36,880 nt of DNA from Nanobdellati archaeon (GTDB taxonomy: Archaea; B1Sed10-29; JAGVWA01), in the NCBI GenBank assembly GCA_018304505.1, contig JAGVWA010000020.1, positions 1 through 36,880 of the forward strand. The letters run 5' to 3'. Below are positions 1 through 36,880 of this stretch, piece after piece. Within the stretch, counting starts at the first letter, position 1; each line of letters opens with the position of its first letter. The notes under the pieces were generated by a model that searched no databases, was not told the DNA's origin, and was given only the letters and a program-made list of their open reading frames with translations. The position numbers and the translations under genes are program-made.

Positions 1-309
1 TCCTGTCGGCACGTGCGCACCGGTGGTTTTCTTTTGCGGCTTGCTTATAAAGTTCTCAAGAGCTTCAATGTCCGCCTTTGGAATCTTTTTGCTGCTGCTG
101 TTTTTTTCCTCGATGTCTTTTAGTGTTTCCGTAAGGCCAGTGAGTTTTTCGATTTCCATGGGGTCCTGTTCCTGTGATTTTGCCATGCCTACAGAGATCT
201 GCAGGCTGTTCGTCATGACCTTGATCTGCTCCTTGTCAGCTTCCTTTGCAACCTTGACAAGTTGTTCGATCTTGTTTTCAAGTTCGGTTCGTGCGTCGTT
301 TTCAGGCAT
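1..309 (-). CDS. Charged coiled-coil protein, N-terminal part (runs off window)
   Basis: Reading leftward from an ATG at 309, the frame stays open for 103 codons to the window edge, so the C-terminus is missing. The protein starts MPENDARTELENKIEQL and is rich in Glu, Lys and Asp with regularly spaced Leu/Ile/Val, as in a soluble helical or coiled-coil protein; no membrane segment or catalytic motif is visible. A TATA-like stretch on the minus strand at 344-352 lies suitably upstream. It diverges from the pilin-like gene at 440. I do not recognise the family. The rightward open frame over the same bases is Ser/Phe-rich and looks like its shadow. Confidence 0.65.
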   Translation of the reverse strand, partial: MPENDARTELENKIEQLVKVAKEADKEQIKVMTNSLQISVGMAKSQEQDPMEIEKLTGLTETLKDIEEKNSSSKKIPKADIEALENFISKPQKKTTGAHVPTG

Positions 310-410
310 TTCATCACGTATGGATAGTATTACTATTGTCTCCTTTTTTATACTATGCTGAAAGCGTTTCACTGTAGCTCCGTCGGCTTCAGTATGGTGT
401 ATTCTATAGT

Positions 411-418
411 TTTATATA
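411..418 (+). promoter_or_regulatory. TATA box for the pilin-like/adhesin pair
   Basis: The sequence TTTATATA starts 29 nt before the ATG at 440. Archaeal transcription begins about 25 nt downstream of the TATA box, so the transcript should start at or next to the start codon (leaderless). Confidence 0.6.
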
Positions 419-439
419 GTTTGATGGGGTTTTTATGGC

Positions 440-1573
440 ATGGGAATTCGTGGGCAGGTGGCTGCGGAATACGTTCTCTTAGTCGGCCTGCTGTTGCTTT
501 TAATCACGCCGTTCCTGTACTTCGGTTTCCAGAGTTCTGGCCAGCAAAGCAGGCTGCTGCAGGCCGAAAAACTCGTTTCGGATCTGGCGCAGGCTGCTGA
601 TTACGTGTATTCGCAGGGGGCCGGTTCCAGGGTGACGGTTTCTGGCATTATTCCTGGCGGTGTGACTTTTGAGGACTCGTATATTGGTAAGCCGCCCAAC
701 GCTACTGGCAACATTACCTCGAAGATCATTAATCTCGTGTTGCAGATAAACGGAATTGATCATGATGTTTGGAAGGAAACTGGTGCGGAGTTGTGTATTA
801 GCAGTCAGTGGCCTAGCGATTTTGGCGGCGCCTTTACAGGACCGGTTTTGTTTACGATAGAGGTTGAGGATGAGGGTTGCGTTTCAATTCTTCCGTTCGA
901 CGTGGGCTTCTTTGCAGAGCCACCAGTCATTGTTACTGATTGTATTACAGTGGGCGCGTCAGCGGGTTTCGTGATTACCCTAACCAATAATGATGAGGCA
1001 AACCCGGTAACGATAAGCGTTTCCGGTAGCGGCGCAGGCAGCAGCTTCATGTCGTTCAACAACACGAACGTGACGATTCCGGCAGACGGCACGGAAAAAA
1101 TACTTATGACGATAACGATTCCCACGGGGACATCGTTGGGTGTGCACTTTGGAAGCGTGGTTTTCCAGAGCAACGACACGGTTCAGGAAGTGCCGGTTGA
1201 CATCCTTGTTTGCGGCACGACTGATGGAAACCAGACAACAGAAGAGTGCTGTAATGCAACGTTGCTGAATTACACGATAGGAACGTTCGAGGATGAGGCT
1301 TGCTCTATTGCAGAAACAGTTTTTTACAAGCCAAGGACGACGGTTTTCAGCAGCACAGGTTGGCTTCCAGCTTCTAATCTGACCCTGGATTTAGATCACT
1401 CGAATACGAGCTCGGCAATTGGTTTCCCGGTCATTATCGCGGCAAATTCCACTGGTGGATTTAGTTACACATGGAATCCTGCCTTGCAGCCTGCCGATAA
1501 TTACTCAGTTTCGGTGACTGATGGCAACATCACAAGGTCAAATAATTTGGTGGTTAATGCATGTCCAACATAG
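440..1573 (+). CDS. Pilin-like secreted protein with Ig-like domain
   Basis: A 377-residue protein beginning MGIRGQVAAEYVLLVG, a typical archaeal class III (archaellin/type IV pilin-like) signal: a short basic start, then G/Q-x-x-x-E-Y and a hydrophobic helix to about residue 30. A prepilin peptidase would be expected to cut just before the hydrophobic stretch. The rest is extracellular in character: Thr/Asn/Ser-rich, many N-x-S/T sequons, and an Ig-like/CARDB-like beta-sandwich around residues 155-260 (DCITVGASAGF to VDILVCG), then a Cys-containing second domain (ECCNATLLNY). It is much longer than a standard pilin (about 150), so it may be a tip or adhesive minor pilin. The ATG at 440 fits the TATA box at 411. 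Its last 13 bases overlap the adhesin gene, so the two are probably co-translated. Confidence 0.75.
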   Translation: MGIRGQVAAEYVLLVGLLLLLITPFLYFGFQSSGQQSRLLQAEKLVSDLAQAADYVYSQGAGSRVTVSGIIPGGVTFEDSYIGKPPNATGNITSKIINLVLQINGIDHDVWKETGAELCISSQWPSDFGGAFTGPVLFTIEVEDEGCVSILPFDVGFFAEPPVIVTDCITVGASAGFVITLTNNDEANPVTISVSGSGAGSSFMSFNNTNVTIPADGTEKILMTITIPTGTSLGVHFGSVVFQSNDTVQEVPVDILVCGTTDGNQTTEECCNATLLNYTIGTFEDEACSIAETVFYKPRTTVFSSTGWLPASNLTLDLDHSNTSSAIGFPVIIAANSTGGFSYTWNPALQPADNYSVSVTDGNITRSNNLVVNACPT

Positions 1574-4500
1574 CTCGAAGTTTGATGGTTGCCATGTTAG
1601 TGGTCTTGCTTATGTTTACAGGTATTGCTACTGACGCGACGATGTCTTACTATGACAGCGGTTCATCGTCAAGCCCAAAAATTCGACATTGGGATGAAGT
1701 GTCATGGTCAAGCGTGAGTAGTGCCGTGAGTACCGGGAACAACGATAACTTTCATGTTTTGAAAGCTTCACCTGTAAAGGATGAATTCATCCTCGCAGTT
1801 TCTGATTCTAGTAAGGATGTTAATGTGCAGGTGTACAACGGCTCTTCATGGGGAAATTTGGTTGAAGTGAGTATAGGCATCAATGATGCGGAGCAGCGTG
1901 GTTTTGATGTTGCTTATGAGTCGTTGTCTGGGGATGCGGTTATTGCTTATGGTGATGATCCCACGGATGGGATGTATTATCGTGTGTGGAATGGTTCTTC
2001 GTGGTCTTCGCAGGCGACGGTTTTTACGCACCCTAGTTCGGAGCCCGAGTGGGTTTCTTCGGCTTCGAATCCTTTTAGTGATGAGATTGTTGTTGTGTCG
2101 TTGCATCAGAATGGTGATGCGTATGCTGTGGTTTGGAATGGGAGTGCGTGGGGGGGTGAGTTTGAAATTTCTCCTAAGATTACGGATATTGATTCTACGT
2201 CGCCAGATGTTATGCCAATGGACGTGATTTATGAACAGCAGTCGGGCAGGGCTGTTGTGGTGTATGCAGAGGCTGTTACCACGCCACGTTACAGGATTTG
2301 GAATGGTTCTTCATGGAGTGCCGCGTCGAGCTTGAATTCTGTTGGATCTAGCGACGTGAAATTCATAAGGTTGGCCACAGACCCGAGCTCTAACACGATT
2401 TTGATGGGCAGCCTCGACGGTGGCAGCGATTTGAATGTGCAGGTATGGAATGGTAGCTCCTGGGGGACGAACACTGAATTGGATGACAGCATTGAAGGGA
2501 GCGTCGAAATGCACTTCGATGTTGCTTTTGAATCGCTATCTGGAAAGGGAATGGTATTGTTTGGCGACTTAGATCAGAATACCGCCGAGTATTATACATG
2601 GACTAGTGGTGGCGGTTGGAGTGCTTCGGCCCTTGCAGCAAGTGGAAATGATGACCCCCAGGTAGTCGAGTTAGAGGCCGACCCGAACAGCAACGAAATT
2701 TTTGGAATGATCGTTGACGTGCTCCTTGACGTGTCTGTTCAGAGGTGGACTGGTTCTGCATGGGTTGATTTCCAGGCAGTGGAACTTGGATCCAAGGCCA
2801 ATATGCACCCATTCGACATTGAATTCAAGCGTTATGTGCCGTCTGTTGCCAACGCTGTCACATTTGTTGACCCAACGCCTGCTAACGGATCTACAGTTAT
2901 CGTTGACAACGTTTTCATTAACGTTACGACGAACTTCGCCGGTTCAACAGGTTTGTTAGAGTGGAACGGCGTTAATGAATCAATGACTGTTGGCAACGCG
3001 ACAAATTTCTATAAAAGCAAAACTGGCCTTGCTAATGGTGTTTACACTTACCGTGTTTATGTGAACCATACAAATGGAACGTTCTATGTGTCTGAAACGC
3101 GAACTGTAGAAATCAGCGTGCTTGTGGTGTTTAATGGTACGGCGATGATGTCTTATTATGATGCTGGGCTCTTAGCGTTTCCGCAGATCCGCAGGTATAA
3201 TGGAAGTTCCTGGGGTGCTGCGGATAGTGCATTTGATACCGGCGGCAATGACAAGTTCCACGTGCTGGAATCTGCAACGACACGAAATGAGTTTGCTTTG
3301 GCTGTACAGGATGGAAGTGCTGATGTTAATGTGCAGATCTTTGATGGCGTTTCATGGGGTAACCTGTTGGAAGTTACTACAGCAGTAGATGAAACTGGCC
3401 AGAGGGGATTTGACATGGCCTATGAAACACTATCTGGAGACTTAATTATAGCTTACGGCAGCAATAACGACAACGAAGTCAGGTACAGGGTCTGGAACGG
3501 CAGCACATGGACTAGCGAGGCCTTTGCCATCAAGAATTCTAGCGCTACAACCGAGGCACAGTGGATAAGGCTTGTACCAAGTCCGTTAACAGATGAGGTC
3601 ATCCTAGTTGCAGGTCATGAAGATGGCGACGGCTTTGTCCAGGTCTGGAATGGAAATTCGTGGACAAACAACATTGAAATTTCAGCAAATCTTGAAGGCC
3701 TAGAAGGAACGGACACTGACACAATGGCCTTTGATGCAATTTATGAACAGCAATCGGGTCGCGGGGTAGTTGTTTACGCAGAGGATGGGTCAAGCAGTCC
3801 GAAATACAGGACATGGAATGGTTCATCTTGGTCTTCTGAGTTGAGCTTGAACAGCGTTGGTAGTAGTGATATGCGCTGGATTCGTTTGGCTGCAGACCCT
3901 GGCTCGGACAGAATCATTATGGCGAGTGTCGATTCCAGCAGCGATTTGAATGTGCAGGTTTGGAGTGGGTCTTCTTGGGGAAGCAACACTGAGCTTGATG
4001 GAAGCATTGAAAGTTATACAACAAGGACGTTTGACGTCGCTTTCGAGACGAGCAGTGGCACTGGCTTGCTGTTGTTCGGCGACTCGGATCAGGATAGGGC
4101 AGAGTACTATACATGGACTAATACTAGCGGATGGAGCACATCCGCACTTGCAGCCGCTGGCACCACTGATCCAAAAATGGTCCGCTTGGTTTCGAGCCCT
4201 GCTAGTGATGAAATGTTTGGAATGATCATTGACGATGGCAGTGACGTTAGTGTGCAAAGGTGGACGGGCTCTGCATGGACTGATTTTTTAGAGGTCGAAA
4301 CAGGCTCGATAGCCCTCAATTTCCCATTCGCAATCGTTTATGGCAAGGCGAATGTGACTCCACCAGCTGTTGGAAACCAGGTTACGTTCGTTGCGCCAAC
4401 CCCTGCAAGCGGCGCGGACTTGAATGCAACATCGTTAGTAATAAACGTCACGACAAACTTCAACGGCTCTACGGGAATTCTTGACTGGAACGGAACAAAT

Positions 4501-5940
4501 CAGACGATGGTCAATGCTAGTGCTACGAATTACTATCAGAACAAAACTGGCCTTGCTAATGGTCTTTACACTTACCGTGTTTATGTGAACCACACAAATG
4601 GAACGTTCTATGTAACAGAGGCACGCAACGTCACGATAAACTTCACGTTTGACTATAATCCTGGTTCCCTGACGGTCTCGCAGAAAAATCTGACAAATTG
4701 CCCAACCAGGATATGTATTAAGATCACGAAGAGCAAGCCCAGTACGTACAGCAAGATCCTACTCGATCCTGGGAACGTGACGCAGCTGCAGAACCTGAGC
4801 ATTTCAGAGGACGAGCACATCGAGTATTATAACTTGACGACGACTGACTTGACGGGAAACTGGACAGTCCAGGTTTCGGAACTGTTCTGTCGGCTAGACC
4901 TTGAATTCAACTTAACTGTGCTTGATCAACCCGTCAACGAAACCGGCGACGGAGAACCGCCGGATGACGATGATTGTACAATATTCGCTATTGATGACGA
5001 TCAGGATGAGTTGCAGGTCATCGACCTGTTCGGGTCGCTGAACATCACGATTATTGGTGAAACTAGAACGAGCAGTGGGAAATTGATTGACGAGATCGAG
5101 TCACTAGAAATGATTGGCGAAGATCTCTACGGCGCAACAGACATTGGAGGTAAGAATTCAAGGTTCTACAAAATCAACCCCAAAACAGCACAGACAACCC
5201 TCATCGGCGATACTGGGTATGAGGACATTGAAGGCCTTGCATATGATGAAATCAATGGCATAATGTATGCAATTAGCGGCGCCACAGATCAACTTTTAAC
5301 AATAAACATAACCACCGGCGCTGCTACCGCGATCGCTAACATAAGCCTGAACGTGAAAATCGAAGGCCTGGCTTACGACGCAACAGAGAATGTGTTGTAT
5401 GCGGCTGACGACTCGACGAATAAGTTGTTAAAGATCAATATAAGCACTGGCATTGCAACAGATTTGGGGCTTATCCAACTTGATGGTGAAACGTTGACGC
5501 ACATTGAGGCGCTCGAAATTCTACCCTCCAGCATGTTGATCGGAGCAAACGACAAGACCGGAGTAATAGTGTCGATAAGCAAAACCAACGCCGTAGCAAC
5601 GAGACTGACGCCCGACAACACACACCCGGATTATGAGGGCATGGTGTGCTCACTAACGGTGTCTCTTGACGACATCTGCGTTGACAGGGACAACGATGAC
5701 ATTTGCGACAACATTGACGCGTGTGTTGATGAAGACGATGACGGTGAATGCGACGATGTCGACATGTGCATCGACGATGACGACGATGATGACTGTGATG
5801 ACGTTGACGACATATGCATAGATAGGGACCATGATGAAGATTGTGATGACGTTGACGCTTGCGTTGATGAAAACGATGACGGCAAATGCGACCTTGGGGT
5901 GTGTGATGACGATGACAATAATGATTTCTGCGATGGCTAG
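1561..5940 (+). CDS. Giant secreted adhesin-like repeat protein
   Basis: A 1,459-residue protein with an N-terminal signal helix (residues about 5-25). Residues 28-529 and about 530-1028 are two copies of one module: repeated strands with the motif WNGSSW spaced like beta-propeller blades, followed by an Ig/Fn3-like unit (starting near residues 433 and 941; TPANGST, GLANGVYTYRVYVNHTNGTF). A different propeller-like region follows from about residue 1139 (EGLAYD repeats). The last 90 residues are Asp-rich repeats (D-x-D-x-D-D-x-C-D), like thrombospondin type 3/dockerin calcium-binding loops. No C-terminal membrane anchor or sorting signal is seen. The ATG overlaps the end of the pilin-like gene. 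Inference: a surface or pilus-associated, calcium-stabilised adhesin. Codons at about 1900-2330 are strikingly T/G-rich compared with the second copy. Confidence 0.8.
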   Translation: MSNIARSLMVAMLVVLLMFTGIATDATMSYYDSGSSSSPKIRHWDEVSWSSVSSAVSTGNNDNFHVLKASPVKDEFILAVSDSSKDVNVQVYNGSSWGNLVEVSIGINDAEQRGFDVAYESLSGDAVIAYGDDPTDGMYYRVWNGSSWSSQATVFTHPSSEPEWVSSASNPFSDEIVVVSLHQNGDAYAVVWNGSAWGGEFEISPKITDIDSTSPDVMPMDVIYEQQSGRAVVVYAEAVTTPRYRIWNGSSWSAASSLNSVGSSDVKFIRLATDPSSNTILMGSLDGGSDLNVQVWNGSSWGTNTELDDSIEGSVEMHFDVAFESLSGKGMVLFGDLDQNTAEYYTWTSGGGWSASALAASGNDDPQVVELEADPNSNEIFGMIVDVLLDVSVQRWTGSAWVDFQAVELGSKANMHPFDIEFKRYVPSVANAVTFVDPTPANGSTVIVDNVFINVTTNFAGSTGLLEWNGVNESMTVGNATNFYKSKTGLANGVYTYRVYVNHTNGTFYVSETRTVEISVLVVFNGTAMMSYYDAGLLAFPQIRRYNGSSWGAADSAFDTGGNDKFHVLESATTRNEFALAVQDGSADVNVQIFDGVSWGNLLEVTTAVDETGQRGFDMAYETLSGDLIIAYGSNNDNEVRYRVWNGSTWTSEAFAIKNSSATTEAQWIRLVPSPLTDEVILVAGHEDGDGFVQVWNGNSWTNNIEISANLEGLEGTDTDTMAFDAIYEQQSGRGVVVYAEDGSSSPKYRTWNGSSWSSELSLNSVGSSDMRWIRLAADPGSDRIIMASVDSSSDLNVQVWSGSSWGSNTELDGSIESYTTRTFDVAFETSSGTGLLLFGDSDQDRAEYYTWTNTSGWSTSALAAAGTTDPKMVRLVSSPASDEMFGMIIDDGSDVSVQRWTGSAWTDFLEVETGSIALNFPFAIVYGKANVTPPAVGNQVTFVAPTPASGADLNATSLVINVTTNFNGSTGILDWNGTNQTMVNASATNYYQNKTGLANGLYTYRVYVNHTNGTFYVTEARNVTINFTFDYNPGSLTVSQKNLTNCPTRICIKITKSKPSTYSKILLDPGNVTQLQNLSISEDEHIEYYNLTTTDLTGNWTVQVSELFCRLDLEFNLTVLDQPVNETGDGEPPDDDDCTIFAIDDDQDELQVIDLFGSLNITIIGETRTSSGKLIDEIESLEMIGEDLYGATDIGGKNSRFYKINPKTAQTTLIGDTGYEDIEGLAYDEINGIMYAISGATDQLLTINITTGAATAIANISLNVKIEGLAYDATENVLYAADDSTNKLLKINISTGIATDLGLIQLDGETLTHIEALEILPSSMLIGANDKTGVIVSISKTNAVATRLTPDNTHPDYEGMVCSLTVSLDDICVDRDNDDICDNIDACVDEDDDGECDDVDMCIDDDDDDDCDDVDDICIDRDHDEDCDDVDACVDENDDGKCDLGVCDDDDNNDFCDG
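3018..3089 (+). repeat. 72-bp direct repeat inside adhesin gene, copy 1
   Basis: These 72 bases match 4542-4613 with only two differences, although the surrounding modules have diverged far more. They encode the TGLANG to NHTNGTFYV part of the Ig-like unit. Confidence 0.85.
4542..4613 (+). repeat. 72-bp direct repeat inside adhesin gene, copy 2
   Basis: Second copy of the 72-bp segment at 3018-3089. The near identity against a diverged background suggests gene conversion or strong constraint. Confidence 0.85.
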
Positions 5941-5967
5941 CGGGTATTAATGAATTTCTAAAGCATG

Positions 5968-5975
5968 TTTAAATA
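5968..5975 (+). promoter_or_regulatory. TATA box of the pilus operon
   Basis: TTTAAATA lies 30 nt before the ATG at 5998, the same spacing as upstream of the genes at 440 and 13847, so a leaderless transcript is expected. No other clear TATA box occurs before 12577, because the genes in between overlap or nearly abut. Confidence 0.55.
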
Positions 5976-5997
5976 GCTTCTCTGATTCTTTTACAAC

Positions 5998-6408
5998 ATG
6001 TCGGTTTCGCGCGGCCAGGCCTCATTTGAGTTCCTTGGGGCGTTCACAGTATTCTTTGTCTTAGTGTTGATTTTCATCGGCCTGTTTTTTTCGCGGGCAG
6101 GCGACGTCGTTGAACTAAATTCCCTTTCGAGGACGGTCCAGTTCGCCGATGATATTTCGAACAAGATCAACATCATCAGCGTTGAGGGCCATGGTGCCGC
6201 TATTGAATTCGATCTCGACGAGCAATTGTACGGCGAAAACTACACACTGGAATTGAATACCACAAACCGCGTCCTCGAGGTCATTACGGAAGACGAGACT
6301 GAGTACGCAACAGCATATCTGATTACGGACAACGTTGAAGTGATTTCATGGAACTATGGCGGCACCCAAGTTATTGAAAACGTGAACGGCAAGGTGATTG
6401 TGAAGTGA
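5998..6408 (+). CDS. Pilin-like protein (class III signal)
   Basis: 136 residues beginning MSVSRGQASFEFLGAFTVFF: a positively charged R-G-Q-x-S-x-E-F signal followed by a hydrophobic helix of about 20 residues, then a small beta-rich ectodomain with no cysteines. This is the size of a minor pilin. It is the first gene of a run whose coding regions overlap by a few bases (the next gene starts at GTG 6405, a 4-bp GTGA overlap), placing it in the pilus operon with the ATPase and platform proteins. Cleavage by the A24 peptidase at 26934 is likely. The exact role (major, minor or initiating subunit) cannot be read from sequence. Confidence 0.75.
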   Translation: MSVSRGQASFEFLGAFTVFFVLVLIFIGLFFSRAGDVVELNSLSRTVQFADDISNKINIISVEGHGAAIEFDLDEQLYGENYTLELNTTNRVLEVITEDETEYATAYLITDNVEVISWNYGGTQVIENVNGKVIVK

Positions 6409-6857
6409 ATCTAAAACAAAGATCAAAAGGACAACTGTTCCTTGCCGACGTGTCCCTGGCTGTTCTGGTGTTTGCCCTGATGCTCCTTGTAGCGTTCTTC
6501 CTGTTCAATTCCTTGATGGCGCGTACCGGCAACACCGTGGCGTACACGAAGCTCGAAAAAAAAGCAGAGTTTGTTACTGACGCAGTTTACAACAGCATCT
6601 CTGACAACGCGGTGTTCGACAACACGTCAACGTTCAATTTCTTCCAGCAAAACCAGACGCAGGTAGACGCGCTGTTCGACATCAGCCACAATTTCACGAT
6701 CAAGCTAACTGATTCTGCTGGCGCGGTGTTGCTGCTGAACAACGCGAGCATGTCTGTCGGGCAGGATCCAGCTAGGGACGTCAGGAACATCGTTACTGCC
6801 AGGCGCATTGGTTTACTCAATGGCACAGCTGCAAAGGTGGTGATGAAGATATGGTAG
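6405..6857 (+). CDS. Pilin-like membrane-anchored protein
   Basis: 150 residues: MNLKQRSKGQLFLADVSLAV then a hydrophobic helix to about residue 32 and an extracellular-type Asn/Thr-rich domain. The K-G-Q-x-F-x-x-D pattern is a divergent class III signal (Asp in place of the usual Glu five positions into the mature protein). The GTG start is chosen because it overlaps the previous stop as GTGA and there is no good in-frame ATG before the helix. It overlaps the next gene by 7 bp. Probably a minor pilin or pseudopilin of the operon. Confidence 0.7.
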   Translation: MNLKQRSKGQLFLADVSLAVLVFALMLLVAFFLFNSLMARTGNTVAYTKLEKKAEFVTDAVYNSISDNAVFDNTSTFNFFQQNQTQVDALFDISHNFTIKLTDSAGAVLLLNNASMSVGQDPARDVRNIVTARRIGLLNGTAAKVVMKIW

Positions 6858-7306
6858 ACGGGCGAGGCAGCACAGGGAGGGGCTTTGTCTTTTCGTTTGA
6901 TGCGGTTGTTGGTTTAGTGTTCATGATACTCTTTGGGAGCTTTATTATATCCTATCTTGACCAGTCAGACTTTTCCCAATACAGGCTGTACGAGAGGTAT
7001 GCAGCTGCAGATAGCGGTTTGACCGCCATCATCGCATCGGGATCTGTGCAGACTGCTGTCAATGAATCAATACAAGTTGGGTCGCAAACAGCTGGGGCGA
7101 CCTTGCGTGGTGTAATGGGCCTGCTCGAAGGCGGGGCTAGGTATCAATTGCAAATCGAGGTATTCAACTCAACAGCCAAGTACGTTGACATTTCAGAAAG
7201 CACGCCACGCGGAAGGATACCAACGACGCGTGACACGGTTTTGGTTTCAAGAAAGGTATTCAGTTATGGGGGAGATTATGGAATCGCAACGCTCAGGACA
7301 TGGTGA
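6851..7306 (+). CDS. Pilin-like membrane-anchored protein
   Basis: 151 residues: MVDGRGSTGRGFVFSFDAVVGLVF, again a basic/Gly start, an acidic residue at the usual +5 region (FDAVV) and a transmembrane helix to about residue 36. The remainder is a small soluble domain ending IATLRTW. Together with its neighbours it forms a set of pilin-like proteins in overlapping reading frames. Function inferred from the signal type and operon only. Confidence 0.65.
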   Translation: MVDGRGSTGRGFVFSFDAVVGLVFMILFGSFIISYLDQSDFSQYRLYERYAAADSGLTAIIASGSVQTAVNESIQVGSQTAGATLRGVMGLLEGGARYQLQIEVFNSTAKYVDISESTPRGRIPTTRDTVLVSRKVFSYGGDYGIATLRTW

Positions 7307-7313
7307 TGGCGCA

Positions 7314-8384
7314 ATGATAAACGGAGGCAAGGGCTTCATTTTCACGTTGGCAGCAACCGCGGCATTCATTATGATTTTAGCAGCCATGGTGTTCTTCATT
7401 ATCAACCAGGCGCAGAAGAGCCCCCTGCTCATTAATGTCAAGCAGAACATGGGCCTTCAGGATTCTGTTTTCAAGCTTTTGAATGACAAGCTCATGTTAA
7501 ATCATTCACGGACAAGCAACACCTATATGATTACAGAGGCGTATGCCCCGACCAAGCAGTCGTCGTTGGCAACAAAGGTGGCGTCGATAGCCGCGATTGC
7601 AAATACCACAGCATTCCGGTCTGGCCTGAACTTCTCGTTCAACAACCAGGGCTTCTCGCTGCTGAACCTGAGGTCAAAGGGTTTCTCCTATTACTGGTTG
7701 TCCAACACGGATCTGCTGATTGAGGCGAACTCAAGCCATGAAAACTTCACAGCGTTGAATTTGTCTTTCTCCACAACCGCGAACTCAAACAACATAACCA
7801 ACAACTGCTCAGGCAGCGGTAATGTAACAATCACCGTGGCTTCAAATAATCAACAAGCGTCAGCGACACCAACAGGGAGCTGTACGATAACCATCAATTA
7901 CCCAAGTAATTCGATTGCCGTGAACTACATCAGCGACAATTCCTGGAACGTGTCGTTCGCTGGCATGCCAGACAACGCAGTAATCACGGCTAACATTTCA
8001 GTAAGCCCAGGCACGAATTTCGCAGACTTCAGCAGCATAATTTACAGGGCAACGCTGACGACATCCAACCCTGGAGTTACGGAACCAACATACCCTGGCA
8101 CAACTGCTGCGATAAAATACTTTGGAAACGTCACTGTGGAAGCCCAGGTATACCAAGTAATCGTTATTGATTATGACAATGATTCGGTGTATGAATCGGC
8201 ATACTTTGACGTGGATCAGGACAACGCCTTTAACAGCAGTGCAGACCTTAAGTTAGTGAGGCGGGGCGTAGCAATATATTTAAACAACAGGGTCCTTCTA
8301 GTGGACAGTGGCACTGCGGAAATCACCTTACTGAGTAAGCTTGGCGTTTTCGCAAAACGAGGGGAAGTTACAGTGATTCGATGA
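7314..8384 (+). CDS. Large pilin-like surface protein
   Basis: I start this gene at ATG 7314 (MINGGKGFIFTLAATAAF), giving 356 residues. The frame is open back to 7185, but that longer start would lie deep inside the previous gene and place 43 charged residues before the signal. The N-terminal helix ends near residue 30. The long Asn/Ser/Thr-rich ectodomain resembles a secreted beta protein, and a D-x-D-x-D stretch near residue 290 (DYDNDSVYESAYFDVDQDN) could bind calcium. It lies 8 nt after the previous gene and overlaps the next by 4 bp (ATGA). Probably a longer pilus subunit or tip protein. Confidence 0.7.
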   Translation: MINGGKGFIFTLAATAAFIMILAAMVFFIINQAQKSPLLINVKQNMGLQDSVFKLLNDKLMLNHSRTSNTYMITEAYAPTKQSSLATKVASIAAIANTTAFRSGLNFSFNNQGFSLLNLRSKGFSYYWLSNTDLLIEANSSHENFTALNLSFSTTANSNNITNNCSGSGNVTITVASNNQQASATPTGSCTITINYPSNSIAVNYISDNSWNVSFAGMPDNAVITANISVSPGTNFADFSSIIYRATLTTSNPGVTEPTYPGTTAAIKYFGNVTVEAQVYQVIVIDYDNDSVYESAYFDVDQDNAFNSSADLKLVRRGVAIYLNNRVLLVDSGTAEITLLSKLGVFAKRGEVTVIR

Positions 8385-9127
8385 AGGAAAACATTGAGAC
8401 GAAGGCTGACCAGCTGTATAGCATGGTGATAAAGCAGAAGAAAATAAGCATTAGCGAGGTAGCCAAGGTCTTGGACATGGAGCCGCAGCTTGCAGAAAAA
8501 TGGGGCAAGGTGCTGGCAGAGGACAAGTTCATAAGAATGGTTTACCCGTCAAACATCCTGCAGGAGCCGTACCTTGAAGCTGTGGCAGAAATTGCTGAAG
8601 CCCCAAAGACCAAAAAATCAGACAACATCTTCGACATCTTGAGAAAAGGCCTCGTTGGTTTCGAGGAATGGAAGGAGGAAAAAATGCAGATGAAGGCAAA
8701 GCTCGAGAAAATAGAGCAGACGGAAAAGGAGTTCTTCAAAAAGCACAAGGAGGAAATTAAGGCGCAAACAGGGATGAAACACAGGGCCAAGGCGCTCCCA
8801 AGCAGCCTCATGGACAGGCAGGCCGCCAAGAGGCTTGAAAACCTGAGGCTCGTCAATGAAGCAGAAGCCAAGAAGGCAGAAGGCGCACTACTGGAAATGT
8901 ACAACGCAGGCCTTGTTGGAAAAAAACTCAGCGATGATGAACTAAAGCAGGTCCTCAGTGATCCGCAAAAGGCGATTGAAAATGCGCAAGCGCCAGACAA
9001 GGCAAAAGAAAGCATGGACAAGCGATATGTAAAAGCGATATCCGCAAGGGCAAAACAAGTAGTGACAAAACAGGTGGTCAAGAGCAAACCAGAGAAAGCA
9101 CCCCGGATAAGCAGCAAAAAGAAGTGA
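8381..9127 (+). CDS. Winged-helix protein with PDCD5-like segment, pilus operon
   Basis: 248 residues, cytoplasmic, Lys-rich. Residues about 5-60 look like a winged helix (SISEVAKVLDMEPQLAEKWGKVLAED), as in archaeal DNA-binding or cytosolic accessory proteins. Residues about 95-135 are a charged coiled coil. Residues about 144-194 (RLENLRLVNEAEAKKAEG, then YNAGL and DDELKQVL) closely follow the core helices of the PDCD5 DNA-binding family, including the PDCD5 gene at 20193 in this same window (RLANLRLANEEMAEQIEA, HQAGQL, DGDLKQLL). The C-terminus is a basic tail. The gene overlaps both neighbours by 4 bp, between a pilin-like gene and the ATPase, so it is likely a pilus regulator or a cytosolic adaptor of the ATPase. 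The domain combination is unusual and I know no named family for it. Confidence 0.7.
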   Translation: MKENIETKADQLYSMVIKQKKISISEVAKVLDMEPQLAEKWGKVLAEDKFIRMVYPSNILQEPYLEAVAEIAEAPKTKKSDNIFDILRKGLVGFEEWKEEKMQMKAKLEKIEQTEKEFFKKHKEEIKAQTGMKHRAKALPSSLMDRQAAKRLENLRLVNEAEAKKAEGALLEMYNAGLVGKKLSDDELKQVLSDPQKAIENAQAPDKAKESMDKRYVKAISARAKQVVTKQVVKSKPEKAPRISSKKK

Positions 9128-10650
9128 TGGAGAAGGGATTAATAATGGATAAAGAGTTAGAGGGCTATGAAATAACCGCAGCGGGCCTGGTGGCAAGGAT
9201 CTCGATCGTGGACGAGGGAAAGTTCGTGCCGCGCTACAAGGTAACGTTTCCCCAAATCGGTCACGCCACGTTAATGATTCTGGATAGCGTCAGGGACGAA
9301 TTGATTAAGCAGACAACGGTAAAGGCCAAGGAGATACTTGATCCAAAAATTGCGAGGATCATACAGAAGAGGTTCGCTGACAAGGCCGAGGAATTAGTGT
9401 CGCGTTATTTTCCTGGCATTGATACAATAAGCAAGGGCGAGCTCGTTGGCCTTCTCGTGAACGACATGGTTGGCCTTGGAGAAATCGAGGTGCCCCTAAA
9501 TGACGACGCCCTCGAGGAAATCGTAATCAACAACGCTGCAGAGCCCCTGTGGGTTTACCACAAGCGCTACGGCTGGTTGGTGACTAACATTACTTTGGAG
9601 GACGAGGAAAAAATAAAAGACTATGCAAACCTAATCGGCCGGCGGGTTGGAAGGCAGATAAATACCCTGACACCGCTTATGGATGCTCACATGCTCGAGG
9701 GAGACCGTGTCAACTCAACCCTGTTCCCGATTTCTACAAAGGGCAACACGGTAACAATTAGGAAATTTGCGAGAAAACCGTGGACTGTGACAGACCTTAT
9801 TCAACTGAAAACCTTTAATGATGAAATTGCGGCCTTGCTCTGGCTGGCAATGCAGTATGAATTAAACGTGCTTGTCAGCGGTGGAACCGGTAGCGGTAAG
9901 ACGAGTGCGCTCAACGTGCTCATGCCCTTTGTTCAGCCAAATCAGCGCATCTTGTCAATTGAAGACACGCGCGAATTGAACCTGCCGAGTTATCAGCATT
10001 GGGTTCCAATGACGACAAGGGATCCGAATCCCGAGGGCAAGGGGGAAGTAACAATGCTTGACCTGATGTTGAATGGGCTCAGGATGAGGCCCGACCGGAT
10101 AGTTGTCGGTGAAATCAGAAAGCGGGCAGAGGCCGAGACCTTGTTTGAAGCGATGCACACCGGCCACGCGGTATACTCAACGCTGCACGCAGATCGTGCT
10201 GAACAGGTCAAGCGAAGGCTGACAACGCAACCAATAGACATTTCAGAAGCCCTTCTGGAATCATTGCACATCGTGCTGGTGCAGTACAGGCACCGTAGGC
10301 TGGGCATAAGAAGAACCCTTGAGCTGGCAGAAGTAGTCCCGGTCGGCGCCGGGGGTGATGAAGTTACCATAGACATGCGCACGCTTTACAGGTGGAAGCC
10401 GCGTCAGGACACTATTATGAGAGAGAAGCCGTCTGTGCGGCTATTCGGCGAAATCGAGTCACTGACGGGTTTGCTTGAGTCGGAAATCAAAGAAGACCTG
10501 GAACAAAAGAAGTCAATTTTGAAGTGGATGGTTAACCAAAACATAAACGACGTTGACGTGGTCGGGACTCTGATGGCCAGGTACTACCGTGACCCCAGCG
10601 ATTTAATCAAGCTCGCAAGGATTAATAAGCCATTCACGCCCGAAGAATAG
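9124..10650 (+). CDS. Type IV pilus/archaellum-type assembly ATPase (GspE/VirB11 superfamily)
   Basis: 508 residues, the usual length for archaeal FlaI/PilB-like ATPases. It powers subunit insertion at the inner face of the membrane. Visible motifs: Walker A GGTGSGKT near residue 253; Asp box IEDTREL; Walker B region RPDRIVVGEIR near residue 325; His box HTGHAVYSTLHAD. An N-terminal domain precedes residue about 120. A GTG at 9124 overlaps the previous stop (GTGA); ATG at 9127 or 9145 are alternatives. It is followed by two platform proteins, the standard gene order of archaeal type IV pilus systems. It is more likely a pilus than an archaellum ATPase, since FlaH, FlaG and FlaF homologues are not next to it. 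Confidence 0.95.
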   Translation: MMEKGLIMDKELEGYEITAAGLVARISIVDEGKFVPRYKVTFPQIGHATLMILDSVRDELIKQTTVKAKEILDPKIARIIQKRFADKAEELVSRYFPGIDTISKGELVGLLVNDMVGLGEIEVPLNDDALEEIVINNAAEPLWVYHKRYGWLVTNITLEDEEKIKDYANLIGRRVGRQINTLTPLMDAHMLEGDRVNSTLFPISTKGNTVTIRKFARKPWTVTDLIQLKTFNDEIAALLWLAMQYELNVLVSGGTGSGKTSALNVLMPFVQPNQRILSIEDTRELNLPSYQHWVPMTTRDPNPEGKGEVTMLDLMLNGLRMRPDRIVVGEIRKRAEAETLFEAMHTGHAVYSTLHADRAEQVKRRLTTQPIDISEALLESLHIVLVQYRHRRLGIRRTLELAEVVPVGAGGDEVTIDMRTLYRWKPRQDTIMREKPSVRLFGEIESLTGLLESEIKEDLEQKKSILKWMVNQNINDVDVVGTLMARYYRDPSDLIKLARINKPFTPEE

Positions 10651-10673
10651 CGGTTTCAAATAGCGGTTTTACA

Positions 10674-11567
10674 ATGATTAAGTTACCTTTCCTCCCAATA
10701 AGCATCGAAAGGCTGGAGCGCATATCGAGAGTTTTTCTAGGGGTCGGGAAGCAACTTGAAGGCATGTTTCCGTTTCTTGAATCAGACCTGATCCAGCTTG
10801 AGGAGGACATTGAAGCGAAGCAGTACCTGTCCATCGCAATAATCGCCTCGATTTATGGATTTGTAATGGCGTTAGTGCTAACGTATTTACTGGTAACGAC
10901 TACCCTTAGTGGATCGGCCGGCCAGCTGATGATTTATATTCCAGTAGCAGGGCTCGTATTGGGGCTAGTGACATTTCTCCAGACCGTTTACTATCCAAGG
11001 TTGCTGCTGCAGAAAAAGGCAAAACGCCTGAACCGTGATTTGTTGTTTGCCTTGCGCCATATTCTTGTGCAGCTGAATTCAGGAGTGCCATTGTACGAGT
11101 CAATGGTCTCTGTGGCATCCGGGGACTATGGCGTTGTGAGCGAGGAATTTGGAAAGGCGATTAAGGAAATCACTAGCGGTGGCGTGTCTCAGACTGACGC
11201 GTTGGAGAACATGATAGTCAGAACCCCGTCAACGTTCTTGCGCAGGGCGGTTTGGCAGATCTCCAACGCGCTCAAGGCCGGCTCTGACCTTGTTATGGTA
11301 ATGTCTGATCTTGTAAAGGATTTTTCAGAAGAGCAGAGGGTGACGATCCAGCGCTTTGGCAGGGAACTGAGCCCGTGGGCCCTGATGTACCTTCTGCTTA
11401 CAGTGGTTTTTCCGAGCATGGGTGTCGCCCTCATTATTATTCTGAGCTCGTTTATAGGGTTTGAAGTCGGCGCAGACTTCCTTCTCTCCCTTACAGGGGC
11501 CTTTATAGCGATGCAGTTCTTCTTCATTAAGTTCCTAAAAAGCAAGAGGCCGGACGTGAGAATATGA
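10674..11567 (+). CDS. Type IV pilus membrane platform protein 1 (T2SSF/TadC-FlaJ family)
   Basis: 297 residues with hydrophobic segments near 60-80, 85-105 and two at the C-terminus, framing a cytoplasmic helical domain (NRDLLFALRHILVQLNSGVPLYESM) that is the T2SSF signature region. It forms the membrane base that the ATPase acts on. It starts 23 nt after the ATPase and overlaps the next gene by 4 bp (ATGA). Confidence 0.9.
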   Translation: MIKLPFLPISIERLERISRVFLGVGKQLEGMFPFLESDLIQLEEDIEAKQYLSIAIIASIYGFVMALVLTYLLVTTTLSGSAGQLMIYIPVAGLVLGLVTFLQTVYYPRLLLQKKAKRLNRDLLFALRHILVQLNSGVPLYESMVSVASGDYGVVSEEFGKAIKEITSGGVSQTDALENMIVRTPSTFLRRAVWQISNALKAGSDLVMVMSDLVKDFSEEQRVTIQRFGRELSPWALMYLLLTVVFPSMGVALIIILSSFIGFEVGADFLLSLTGAFIAMQFFFIKFLKSKRPDVRI

Positions 11568-12577
11568 AGCTCAGCGACAGGGTATACTTTACTGTGCAGA
11601 AGTTTTTGCCCAGGTTCTATGTTGAAATAATTAGCAGGAAGATACGGTATGCCAACATCAAGATCCAAAAAGAGGTGTGGGCAGGCTTTACATTCATGGT
11701 ATCGCTTTTCATTTCGATATTAATCACAGTGGTTATGGCTTCTCAAACCCAGTCGCAGGGTCTGCTGATAGCGTTTTTCCTTGGGGTGTTCTTCGCAGTG
11801 TCGTATACTATATATGTTATTGTGCAGCTAATGTCAGACCAGCGTACGCAACAGATAGAAAATGTATTGCCAGACGCGCTGAGGTTGATTTCGGCCAACA
11901 TAAAAGTTGGCATTACGCCTGACAAGGCGCTGTTTCTGTCAGCGCGCCCTGAGTTTGGGGTCTTCAGCGACGAGATACTACGCGTAGCTGAGGAAACGAT
12001 AGCTGGAAAGACAATTATGCAGGCTATGGTAAGAATGACCGATAGAACCGAATCGGTCTTGTTGAAGCGCGTCGTGGAGCTCATTAATGAGGGCCTGAAT
12101 TCAGGCGGCGAGCTGGCTTCCTTGCTTGAGAAAACCGCTGACGACATAAGGGTGTCAAGTGTATTGAATCAGGAGATACAATCAAACATAGGCAGCTACG
12201 TGATTTTCATGATGCTCGCCGTACTCATCGCAGCGCCGATGCTCTACGCAACGTCGATGAATTTTATTGTGTTGACAGATAGCATAAAGCAGTCCATAGG
12301 CCTGGAAGCGCTTTCGCAAGCAGCAGTGACAGGCGTCAACATCCCATTCATCGGGTCATCCAAGCAGATAAGCATAGACTTCGGGGCCCTGAGGCTGTTT
12401 TCAGTGATCAACATTTCGATCTCGGCGTTCTTTGCGTCCATGCTGCTCGGTATATTCAGGGATGGCCAGGAGCGCACAGGCCTACCCTATGTGCCGGTTT
12501 TCATCATTGGCGGTCTCCTTGTTTATTTCATCGCAGACGCGCTCATTGGGGGCCTGATGGCGGGTTTCTTCAGCTAA
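11564..12577 (+). CDS. Type IV pilus membrane platform protein 2 (T2SSF/TadC-FlaJ family)
   Basis: 337 residues, a second T2SSF-type protein: transmembrane helices near residues 42-62 and 66-90, the helical domain IENVLPDALRLISANIKVG and a second repeat-like region NEGLNSGGELASLLEKTADD, then several C-terminal membrane helices. Archaeal pilus systems often encode two such proteins or one fused pair; here they are separate and translationally coupled (4-bp overlap). Last gene of the operon. Confidence 0.9.
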   Translation: MKLSDRVYFTVQKFLPRFYVEIISRKIRYANIKIQKEVWAGFTFMVSLFISILITVVMASQTQSQGLLIAFFLGVFFAVSYTIYVIVQLMSDQRTQQIENVLPDALRLISANIKVGITPDKALFLSARPEFGVFSDEILRVAEETIAGKTIMQAMVRMTDRTESVLLKRVVELINEGLNSGGELASLLEKTADDIRVSSVLNQEIQSNIGSYVIFMMLAVLIAAPMLYATSMNFIVLTDSIKQSIGLEALSQAAVTGVNIPFIGSSKQISIDFGALRLFSVINISISAFFASMLLGIFRDGQERTGLPYVPVFIIGGLLVYFIADALIGGLMAGFFS

Positions 12578-12595
12578 TTGCGCGCTCATGGTAAG

Positions 12596-12603
12596 CTTTA
12601 TAA
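12596..12603 (+). promoter_or_regulatory. TATA box of first major-pilin gene
   Basis: CTTTATAA lies 74 nt before the ATG at 12670, so unlike its neighbours this gene has a 5' leader of about 40 nt. The leader contains a tandem repeat and a ribosome binding site (GAGGTG, 12658-12663). Confidence 0.5.
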
Positions 12604-12626
12604 AGGAATCATGCCTTTTTACAATT

Positions 12627-12656
12627 AAATCCTAATAATGGGAAATCCTAATAATG
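12627..12656 (+). repeat. Tandem repeat in the pilin 5' leader
   Basis: A 14-base unit AAATCCTAATAATG occurs at 12627-12640 and again at 12643-12656 (period 16). It lies within the predicted leader just before the GAGGTG ribosome binding site, so it could be a leader element or a recent slippage duplication. Confidence 0.7.
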
Positions 12657-12669
12657 AGAGGTGTATAAT

Positions 12670-13128
12670 ATGAGAAAAGGACAAGGCGCGTTCGAGTACA
12701 TCATGACCTACGGATGGGCAATCATCATCGTGATTATTGTCGGAATCATCCTGTACAACTCAGGTGTGTTCGGCCAAGCAACAGAAAGCCAGCAAGGGTT
12801 CATTAGAATCAGGCCCGCAGACTTCATATTCGGGGTCAACAACGCCTCAGTGAATGGAACCTCAACAATTGTCTGGGACAACGTCGCAGGACAGTCTTTG
12901 AAGGACGTCAACATCACCTATGATGGCGACCAAGACGGCGTCTTTGAAGACCAGGGATTCAGCGGAAACATCAAGGCAGGAAAAAGAGAAACGGATTCGC
13001 TGTTCATTTCAAGTCTTGAGTGTGGCGATGGAGATGCAGCGGTTGTTGACGCAAAGGTTTCATACAGAACAGAAGCGGGCGTAACAAGGACTGAAACTGG
13101 AACCATTAGAGGAACCTGTTCAGCTTAA
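12670..13128 (+). CDS. Major pilin-like protein 1
   Basis: 152 residues from ATG 12670: MRKGQGAFEYIMTYGWAI, an excellent archaeal class III signal with the mature N-terminus probably at the Q-G-A-F-E-Y boundary, followed by a long hydrophobic helix (to about residue 33). The globular domain ends with Thr-rich strands and one Cys pair (LECGDG and GTCSA) that could form a disulphide. A GTG nine bases upstream is in frame, but the ribosome binding site GAGGTG seven nt before the ATG decides for 12670. Own TATA box, own strong terminator and a near-duplicate next door suggest a highly expressed structural pilin. Confidence 0.85.
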   Translation: MRKGQGAFEYIMTYGWAIIIVIIVGIILYNSGVFGQATESQQGFIRIRPADFIFGVNNASVNGTSTIVWDNVAGQSLKDVNITYDGDQDGVFEDQGFSGNIKAGKRETDSLFISSLECGDGDAAVVDAKVSYRTEAGVTRTETGTIRGTCSA

Positions 13129-13138
13129 AACCACAACT

Positions 13139-13178
13139 AACCCCGCACGGGGTTTTTTATCTATTTTTTTATTTTTTA
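13139..13178 (+). terminator. Hairpin plus T-tract after pilin 1
   Basis: AACCCC-GCAC-GGGGTT forms a six-base-pair stem with a four-base loop, followed by TTTTTT and further T-rich runs. It sits 11 nt after the pilin stop codon. Confidence 0.8.
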
Positions 13179-13221
13179 TTTCCCATAGCAGCAGCAATTT
13201 TTTCAAATAGTAGTAGCAATG

Positions 13222-13229
13222 TTTATAAA
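13222..13229 (+). promoter_or_regulatory. TATA box of pilin 2
   Basis: TTTATAAA lies 57 nt before the ATG at 13279, implying a leader of about 25 nt. Its separate promoter supports starting the protein at 13279 rather than at the in-frame ATG 13219, which lies upstream of the TATA box. Confidence 0.55.
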
Positions 13230-13278
13230 TGCGCGTGCCCTTATTTTGTATAAACAACAAACGCAGAGAAAGATTCAC

Positions 13279-13737
13279 ATGAGAAAAGGTCAAGGCGCGT
13301 TCGAGTACATCATGACCTACGGATGGGCCATACTCATCATCATTATAGTGGGCATCATCCTGTACAACGCAGGCGTTTTTGGCCAGTCGACTGAAAGCCA
13401 CCAGGGCTTCATTAAGGTACGGCCTGCCGATTTCTCATTCGGGGTCAACAACGCCTCAGTAAATGGGACTTCAACTATCGTGTGGGATAATGTCGCGGGC
13501 CAGAACCTGAAGAACATGAACATCACTTATGACGGGGATCAAAACGGGGTCTTTGAAACACAGGGCCTAACCGGAACAATCGGCACCGGCAACAGAAGGA
13601 CAGACTCTGTTTTCATTTCAGGCCTCAGTTGCCAAGACGGCGAGGCCGCAGTCGTTGACGTCAAGGTTAGCTATACCACGGAAACAAAGATCACCAAGAC
13701 AGAAACAGGAACCATCAGGGGAACTTGTGAAGAATGA
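13279..13737 (+). CDS. Major pilin-like protein 2 (duplicate of pilin 1)
   Basis: 152 residues from ATG 13279, beginning MRKGQGAFEYIMTYGWAI exactly like pilin 1. The two proteins are similar along their whole length, and the DNA is identical over 38 bp in the signal region (12682-12719 and 13291-13328) and 23 bp further on. The Cys pair is conserved (LSCQDG, GTCEE). The frame extends 20 codons further upstream, but that would place the TATA box inside the gene. The end of the gene is caught in a 22-bp tandem repeat (13722-13778). A recent tandem duplicate, possibly giving alternative pilus subunits. Confidence 0.85.
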   Translation: MRKGQGAFEYIMTYGWAILIIIIVGIILYNAGVFGQSTESHQGFIKVRPADFSFGVNNASVNGTSTIVWDNVAGQNLKNMNITYDGDQNGVFETQGLTGTIGTGNRRTDSVFISGLSCQDGEAAVVDVKVSYTTETKITKTETGTIRGTCEE

Positions 13738-13778
13738 GCAAGGCACTTGTGAAGAATGAGCAAGGAACTTGCGAAGCC
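13722..13778 (+). repeat. 22-bp tandem duplication across the pilin 2 stop codon
   Basis: A 22-base unit occurs at 13722-13743 and 13744-13765, with a third partial copy at 13766-13778. The third copy reads GTCEA-stop in line with the other pilins (GTCSA-stop), whereas the present protein ends GTCEE at the first copy. The last copy therefore probably preserves the ancestral C-terminus. Confidence 0.85.
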
Positions 13779-13816
13779 TAATCCTGATTGGTAGCTTTTT
13801 TCTTTATCATCATAAG

Positions 13817-13826
13817 CCTTATAAAC
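13817..13826 (+). promoter_or_regulatory. TATA box of pilin 3
   Basis: CCTTATAAAC begins 30 nt before the ATG at 13847, matching a leaderless transcript. Confidence 0.55.
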
Positions 13827-13846
13827 AGCCACTGCCTTTTTAGAAC

Positions 13847-14290
13847 ATGACGGTAGGCAAAAAGGGCCAAGGTGCAATGGAATACCTGATGAGTTATGGC
13901 TGGGCGCTAATAATAGTTTTGATCATCGGAATTGTGCTGTTTAACTCAGGCGTGTTCGACCAGAACGCCGAAAGCGCGACAGGCTGGATGCGCATACGGC
14001 CGAGCAACTTTAGATTCTCAATGACAAACCCGTCGCAGATCGCGTGGGACAACGTTGCCGGGCAGTCACTGCGAAATGTGACATTCACATACTCGGGGGA
14101 CTGCGTTGAACCTGCAGCGACAATTGGAAACATGGCTCAGGGCGCGCGAATAATAGACGCTGTCACGTGTAGCACAACCTGCTCGCCAATCGGCGCGGGC
14201 CTCGTGGTAAACGCAACAGTTGAGTATAGGACAGAGGACACCATTGAGCACAAGGAAGCTGTGAAAATCAGGGCGCTGTGTGAAACATGA
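13847..14290 (+). CDS. Major pilin-like protein 3
   Basis: 147 residues: MTVGKKGQGAMEYLMSYGWA, class III signal and hydrophobic helix to about residue 36. The early mature region (SGVFDQNAES, RIRPSNF, IAWDNVAGQSL) aligns with pilins 1 and 2, but the C-terminal half is diverged, with four cysteines (CVEP, CSTTC and ALCET). It is an older paralogue in the same tandem array with its own promoter. The next gene, a KaiC-like ATPase, starts 31 nt downstream and may be co-transcribed. Confidence 0.85.
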   Translation: MTVGKKGQGAMEYLMSYGWALIIVLIIGIVLFNSGVFDQNAESATGWMRIRPSNFRFSMTNPSQIAWDNVAGQSLRNVTFTYSGDCVEPAATIGNMAQGARIIDAVTCSTTCSPIGAGLVVNATVEYRTEDTIEHKEAVKIRALCET

Positions 14291-14320
14291 TTTGAGCAAA
14301 ACGCAAATGAGTGATGATTT

Positions 14321-14995
14321 ATGGATAGGGTAAAAACCAACATAAGCGGCTTCGATGACTTAATAGACGGCGGGATTCCGAGGGGGTCATCGGTGCTGCT
14401 GTCAGGCCCATGCGGCGCTGGCAAGGTTTACTTTGCATCGGAATTCCTGTACAAGGGAGCAGAGCCGAGCATTTATTACGCGTTTGAGCAGAGCCAGGAA
14501 TCCATGAAGGAAAACCTGTCGGTCTTCAATTGGGACATGGACAAGGCCATAAAGGGAAAGCAGTTCAACATTATCCAGAGCGAATTGTATCAATTTGAGT
14601 CATTCCTGTCAGACCTGGAGGACAACATTGAAAAAACGGGCGCAGCGAGGGTCGTCGTTGATTCATTGACAGTGATTGGGGAATTCTTTGACTCGCCGTA
14701 CAAGCTGCGCAAGAGCCTGCTTGAGCTGAAACGGATGGTAAAAAACAATGACGCGACGGCTATCCTATTGTCTGAAACACCCGCAAACACTGATAAGCTT
14801 AGCACGTTTGGCTCAGAAGAATTCGTTCTCGATGGTGTCATCCTGCTGCACTTGATAAAAAGCCAGACTGAGCTCAACCACGCGGTGAGTGTTCGAAAAA
14901 TGATCGGCACGAACTTTGCCTCAACAATACACCCGTTCGAGATCCGTAACACAGGGCTTAAGGTGCACAAGATCCGGGAACTCAGGGGCTTATGA
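14321..14995 (+). CDS. KaiC/RAD55-like RecA-superfamily ATPase
   Basis: 224 residues with the single-domain archaeal RAD55/KaiC layout: the entry motif ISGFDDLIDGGIPRGSSVLLSG, a P-loop at residues about 28-36, and a hydrophobic Walker B-like strand ARVVVDSL near residue 110. The P-loop reads GPCGAGKVY: the Ser/Thr that normally follows the P-loop Lys and binds magnesium is replaced by Val, so catalysis may be weak or absent. Such proteins include FlaH/ArlH, which regulate archaellum ATPases; the position directly after the pilins makes a pilus regulatory role reasonable, but that is inference. It converges with tfe, overlapping it by 6 bp. Confidence 0.8.
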   Translation: MDRVKTNISGFDDLIDGGIPRGSSVLLSGPCGAGKVYFASEFLYKGAEPSIYYAFEQSQESMKENLSVFNWDMDKAIKGKQFNIIQSELYQFESFLSDLEDNIEKTGAARVVVDSLTVIGEFFDSPYKLRKSLLELKRMVKNNDATAILLSETPANTDKLSTFGSEEFVLDGVILLHLIKSQTELNHAVSVRKMIGTNFASTIHPFEIRNTGLKVHKIRELRGL

Positions 14996-15499
14996 GCCTT
15001 TCAGGAAATCGTTTATCTGCTTGATCTGCTTTTGTATACCCTGCTTTTCTTTCTTGTTGTCCATCTGATCCATAACTGATCCGCATTCAGAGCACTTGAA
15101 GTCATATTCAAACGCCAGTTCAAAGGGCAGTTTTTCGCAGCCTCTGGAACACTTAAAGAAAACATAACTCTCCTCGAAATCAAGCTGCTTCTCGAGCCCC
15201 CGGAGTTTTTCCTGATACCGCTCATTCAATAACTCCAGCGCACGCTCTTTTTTCACGTACCACGTGTACGTGTACCAGTTGCTGTCAGTGGCTTTTTCTT
15301 TTGTGTAGATTATTATTCCAAGATAATGCAGCTTGTTGAGCGCTGCGCGGATTCTGTTAACGTCAAATTTTGTTAATTTAGAAATTCCCTCGTCTGTCAG
15401 GCCGCCTTTTGCGAGCGACCGCATAACCTTGTATGAGTCATCGCCTGCATTTGCAACGATAAAATCACGAACAAGAGGATCATTCATCTTCAAAGCCAT
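14990..15499 (-). CDS. tfe: Transcription factor E (TFE, alpha subunit)
   Basis: 169 residues, the normal TFE length. An N-terminal winged helix (TDEGISKLTKFDVNRIRAAL, then WYTYTWYV) is followed by a coiled linker and a C-terminal zinc ribbon (CSRGC and CSEC). TFE helps RNA polymerase and TFB open promoters and is the archaeal homologue of TFIIE-alpha. The start at 15499 (MALKMNDPL) is about 23 nt from a minus-strand TATA-like element at 15515-15522; the Met five residues in is an alternative. The first zinc pair is spaced C-x3-C rather than C-x2-C. Confidence 0.9.
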   Translation of the reverse strand: MALKMNDPLVRDFIVANAGDDSYKVMRSLAKGGLTDEGISKLTKFDVNRIRAALNKLHYLGIIIYTKEKATDSNWYTYTWYVKKERALELLNERYQEKLRGLEKQLDFEESYVFFKCSRGCEKLPFELAFEYDFKCSECGSVMDQMDNKKEKQGIQKQIKQINDFLKGS

Positions 15500-15572
15500 T
15501 AAAACCCCAACTCGCTTTATAGTTTGTGAACTACATTCTATATTAATCTACCGCGACGCCGGCGATTTGTTT

Positions 15573-16079
15573 TTATACTAGTTTTTTTCCGCGTTTCTGT
15601 GGAATGATTTTCTTTCCCCCGCTGAAATCCGGAACAGGCTGGAGCACGTTCAAAAACACAGCCAAGGCTGCAACCTCACTATGAGGTTGATTTCCTATTG
15701 CGATGTTGTAATCCGCAAGCTGGTAGACCTCTCCCGGAACTTTTTGCCCACCTATGATGACAAGCATATCGCGAGGCACGGATTTTATTTTATTTTTGAT
15801 GCCTTCTAATTCGCTTTCAAGCGGCAGGCCGTACATCGTTAAGTGTACCTTCACACCTGTGAATTCGGTGATTATGCGCCGCCAATTTCTCTCGTACCTT
15901 GTCTTGAAATCGCCGCCGAAATTCCGCGCGACTTTGTCAATGCTTTCCATCAGTTTGTCATCGCGCTCGCCTGAAAAAATTATTTCATCTGCCCCAAATG
16001 CGCGTGCGACAAGGCCACAGTGCGTGCTGATCCGGTGATCCCTAACGTGCCTGTGCCCCAACCTCAATACCGTAATCAT
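15573..16079 (-). CDS. trm56: tRNA (cytidine-56-2'-O)-methyltransferase Trm56
   Basis: 168 residues from the ATG at 16079 (MITVLRLGHRHVRDHRIS); the frame is open 13 codons further, but the family begins here. Trm56 is the SPOUT-class enzyme that methylates the ribose of C56 in archaeal tRNA. Visible signatures: LRLGHRHVRDHRISTHCGL at the N-terminus, and the knot region VIIGGQKVPGEVYQLADYN then IAIGNQPHSEVAALAVFL that binds S-adenosylmethionine. A minus-strand TATA-like element lies near 16126-16134. It diverges from the tRNA-Lys gene. Confidence 0.93.
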   Translation of the reverse strand: MITVLRLGHRHVRDHRISTHCGLVARAFGADEIIFSGERDDKLMESIDKVARNFGGDFKTRYERNWRRIITEFTGVKVHLTMYGLPLESELEGIKNKIKSVPRDMLVIIGGQKVPGEVYQLADYNIAIGNQPHSEVAALAVFLNVLQPVPDFSGGKKIIPQKRGKKLV

Positions 16080-16184
16080 TAAGCCACCATTAAATCTGAG
16101 ATATGAAATCGGAATCAATGTTATCCTAAAGTATTTAAAGCCAATGAATCTATAATAAGCTGCTCTTTCTGCGTAAATGAGTAA

Positions 16185-16291
16185 GGGCCCGTAGCTCAGT
16201 CTCCAACCAAAACTCAGGTCTTGGCTGGCTGAATTGGCAGAGCGCCTGGCTTTTAACCAGGGTGTCAGGGGTTCAAATCCCCCCGGGCTCG
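16185..16291 (+). tRNA. tRNA-Lys(UUU) with probable D-loop intron
   Basis: Acceptor 5' strand GGGCCCG (16185-16191) pairs with CGGGCTC (16284-16290); discriminator G at 16291; no encoded CCA. Anticodon arm 16245-16261: CCTGG-CTTTTAA-CCAGG, anticodon TTT. T-arm 16267-16283 with the TTCAAAT loop (one A-C mismatch at its base). The D-arm is interrupted: GCTC at 16194-16197 and GAGC at 16240-16243 are separated by 42 instead of about 8 nt. Removing about 33 nt restores GCTC-AGTTGGCA-GAGC, a canonical D-arm. A TATA-like CTATAATA at 16150-16157 lies upstream. Confidence 0.85.
16201..16234 (+). other. Probable noncanonical tRNA intron (D-loop, near position 16/17)
   Basis: About 33 nt, boundary uncertain by 1-2 nt. 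The borders can fold as a bulge-helix-bulge, the substrate of archaeal tRNA splicing endonuclease: TCAG (16196-16199) pairs with CTGA (16229-16232) as the four-base central helix, flanked by three-base bulges TCT (16200-16202) and ATT (16233-16235). The intron itself closes with CCAACCAA (16203-16210) against TTGGCTGG (16221-16228), one mismatch. The outer helix is weak. Confidence 0.75.
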
Positions 16292-16299
16292 CTAATAGG

Positions 16300-16600
16300 G
16301 CTTCGCATGCAACGAAGCATAGCTTCGTTGATGATTTGAAAAACAGTGTTTTTCAAATTTTACAAACGTGAAGCGTTCTGTCAAATCTCAAGGAACCCTG
16401 TTCCTTGCAGATCTCCTGTATCCATGGAGTGCATTTGACAGAAACCCTTTGGGTTTTGTCAATTTCGACAAAAGGGTTTTCAAAATCTCGCTTCGCTCGG
16501 TAGCACGGGGGTTTCCTCTGCGAACTGCGTTCTTTGCAGACACCCTCACTTCGTGCGATGTAGAGCGGTTCTGAGCAGTGGTTTTTTTCACGTCTCATAA
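16300..16600 (+). other. Hairpin-rich noncoding island after tRNA-Lys
   Basis: No convincing gene. The DNA is packed with short inverted repeats: 16311-16329 (8-bp stem), 16334-16358 (11-bp stem, 3-nt loop), 16389-16407 (7 bp), 16442-16450 pairing with 16471-16479 (9 bp) around an inner stem 16454-16460/16467-16473, and 16517-16540 (8 bp). A 10-bp pair, 16377-16386 with 16433-16442, encloses the 16389-16407 hairpin and a weaker one, making a branched fold. A 20-base stretch at 16487-16506 ending CTCGGTAGCAC recurs after tRNA-Gly. Two overlapping open frames here are low-quality and follow the repeats. Confidence 0.7.
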
Positions 16601-16649
16601 AGTTTCATAGAAAGCCATATAAAGAATACAGAGGAGAATTATCAATAAC

Positions 16650-16723
16650 GGGGAGGTAGCTCAGCTCGGGAGAGCGCCACGCTGAAGACGTGGATGTCGC
16701 GTGTTCAAATCACGCCCTTCCCA
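16650..16723 (+). tRNA. tRNA-Phe(GAA)
   Basis: Complete cloverleaf of 74 nt: acceptor GGGGAGG/CCTTCCC (one G-T pair) with discriminator A; D-arm GCTC...GAGC; anticodon arm CCACG-CTGAAGA-CGTGG, anticodon GAA; T-arm GCGTG-TTCAAAT-CACGC. No encoded CCA and no intron. A TATA-like CATATAAAG at 16617-16625 is correctly placed. Its 3' end is repeated downstream at 16872-16887. Confidence 0.95.
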
Positions 16724-16871
16724 TTAGCCTTTGGCACGCCAAAGGTTGGCGAATATGAAAAAGCAAGGCTTTTTCAATTCTCAACAAATCCTTTGATTTG
16801 TTGCAGAAAGGCGATTCGTACCATCGCTTAGCGATGGCGCAGCAGAGTGCCTGTACGCCCTCGGGCGTTTG
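16724..16871 (+). other. Hairpin-rich noncoding island between two copies of the tRNA-Phe 3' end
   Basis: In 148 bp there are five perfect hairpins in a row: 16728-16745 (7-8 bp), 16757-16775 (8 bp, 3-nt loop), 16782-16803 (9 bp, 4-nt loop), 16821-16837 (7 bp, 3-nt loop) and 16855-16868 (6 bp, 2-nt loop). No open frame of note. The island is bounded exactly by the real tRNA 3' end and its copy. Confidence 0.75.
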
Positions 16872-16887
16872 AATCACGCCCTTCCCA
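16872..16887 (+). repeat. Duplicate of the tRNA-Phe 3' end (attachment-site-like)
   Basis: AATCACGCCCTTCCCA is identical to 16708-16723, the T-arm and acceptor end of tRNA-Phe. The bases just before it (GGCGTTTG) also resemble a T-arm. Such 3'-end copies are the usual trace of integration into a tRNA gene. Confidence 0.8.
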
Positions 16888-16900
16888 CAAAATTCTTTTT
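16883..16900 (+). repeat. 18-bp direct repeat flanking the toxin-antitoxin cassette, left copy
   Basis: TCCCACAAAATTCTTTTT is identical to 17550-17567. It combines the last bases of the tRNA copy with the T-rich stretch that would follow a tRNA gene, and together the two copies bracket the DUF4258/YgiT-AbrB pair. Confidence 0.85.
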
Positions 16901-16948
16901 CTGTGCAACTGAATACTTTGCTGCACTCAGTTTATGCATTACTATGCT

Positions 16949-16985
16949 TTTATATAGAAGTACGTTATATAACTTACCTGTAAGT
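16949..16985 (+). promoter_or_regulatory. Promoter and probable operator of the DUF4258/YgiT-AbrB pair
   Basis: TTTATATA at 16949-16956 is a TATA box. Immediately downstream lie the palindromes GTTATATAAC (16964-16973) and ACTTACCTGTAAGT (16972-16985), ending 8 nt before the start codon. This is where a toxin-antitoxin repressor would bind. The operator role is inferred. Confidence 0.5.
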
Positions 16986-16993
16986 GAAAATAG

Positions 16994-17200
16994 ATGAAAT
17001 GCACCATTCAACCAACACGACATGCAAAGGATAAGATGATTGAAAGAGGAATTAGCAAGCAAGAAGTTCTTGATGCAATAACCAAGGGTGCGAAGCGAAG
17101 ACAAGAGTACAAGATTGTTTCAAGGTATCGTTGGGTTGAAGTAGTATTCATTCAAAAACCGTGCCACTACTATCTGATAACCGTTTATTGGGAGAGATAA
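16994..17200 (+). CDS. DUF4258-family toxin-like protein
   Basis: 68 residues: MKCTIQPTRHAKDKMIERGI, then EVLDAITKGAKRRQEYKIVSR and HYYLITVYWE. The H-A-x-x-x-M-x-E-R-G-I start and the final V-x-T-V-Y pattern are typical of DUF4258 proteins, small RelE/MqsR-like folds commonly found as toxins beside YgiT-type zinc-finger antitoxins. The partner gene follows after 1 nt. The predicted activity is mRNA cleavage or ribosome interference, inferred from the family. The cassette sits behind tRNA-Phe between direct repeats, suggesting horizontal arrival. Confidence 0.75.
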   Translation: MKCTIQPTRHAKDKMIERGISKQEVLDAITKGAKRRQEYKIVSRYRWVEVVFIQKPCHYYLITVYWER

Positions 17201-17201
17201 T

Positions 17202-17531
17202 ATGAATTGTCCTGTATGCAATGGGAAAATGAAAAGAAAAAAAGAGCAATACGCCTATAACGACATTGTTTTTGGTCGTTTTGACGCAGATGTGTGCACC
17301 AAGTGTAGGGAGGTGTTTTTTACAGAAAAATCTTCTGACGCCATTGATGCCAAGGCCAAGGAGATAGGTGTATGGGGATTGGAAAGGGAGACGAAAATAA
17401 GCTACTCGGGCAACTCCTTAATAATACGGATACCAAAGGCCATCGCTAGTTTTATGGGTTTGAAAAAAGGAAGGGGCGTGTCGGTGCATCCAGAGGGGAA
17501 AACAAAATTGGTTATGGAATTAGCAAATTAG
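17202..17531 (+). CDS. YgiT-type zinc finger plus AbrB-like antitoxin
   Basis: 109 residues in two parts. Residues 1-45 are a YgiT/MqsA-type zinc finger (CPVCNG and CTKC, then EVFFTEKSSDAID). Residues about 60-109 are an AbrB/MazE-like swapped-hairpin DNA-binding domain (SYSGNSLIIRIPKAIASFMGLKKG). The zinc finger probably holds the DUF4258 toxin and the AbrB part binds the operator, replacing the helix-turn-helix found in bacterial MqsA. The gene starts 1 nt after the toxin stop, so the order is toxin first, as in mqsRA. Confidence 0.8.
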   Translation: MNCPVCNGKMKRKKEQYAYNDIVFGRFDADVCTKCREVFFTEKSSDAIDAKAKEIGVWGLERETKISYSGNSLIIRIPKAIASFMGLKKGRGVSVHPEGKTKLVMELAN

Positions 17532-17549
17532 ATTGGCCATGAGATTCCA

Positions 17550-17567
17550 TCCCACAAAATTCTTTTT
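17550..17567 (+). repeat. 18-bp direct repeat flanking the toxin-antitoxin cassette, right copy
   Basis: Identical to 16883-16900. The 650 bp between the copies hold only the toxin-antitoxin pair and its promoter. The rest of the gap up to 17695 is AT-rich with no gene visible. Confidence 0.85.
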
Positions 17568-17663
17568 ACCTCATTTTTGTGTATTTAATCAATATAATAT
17601 GTATATAAGCAGTTCATTGAGCGTCGCCACAAACACGCTGTCAATCCAGCGCGCTCTCGACAA

Positions 17664-17673
17664 GCTTTAAAAA
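17664..17673 (+). promoter_or_regulatory. TATA box of membrane protein gene
   Basis: GCTTTAAAAA starts 32 nt before ATG 17696 and only 23 nt before the in-frame ATG 17687, which favours the second ATG as the start. Confidence 0.5.
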
Positions 17674-17695
17674 CAAAAGTTGCTTAATGAGGAAC

Positions 17696-18247
17696 ATGAA
17701 GTCCAAGGCAATGTTAATCCTTCTGCTCATCGCGTCGCTAGCCGTTGCCCAAGCGCTGGATTTCGGCATCAAGGACTTCACTTACGAGCTGAACGAGCCG
17801 CGCCAAGAAATCGAACTCACGGTGACGGTGCAAAACAACGCAGCCCAGCAGCGATTTTTCAAAATCACTGTTGATTCTGAACTCGGCAGCCAGACCAAGA
17901 ACCTTGCCAACGTGGACCAGAAATCCGAGCGGAACTTCAGGTTCGTTTTCAACATCGCAAATCGGGACATACGAGTCCTGAATTTCGTCGCCTCTGTGGA
18001 ATATAATGGGCAGGTTGATGTGCGCAACATAGGCCTGTCATTCGAGCCAATGGAAGATGCGCAGGACGGGAATGGGGAATTTCCGAAACTCTCAGAGAAC
18101 CTTTTTGTGTATCTAATGGGGATACTGATTTTCCTGATCTTCCTGATCATGTACCTGCCGAGCATCATTAACAGAACGCCATTCGTAGGGAAGAAGCAGC
18201 TGAAGGACTTCCTGAAAGAAGAAGACGTCGATCGATTTATGCGATAG
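17696..18247 (+). CDS. Secreted/membrane protein with Ig-like domain
   Basis: 183 residues from ATG 17696 (MKSKAMLILLLIASLAVAQA), a classical signal peptide probably cut after AQA. A beta-sandwich domain follows (FTYELNEPRQEIELTVTVQN, SERNFRFVFNI), resembling CARDB/NEW3-type Ig domains. A transmembrane helix near residues 138-157 (LFVYLMGILIFLIFLIMYL) precedes a short basic cytoplasmic tail (KKQLKDFLKEEDVDRFM). So the domain faces outside and the tail inside. Family not recognised. It stands alone between the toxin-antitoxin cassette and tRNA-Gly. Confidence 0.7.
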   Translation: MKSKAMLILLLIASLAVAQALDFGIKDFTYELNEPRQEIELTVTVQNNAAQQRFFKITVDSELGSQTKNLANVDQKSERNFRFVFNIANRDIRVLNFVASVEYNGQVDVRNIGLSFEPMEDAQDGNGEFPKLSENLFVYLMGILIFLIFLIMYLPSIINRTPFVGKKQLKDFLKEEDVDRFMR

Positions 18248-18303
18248 CCCTCCCAAAAAGGTTATTAAGCAACAAGGCAGAGAATATCTACATAATGTCA
18301 TAC

Positions 18304-18374
18304 GCGCCGATAGTCTAGTGGCATGATAGTGGCCTTCCAAGCCGCGGGCCCGGGTTCAATTCCCGGTCGGCGCA
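18304..18374 (+). tRNA. tRNA-Gly(UCC)
   Basis: 71 nt: acceptor GCGCCGA/TCGGCGC with discriminator A; anticodon arm GTGGC-CTTCCAA-GCCGC, anticodon TCC; T-arm CCGGG-TTCAATT-CCCGG. No CCA encoded, no intron. A TATA-like GTTATTAAGC at 18261-18270 is upstream. Confidence 0.93.
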
Positions 18375-18472
18375 TTAGAGGAGCTTGGCGCTCCTTCTAT
18401 CCTCGCAGTGCACCTCGCTTTTGCTCGGTAGCACAGAGGAGCTTGGCGCATGCAATGAAGCAGTGCACAATT
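18375..18472 (+). other. Repeat- and hairpin-rich island after tRNA-Gly
   Basis: No gene. AGAGGAGCTTGGCGC occurs at 18377-18391 and again in near-identical form at 18435-18449; GCAGTGCAC occurs twice (near 18405 and 18459). A hairpin at 18379-18395 (6 bp) and TGCTCGGTAGCA at 18422-18433 are present. The segment 18414-18434 nearly matches 16487-16506 in the tRNA-Lys island, differing in the middle by a few bases. Confidence 0.65.
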
Positions 18473-19075
18473 TTATTTTCCCTTCATCAACTCTAGAATG
18501 CGCTCGAATTTCTTAGCCTGGTAAACCGCGTCCTGCAGCGCATTGTGGTTTTGGCCCCGTTCAGGTATTTTGATTTCATTGATACCCGCGTTAACATTCC
18601 CAGTTGCGCCTCTGTACATTGAACTCATGTCCTCGCCGCTGTACCCGAGCGGGTTCTCCTTGTTGTAAAAGTTGTCAAAGTACCAGGTACTGAACATGCC
18701 GTCGAACTTTATGGGTGCAGCCACTTCGACGGGCCTGAATCCCTGCGTGTTCTCCAAAACCCATTTTGCATAATCTGCCATTGCGTCTTCTGGTTTAGAG
18801 CCCGTTTTCTCAAGCGCCCCGAGAACTGCAAGAGGATCGAAATTCGGATTCTTTGGGTTGTATTCAGGCAAGTGCTTTAGGTCTTCGAGGCACTGCAGGC
18901 CCAAGCAGCCGATCCTGATGGCCTCGAGAACGTAGTTCATGTTCAACGGTTTCAACTCACGGTAGAATTGCACACCAGTATTCCCGACAACGCAGGCCCC
19001 CAATGACAGCATTGAATACCTTCCGGGCGTGGGCCCCGAGGCCTCAACGTCGAAGGAAACGTATTTCTTTTCCAT
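18473..19075 (-). CDS. DEDDh-type 3'-5' exonuclease (DnaQ-like)
   Basis: 200 residues. Exo I motif FDVEASGPTPG gives the D-x-E pair near residues 9-11; the Exo II Asp is probably in KFDGMFSTWYFDNF near residue 125; Exo III is NHNALQDAVYQA near residue 177, with the His four residues before the final Asp, i.e. DEDDh type. Such single-domain enzymes remove 3' nucleotides from RNA or DNA (RNase T or proofreading-like). Which substrate applies here cannot be told. It diverges from rnp4; the shared promoter region 19076-19130 is short. Confidence 0.8.
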   Translation of the reverse strand: MEKKYVSFDVEASGPTPGRYSMLSLGACVVGNTGVQFYRELKPLNMNYVLEAIRIGCLGLQCLEDLKHLPEYNPKNPNFDPLAVLGALEKTGSKPEDAMADYAKWVLENTQGFRPVEVAAPIKFDGMFSTWYFDNFYNKENPLGYSGEDMSSMYRGATGNVNAGINEIKIPERGQNHNALQDAVYQAKKFERILELMKGK

Positions 19076-19130
19076 AGCAGGGTATATGTATGAGAATGTT
19101 ATTATAGCTTTACTTCGCTTTATTTAGTGT

Positions 19131-19481
19131 ATGGCGAAACGCGATGCTCCGCGCAGGCGGCAAAAACCGAATTGGGTGAAGGACCTCGCACTGAAACGGA
19201 TAAGGCGGCTTTTCGAGCTCGCGGAGCAGGAACTCGAGGTGCACCCAGATCGAACAAGGCGTTATGTTGAACTTGCGCGGAAGCTTTCTACAAAATACAA
19301 CACAACGATTCCGAAGGAATTGAAGGAAAAGATGTGCAAGCAGTGCAATTCCCTGTTGATAGAAGGGAAATCGATGCGTGTAGAGCAAGTGTCGAAGGTG
19401 AATTATGCGCTTGCGGTGTGCCTGAACTGCATGAACGCGAAAAAGCGCTTTTTGGGAAGTTGGCTTCGGCAGCAGCTTTGA
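19131..19481 (+). CDS. rnp4: RNase P protein component 4 (Rpp21)
   Basis: 116 residues, normal for archaeal Rpp21. The N-terminal helices (ALKRIRRLFELAEQELE, YVELARKLSTKYN) and the zinc ribbon CKQCNSLL ... CLNCMN are the family's signature. With Rpp29 it assists the RNase P RNA in 5' tRNA maturation. It opens the conserved archaeal cluster that continues with S19e and PDCD5. Confidence 0.93.
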   Translation: MAKRDAPRRRQKPNWVKDLALKRIRRLFELAEQELEVHPDRTRRYVELARKLSTKYNTTIPKELKEKMCKQCNSLLIEGKSMRVEQVSKVNYALAVCLNCMNAKKRFLGSWLRQQL

Positions 19482-19537
19482 TCTATAATCACATACGAAG
19501 TCTGAACCAGCGGGATGTGGCTTTCCGAGAGCAAAAA

Positions 19538-19547
19538 GCTTTATAAA
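19538..19547 (+). promoter_or_regulatory. TATA box and long leader of the ribosomal-protein cluster
   Basis: GCTTTATAAA lies about 110 nt before the S19e ATG at 19649, so a leader of roughly 80 nt is expected, unlike most leaderless genes here. The leader is A-rich with one weak stem (19574-19578 with 19592-19596) and GAGTGA just before the ATG as a ribosome binding site. Confidence 0.55.
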
Positions 19548-19648
19548 CCCAGAAAGACCAAAAGAAAGGGAACAGCTTGGTTCTATACGAAAAGCTAGAA
19601 AATACACACAAAAACAACAAATTTTGATGTTTTACCGAGAGTGAATAC

Positions 19649-20368
19649 ATGGTTTCAGTGCTAGAAGTCAATGCACAGCAGCTCATAAACAACGTGGCAG
19701 AAAAGCTCAAGACACAATACAAGATACAGCAACCCGCGTGGGTAGGCTATGTTAAGACCGGCGTGCACAGGGAAAGGCGGCCCCAGAACGAGGACTGGTT
19801 CTTTGTTAGGAGCGCCTCAGTGCTTAGAAAACTTTACATTGAAGGTAACACCGGAGTGGGCAAATTCAGGGCCTGGTATGGTGGCAAGCAAACCAGAGGG
19901 GTGAAACCAGAACACCACGCTGACGCGTCAGGCAACATCATAAGGAAGTCACTCCAGTCCCTGGAAAAAGCAGGCCTGGTAAAAAAGGAAAACGTTGGTA
20001 GAATCATTACGCCGGAAGGCAGAAAACTGCTTGATAAGGCAACACTGGAGCTGCGCGGAAAGCGCGAGAAGGCAAAGCCAAAGCTCGAATTCCAGAAACC
20101 GAAGAAAAAACCGCAAGCGCAGCCAAAGGCGCCAGCAAAGCCACAGAAAATCGAATCAGAGGCTAAGACTGAAAAGAAGGAAGTGAAGAAGAGTGCAGCA
20201 AGAAAACCTGGACCAGCTAAGGCAGCAGCGACTAAACCAGCTGCTACAAAGTCAGCAAAACCAGGAACTAGCAAGACAGCAGGCAAAACTGCAAGTAAGG
20301 CAGGCGCTAAGAAAACTACTAAGCCCCCAGGCGCAGGAAAGGCTAGCAAACCTAAGGCTAGCAAATGA
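19649..20368 (+). CDS. rps19e: Ribosomal protein S19e with long C-terminal tail
   Basis: 239 residues; archaeal S19e is normally about 150. Residues 1-145 are ordinary S19e (QQPAWVGYVKTGVHRERRPQ, GVKPEHHADASGNIIRKSLQ, LEKAGLVKK), a small-subunit protein. The last 95 residues are a Lys/Ala/Pro/Thr-rich, probably unstructured tail (KPKKKPQAQPKAPAKPQK and on). From 20193 the same DNA also encodes the first 58 residues of PDCD5 in the +1 frame. Basic tails also occur on L31e and FtsY in this cluster, so the tail itself fits the organism; how far the overlapping part is functional is open. Confidence 0.9.
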   Translation: MVSVLEVNAQQLINNVAEKLKTQYKIQQPAWVGYVKTGVHRERRPQNEDWFFVRSASVLRKLYIEGNTGVGKFRAWYGGKQTRGVKPEHHADASGNIIRKSLQSLEKAGLVKKENVGRIITPEGRKLLDKATLELRGKREKAKPKLEFQKPKKKPQAQPKAPAKPQKIESEAKTEKKEVKKSAARKPGPAKAAATKPAATKSAKPGTSKTAGKTASKAGAKKTTKPPGAGKASKPKASK

Positions 20369-20516
20369 GGAAATGGCCGAGCAAATCGAAGCCCTGATAG
20401 TCTACATGCATCAGGCTGGCCAACTCAAGGCCCCACTACAAGACGGGGACCTGAAACAATTGCTGCTAACAATCAACGCACGCAACACAAGAAAAACTAA
20501 AATAACGAGAAAGTGA
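20193..20516 (+). CDS. PDCD5-family DNA-binding protein
   Basis: 107 residues from a GTG at 20193. The Gln/Leu/Arg-rich first helix (NLDQLRQQRLNQLLQ) and the core LLSPQAQERLANLRLANEEM, then MHQAGQL and DGDLKQLLLTI are the complete PDCD5 fold. Archaeal members bind nucleic acids; the exact role is unknown. The family nearly always follows S19e. Here 176 nt (20193-20368) overlap the end of the S19e gene in another frame. No later start is acceptable because the conserved core lies within the overlap. The next gene begins 4 nt downstream. Confidence 0.9.
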   Translation: MQQENLDQLRQQRLNQLLQSQQNQELARQQAKLQVRQALRKLLSPQAQERLANLRLANEEMAEQIEALIVYMHQAGQLKAPLQDGDLKQLLLTINARNTRKTKITRK

Positions 20517-20520
20517 TAAA

Positions 20521-20757
20521 ATGGCGAGAAACAAATCCCAAAGGAAGAAAATGCACATTGTGAAGGCGAAGAAGACCAACAGGCGCGTACCGGTGTTCCT
20601 AGTGCCGAAAATGCGAGACCGCAATGTGTATAGGGAATCAGCACCACGCGGATGGCGCCATGGCAAGGGCCTGTTTAGCAAGATCAAGACAGCATTCATG
20701 AGAAACCTCTGGAACAGGGGAAAGCACAACACGAAGGAAAGATTCCAATTAAAGTGA
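20521..20757 (+). CDS. rpl39e: Ribosomal protein L39e with C-terminal extension
   Basis: 78 residues, where L39e is usually about 50. MARNKSQRKKMHIVKAKKTN then RRVPVFLVPKMRDRNV and APRGWRH follow the L39e pattern; the last 27 residues (LFSKIKTAFMRNLWNRGK and on) are extra. L39e lines the exit tunnel of the large subunit. Position between PDCD5 and L31e is the standard archaeal order. Confidence 0.85.
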   Translation: MARNKSQRKKMHIVKAKKTNRRVPVFLVPKMRDRNVYRESAPRGWRHGKGLFSKIKTAFMRNLWNRGKHNTKERFQLK

Positions 20758-20763
20758 TGAACA

Positions 20764-21264
20764 ATGGCAGCTGAAGAAAAGAAAACAGATGAAGTGGGCG
20801 AAATAAAGCCGGTGACGGAACCTATGGAATCGGTGGAACAGTCAGCAGCTGAAGCAAAGGCTGCACCAGAAGAAAAGAAAGCAGCAGCATTAAAAGAAGA
20901 TCCCGAAGACAAAACACAAGCAGCAGCAAAGGAAGAACCAAAATCGGCAGTGAAGGAAGAGCCTAAATCTGCGGCGAAGGAAGAACCAAAACCAGCAGAA
21001 AAGGCTGAAGAGCGTGTCCTGACCCTGCCGCTGAGGGATGCCTGGAAATCGGCAAGAAGCAACCGTACAAAGGCCGCCATCTCGGTTTTGAAGAAACAGC
21101 TAAAGAAGCATTTCAGGCAAGAGCCAAAGATTGACAAGTCACTTAACGAAGCCATCTGGGCCCACGGGCTGCACAAGCCCCCCAGGAGGATCCAAGTCAG
21201 GGTTAGAAAAACGGCAACAGAACTCCTCGCATTTCCCGTAACAAAGACCGTGAAAAAGCAATGA
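20764..21264 (+). CDS. rpl31e: Ribosomal protein L31e with long N-terminal extension
   Basis: 166 residues; the L31e core is the last 85 (ERVLTLPLRDAWKSARSNRT, IDKSLNEAIWAHGLHKPPRR). The first 80 residues are a Lys/Glu/Ala-rich low-complexity extension with the near-repeat KEEPKSA three times. L31e lies near the tunnel exit, where such an extension could contact SRP or chaperones (inference). It overlaps aIF6 by 4 bp (ATGA). Confidence 0.9.
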   Translation: MAAEEKKTDEVGEIKPVTEPMESVEQSAAEAKAAPEEKKAAALKEDPEDKTQAAAKEEPKSAVKEEPKSAAKEEPKPAEKAEERVLTLPLRDAWKSARSNRTKAAISVLKKQLKKHFRQEPKIDKSLNEAIWAHGLHKPPRRIQVRVRKTATELLAFPVTKTVKKQ

Positions 21265-21896
21265 TGATCAAGTCAAGCATAATGGGGTACGCGCAAGTCG
21301 GGGTATTCTGCGCAACCAATGACGAGATAACGCTTGTTCCATTATCGACACCGGCGCATTTTGTATCAACAGTCAAAAAGGTTCTAGGGACAGATGTTAT
21401 CAAGATGAATCTGTGCAACTCGCAGCTCTTGGGGCTGTTTAGCACGTGCAGCAACAGTGAAATCATAATTCCCCATATTGCACAGCAGCACGAAATCGAC
21501 ACGCTGAAGGACAACTTCAAAAAAGTCATAGTATCCGATTCTGCACTCACAGCGATTGGAAACCTCGTTGTGATGAACGACAACGTTACCCTGGTGTCGT
21601 CTGATCTGAAAAACCACAAGCAGCTCAACGCAAAACCATTCAAACTCAAAGCCACAGTGCTCATCGGCTCAGGAATCGTTGCTACTAATCAGGCATTCAT
21701 CGCGCACCCGGAAACAACAGACGCAGAGCTTGAACAGCTCAAGGACCTTCTAAAAGTGGAAGGGGACGTTGGCACGGTCAATTTCGGAAACCCCTACGTG
21801 CGCGCAGGTTTGCTGGCCAACTCCAACGGAATCATAGCAGGCAATCTCTCCAGCGGGCCAGAATTAAATAGGATAGACGACATATTCAACAGGTAG
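21261..21896 (+). CDS. eif6: Translation initiation factor 6 (aIF6)
   Basis: 211 residues, pentein-fold anti-association factor that binds the large ribosomal subunit. Family marks: GYAQVGVFCATND, NLCNSQLLGLFSTCSNSEIIIP, VMNDNVTLVSSDL and VGTVNFGNPYVRAGLLANSNG. The tandem Met start overlaps the L31e stop. In many archaea the L18Ae (LX) gene follows here; it is missing, and prefoldin alpha follows directly. Confidence 0.93.
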   Translation: MMIKSSIMGYAQVGVFCATNDEITLVPLSTPAHFVSTVKKVLGTDVIKMNLCNSQLLGLFSTCSNSEIIIPHIAQQHEIDTLKDNFKKVIVSDSALTAIGNLVVMNDNVTLVSSDLKNHKQLNAKPFKLKATVLIGSGIVATNQAFIAHPETTDAELEQLKDLLKVEGDVGTVNFGNPYVRAGLLANSNGIIAGNLSSGPELNRIDDIFNR

Positions 21897-21906
21897 GTGA
21901 TTTACA

Positions 21907-22329
21907 ATGGCGACAGAAGCAGAAATGGCTGAAAGGCAACGCGCAATGGAAACCCTCTCGCGGCTCAAGATGCTCGATGAGCAAAGAAAAGTAACACAGG
22001 CAAAATACGGCGAGATAGATGCATACTTCACAGAATTGACAAGGGCAAGGGAAGCGCTCGAGGAAATACAAAAGCAAAAACAAGCAACTGGAACGCTGAT
22101 ACAGCTTGGTGCAGGGGTATTTTTGAAAACCAAAACCGAGAAAACAGATACGGTCTTAGTGGACGTCGGGGTCGGCACAGTTGTCGAGAAGAACATAGCA
22201 GACACAATCGGCCTGATAAAACAGCGCGAACAGGAAGCCGCAGACGCACGCAGAGCACTGATCGGGGAAATAACCTCGCTAGAAGTTACGTACCAAGACC
22301 AAATACACAAATTGCCCCAGCAGCAATAA
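21907..22329 (+). CDS. pfdA: Prefoldin alpha subunit
   Basis: 140 residues: two long coiled-coil helices (residues 1-58 and 100-136) joined by a beta hairpin region (TGTLIQLGAGVFLKTK, TVLVDVGVGTVVEK), the prefoldin alpha layout. It is part of the hexameric chaperone that holds nascent proteins. An AGGTGA ribosome binding site precedes the ATG. Confidence 0.92.
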   Translation: MATEAEMAERQRAMETLSRLKMLDEQRKVTQAKYGEIDAYFTELTRAREALEEIQKQKQATGTLIQLGAGVFLKTKTEKTDTVLVDVGVGTVVEKNIADTIGLIKQREQEAADARRALIGEITSLEVTYQDQIHKLPQQQ

Positions 22330-22399
22330 TTAATTGCCAAAGCAGCAATAATCAAATTGACTGCAAGTTGAGTACAAGTATATTGAGTTCTGATGCCCC

Positions 22400-23686
22400 A
22401 TGTTTGGTTTAATCAAGAACAAAATCAAGAGCTTTGCAAAGAGCATAGAGGATAAACTAAAAACGAAAGAACCAGAGCCAGCAGAAGAAGTTGAAGAAGT
22501 AGTAACGGAACTCGAGGAAAAGGCCACAGCAAAAGAAGCAGAAGAGCAACCACAGAAACCAGCGAAAACAGAAGCGATCCTGGAAAAGAAAAAGCCAAAG
22601 GAAGCAAAAGAGAAACCAGCGGAGAAACCGCTTGAGAAACCAGCGCAATTTAAAGCGCCAGCGCAAGAGCCAAAGCAGGAATCGGTACTAGCAGAACCAG
22701 AAGCCCAGAGGCCGAAACTCGAAGACGCGAAAGCAAAACTGGCAAAGCAAAAAACCAGGGCACAGGCTGCCAAGGCAGAGAAACCGAAGGAAGTAACGAA
22801 GGAAAAAGTCGGCCTGCTGACGAAGCTCAAGAAAACCGTTGTTGGGACAGTCTCATTGTCATCATCGGAGTTGGATCAGTTTTTGCTCGACCTCGAATTT
22901 TCAATGCTCGAAGCAGATGTCGCAGCAGACTCGGCAGAAAAAGTCGTGTCGCTGCTTAGGGACAAGTTTTCCAAGGCCAAGTTCAAGAGAAATGAGGACA
23001 TTTCACAAAAAGTCATGGAATTATTCAGGGAATCGCTGTCAGAGCTCTTTCAGCAAAACAAGGCTTTTGATATCCTCGCAAAAACGCAAACAGCAAGGCC
23101 ACTCAAAATCCTGATGCTCGGGCCCAACGGCGTTGGCAAAACCACGACAATTGGAAAAGTCACAAAGATGTTCCAAAACCAGGGCAAGAAAGTCGTTTTC
23201 GCCGCGGCAGATACATGGAGGGCAGCGTCAATAGAGCAGCTGGAAGAGCACGCCAACAGGCTTGGGGTAAAGGTCATAAAACACGCTTACGGAGCAGATC
23301 CCACGGCTGTTGCTTTTGATGCCGTGAAACACGCGGAAGCACACAACGTCGATGTTGTGATCATTGACACCGCAGGCAGGCAAGAGACCAACGTGAACCT
23401 TGTAGAACAACTGCGCAAAATCAACCGTGTAATACAACCTGACCTCAGGCTCTTCATTGGCGAGGGCATTGTCGGCAACGCGATTCTTGAGCAAATAAAG
23501 GCGTACAAGGAAACAATAGGCCTTGATGGTGTCATTCTGACAAAGATGGATCTTGACAACAAAGGAGGCACAGTTCTTTCAGTGCTGATGGAAGACGTGC
23601 CAGTGCTCTATTTTGGTGTGGGTCAGGGCTATGATGACCTGATTCCGTTCAGCAAGGAATTCCTGCTGGAAAAAATGTTGTCATAG
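22400..23686 (+). CDS. ftsY: Signal recognition particle receptor FtsY
   Basis: 428 residues. Residues 1-140 are a highly charged Lys/Glu/Ala/Pro extension that begins with a short amphipathic helix (MFGLIKNKIKSFAKSIEDKL), a likely membrane-targeting element. The NG GTPase follows: P-loop GPNGVGKTTTIGK near residue 241, the insertion-box region AADTWRAASIEQL, G3 DTAGRQETN, G4 TKMD and the closing GVGQGYDDLIPF. It docks SRP-ribosome complexes at the membrane through SRP54, the next gene. Confidence 0.95.
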   Translation: MFGLIKNKIKSFAKSIEDKLKTKEPEPAEEVEEVVTELEEKATAKEAEEQPQKPAKTEAILEKKKPKEAKEKPAEKPLEKPAQFKAPAQEPKQESVLAEPEAQRPKLEDAKAKLAKQKTRAQAAKAEKPKEVTKEKVGLLTKLKKTVVGTVSLSSSELDQFLLDLEFSMLEADVAADSAEKVVSLLRDKFSKAKFKRNEDISQKVMELFRESLSELFQQNKAFDILAKTQTARPLKILMLGPNGVGKTTTIGKVTKMFQNQGKKVVFAAADTWRAASIEQLEEHANRLGVKVIKHAYGADPTAVAFDAVKHAEAHNVDVVIIDTAGRQETNVNLVEQLRKINRVIQPDLRLFIGEGIVGNAILEQIKAYKETIGLDGVILTKMDLDNKGGTVLSVLMEDVPVLYFGVGQGYDDLIPFSKEFLLEKMLS

Positions 23687-23717
23687 TTTGTCTCGGAGAC
23701 ATTTCGAGCAACACTGA

Positions 23718-23727
23718 TTTATAAATC
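23718..23727 (+). promoter_or_regulatory. TATA box of srp54
   Basis: TTTATAAATC starts 35 nt before the ATG at 23753, so srp54 probably has its own near-leaderless promoter in addition to any read-through from ftsY. Confidence 0.5.
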
Positions 23728-23752
23728 AAGCAACAAAAGGAGTACTGATTGA

Positions 23753-25087
23753 ATGCTAAGCAAAATGCGAGACGTGCTCGCCAAAATCACGAAATCCAAC
23801 ATCCTGGACGAGAACACGGTAAACGACATAGTAAAGGACATCCAGCGCATACTCATAACGAGCGATGTCAACATTTCGCTAGTCAAGCAATTAAGCGACG
23901 AGATCAAAAAACAGGCGCTGGAAGAGAAGCTGCCCCCGGGCGTCAATCGGAAGGAGCATCTGGCCAAAATCGTTTACGACCAGCTTGTCAAGATTCTCGG
24001 GGGATATGAGCACCAACCGCGCATGGACCCGCACAAAATCCTGTTATGTGGCCTATATGGCAGTGGCAAGACCACGACCATCGGAAAACTCGCCAAGTTT
24101 TACAGCAAGCGCGGCCTCAAAACGTGCATGATCACTACCGATATTTGGAGGCCCGCGGCGTTCGAGCAGGTAAAACAACTCGGGCAGCAAATCGACATCC
24201 CGGTTTTTGGAGACCCGAAAGAAAAGGACCCGGTAAAGATCCTTGACAAAGCGCTACAAGACACCAAAGGCTACGATCTAATTTTGGTGGATTCAGCAGG
24301 CCGCGACAGCCTCGACGACGTCTTGTTGAAGGAGATAATAGAAATACAAGCACACTTAAACGCGGAGGAAAAATACCTCGTCATTTCAGCGGATATTGGA
24401 CAAACTGCTATAAAGCAAGCCGAGGCATTCAACCGCGCACTCGGATTAACCGGCGTCATCGTGACAAAGGCAGACTCAAGCGGAAAAGCAGGCGGCGCAT
24501 TGAGTGCGTGCCACATCGCCAAGGTACCCGTTACTTTCGTTGGCACAGGCGAAAAAATGGATGACTTCCAAGTCTTCAACGCCGAGAAGTTCGTGTCACG
24601 ACTACTAGGTTATGGAGATCTCGGGGAACTAGTTAAAAAAGTACAAGAAGCAGTGGAAGAAACTGAATTCAATCCAGAGGACATACTAAAAAAGGATTAC
24701 AACCTTGATATTTTCTACAAGCAACTTGAAGCAACAAAGAAAATGGGTCCACTGAAGAAGGTTTTCGAAATGCTCGGCATGGGTCAATTGCCTGATGAGT
24801 TAGTGCAGACGGGCGAGGAAAAAATGAAGGGCTACAAAATCATAATGGATTCAATGACAAAACATGAAAAGGAAAACCCCGATGACATAAAATCGCAGCG
24901 CATTGCAAGAATAGCAAGCGGTTCTGGAAAGCAGGAACAAGACGTCAAGGAACTCATCAAGCAATTCAATACGGGCAAGAAGATGATCCAGAAACTAAAA
25001 AAAGGCAAGCGCCCGAGGGGCGGAATGGGCAACCTTGGTGGATTAATGAAACAATTCAAAGGCATGGGCGGATTAAGTGGAATGTAA
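23753..25087 (+). CDS. srp54: Signal recognition particle protein SRP54
   Basis: 444 residues, normal length. N domain (1-95), G domain with P-loop GLYGSGKTTTIGK near residue 100, TTDIWRPAAFEQ, DSAGRD near 180, TKADSSGKAGG and GTGEKMDDF, then the methionine-rich M domain from about 310 (KMGPLKKVFEMLGMGQLP, the RNA-binding SQRIARIASGSG) that binds 7S RNA and signal peptides. The C-terminus is a Gly/Met tail. Confidence 0.96.
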   Translation: MLSKMRDVLAKITKSNILDENTVNDIVKDIQRILITSDVNISLVKQLSDEIKKQALEEKLPPGVNRKEHLAKIVYDQLVKILGGYEHQPRMDPHKILLCGLYGSGKTTTIGKLAKFYSKRGLKTCMITTDIWRPAAFEQVKQLGQQIDIPVFGDPKEKDPVKILDKALQDTKGYDLILVDSAGRDSLDDVLLKEIIEIQAHLNAEEKYLVISADIGQTAIKQAEAFNRALGLTGVIVTKADSSGKAGGALSACHIAKVPVTFVGTGEKMDDFQVFNAEKFVSRLLGYGDLGELVKKVQEAVEETEFNPEDILKKDYNLDIFYKQLEATKKMGPLKKVFEMLGMGQLPDELVQTGEEKMKGYKIIMDSMTKHEKENPDDIKSQRIARIASGSGKQEQDVKELIKQFNTGKKMIQKLKKGKRPRGGMGNLGGLMKQFKGMGGLSGM

Positions 25088-25147
25088 AACTGTTCGCTTT
25101 TCAAGAACATTTGTTCTAGTATATAGAACATAATTGGCGGAAGTAAA

Positions 25148-25657
25148 ATGAGGACATTCATCATACAAATGAACCACGACCTCGAGAAATTCGAGCTGAA
25201 TAATCTGACACAGAACAGGATCGACTTGCTGGCACGCGCTGTCAATGCTGCACTGTGGCTTGACAAAACGATACGCCGCGACGTCATCGTGTACTTTGTG
25301 TTCAACAACAAGACAGTGAAGGTTGACCCCGTCGGGCTGAAAAGGATGGGCCCTGACGAGAGGAACATTTCCTCGTTCATTAAGCACACCCTTGACGGCC
25401 GATCATTTCCGGGCCTGGAAATTAACGGACAGAAAATCAGCGACCTTATTAAAGGCAAAAAAGCATATGTCCTTGACGTGTCGGGAAATGACATACGTGA
25501 AGCAGGGTTAGATGACAACGCGTGCTATGTCCTCGGCGATGATGCTGGGTTGACAGTGAAGGTCAAGGGCGACAAAATCAGCCTCGGGCCAAAGGTGATA
25601 CTGACAAGCCACGCAATCGCCATAATAAACAATGAATTAGACAGGCGAGAACCATGA
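25148..25657 (+). CDS. trmY: tRNA (pseudouridine54-N1)-methyltransferase TrmY
   Basis: 169 residues, DUF358/TrmY family: LLARAVNAALWLDKTIRRDV, FNNKTVKVDPVGLKRMGPDE and the SPOUT knot region CYVLGDDAGLT. The enzyme methylates pseudouridine-54 in archaeal tRNA to N1-methylpseudouridine using S-adenosylmethionine. It overlaps pus10 by 4 bp; Pus10 makes the pseudouridine that TrmY methylates, so the operon joins consecutive steps. It is shorter than some homologues (about 190-200), with a compact C-terminus. Confidence 0.88.
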   Translation: MRTFIIQMNHDLEKFELNNLTQNRIDLLARAVNAALWLDKTIRRDVIVYFVFNNKTVKVDPVGLKRMGPDERNISSFIKHTLDGRSFPGLEINGQKISDLIKGKKAYVLDVSGNDIREAGLDDNACYVLGDDAGLTVKVKGDKISLGPKVILTSHAIAIINNELDRREP

Positions 25658-26922
25658 ATGTGCTAGAAAAACGAGACAAGATAATTGAACTGTACGGCGA
25701 CTCGATTTGTGACATTTGCCTAGGCCGGCAATTCACGCAACTGTACATGGGCAAGGAAAACGGCAGGATAGGCTCTGTGTTGAGGCAGGTAAAAACGGAA
25801 GACCAGATAGAGGCACTGCTGGCAGAAGATCACGACCTGCAAACCGGCGACTACTGTAAACTCTGCAATGGAATATTCGCACACATGAATGACGTGGATT
25901 CGTTGTACGGCAAGCTGCTAAAGAAAGCCAAGGCATATGAATACAATAATTTTCTCATTGGAACAGTGATTCCGCAGGAACTGCAGGACGAGGAAGAAAA
26001 GCTCTGGGAAAAAGCAGGTATTGAGGAAACGGAGCCGCTAAAGAAGGAACTCAACCGCGTCATCGGCAAGAAGTTCGCGCAGGAAACCGGAAAGATTGCA
26101 GAGTTCGAGGCCCCAGACATTAACTTCATTGTCGATTTTCGAAGCAACGGCGTAGATGTTTCAGTCAATTCATTATTCATAAAAGGACGGTACACAAAAC
26201 ATGTTAGGGGCATTCCCCAGACAAAGTGGCCATGCCGCACTTGTAACGGCTCTGGGTGCAAGAAATGCGATTTCACTGGAAAACAGTATCAGGAGAGCGT
26301 TGAGGAACTCGTTGCCAAGGTTCCGTTGCTGAAATTCGAGGCAATGGGCGAGAGCTACCATGGGCAAGGACGTGAAGACATCGACGCGCTGATGCTTGGA
26401 GAAGGCAGGCCATTCATTTTAGAACTCAAAAAACCCAGGTTGCGTTTTACAGATCTGAAAAAACTTGAAGAAGAGATCAACGCGTCGACAGACAAGGTGC
26501 AAGTGAAAAACCTTGAATACAGCACCAAGAAAGAAGTCCGGGAGCTAAAAGCAGAGCCATCAGACAAGACATATCAGGTGATTATCAAGGTCGAAGGCAA
26601 AATAACAAACGATGAGCTTGAAAAACTCACCGCAGAGTTTGAAAACAAAAAACTCGATCAGCGGACCCCGGTGAGGGTGGCTCACAGGCGCGCAGACAAG
26701 GTCAGGCAGCGCAAGATTTATTATGTAAAGCCAGAGTTGATTGACGAGAGCACATTTAAGGCAGAGATAAAAACAGAAGCAGGAACCTATGTGAAAGAAT
26801 TGATTTCAGGCGACGAGGGCAGGACAAAGCCTTCATTCAGTGCATTTCTTGGCAAGCAGTGCAAGTGCGAAGAATTAAATGTGGCAGAAGTGCATGACGA
26901 TAAGAAGAACGAGAAAGAGTGA
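25654..26922 (+). CDS. pus10: tRNA pseudouridine synthase Pus10
   Basis: 422 residues. The N-terminal zinc/THUMP region has CDICLGRQF and CKLCNG; a second Cys cluster CRTCNGSGCKKC lies near residue 193. The catalytic block is GREDIDALMLGEGRPF near residue 242, with the second Asp the expected nucleophile. Archaeal Pus10 makes pseudouridine at tRNA positions 54 and 55. From memory the family usually has Arg two residues after the catalytic Asp (D-x-R-M-L-G); here it is Leu. The rest is typical (THVKELISGD-like TYVKELISGDEGRTKPS, FSAFLG near the end). Confidence 0.93.
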   Translation: MNVLEKRDKIIELYGDSICDICLGRQFTQLYMGKENGRIGSVLRQVKTEDQIEALLAEDHDLQTGDYCKLCNGIFAHMNDVDSLYGKLLKKAKAYEYNNFLIGTVIPQELQDEEEKLWEKAGIEETEPLKKELNRVIGKKFAQETGKIAEFEAPDINFIVDFRSNGVDVSVNSLFIKGRYTKHVRGIPQTKWPCRTCNGSGCKKCDFTGKQYQESVEELVAKVPLLKFEAMGESYHGQGREDIDALMLGEGRPFILELKKPRLRFTDLKKLEEEINASTDKVQVKNLEYSTKKEVRELKAEPSDKTYQVIIKVEGKITNDELEKLTAEFENKKLDQRTPVRVAHRRADKVRQRKIYYVKPELIDESTFKAEIKTEAGTYVKELISGDEGRTKPSFSAFLGKQCKCEELNVAEVHDDKKNEKE

Positions 26923-26933
26923 CAAGTGAATAA

Positions 26934-27812
26934 ATGATTGAATACCTTGCAATAGCAATCGCCGTCCTGGGTACCGCATACTTTGCCAAAACCGACTACC
27001 TGACAGGCTATTTACCTGACGGGCCGATGCATGCAATGATCTTGTCAGGTATTGCCTTTGTGCCGTTTGTTTACTCGGGGATTGTTTTGGAAGTATATGC
27101 CCTGGCCGCGGTTGTTTTCGCAATCGGCTTTGGATTTTACACCCTCGGAAACCTCGGCGGCGGGGACGTCAAGCTGTTTACTGCCCTGGCGTTGCTGTTG
27201 CCGTTCCACCAAAGCTTTGGCAATTCGATTTCTGGTTTATTCGGCGTACAGGCGCAGACATTGAGTTACCCGTTCGTTATTTCAATCTTTGTCTTGTCAG
27301 GCTTGCTGTTCATGGCAGTGATGCCACTGATGTTTTTCAGAAAAATCATGGGCAAGAGAAAAAAGGTAGAGAAATTTGAACTGAAGACACAGCGTGGGGT
27401 GCTGCTTGCAGCCCTTGTTGTCCCATTGGCCATGTTGTGGTACCAGTACATTTCGTTTGCGGTTGTTGTTTTCTTTCCCCTCGTGTTTGCAATGTTCATT
27501 ATGCCATTCAAATCAGATTTTGTGAAGCACATCTTTGCCGAGAAGAAGTTAGTTAGTAAGCTTGATGATGACGATGTGTTGGCCCTTGAGGTGATCCCAC
27601 AGCACGTCAAGAATAAGTTGGGGCTGCGCTGGAGAAAGACCTTCACAACCGGAGAAATAAAATCGTTAGTCAGGAAGGCAGGCAAGCACGGCATCAAAAC
27701 GATTATGGTCTGCGAGAACATGCCAAAGTTCGTCCCGTATATTTTCACCGCGCTTCTCCTGAATCTTGTTTTCGGCGACCTTATTGTTTACGTGCTTTTT
27801 AGTGCGCTGTAG
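26934..27812 (+). CDS. A24 prepilin/prearchaellin peptidase (FlaK/PibD-like)
   Basis: 292 residues with six to seven membrane helices. The aspartyl active-site pair is visible: an Asp in KTDYLTGYLPD just after the first helix and GGGDVKLFTAL near residue 81. It should cleave the class III signals of the pilins at 440-14290, though it lies 13 kb away. A cytoplasmic stretch near residues 195-260 (DDDDVLALEVIPQHVKNKLG) is longer than in simple PibD proteins. It starts 11 nt after pus10, apparently in the same transcript. Confidence 0.9.
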   Translation: MIEYLAIAIAVLGTAYFAKTDYLTGYLPDGPMHAMILSGIAFVPFVYSGIVLEVYALAAVVFAIGFGFYTLGNLGGGDVKLFTALALLLPFHQSFGNSISGLFGVQAQTLSYPFVISIFVLSGLLFMAVMPLMFFRKIMGKRKKVEKFELKTQRGVLLAALVVPLAMLWYQYISFAVVVFFPLVFAMFIMPFKSDFVKHIFAEKKLVSKLDDDDVLALEVIPQHVKNKLGLRWRKTFTTGEIKSLVRKAGKHGIKTIMVCENMPKFVPYIFTALLLNLVFGDLIVYVLFSAL

Positions 27813-27861
27813 AAACAGCAGTGCATAATCGTCCGGTCTGCATGCTAATCAGGCGTGCATG

Positions 27862-28266
27862 CTAGTCATTTAGAACGTCTTTCCAGGCAGACCTCACTTC
27901 ATTAATCTGCCGGTCGAAAATCTGTGACCTTGTTGCATTTGTTTCCCTGCAGTCGTCTGCTTCCTCTTTCCATGTTTTGAGGACAAACTCAAGCCCCTCT
28001 TTCACGTCCTTGCCGCTTAATCGGGTAAGCATCTTGATTGTGGTTGAGTGACCGTTTTCGTCAGGCTCGTCAGTTATGCGATCAGTAATGTATATCCTGC
28101 CTTTTTCTGTGTCACCGTGGAAACCAACCGGGTCTGGCAGTGGAGCCCGTGCGCCTTTTTCTTCAAGCTCGCTTACTAGCTTTAAGTAAGCCTCTTCTGT
28201 TTTGCCATCGGGGCGCTGTATAAATCCCCGTACAACTCGCTGTTCTCCGTGTTTTATTGCCCACAT
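27862..28266 (-). CDS. Hypothetical soluble protein
   Basis: 134 residues, acidic and hydrophilic: MWAIKHGEQRVVRGFIQRPD, then HGDTEKGRIYITDRITDEPD and a helical C-terminus (GLEFVLKTWKEEADD). No membrane segment, metal ligand cluster or known motif is recognised. It is convergent with the prepilin peptidase. The gap contains two GCATGC palindromes (about 27840 and 27857). Confidence 0.55.
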   Translation of the reverse strand: MWAIKHGEQRVVRGFIQRPDGKTEEAYLKLVSELEEKGARAPLPDPVGFHGDTEKGRIYITDRITDEPDENGHSTTIKMLTRLSGKDVKEGLEFVLKTWKEEADDCRETNATRSQIFDRQINEVRSAWKDVLND

Positions 28267-28350
28267 GTTGATTCACCATTCTTTTTGGCATTTGTTGCAA
28301 TAAAAAGCTTTCGGTTGGTCAGAATCCAAATGAAAACAAGCTAAAACGAA

Positions 28351-28370
28351 ACGTTTAAATATTTTAACGT
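28351..28370 (+). promoter_or_regulatory. Palindromic promoter/operator of VapBC
   Basis: ACGTTTAAATATTTTAACGT is a near-perfect 20-bp palindrome that includes a TATA-like TTTAAATA. It lies 35 nt before the antitoxin start at 28405 and is a likely autoregulation site. Confidence 0.5.
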
Positions 28371-28404
28371 ATATATGTTTTTTAACAAAAAGAGGTGTTT
28401 AACT

Positions 28405-28641
28405 ATGGTGTCAATAACAGTGTCGGTACCTGTTCATACAAAGGAACTTATGAATAAATTTTCTGAAATCAATTGGTCCGGCTTTGTCAGAAAATGCATT
28501 GAGCAAAAGGCCGACCAATTATCTTGGAAAGATGACATGCTTAAGAGGCTTAAGAAAGAGGAAGAATTTAGTGAATGGGCCGTTGAAACCCTGAAAATAT
28601 CCAGAAAGGGCCGGTTGCTGAAAAAGAAAGGTCTGATATGA
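28405..28641 (+). CDS. VapB-like antitoxin
   Basis: 78 residues from ATG 28405 (MVSITVSVPVHTKELMNKFS), preceded by GAGGTG 8 nt upstream; the open frame starts 10 codons earlier, but over TATA-like DNA. The beta strand followed by INWSGFVRKCIEQKA fits a ribbon-helix-helix-type N-terminus, and the charged C-terminal part should wrap the toxin. It overlaps the PIN gene by 4 bp. It is a paralogue of the antitoxin at 35606 (MVSMTLSIPAPLAQRMKKHS). Confidence 0.8.
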   Translation: MVSITVSVPVHTKELMNKFSEINWSGFVRKCIEQKADQLSWKDDMLKRLKKEEEFSEWAVETLKISRKGRLLKKKGLI

Positions 28642-29087
28642 TGCGGTTTGTTGTAGACTCAAATGTCTTATTCACCTTCTTCTGGAAAGGCTCGGTGTTT
28701 AAGAAGATTTGTACAGAACAAGACTGTATGTTGTTCACCCCTGAATTTGCCTTAGAGGGGATCAACAAACACCATGTGCAATTATTGAAAAAAACGGGCA
28801 TTTCAAGGAGTGAATTTAAGGAGTTGCTAAAAGAGCTTGCAGCAAGAGTTGAATTCATGCCCCTGGCGAACTATGGGCCTGCTATTAAGAAGGTCAAGAA
28901 ATTGTCAGGGTACTTTAGAAGTGAAGACCGATCAGAATTCCTTGAAGATTTAGATTTCTTTGCTTTAGCTTTGCACTTGGGGCTGCCCATCTGGTCTAAC
29001 GATAAGTTGTTAAAAAAGCAGCCAGAGGTTATCGCGCTTTCCACAAAAGAAATTATAGAACTGGTTGATGCTCAGCCTATTGAATGA
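28638..29087 (+). CDS. PIN-domain toxin (VapC-like)
   Basis: 149 residues. PIN acidic positions: VVDSNVLFTFF (first Asp near residue 7), a central Glu in FTPEFALEGIN, and EDLDFFALALHLGLPIWSNDKLLK near residue 115. PIN toxins are magnesium-dependent ribonucleases that cut tRNA or rRNA. Paired with the antitoxin upstream. Its last 11 bases overlap the end of rtcA on the other strand. Confidence 0.88.
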   Translation: MMRFVVDSNVLFTFFWKGSVFKKICTEQDCMLFTPEFALEGINKHHVQLLKKTGISRSEFKELLKELAARVEFMPLANYGPAIKKVKKLSGYFRSEDRSEFLEDLDFFALALHLGLPIWSNDKLLKKQPEVIALSTKEIIELVDAQPIE

Positions 29088-30093
29088 GTTGCGCTTGGCT
29101 TGAGACAGAGACAACATTATCATCTGAAACCTTGAATTTCACAGGCAGGAATTGCTCTGTCACGAAAATGTTGGTCCTGGTGTGCTCTGTAATTGAGCTC
29201 GTTTTGAAGCTGCCGCCGCAGAGCGCAATGAAAGGAACTAAGTTATCAGCTAAGTTTTCGTCAACAGCAGCGCCACTTTTTATCTCCATGTTCATCCGCT
29301 CTGCAGCTTCCCTTCCAACATCCTCGGCGGGCTTGCCCCGATCACCGAGTGCATCGGTGCCCAAGAAGCCGTTGTTTAGCCACAGTGTGCAGCTGGTTCC
29401 CACACTCGTACCCCTGGCTGATTCCGTGATTTCAACGGTTCTGTATAGCGTTTTCAGTTCCTTCTCGATCGCCACGCGTTCGCGTTGGGCAATTTCCATG
29501 TTTAACCCCGTAACGACGCAGACCCCGGAAATTTGCGGGTTGTCGGGCTGCGTTAGAAAGTGCTTTTCAAGACAGTGCTTTTTCGGTTTTATCATTACGG
29601 AGACCTTGCCGCCACCTTCTGGGTAGTATCCGCGCTGAAGAATTTTTAGGTCTACTTCGTAGCCGAACTCATTCAAGGCCCGCAGTGTGACGTTTTTCAC
29701 GTAATCGATTGTTGGGCTCCAGCGCACTTCCGTCCCGCCCTTCAGCTCAAACTCAACTTCCTCAGTCACGTTGAAGCACCCAATTAGAGCCATTTGCAGT
29801 ATCAGGCTAACTGACCCTGCTGTGCCGACGTCTTCACGGAGCTTCTTGTGCGTGAATTCTCGCGGGGTAAAAGTGAGCTCGCGCGACCCCTTTTCATTTC
29901 CAATTACGTCAGCCTTTGTTAGGTCCTTCATTACCCTGATTGCGGTCACCAACTGATTCGTCAAGCCAGGCTTGTCGCGCTTGGCCCGTATGTTGGTAAT
30001 GCGCACTGGTTTCATTGTCAGGCATGACAGGCCGATTGATGTCCTGACGATCTGGCCCCCACCTTCACCATAGCCGCCATCGATTTCTATCAT
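29077..30093 (-). CDS. rtcA: RNA 3'-terminal phosphate cyclase RtcA
   Basis: 338 residues from the ATG at 30093 (MIEIDGGYGEGGGQIVRTS), the standard start; the frame is open 38 codons further into the neighbour. RtcA turns RNA 3'-phosphates into 2',3'-cyclic phosphates using ATP through an AMP-histidine intermediate. Marks: GEGGGQIVRTS, RAKRDKPGLTNQ, REDVGTAGSVSL, RGYYPEGGG, and the active-site His in SITEHTRTN near residue 310. A tRNA intron and PIN nucleases in the same window give possible substrates, but that is only context. Confidence 0.95.
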   Translation of the reverse strand: MIEIDGGYGEGGGQIVRTSIGLSCLTMKPVRITNIRAKRDKPGLTNQLVTAIRVMKDLTKADVIGNEKGSRELTFTPREFTHKKLREDVGTAGSVSLILQMALIGCFNVTEEVEFELKGGTEVRWSPTIDYVKNVTLRALNEFGYEVDLKILQRGYYPEGGGKVSVMIKPKKHCLEKHFLTQPDNPQISGVCVVTGLNMEIAQRERVAIEKELKTLYRTVEITESARGTSVGTSCTLWLNNGFLGTDALGDRGKPAEDVGREAAERMNMEIKSGAAVDENLADNLVPFIALCGGSFKTSSITEHTRTNIFVTEQFLPVKFKVSDDNVVSVSSQAQLIQ

Positions 30094-30106
30094 GAAAGTC
30101 ACAGGG

Positions 30107-31351
30107 TCACAGTAGGTATAACGATATGGCGTACATTGCGATTGGGGCCAGTGTGCTGATGAGGAGGGGCTTCCAGGATTTCCGTATGATTGCTCCTCCA
30201 TTTGCAAAGTGCAGTACTACGACGTTGCCGATAACGCTTCCGAGGTGCGCGATGAGTATTGATTGTACGCCGGCATGCAGCCCGATTTGCCCGGTAGCCA
30301 GCAGGGTTGACACAGAAGCGATGCTTGCGGTACTGCTGGCGATTGCTGCAAAAAACGAAGCGAGCAGGAAGAAGTTTGGTCCCAGCTGCTGCGATAAGTC
30401 AAGAATTGGGAAAATCAGCAGGAGGCTAATGCCGAGTTTTACTGCCTCAGCAACGTGGAAAGGCGAATCGATTTTGAGTTTCTTTGAATCAGAGGCACCG
30501 ATGATGTTAAGTGAAAACGCAAAGAAGAAAGCAAGCGTAGTCAGCAACGGAATGATTAACACAGGAATTGAATAAATGTTCGGTAGCATCACGATGAGGA
30601 AGTTTCTCAGGTACATGGCCGCGTTAAGCAGCAGGAATGATGAAGTAAGCACCCCGATGAGCTTCCTGTTTTCGCTGTACGAGTTTGCAACAAGGAAGGA
30701 CGTGGCCTTTGAGTTTATGACGCCGCCGAGAAAACTCAGGACTTCTAGCTCATAGCGCAATTTCAAATACCTTGAAAGGACAAATGCCACGAAGTTTATT
30801 AATGAAATAATGACGATGAGCAGCCAGATGGTTTGCAGCGGAAACACAATGCCAGCTACATCGAACTTTCCGGGTATCAGCGGATAAACCACGCCGAGCA
30901 GTATCAGGAATTCCATAAGGTCGGCCACTTCCTTGTGCGTTAGTTTCGAGATGAGCGCATGGGCTTTCTCGCGCGAAAACAAGAGAATAGCGACGATGAT
31001 GCCGAGGAACACCGTTTCTACAAAAAGCCCGAAGCCACTCATGGCGCCGAAAATGTAGGCAAGCATCAGTGAAATGTTTGTTGTGAAGCCCACGTGCTTT
31101 CGCCGCGCGCCGGTTACATACATGGCGATAGCGAAAACAGCGACAGCGACGAAACCGATGTACACAAGGATGAAGTTCTTCAGGAGTTGCTCTGACACAA
31201 TTACGGTAACTGAGCCGAGCAATGATATGAGTGCAAAGGTCCGCAGGCCAGCGATTTCTTGGTGCTTGGTGTGCTCTCTCTCCAAGCCAAGAAGGGCACC
31301 GATCAGGATTGCCAAGCCCATTTTCTGTAGGAAGAGTTGTTCAAGCGCCAT
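30107..31351 (-). CDS. MgtC/DUF4010-family membrane protein
   Basis: 414 residues with about 12 hydrophobic segments. The N-terminal part matches MgtC/SapB (LAILIGALLGLEREHTKHQ, GLRTFALISLLGS) and the rest is the DUF4010 domain (LGGVINSKATSFLVANSY; FFAAIASSTASIASVSTLLA). The function is unknown, possibly related to ion or magnesium homeostasis. A minus-strand TATA-like element around 31383-31391 suggests a leaderless start at 31351. rtcA begins 14 nt downstream and is probably co-transcribed. Confidence 0.88.
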   Translation of the reverse strand: MALEQLFLQKMGLAILIGALLGLEREHTKHQEIAGLRTFALISLLGSVTVIVSEQLLKNFILVYIGFVAVAVFAIAMYVTGARRKHVGFTTNISLMLAYIFGAMSGFGLFVETVFLGIIVAILLFSREKAHALISKLTHKEVADLMEFLILLGVVYPLIPGKFDVAGIVFPLQTIWLLIVIISLINFVAFVLSRYLKLRYELEVLSFLGGVINSKATSFLVANSYSENRKLIGVLTSSFLLLNAAMYLRNFLIVMLPNIYSIPVLIIPLLTTLAFFFAFSLNIIGASDSKKLKIDSPFHVAEAVKLGISLLLIFPILDLSQQLGPNFFLLASFFAAIASSTASIASVSTLLATGQIGLHAGVQSILIAHLGSVIGNVVVLHFANGGAIIRKSWKPLLISTLAPIAMYAISLYLL

Positions 31352-31410
31352 TTCTCAAGCCACCGCTACACATTTAGGATTTTGATTTATAAAAAGCCGT
31401 GTGCAAAGGG

Positions 31411-32211
31411 CTACTCACGCCTGAATTCCTTTTGCCCGTTCTTTTTGATCTTCTCATCGCGCACGTTCATTAGGGCGTCGTTGATTTCCTTTATCTTTGC
31501 ATACGCGTCCTGGGCCTGTTCCACGGCAGTGCCAGTGACTATGATGTCTGCTCCGGCTAGCGCTTTCTGAGCTGCTGTTTTGCCATCGCGAATTCCGCCG
31601 CCGACAATGAGTGGTATGTCGCAGAGTTGTTTTGTCAGGGAGATCATTTCGTCCTCTATTGGATGTGAGGCTCCGCTGCCGCCCTCGAGGTAGAAGCATT
31701 TCATGCCCATGAACTGCGACGCCAGGCCAAAGGACGCGGCGATCTTGGGCTTATATCTTGGGATTTCGTTGACGTCGCCGTAGAAGCCGATGCTGGTTTT
31801 CACGTCTGATTCTACTACAACGTAGCCCATGCCTATTGGTTCCAGGCCGAATTTCTTCACTGCGACGCTGGCATATGCTTGCGCCATTGACAGGTAATAT
31901 CTGGACCTGCTGTTCATCAGGGTCATGAAAAATATGGCGTCTGCAAACTTGGTAATGTCTGAGATGTTGCCCGGAAAAATTATCGTAGGCAGTGAGGTGT
32001 TTTTTGTGATGGCCTCTGCGGTGGCGTCCATTACGGTTGTGTCTCCGCCAGAGCCGCCAATCATCAGGCCTGATGCGCCTGCTTTCTCAGCTGCGATTGC
32101 CACGTCACCTGCTCTCTCCGGGTGCTGTGAATCCGGGTCAACAAGAACCAGGTTGATCGTGCCGTCCTGCTTGATTTTGTCTAGCAAGTAGTTGTATACT
32201 TTGCCTTTCAT
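31411..32211 (-). CDS. Geranylgeranylglyceryl phosphate synthase (GGGPS)
   Basis: 266 residues, TIM-barrel prenyltransferase that makes the first ether bond of archaeal lipids from glycerol-1-phosphate and GGPP. Marks: NLVLVDPDSQ, LMIGGSGGDTT, CFYLEGGSGASHPI, PLIVGGGIRDG and AGADIIVTGTAVEQ. It is a strong archaeal marker. Presence implies that this organism makes at least part of its own ether lipid, which some DPANN members cannot. Confidence 0.93.
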   Translation of the reverse strand: MKGKVYNYLLDKIKQDGTINLVLVDPDSQHPERAGDVAIAAEKAGASGLMIGGSGGDTTVMDATAEAITKNTSLPTIIFPGNISDITKFADAIFFMTLMNSRSRYYLSMAQAYASVAVKKFGLEPIGMGYVVVESDVKTSIGFYGDVNEIPRYKPKIAASFGLASQFMGMKCFYLEGGSGASHPIEDEMISLTKQLCDIPLIVGGGIRDGKTAAQKALAGADIIVTGTAVEQAQDAYAKIKEINDALMNVRDEKIKKNGQKEFRRE

Positions 32212-32313
32212 TTTTCTATTTCACCTTCTGCGAGGCTATTAGGCACTAACGTTAAATATAAAGGCACTGTTCGCATATCGACGTATTTGTGCTGTTGGGG
32301 CGGGCTGGCTAAT

Positions 32314-32570
32314 TTAAGCAGCCACGAGGGCTTCGAGCTCGGCCCGTATTAAAACATAGTCCTTAGGGCTTAGTCTCCAGCCCGACTTGACGAGGGCTTC
32401 GAGTGCAGTTAGCAACTGCTTTTTGGTCATCTGTTTTTTCTTGAATTGTTTTACAAATAGATAGAGGCTTCCACGTGTATCGATTTTGAGAATTCTGGCA
32501 ATCTCTCTAGCAATGGCCTCATCAATGATGGCAACCGTTTTGTGCTCTTTGGCGAGGCAGAGTACTTCGC
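32314..32570 (-). pseudogene. C-terminal fragment of a DUF3368/PIN-like gene
   Basis: The minus strand is open for 85 codons without a start. It reads REVLCLAKEHKTVAIIDEAI, then LKIDTRGSLYLFVKQF and ALVKSGWRLSPKDYVLI, the C-terminal half of DUF3368 (PIN-like nuclease) proteins. An in-frame stop (32571-32573) precedes the conserved region and the N-terminal half is not found upstream. It fills most of the gap between GGGPS and the metallo-beta-lactamase gene. Confidence 0.7.
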
Positions 32571-32633
32571 GTCACCGTTTACAATTTATGTAATTGCAAA
32601 CATATAACTCTTTCGGTTGTTTGGTGGTTTGTT

Positions 32634-33263
32634 TTAAAGGATCTTGGCCAACTCAAGGCCCTCAGTGATGGACTTTTTGTCACCGACTTGGCCGTGACCG
32701 GGCAGCACTGTGGCTATCGATTTTCTTTTCAATCTGGCCAGCGATTCAATCAGCTCCCATTTGTTTCCAGACGGCAAGTCAAATCGGCCTATTGAATCCC
32801 TGAAAACCGTGTCGCCTGAAACGAGGGTCTTGTGGGTTTTCTCGTACAGGCACACTGATCCGGAGGTGTGGCCAGGCGTGTGTATTACGTCAAGGTTATG
32901 TCGGTTGATCTTGAATTTCCGAGGCAGTTCCTCAACGTGCATCTTTGGCAGCTTCTGGTCAATGAAGTGGCTGCAGGTAATGTAGGGGTCGCCGTTACTG
33001 ATCGCGGTTTTGTCGTCTCCATGGGCGTAGAATTCGGCATTCGGAAATAGGTGGTTGCCGCCGCAGTGGTCGAAGTGGCAGTGCGTATTAATAACAAAAT
33101 CCACATCATCTAGGCGCAGCTTGAGTTTTTTCAACTCCTTGGCAATGTACTCATTTGATTGAAGACCCGGGTCAATGACGAGGTTCTCTCGACCGGTAAC
33201 TATGTACGTGTTGGAGTCCATGCCGTAGCTTTGTATCATGTGGAATATGCCGAACTTCTCCAT
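32634..33263 (-). CDS. Metallo-beta-lactamase-fold hydrolase (glyoxalase II-like)
   Basis: 209 residues from ATG 33263; a GTG five codons earlier is possible but too close to the AT-rich promoter. Metal-binding motif THCHFDHCGGN near residue 65, then HTPGHTSGSVCLY, VSGDTVFRDSIGRFDL and VLPGHG. The layout suits a small thioester hydrolase or related enzyme; the substrate is not predictable. Confidence 0.88.
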   Translation of the reverse strand: MEKFGIFHMIQSYGMDSNTYIVTGRENLVIDPGLQSNEYIAKELKKLKLRLDDVDFVINTHCHFDHCGGNHLFPNAEFYAHGDDKTAISNGDPYITCSHFIDQKLPKMHVEELPRKFKINRHNLDVIHTPGHTSGSVCLYEKTHKTLVSGDTVFRDSIGRFDLPSGNKWELIESLARLKRKSIATVLPGHGQVGDKKSITEGLELAKIL

Positions 33264-33405
33264 GGTTTCATTATACACTGGTGTTTTAATAGATTGCGGT
33301 ATTCAGGTTGTATGAATGCATTATTCATATTGCATAAATGGGTTGTAAATAAACCCGCTAGGGTTAGTTTTATATTCCCGTTTTGATTACCCATTACCGA
33401 GGAAC

Positions 33406-34344
33406 ATGGGCACAACCGACATTCTGAGTAACTATTCATTGATCGTGGAGCGCATTGTCAACAGGTCAGACCTGACAGAGGACACCGTGAAGCAACGCAT
33501 CGGCGCGAAGATACAGGAGTATGGCGGCCTGCTGACAGAAGCTGGCGCGGCCTACTCATTGGCGAAGGAACTCAACGTTAGCCTTGCGGACGACGATTAC
33601 AAGGCTCAGGCGCTTGTACAAGAAGCGCGGTTCTCGAAGGTCAACGAGCTGCAGGAAGGCATGTATGGCATTAGCGTTATTGCGCGCATCGACACCAAAT
33701 ATGAAACCCGCCATTTTAACAGCAACGGCCGGGCGGGGAACGTGACAAACTTGTTCGTGGCTGACGAAAGCGGGAAGGCTAAGGTGGTGATGTGGAACAA
33801 GGAAGAGCAGGCTCAGGAACTACACGAAGGTGAGGGTATCGAGATCAAAAACGGATACACCAAGAAAAACATGAACGGCTTCCTCGAAGTGCACTGCAAT
33901 GAAAAGACAGAAGTAAAGAATACAGCGCTGCCTGCCGAATTAGAGGTGGGTGTTGATAAAATCAGCAGCCTGAAGCACGACGACAAGAATCGCACCATAG
34001 AAGCCACGGTGACCGAGATTTACAACCCGACCCTGATAGATGTTTGCAGCCAGTGCAGGGGCATAAACAACAAGTGCGGGCACAACGCGCCGCAGAGCAA
34101 GAGTTTTGTCTTGAACTGCAGCCTCAATGACGGCACAGGCACAATCCGCGGTGTTCTGTTTCGGAACAAGGCGGAGCAGTTCCTTAATCTCGAGGCCATC
34201 AAGTATCTTGAAAACAACGGTCTGCTTGAGGAATCAAAGCGCAGCGTCATTGGAGAAAATTTTCAGTTTACGGGCAATGTAAAGGAAGACTTGGACTGGA
34301 ACCGCAAGGACTTCATAGTCAACAGTTTTAACAGAATGGTTTAA
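33406..34344 (+). CDS. Replication protein A-like single-stranded DNA-binding protein
   Basis: 312 residues. An N-terminal helical region (residues 1-75), then OB folds: GMYGISVIARIDTKYETRHF to ADESGKAKVVMWNKEE, and a second region NRTIEATVTEIYNPTL. A zinc finger CSQCRGINNKCGH lies near residue 220 inside the last OB fold, followed by CSLNDGTGTIRGVLF. This is the archaeal RPA/RFA pattern: it coats single-stranded DNA in replication and repair. A TATA-like GTTTTATATT at about 33367-33376 precedes it. No RPA partner gene follows; the downstream DNA is accessory. Confidence 0.88.
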   Translation: MGTTDILSNYSLIVERIVNRSDLTEDTVKQRIGAKIQEYGGLLTEAGAAYSLAKELNVSLADDDYKAQALVQEARFSKVNELQEGMYGISVIARIDTKYETRHFNSNGRAGNVTNLFVADESGKAKVVMWNKEEQAQELHEGEGIEIKNGYTKKNMNGFLEVHCNEKTEVKNTALPAELEVGVDKISSLKHDDKNRTIEATVTEIYNPTLIDVCSQCRGINNKCGHNAPQSKSFVLNCSLNDGTGTIRGVLFRNKAEQFLNLEAIKYLENNGLLEESKRSVIGENFQFTGNVKEDLDWNRKDFIVNSFNRMV

Positions 34345-34420
34345 TACTTTGGTTATGTAATTTTCTTTATGCAGACTGATTCAACACAGGTAGCGCAGGC
34401 GAGGCTGTGCAGGGCTCAGC

Positions 34421-34470
34421 TATCGGTATTCTAAATACCGAAAAACTTAAAATATCGGTATTCTAAATAC
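34421..34470 (+). repeat. Pair of 18-bp palindromic repeats
   Basis: TATCGGTATTCTAAATAC occurs at 34421-34438 and 34453-34470 (period 32, about three DNA turns). The first extends to a perfect inverted repeat CGGTATT-CTA-AATACCG (34424-34440). It looks like a tandem operator for a dimeric repressor, just upstream of the small frame at 34495. Confidence 0.7.
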
Positions 34471-34494
34471 GGATATGGGCATAGGTATATTGCT

Positions 34495-34659
34495 TTGCTG
34501 AAGGAGTTTTTCGTCGATCCGCTTGCGAGGAAGGATTTCGAAAGGGATTCTCGGAGGAGCAACAATGCAATAGCTTTTGCTATTTGGATGTTGGAGTATG
34601 CGCGCGCAGGGGTTGAAAAGCAAAAGAAGAAAAAGTCCCCCGCTTCAGGGCGTGGGTAG
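34495..34659 (+). CDS. Possible small protein next to tandem palindromes
   Basis: A 54-residue frame from TTG 34495: LLKEFFVDPLARKDFERDSR, then NNAIAFAIWMLEYARAG and a Lys-rich end. The helical, charged composition is protein-like, and the frame stays open back to 34436 (RYSKYGYGHRYIA...), so the true start may lie in the repeats. No family recognised; size and setting suggest an antitoxin or a fragment. The frame ends inside the 118-bp repeat. Confidence 0.4.
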   Translation: MLKEFFVDPLARKDFERDSRRSNNAIAFAIWMLEYARAGVEKQKKKKSPASGRG

Positions 34660-34766
34660 TGCTAAATCAGGTCCTTGGTTTTCCACACCTTGATTTTGTT
34701 TTGTTTGTCAAAGTCTTTGTCTGCTGTCCAGAGGCCGTCGTTGTCAATTGAGAGTGCGAGGGCAGC
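34649..34766 (+). repeat. 118-bp direct repeat flanking RelBE-like cassette, left copy
   Basis: Identical to 35352-35469 except one base (T at 34667, G at 35370). Read leftward it encodes the last 34 residues of a PIN protein (AALALSIDNDGLWTADKDF to the stop). Confidence 0.92.
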
Positions 34767-34838
34767 TGCGGCAATGCACCATATCAAATCATATTTCAAA
34801 CCATTTTCAGCAAGCTTAGCTAGTAAAATGATGAAACT
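34662..34838 (-). pseudogene. vapC (PIN toxin) C-terminal fragment
   Basis: The minus strand is open for 58 codons without a proper start: LLAKLAENGLKYDLIWCIAA, ALSIDNDGLWTADKDFDKQN, then KVWKTKDLI-stop. This is the C-terminal third of a PIN domain with its last acidic cluster. Upstream it runs into the promoter of the RelBE-like pair. The matching N-terminal third lies at 35470-35609 on the same strand. Confidence 0.8.
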
Positions 34839-34876
34839 TTATATACTTTAAAAGGCAATATTATACAAGTGGGTGA
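34834..34876 (+). promoter_or_regulatory. Promoter and ribosome binding site of RelBE-like pair
   Basis: A TATA-like ACTTTATATAC around 34836-34846 and GGGTGA at 34871-34876 precede ATG 34882. The ribosome binding site decides for 34882 over the in-frame GTG 34873. Confidence 0.5.
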
Positions 34877-34881
34877 AGGTT

Positions 34882-35082
34882 ATGAGTACAGTGACACTTG
34901 AGCAAATAAATAATGGTATTTTAGACATAAAACAAGAACTTGATGAAATAAAAGATTACCTTGAAGAGGAACAAATGGAACTTAGTGATGAAACCAAGAA
35001 AAGAATACAAGAATCACGAAGCAGGCCTATTTCTGAAATGAAGACGCAGAAAGAAATTGAAGAGAAGTACCATGAGCTTTGA
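34882..35082 (+). CDS. RelB-like antitoxin
   Basis: 66 residues (MSTVTLEQINNGILDIKQEL, DEIKDYLEEEQMELSDETKK), all helical and acidic with a basic C-terminal part. Typical of small archaeal antitoxins that sit before RelE. It overlaps the toxin gene by 11 bp. Family assignment rests mainly on the partner. Confidence 0.75.
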   Translation: MSTVTLEQINNGILDIKQELDEIKDYLEEEQMELSDETKKRIQESRSRPISEMKTQKEIEEKYHEL

Positions 35083-35326
35083 ATTGCGTTGGGACTTAAA
35101 AGCAGAAGAACAACTAGATAAGTTGCCAAAAGAAATTTCTATACGAATTGTTAAAAAAGTAGCTCAAGTTGCAGAAACTGGAAGAGGTATTGAAGCCCTC
35201 AAGGAATTTAAATATGGGCATAAGATCAGGGTAGGGGATTACCGGGCTCTAGTAGATGTTTATTACGATCCTGATCTAATAGTAGTGCGTGTTGTTGACC
35301 ACAGAGGCAAGATTTACAAGAGGTAA
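35072..35326 (+). CDS. RelE/ParE-family toxin
   Basis: 84 residues from ATG 35072 (MSFELRWDLKAEEQLDKLPK); the frame is open 5 codons earlier. It has the RelE pattern: F-x-L-x-W-x-x-x-A-E-x-x-L-x-K-L-P, the central RVGDYRALVDVYYDP and the end VVDHRGKIYKR, close to the archaeal RelE active-site region. Predicted ribosome-dependent mRNA endonuclease. The pair lies between the 118-bp repeats and splits a vapC gene. Confidence 0.88.
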   Translation: MSFELRWDLKAEEQLDKLPKEISIRIVKKVAQVAETGRGIEALKEFKYGHKIRVGDYRALVDVYYDPDLIVVRVVDHRGKIYKR

Positions 35327-35351
35327 TGTACCTATTTAAGAATAATAATAA

Positions 35352-35469
35352 GGCGTGGGTAGTGCTAAAGCAGGTCCTTGGTTTTCCACACCTTGATTTT
35401 GTTTTGTTTGTCAAAGTCTTTGTCTGCTGTCCAGAGGCCGTCGTTGTCAATTGAGAGTGCGAGGGCAGC
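35352..35469 (+). repeat. 118-bp direct repeat flanking RelBE-like cassette, right copy
   Basis: Second copy of 34649-34766. Here it is joined directly to the N-terminal part of vapC, out of frame. Confidence 0.92.
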
Positions 35470-35609
35470 AGGTCTATGTACATGAGGGTCTCTTGTAGGG
35501 CGTATTCGGGTATGAAGAGTTCGTGGGCTCCGCTGATAATGATTTTTCTAACACCAGAGTCTTTGATCATCGCTGAGAGCATTATGTTGGCGTCTACGAT
35601 GAGCCTCAT
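35470..35609 (-). pseudogene. vapC (PIN toxin) N-terminal fragment
   Basis: Reads MRLIVDANIMLSAMIKDSG, then ISGAHELFIPEYALQETLMY, the first 47 residues of a PIN domain with the first Asp and the conserved Glu. At 35469 it joins the repeated C-terminal segment in the wrong frame, so the open frame continues to 35226 as unrelated, Thr/Ser-rich sequence. The middle third of the domain is missing. Almost certainly inactive. Its antitoxin gene overlaps by 4 bp upstream. Confidence 0.85.
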
Positions 35610-35839
35610 GCTTTCATCAGCTCTTTGTGGCGTTGCCAGAGCCCCTTCTTGATTACATCATCCAGTTCTTCAACATCCCTGCTTGTCATTTGGCTTTTTG
35701 CGACGAGTTTGTCGAGTAAGTCTAGGTCTCTGATTTTCTGTTTTATTGCTTGCCGGGCTACGTCGCTCCAGTTCAGTTCTGAGTGTTTTTTCATCCTTTG
35801 TGCCAGCGGCGCGGGGATTGATAGTGTCATGCTAACCAT
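35606..35839 (-). CDS. VapB-like antitoxin (partner toxin broken)
   Basis: 77 residues from ATG 35839 (MVSMTLSIPAPLAQRMKKHS, ELNWSDVARQAIKQKIRDLD), clearly related to the antitoxin at 28405. The open frame reaches nine codons further up, into the operator. The gene is intact although its toxin partner is truncated and frameshifted; the protein could still bind its operator or neutralise related PIN toxins (inference). Confidence 0.8.
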   Translation of the reverse strand: MVSMTLSIPAPLAQRMKKHSELNWSDVARQAIKQKIRDLDLLDKLVAKSQMTSRDVEELDDVIKKGLWQRHKELMKA

Positions 35840-35850
35840 TTTTATCACTA

Positions 35851-35871
35851 CGTTTATTATGTGCATAAACG
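35851..35871 (-). promoter_or_regulatory. Palindromic operator of the vapB gene
   Basis: CGTTTAT (35851-35857) and ATAAACG (35865-35871) form an inverted repeat with a 7-nt spacer. A minus-strand TATA-like element (35871-35880) adjoins it. Binding by the antitoxin is the likely control. Between here and 36091 only a 30-codon frame (35938-36030) is seen and I do not call it a gene. Confidence 0.5.
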
Positions 35872-36013
35872 TATATAAAAGTTGCGTTCAATATTGGGAT
35901 GATATAACAATAAAAAACAACTTATCGTATTTATTGTATGGATGCGACTGTCAGGGCGAGGTTGAAAGCTGCGCGTGAACGCGCGCTAAGGAGGCTCGTG
36001 ACGTGCCCCGAAA

Positions 36014-36033
36014 AACCGGCGCGGGTTTAAACC
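36014..36033 (+). repeat. 20-bp direct repeat, left copy
   Basis: AACCGGCGCGGGTTTAAACC is identical to 36789-36808. The two copies bracket the PIN-like gene and the small leftward gene (755 bp). A further TTTAAAC follows at 36035-36042. Confidence 0.85.
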
Positions 36034-36091
36034 AGTTTAAACTAACTTCAGTGGCAAAATCGTTATAAGGAAAGCATGCCAGAATAATTAG

Positions 36092-36511
36092 GTGAATTAC
36101 TATTTCGACAGTGATGTATGGATCTGTTATATGGATGAAACCGATGCGCGACACGATGATGTGGTCGCGCTATTTAGCATGCTGATGAGAGAAAAAAGCA
36201 TTGTACTGACATCAGAAAGGCACGTAAAAGAGATGAAGAGCACTGGTAACTTGGAAGAATTCGAGAGGGTACAATCCAACCTCTGGAAAAACAGGTGGTG
36301 CCTGCAGGTTCAGTCTACGGAATTTGATCGGCAGCTTGCCCTCCGCCACAATGAGAAATTCAAGGTCGGCTTTGGGGATTGTTTGCATTTAATACTGGCA
36401 GATACACACAAAGCGATCGCATGCTCTTATGATAGGCATTGGCACACAGTGGGTAAAGAGTTGGGAATTAAAGTCTATTATCCTCGAGATCTTCTTTACT
36501 TGGGAAATTGA
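36092..36511 (+). CDS. PIN-domain protein (VapC-like), stand-alone
   Basis: 139 residues from a GTG at 36092. PIN acidic residues: YYFDSDVWICYMDE (start), a Glu in LTSERHVKEMK near residue 45, and GFGDCLHLILADTHKAIACS then YDRHW near the end. A TATA-like CGTTATAAGG at 36061-36070 is 31 nt upstream, so the transcript is near-leaderless, matching the GTG. No antitoxin gene precedes it; the only close partner is the convergent small gene at 36468, which overlaps its 3' end by 44 bp. Confidence 0.8.
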   Translation: MNYYFDSDVWICYMDETDARHDDVVALFSMLMREKSIVLTSERHVKEMKSTGNLEEFERVQSNLWKNRWCLQVQSTEFDRQLALRHNEKFKVGFGDCLHLILADTHKAIACSYDRHWHTVGKELGIKVYYPRDLLYLGN

Positions 36512-36722
36512 AGTACTTTCTGTGTTTTTCTTGATCCCTTAGCAGGTCATCAAACATCATGTTGAATGCTTTTACATGGTCGCCATTGGCTTTTCTAAGA
36601 TATTCGAGATCGATTTTTCTCTTTGCGCGGCGCGCGATCAATGTGCACCGCTCCATTTTCTCATGTGGATCGTCCAGTTGCGTTTCAAATGTACTAGTGG
36701 GGGCTGCTGTTGCTTCAGCCAT
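36468..36722 (-). CDS. Small hypothetical protein, convergent with PIN gene
   Basis: 84 residues: MAEATAAPTSTFETQLDDPH, then KMERCTLIARRAKRKIDLEY and a helical, charged end (NMMFDDLLRDQEKHRKYFNF). Soluble, no known motif. A minus-strand TATA-like element near 36757-36763 lies upstream. It could be an antitoxin for the PIN protein, but the convergent order is unusual. Confidence 0.5.
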   Translation of the reverse strand: MAEATAAPTSTFETQLDDPHEKMERCTLIARRAKRKIDLEYLRKANGDHVKAFNMMFDDLLRDQEKHRKYFNFPSKEDLEDNRL

Positions 36723-36780
36723 AATTAATCACTTATTCTATTTGCGAAGCGCAGGTATTTAATGATTTTGCCAACCGCGA

Positions 36781-36810
36781 TGGGTTTAAACCGGCGCGGG
36801 TTTAAACCCA
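36781..36810 (+). repeat. Perfect inverted repeat containing the right 20-bp copy
   Basis: TGGGTTTAAACC (36781-36792) and GGTTTAAACCCA (36799-36810) are perfect inverted repeats with a six-base GGCGCG spacer; each arm itself contains the palindrome GTTTAAAC. The right copy of the 20-bp direct repeat (36789-36808) lies inside it. Confidence 0.85.
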
Positions 36811-36856
36811 CAGCTGTTGCAAAAACTTATTAAGCATGTTTTGTCAAAACACATGC

Positions 36857-36880
36857 ATGGTATTGCGCATTAAAGACATG
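36857..36880 (+). CDS. Possible start of a gene running off the window
   Basis: An ATG at 36857 reads MVLRIKDM to the last base. A TATA-like CTTATTAAGC at 36825-36834 is 32 nt upstream, the spacing used by other leaderless genes here. Only eight codons are visible, so nothing can be said about the product. Confidence 0.35.

Follow-up and report, generated by a model that had tools for sequence, protein, structure and literature searches.

PDCD5 is nearly always found as a single stand-alone copy per genome, and in archaea its role is poorly defined. The human protein is an open-state cofactor of the chaperonin TRiC (PMC11754096). The accessory proteins of archaeal type IV pili (T4P) have been collected in a census which, in the parts drawn on here, lists coiled-coil, KaiC, Zn-ribbon and transcription-regulator accessories and does not name DPANN as a group (PMC4858521). 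Neither the DPANN winged-helix (wHTH) family treated below nor a winged helix joined to PDCD5 is described in those same parts, and among the papers searched none named PDCD5 together with archaeal type IV pili.

Here we describe a gene in which a winged helix, a PDCD5 domain and a Lys-rich tail are joined, located in the window, by which we mean the whole 36,880 nt stretch of DNA that was analysed. Judged from sequence comparison, we propose with a probability of roughly 0.6 that the fusion protein works in the cytoplasm as an adaptor for the type IV pilus motor, its variable arm having been recruited from PDCD5.

The fusion gene is part of an operon of pilin-like genes, a T2SSE ATPase, two T2SSF platform proteins, three PilA-like pilins and a RecA/KaiC-like gene (Table 1). 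The initial annotation had placed it in a pilus operon, with an overlap of 4 bp on either side, into a pilin-like gene and into the assembly ATPase. This agrees with the present analysis, the overlap with the ATPase being 4 bp with the GTG start at 9124 and 1 bp with the ATG start at 9127. Homologues of the upstream gene pil4 hold the same position in relatives, and no relatives of the window ATPase were found on viral contigs.

Some further features of the window were noted. The operon head (1561-5940, + strand) encodes a 1459-aa putative surface protein with repeated modules, which has an Asp-rich C-terminus resembling thrombospondin type 3 calcium-binding repeats and a relative in L042. Three pilin genes in a row (12661-14290, + strand) have very similar N-termini of the GQGAFEYIMTYGWA type and are likely duplicates of the major pilin. 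By eye, the small two-gene units at 28375-29087 and 35057-35866 resemble PIN/RelE-type toxin-antitoxin modules.

Table 1. Coordinates of the fusion gene, its parts and related genes in the window.
Feature	Positions	Strand	Basis or remark
pil4, pilin-like/minor pseudopilin gene	7314-8384	+	likely ATG start; ORF open from 7185
ATGA overlap, fusion gene/upstream pilin-like ORF	8381-8384	+	4 bp
wHTH-PDCD5 fusion gene, 248 aa	8381-9127	+	ORF; Pfam; own-genome search
Winged-helix domain, residues 1-65, pilus-ATPase-linked wHTH family	8381-8575	+	homologues, alignment
Linker and long charged helix, residues 66-143	8576-8809	+	helix 80-143 in AF2 model
PDCD5 (PF01984) domain, residues 106-196	8696-8968	+	Pfam, profile, PDB search, fold search
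Lys-rich tail, residues 197-248	8969-9124	+	net charge +11
GTGA overlap, fusion gene/ATPase ORF (or TGATG if ATPase start is 9127)	9124-9127	+	
FlaI/PilB-like assembly ATPase (T2SSE)	9124-10650	+	PF00437 E 4.9e-38; alignment
Two TadC-like platform proteins (T2SSF)	10674-11567, 11564-12577	+	PF00482 E 2.9e-17, 8.3e-12
Ordinary stand-alone PDCD5 gene after S19e (19649-20368)	20193-20516	+	

The PDCD5 homology within the fusion protein is real, and chance is excluded. A PDCD5-like segment had been noticed at about residues 144-194, and the match to Pfam PF01984 is in fact longer, covering residues 106-196 (E 1.2e-9, 38.7 bits, cut-off 26). It takes in the second half of the charged helix, whose counterpart in the HMM alignment, which starts at residue 107, is the N-terminal helix of PDCD5. 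Against a profile built on 16 PDCD5s from within the phylum the fusion protein scores 47.0 bits, as compared to 16.2 bits for the highest-scoring of 6000 shuffles (3000 global, 3000 local), 10.4 bits for the best unrelated ORF among 6713 (true PDCD5s set aside) and -10.3 bits for the reversed sequence. A phmmer search against the PDB gave six matches up to E=10, all of them PDCD5 chains. The NCBIfam equivalog PRK04239 is matched with 33.5 bits, far below its cut-off of 98. Both proteins are charged and helical, and the likeness might be thought to stem from shared helical composition without true homology. The shuffles, the reversed sequence and the 6713 ORFs rule out such a composition artefact as far as sequence statistics can do so, and with the PDB and fold searches also speaking against it we regard this reading as hardly credible.

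The AlphaFold2 (AF2) model of the fusion protein has a mean pLDDT of 78, with block means of 89-97 over residues 101-200 and low confidence over residues 48-64. In a Foldseek search with this model the ten best structures were all PDCD5, and the five best PDCD5 structures reached VIA Z values of 8.0-9.8 across 80-98 residues; it should be noted that the AF2 input alignment contained PDCD5 rows, so that the agreement in fold is supportive and not independent. The unrelated fold that the initial annotation had allowed for at residues 140-200 was not seen in this model, which was guided by PDCD5 rows and has PDCD5s as its best solved structures. For residues 1-55 the fold matches were Lrp, IclR and MntR, all weak (Z about 4, low pLDDT).

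The genome that holds the window has exactly two PF01984 matches, the fusion gene and the S19e-linked PDCD5. The nearest PDCD5s to the segment, over 52 core residues, are those of the relative G005 (44% identity) and of the own genome (40%). In the PDCD5 tree no branch is longer than that of the segment, which measures 2.8 where the median is 0.55. As the segment is nearest to these two and has a very long branch, its sequence points to a duplication within the lineage as the likeliest origin; the long branch could also reflect relaxed constraint. An assembly chimera with the S19e-linked PDCD5 was considered as well and is unlikely, given an identity of about 40% over the 52 core residues and a GC content that is continuous with the neighbouring genes.

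At the C-terminus, the basic motif [KR]-x-x-I-x-RK that is conserved in the PDCD5s of the phylum is absent from the fusion protein. Where PDCD5 has a conserved basic tail, the window protein carries a Lys-rich tail of 52 residues, and the basic tail described earlier was borne out by its charge (Table 1). A neutral or decaying fusion, in which the winged helix picked up behind it a duplicate of PDCD5 that is kept solely as a helical spacer, would agree with this loss of the conserved tail, with the long branch and with the occurrence in a single genome. However, in spite of its divergence the segment still shows the PDCD5 signature, the reading frame is unbroken throughout, and the gene sits within an intact operon with continuous GC content, hence we find such a fusion quite unlikely.

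PF01984 was further searched in about 480 distinct DPANN genomes. PDCD5 was present as one copy per genome wherever it was found, and no genome except that of the window had a second match over the cut-off, a 17-bit match in G067 falling below it. A search of the genome contigs with the whole fusion protein gave no orthologue. Long open frames were seen around some PDCD5 matches; one set of these were ordinary PDCD5s adjoining S19e, and the others were without a second recognised domain. The fusion is known from one MAG, which is 92.8% complete. A MAFFT alignment in which wHTH and PDCD5 rows were combined wrongly placed PDCD5 over the wHTH and was excluded.

With the whole protein as query, 19 genomes of the phylum gave PDCD5s along with matches to residues 1-65 located directly upstream of the pilus ATPase, which is also where the fusion gene lies. 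The window winged helix is 32-39% identical to those of L006-L009. We extended the search to another 80 ATPase loci, of which almost all are from DPANN, and then used an iterated wHTH profile. A wHTH was found in a gene at the ATPase in 73 of the 78 evaluable DPANN pilus loci, with two other genes in between in one family. The domain lies at the N-terminus of the protein in 27 cases and at the C-terminus in 32; in 8 it stands by itself, in 4 it is internal and in 1 (L045) it is fused to the ATPase, the remaining case being L079. The family shares the motif IETxxDxL...ExWAxxLExxGLxxxxYP, and 14 of 69 members match Pfam HTH_24 while others match MarR or TrmB; the N-terminus of the window protein itself has no Pfam match. 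The winged helix postulated at the N-terminus is assigned to this ATPase-linked family. It had been suggested that the same fusion be sought beside FlaI-like ATPases in DPANN genomes, and here the two halves of the protein part ways: the winged helix recurs at almost every such ATPase, while no second case of the PDCD5 fusion was found. The own genome has another pilus or archaellum-like cluster (L047:8086-12763, contig C19), in which the wHTH is C-terminal on another protein just before the ATPase.

The domains joined to the wHTH vary. Nine of the 69 proteins (L050:5357-5998 and eight others) have CBS domains fused to it and are encoded directly before the pilus ATPase, which suggests that adenine-nucleotide sensing may control DPANN pili. 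C2H2 zinc fingers were the partner in 4 of 69, SMC/Rad50-like coiled coils also occur, and predicted membrane helices were attached in about 14 of 73. At L045:7360-9105 the wHTH (46 bits) forms an N-terminal extension of the pilus ATPase itself and so provides a Rosetta-stone link. In one family (L038-L041, L043) the parts are split in the gene order wHTH of 75-92 aa, protein of 400-530 aa, protein of 90-119 aa and ATPase, the second being often Lys-rich at its end and the third having a C-terminal hydrophobic helix. L042 and L044 have a single protein that combines wHTH, coiled coil and membrane helix. Splitting and fusing of parts is the usual sign of one complex, hence we suggest that these parts belong together in one.

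An acidic putative recognition helix is shared by 85% of the wHTH family (family mean net charge of the helix -2.35), and Glu is conserved at four positions. In the window this helix (MEPQLAEKWGKVLAED, placed by alignment) has a net charge of -2 and is not basic as in the MarR/TrmB/Lrp regulators, though at a domain net charge of 0 the window winged helix carries less negative charge than the family does on average. The initial annotation had offered two options, a nucleic-acid-binding regulator or a scaffold of the motor. As a regulator of the pilus operon, the winged helix would read an operator and the basic PDCD5 part would add non-specific affinity for DNA or RNA. The resemblance of the family winged helix to HTH_24, MarR and TrmB, the regulator-like CBS-wHTH and C2H2-wHTH architectures, the charge of the basic tail and the Pfam name of PF01984, 'Double-stranded DNA-binding domain', would all be in line with this. 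On the other hand, the acidic helix, the membrane-anchored versions and the fusion to the ATPase favour contact between proteins, and the fixed site at the ATPase gene across phyla, often with overlapping frames, is as for a complex subunit. We consider the regulator possible but unlikely, and a protein adaptor the likelier of the two on these predicted features; the scaffold option is thus the better fit to the data.

Since human PDCD5 binds open TRiC, the PDCD5 arm might also be a co-chaperone tether that recruits the thermosome to the pilus base. A thermosome is encoded in the genome, and the AF2 model aligns with PDCD5 of the mouse PDCD5-TRiC structure 9unw. When mapped by alignment, the human contacts R55, K63, K66, I93 and L96 correspond to R151, N159, E162, K193 and L196 of the window protein. 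The R55 and L96 positions are kept while K63, K66 and I93 are not, although ordinary PDCD5s of archaea depart from the human residues at several positions too. The domain is homologous to that of the PDCD5-TRiC complex (PMC11754096; PDB 9unw), but most of the residues that contact the chaperonin have changed. The C-terminal tail conserved in PDCD5 is gone as well. Pilins are membrane proteins and are not known to be thermosome clients, and a tether seems very improbable to us. It would likewise be a long shot that the PDCD5 duplicate is a working motor subunit that couples pilus assembly to the chaperonin or to the translation machinery; if true, such coupling would be a link not known for any pilus.

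We return to the adaptor as the preferred reading. The N-terminal winged helix would be the form taken in this lineage by a module that is conserved in DPANN and acts together with the assembly ATPase, having lost any DNA-binding role and docking on the ATPase or the platform, most likely by direct binding. The C-terminal half would be an arm that varies by lineage, serving as membrane anchor, coiled-coil scaffold or CBS sensor. In the window genome this arm seems to have been replaced by a duplicated and strongly diverged PDCD5 followed by the Lys-rich tail, and we speculate that it serves as a helical protein-binding bundle with a scaffolding role. An old housekeeping domain was probably reused as part of the pilus machine.

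A recruited PDCD5 copy in a pilus machine would indicate that the bundle is able to serve as a module for interactions in places other than the one it normally occupies. Further, the wHTH proteins form a candidate adaptor family, fixed at the DPANN ATPase gene, whose sensor or scaffold partners can be exchanged (CBS, zinc finger, coiled coil, membrane helix, PDCD5), and give a concrete list of candidates for the control of attachment pili in these mostly host-dependent archaea.

Compared with described PDCD5s (MTH1615, 1eij; SSO0352, 6iqo/6iqc; human, 2cru/2k6b), the window protein shares the core motif RL-NLRL-N...A...E....MY.AG...K.SDDELKQ.L. Those proteins are stand-alone and about 80-125 aa long, whereas the domain here is part of a protein of 248 aa, behind an N-terminal wHTH and in a pilus operon, and while the PDCD5 genes examined adjoin S19e the fusion gene does not. 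With the DPANN pilus-ATPase-linked proteins (L044, L042, L053, L109 and others) it has in common the same winged helix in the same place before the ATPase gene, but their partner is a coiled coil, CBS, C2H2, a membrane helix or none, and never PDCD5. Among the T4P accessories, the coiled-coil arCOG07564 and others are, in the parts of the census drawn on here, intracellular proteins from T4P loci with a proposed role as regulatory subunit (PMC4858521), and in this respect they resemble the window protein.

Follow-up and report, generated by a model that had tools for sequence, protein, structure and literature searches.

An overlap of the S19e and PDCD5 genes that is probably used in two reading frames in five families of an archaeal order

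Can the same 176 nt code for the end of a ribosomal protein and, in another frame, for the conserved first half of the protein encoded next to it? This question is raised by the genes for S19e and PDCD5 in an archaeal draft genome of 917 kb (G000). Both genes are located on contig C5 in a stretch of 36,880 nt, which was analyzed as a whole and is called the window in the following. Pfam matches define the operon order RPR2 – S19e – PDCD5 – L39e – L31e – eIF6 on the plus strand (Table 1). In a survey of 715 co-directional prokaryotic overlaps of more than 60 bp none was accepted as real, and the longest overlap accepted in this 2008 survey was the one of holD and rimI with 56 bp (Palleja 2008, PMC2478687).

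Table 1 Features of the S19e/PDCD5 region (coordinates refer to the window)
Feature	Position	Strand	Remarks
RPR2 (Rpp21-type RNase P protein subunit), upstream neighbor	19131..19481	+	PF04032, E 2.6e-14
S19e (eS19) gene, 239 aa, about 100 residues past the globular core	19649..20368	+	PF01090
First part of the S19e C-terminal tail (residues 140-181), coding for S19e only	20066..20192	+	K/P/Q/A-rich, 36% Lys/Arg, 14% Asp/Glu
Shine-Dalgarno-like sequence GGAAGTGA, within S19e codons	20179..20186	+	7/8 match to GGAGGTGA, 6 nt before the PDCD5 GTG
Candidate dual-coding stretch, S19e residues 182-239 (frame 0) and PDCD5 residues 1-58 (+1 frame)	20193..20368	+	
PDCD5 (dsDNA_bind family) gene, 107 aa	20193..20516	+	PF01984
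L39e, downstream neighbor, no overlap	20521..20757	+	PF00832, E 3.7e-4, just under the cut-off
L31e, downstream neighbor with acidic/mixed N-terminal extension	20764..21264	+	PF01198, residues 97-149

The S19e reading frame extends from its ATG to the TGA at 20366-20368 and is not interrupted by any earlier stop codon. PDCD5 is read from the GTG at 20193 in the +1 frame relative to S19e, and the two genes form a co-directional pair of open reading frames in different frames; the third frame of the shared stretch contains nine stop codons. The initial annotation, which had proposed that these 176 bases are used in two frames from the GTG up to the S19e stop codon at 20368, is borne out by the ORF coordinates and the Pfam matches. 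It had also placed the PDCD5 motif SPQAQERLANLRLANEE inside the overlap, and this holds for most of the motif, the final residue or two being encoded beyond it (E60 at 20370-20372). The GTG at 20193 is the only start codon of the PDCD5 frame upstream of the homologous region. The next in-frame ATG is codon 61, located past the S19e stop codon, and a start at this position was rejected since half of the conserved domain would be lost. On the minus strand there is an ORF of 176 aa (19834-20364) with a hydrophobic and repetitive translation; the recurrent Lys/Ala/Thr codons of the plus strand probably give rise to it incidentally.

Both reading frames encode recognizable family members. Residues 4-134 of S19e match PF01090 (profile positions 2-133 of 137, E 1.1e-52), which places the protein in the eS19 family, and the solved archaeal S19e chains (6skf, 2v7f) align to residues 1-147 only. 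In the structural model of S19e the core is confident and most of the tail has a pLDDT below about 50, i.e., the tail is predicted to be disordered. The overlapped part of the tail contains no Asp/Glu (0%) and 28% Lys/Arg. An earlier comparison of this tail with the extensions of L31e and FtsY does not hold, as these sit at the N-terminus and have an acidic or mixed composition (27% and 22% Asp/Glu). The extension of L31e comprises about 90 residues of low complexity ahead of the ribosomal domain.

PDCD5 matches PF01984 with residues 9-105 (profile positions 1-102 of 106, E 5.2e-18), and this match includes the half that is encoded in the overlap. The model of the G000 protein, calculated from an alignment of 15 sequences, has a mean pLDDT of 82 and its best fold match is PDCD5 from Sulfolobus (6iqc, prob 1.00, TM 0.79). 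In this model the overlap encodes the helices 2–42 and 45–57. A second protein with a PDCD5-type domain is encoded in the window at 8381-9127 (248 aa, PF01984 at residues 106-196); here the domain follows a separate N-terminal part which stands alone in relatives, and within the class the joined form is found in G000 only.

Is the overlap a peculiarity of this one genome? The order to which G000 belongs is represented by eight genomes, and five of them, each from a different family, carry the overlap in the same phase. Its length is 176 nt in G000, 185 or 194 nt in G001 (with two possible starts), 176 nt in G003, 158 nt in G004 and 134 nt in G005. As the initial annotation had stated, PDCD5 is under family constraint: the PDCD5 proteins of all five genomes match PF01984, with a shortened extreme N-terminus in G003, G004, and G005. 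No overlap of S19e and PDCD5 is present in the three genomes of the sixth family of the order (f3; G002, G006, and G007). In the other families of the class S19e has either a basic tail (G008, G010, G012, G013, and G015) or is short (G009 and G011), and overlaps do not exceed 8 nt. All genomes compared are draft assemblies, and the phylum sample consists of 19 genomes, none of them from the family of G000.

A survey of 247 genomes followed, among the matches listed, those S19e frames which have long open ends, and short overlaps may be missed in it. At about 57 junctions from other archaea the overlap is, among the matches listed, at most 41 nt (G078 being the longest) with the single exception of G112, in which S19e with a Thr-rich tail overlaps a PDCD5 gene starting with ATG by 95 nt. 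The overlap of G112 is apparently of independent origin because two genomes of the same family, G092 and G131, are without it.

Most of the reported co-directional overlaps longer than 60 bp are annotation or sequencing errors (PMC2478687), and by this precedent an assembly or sequencing indel could have joined an ordinary S19e stop region into PDCD5. The initial annotation would have been contradicted by relatives with a short S19e together with such an indel, and this combination is not borne out. One family does have a short S19e, yet the same phase and a similar length are found in four independent assemblies besides G000, each from another family. The phase, the length class and the context of the start site thus recur in five independent assemblies from different families, and moreover both frames behave like coding sequence. 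We therefore reject an artefact, the overlap being common to relatives, and regard its residual chance as negligible. The overlap is conserved in relatives and not a product of annotation.

Conservation of an overlap does not by itself tell whether the S19e tail matters. The neutral explanation holds that the S19e stop codon was lost long ago, that a useless tail has been translated ever since and that the codons of PDCD5 yield few stop codons in this frame. Neutral models can indeed account for the excess of long phase-1 overlaps without selection (Sabath 2008, PMC2542354; Fonseca 2013, PMC3887535), and for this reason we base the claim of selection on tests of codon choice. Each S19e codon within the overlap takes its first base from the wobble position of a PDCD5 codon and its other two from positions 1 and 2 of the following one; therefore the synonymous choices made in PDCD5 set the residues of S19e. 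For the tests the PDCD5 protein was held fixed and its codons were resampled synonymously according to the usage of the genome or of the operon; for each genome the codon usage was drawn from contigs totaling roughly 12–40 kb.

Under genome usage the probability that the S19e frame is free of stop codons amounts to 0.21 in G000, 0.16 in G001, 0.029 in G003, 0.058 in G004, and 0.032 in G005; under operon usage the respective values are 0.30, 0.30, 0.021, 0.050, and 0.036. For G000, with P of about 0.2-0.3 given its PDCD5 protein, the open frame alone is not striking, and the values of G000 and G001 agree with the neutral explanation. The composition of the hidden frame is more telling. The overlapped tail of G000 is entirely without hydrophobic residues (P 0.0008-0.003) and contains 15-16 Lys or Arg residues (P <= 5e-5). 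Across G000, G001, G003, G004, and G005 the counts of hydrophobic residues are 0, 1, 0, 0, and 1, compared with 3–6 expected (P 0.0007-0.035 each). The excess of Lys/Arg is strong in G000, G003, and G004, weak in G001 (P 0.08), where the tail is Ala/Gly-rich, and absent in G005 when judged against operon usage (P 0.44). When combined for the five genomes, whose codon tests are not strictly independent, the P values are 8e-8 for the hydrophobic depletion, 6e-9 for the Lys/Arg excess and 0.005 (Fisher; product of P 3e-6) for the frame being open in all five under operon usage.

The choice between the codon families of leucine and serine, which differ in the first position, points in the same direction. 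In the overlaps a single leucine is encoded by TTR and 57 by CTN (1/58), where about 16 TTR codons would be expected from genome usage. The TTR/CTN ratio is 7/21 outside the overlap in the same genes and 18/54 in the corresponding region of ten relatives without the overlap (Fisher P 0.0014 compared with the rest of PDCD5 and 1e-4 compared with the ten relatives). For serine the TCN/AGY ratio is 1/8 in the overlaps, 7/1 outside and 14/2 in the ten relatives. The combined pattern is absent in these ten genomes, and in most non-overlapping relatives the same frame has 1-4 stop codons and a normal content of hydrophobic residues. In other gene windows of the same genomes an open hidden frame with equally few hydrophobic residues was not found.

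Two relatives without the overlap, G002 and G007, are also rich in A at the wobble positions, and their hidden frame contains a fair amount of Lys/Arg and one stop codon only. The single stop codon speaks for the neutral explanation; the Lys/Arg signal may partly reflect a codon bias of the lineage or may be the relic of a lost overlap. The same two genomes, being A-rich at the wobble position without any overlap, also lend some weight to the idea that selection acts on an A-rich codon usage at the 5′ end of PDCD5, favoring a weak mRNA structure, and that the basic frame of S19e is only a side effect. This explanation fails, however, to account for G001, in which the frame is open and has one hydrophobic residue without any enrichment of A. 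Moreover, the 5′ windows of other genes from the same genomes do not have such a shift, and an effect at the first position of leucine and serine codons is not explained by A in the wobble position. We judge a side effect of this kind to be improbable.

The neutral explanation we consider unlikely as well, though somewhat less so. It has to face the hydrophobic depletion together with the Lys/Arg excess in three genomes, both given the PDCD5 protein, the avoidance of Leu TTR and Ser TCN which is limited to the overlap, and the stop codons and normal hydrophobic content of most non-overlapping relatives. In addition the overlap has been kept over amino acid branch lengths of about 0.5-0.8 per site between the five genomes, and at such distances synonymous sites should be saturated. 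Judged from the codons the S19e frame within the overlap looks selected. The constraint can be recognized in both frames, in PDCD5 for all five genomes and in the S19e tail strongly for G000, G003, and G004; for G005 it is confined to the hydrophobic residues and for G001 it is weak. The suggestion of the initial annotation that the overprinted tail may be used thus appears to be right, as the codon choice of PDCD5 is bent in favor of the tail.

How could both proteins be made? One polycistronic message presumably bears both genes, as the gene order implies. As there is no S19e stop codon before 20368, the tail must be made whenever S19e is made, barring some unknown event: ribosomes translating S19e would synthesize the basic tail of about 100 residues, the last 58 of which are encoded within the first half of the PDCD5 gene. 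The S19e stop codon is situated 134-194 nt past the PDCD5 start in the five genomes and not near to it as in a termination-reinitiation pair with its short overlap of the ATGA type. This geometry excludes ordinary stop–start coupling and points to an initiation of PDCD5 inside of an mRNA which is crossed by S19e ribosomes. In G000 initiation would take place at the GTG at 20193 from the Shine-Dalgarno-like site inside S19e, and we consider internal initiation likely. The 16S gene of G000 retains the anti-Shine-Dalgarno 3′ end TCACCTCCTT. An exact GGAGG or GGAGGT at a suitable distance before the PDCD5 start is present in G003, G004, and G005, whereas among start codons lying out of frame within genes of these genomes the background is 5-8%; the sites of G000 and G001 are imperfect.

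PDCD5 lies in the +1 frame, which is closed until a few codons ahead of the PDCD5 start. Such an arrangement could also serve a programmed +1 frameshift from S19e into PDCD5 leading to a regulated S19e–PDCD5 fusion protein. In all five genomes, however, a stop codon of the PDCD5 frame is found 2-9 codons before the start, which favors separate starts over a frameshift fusion. Upstream of the start both frames are open over these 2-9 codons only, and no slip site is obviously shared there. Start codons (ATG, GTG, or TTG) with Shine-Dalgarno-like sites are retained, and PDCD5 is a stand-alone protein in relatives. We hold a frameshift to be very improbable.

Two further observations concern RNA genes of this genome. 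The 16S match on contig C15 (18912-21250) is interrupted close to the 3′ end, where about 800 bp separate its two pieces; the second piece includes the 3′ end of the 16S, and the arrangement is consistent with an intron or another insert. At 16226-16283 of the window a tRNA model is matched in part and with a low score (positions 8-63 of the model), and a degenerate copy or an intron-containing tRNA could be present there.

With internal initiation of PDCD5 the division of labor between the codon positions could be as follows. PDCD5 would constrain its codon positions 1 and 2, and its wobble positions together with the choice of Leu CTN over TTR and of Ser AGY over TCN would keep the S19e frame free of stop codons and of hydrophobic residues. 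The same choices would keep this frame mostly rich in Lys, Arg, Thr, and Ala, and selection on both products would hold it open. The S19e tail itself, being predicted as unfolded and positively charged, could act as an arm which probably contacts rRNA or another nucleic acid.

When did the overlap arise? In a tree of six proteins the order forms one clade, and the support within the order is weak (46–78, with the exception of the f3 clade). Neither monophyly of the five overlap genomes nor a nested position of f3 is rejected (p-AU 0.35–0.65, with 0.35–0.40 for the monophyly). Most likely the overlap has a single origin at the base of the order or close to it, and f3 would have lost it or, as sister group, would never have possessed it. 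Basic S19e tails occur across the class; therefore the extension of an existing tail is likelier than a tail arising de novo, and the basic tail probably predates the overlap. The 3′ end of S19e would then have been extended into PDCD5. The initial annotation had assumed that the tail was overprinted after the loss of the S19e stop codon. Overprinting is supported inasmuch as the tail overlies an ancient PDCD5 frame; a simple loss of the stop codon in G000 is not, in view of the five families sharing the overlap and the basic non-overlapping tails elsewhere in the class. A recent event limited to G000 can be rejected on the same ground of five families.

Same-strand overlaps are a known kind of gene arrangement, and it is by its length and age that the S19e/PDCD5 overlap is exceptional. 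The overlap of holD and rimI in Enterobacteria is likewise a terminal co-directional overlap of two conserved genes which is kept across genera (PMC2478687), but it measures 32-56 bp (about 18 aa at most), compared with 134-194 nt kept across families for S19e/PDCD5. In Thermus the genes rnpA and rpmH (Feltens 2003) form a long same-strand overlap involving a ribosomal gene in the other frame. According to the account in PMC9841429 both are described as expressed. The same account has the L34 gene fully nested in the gene of the RNase P protein, with starts one nucleotide apart and a single initiation site. The archaeal pair differs in that the 3′ tail of a ribosomal gene overlies the 5′ half of the gene that follows, which has a separate internal start. 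The Thermus pair is the nearest functional analogue, but it works through a shared start. The short overlaps of 1-8 nt in other archaea (G008, G009, G011, G013, G037, and G054) involve the same pair in the same order; they are compatible with termination–reinitiation, unlike the overlap discussed here. Our literature search found no paper mentioning both S19e and PDCD5.

A comparable arrangement is found in the neighborhood. In G005, G010, and G015 the basic C-terminal tail of RPR2 runs over the first half of YhbY (PF01985) for about 104-137 nt. As with S19e/PDCD5, an RNA-binding protein has a basic C-terminal tail whose codons reach, likewise in the +1 phase, across the conserved 5′ half of the gene that follows. 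The gene pair is a different one, absent as an overlap in G000, and the codon-choice signal is weaker except in G010: it is clear in G010 (P 0.003 for the open frame and 0.003 for the hydrophobic residues), modest in G015 and weak in G005. G005 carries both overlaps. This suggests that the overprinting by flexible basic tails may recur in the RPR2/S19e operon. Other long overlaps listed for G001, G008, G009, and G000 (minus strand) look like shadow ORFs.

To sum up, we are fairly confident from the sequence comparisons that the 176 nt are a genuine and long-maintained dual-coding region with PDCD5 made by internal initiation and with S19e bearing a basic disordered tail. We also lean, with less assurance, towards a wider reading: the order would have kept since its early history an obligate dual-coding stretch, with a selected basic eS19 tail and a folded half of PDCD5 in the same 134-194 nt and PDCD5 started internally. 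Few same-strand overlaps between two ancient cellular genes would be as long and as old, and similar overlaps would have arisen again in G112 and in RPR2/YhbY. With about three times the longest accepted length of 56 bp the overlap combines an ancient gene pair, five families and constraint in both frames. Gene finders which forbid long overlaps will cut S19e or PDCD5 in these genomes. The locus offers a natural system for how a flexible low-complexity tail gets overprinted on a folded domain and for how a gene starts from within an actively translated neighbor.
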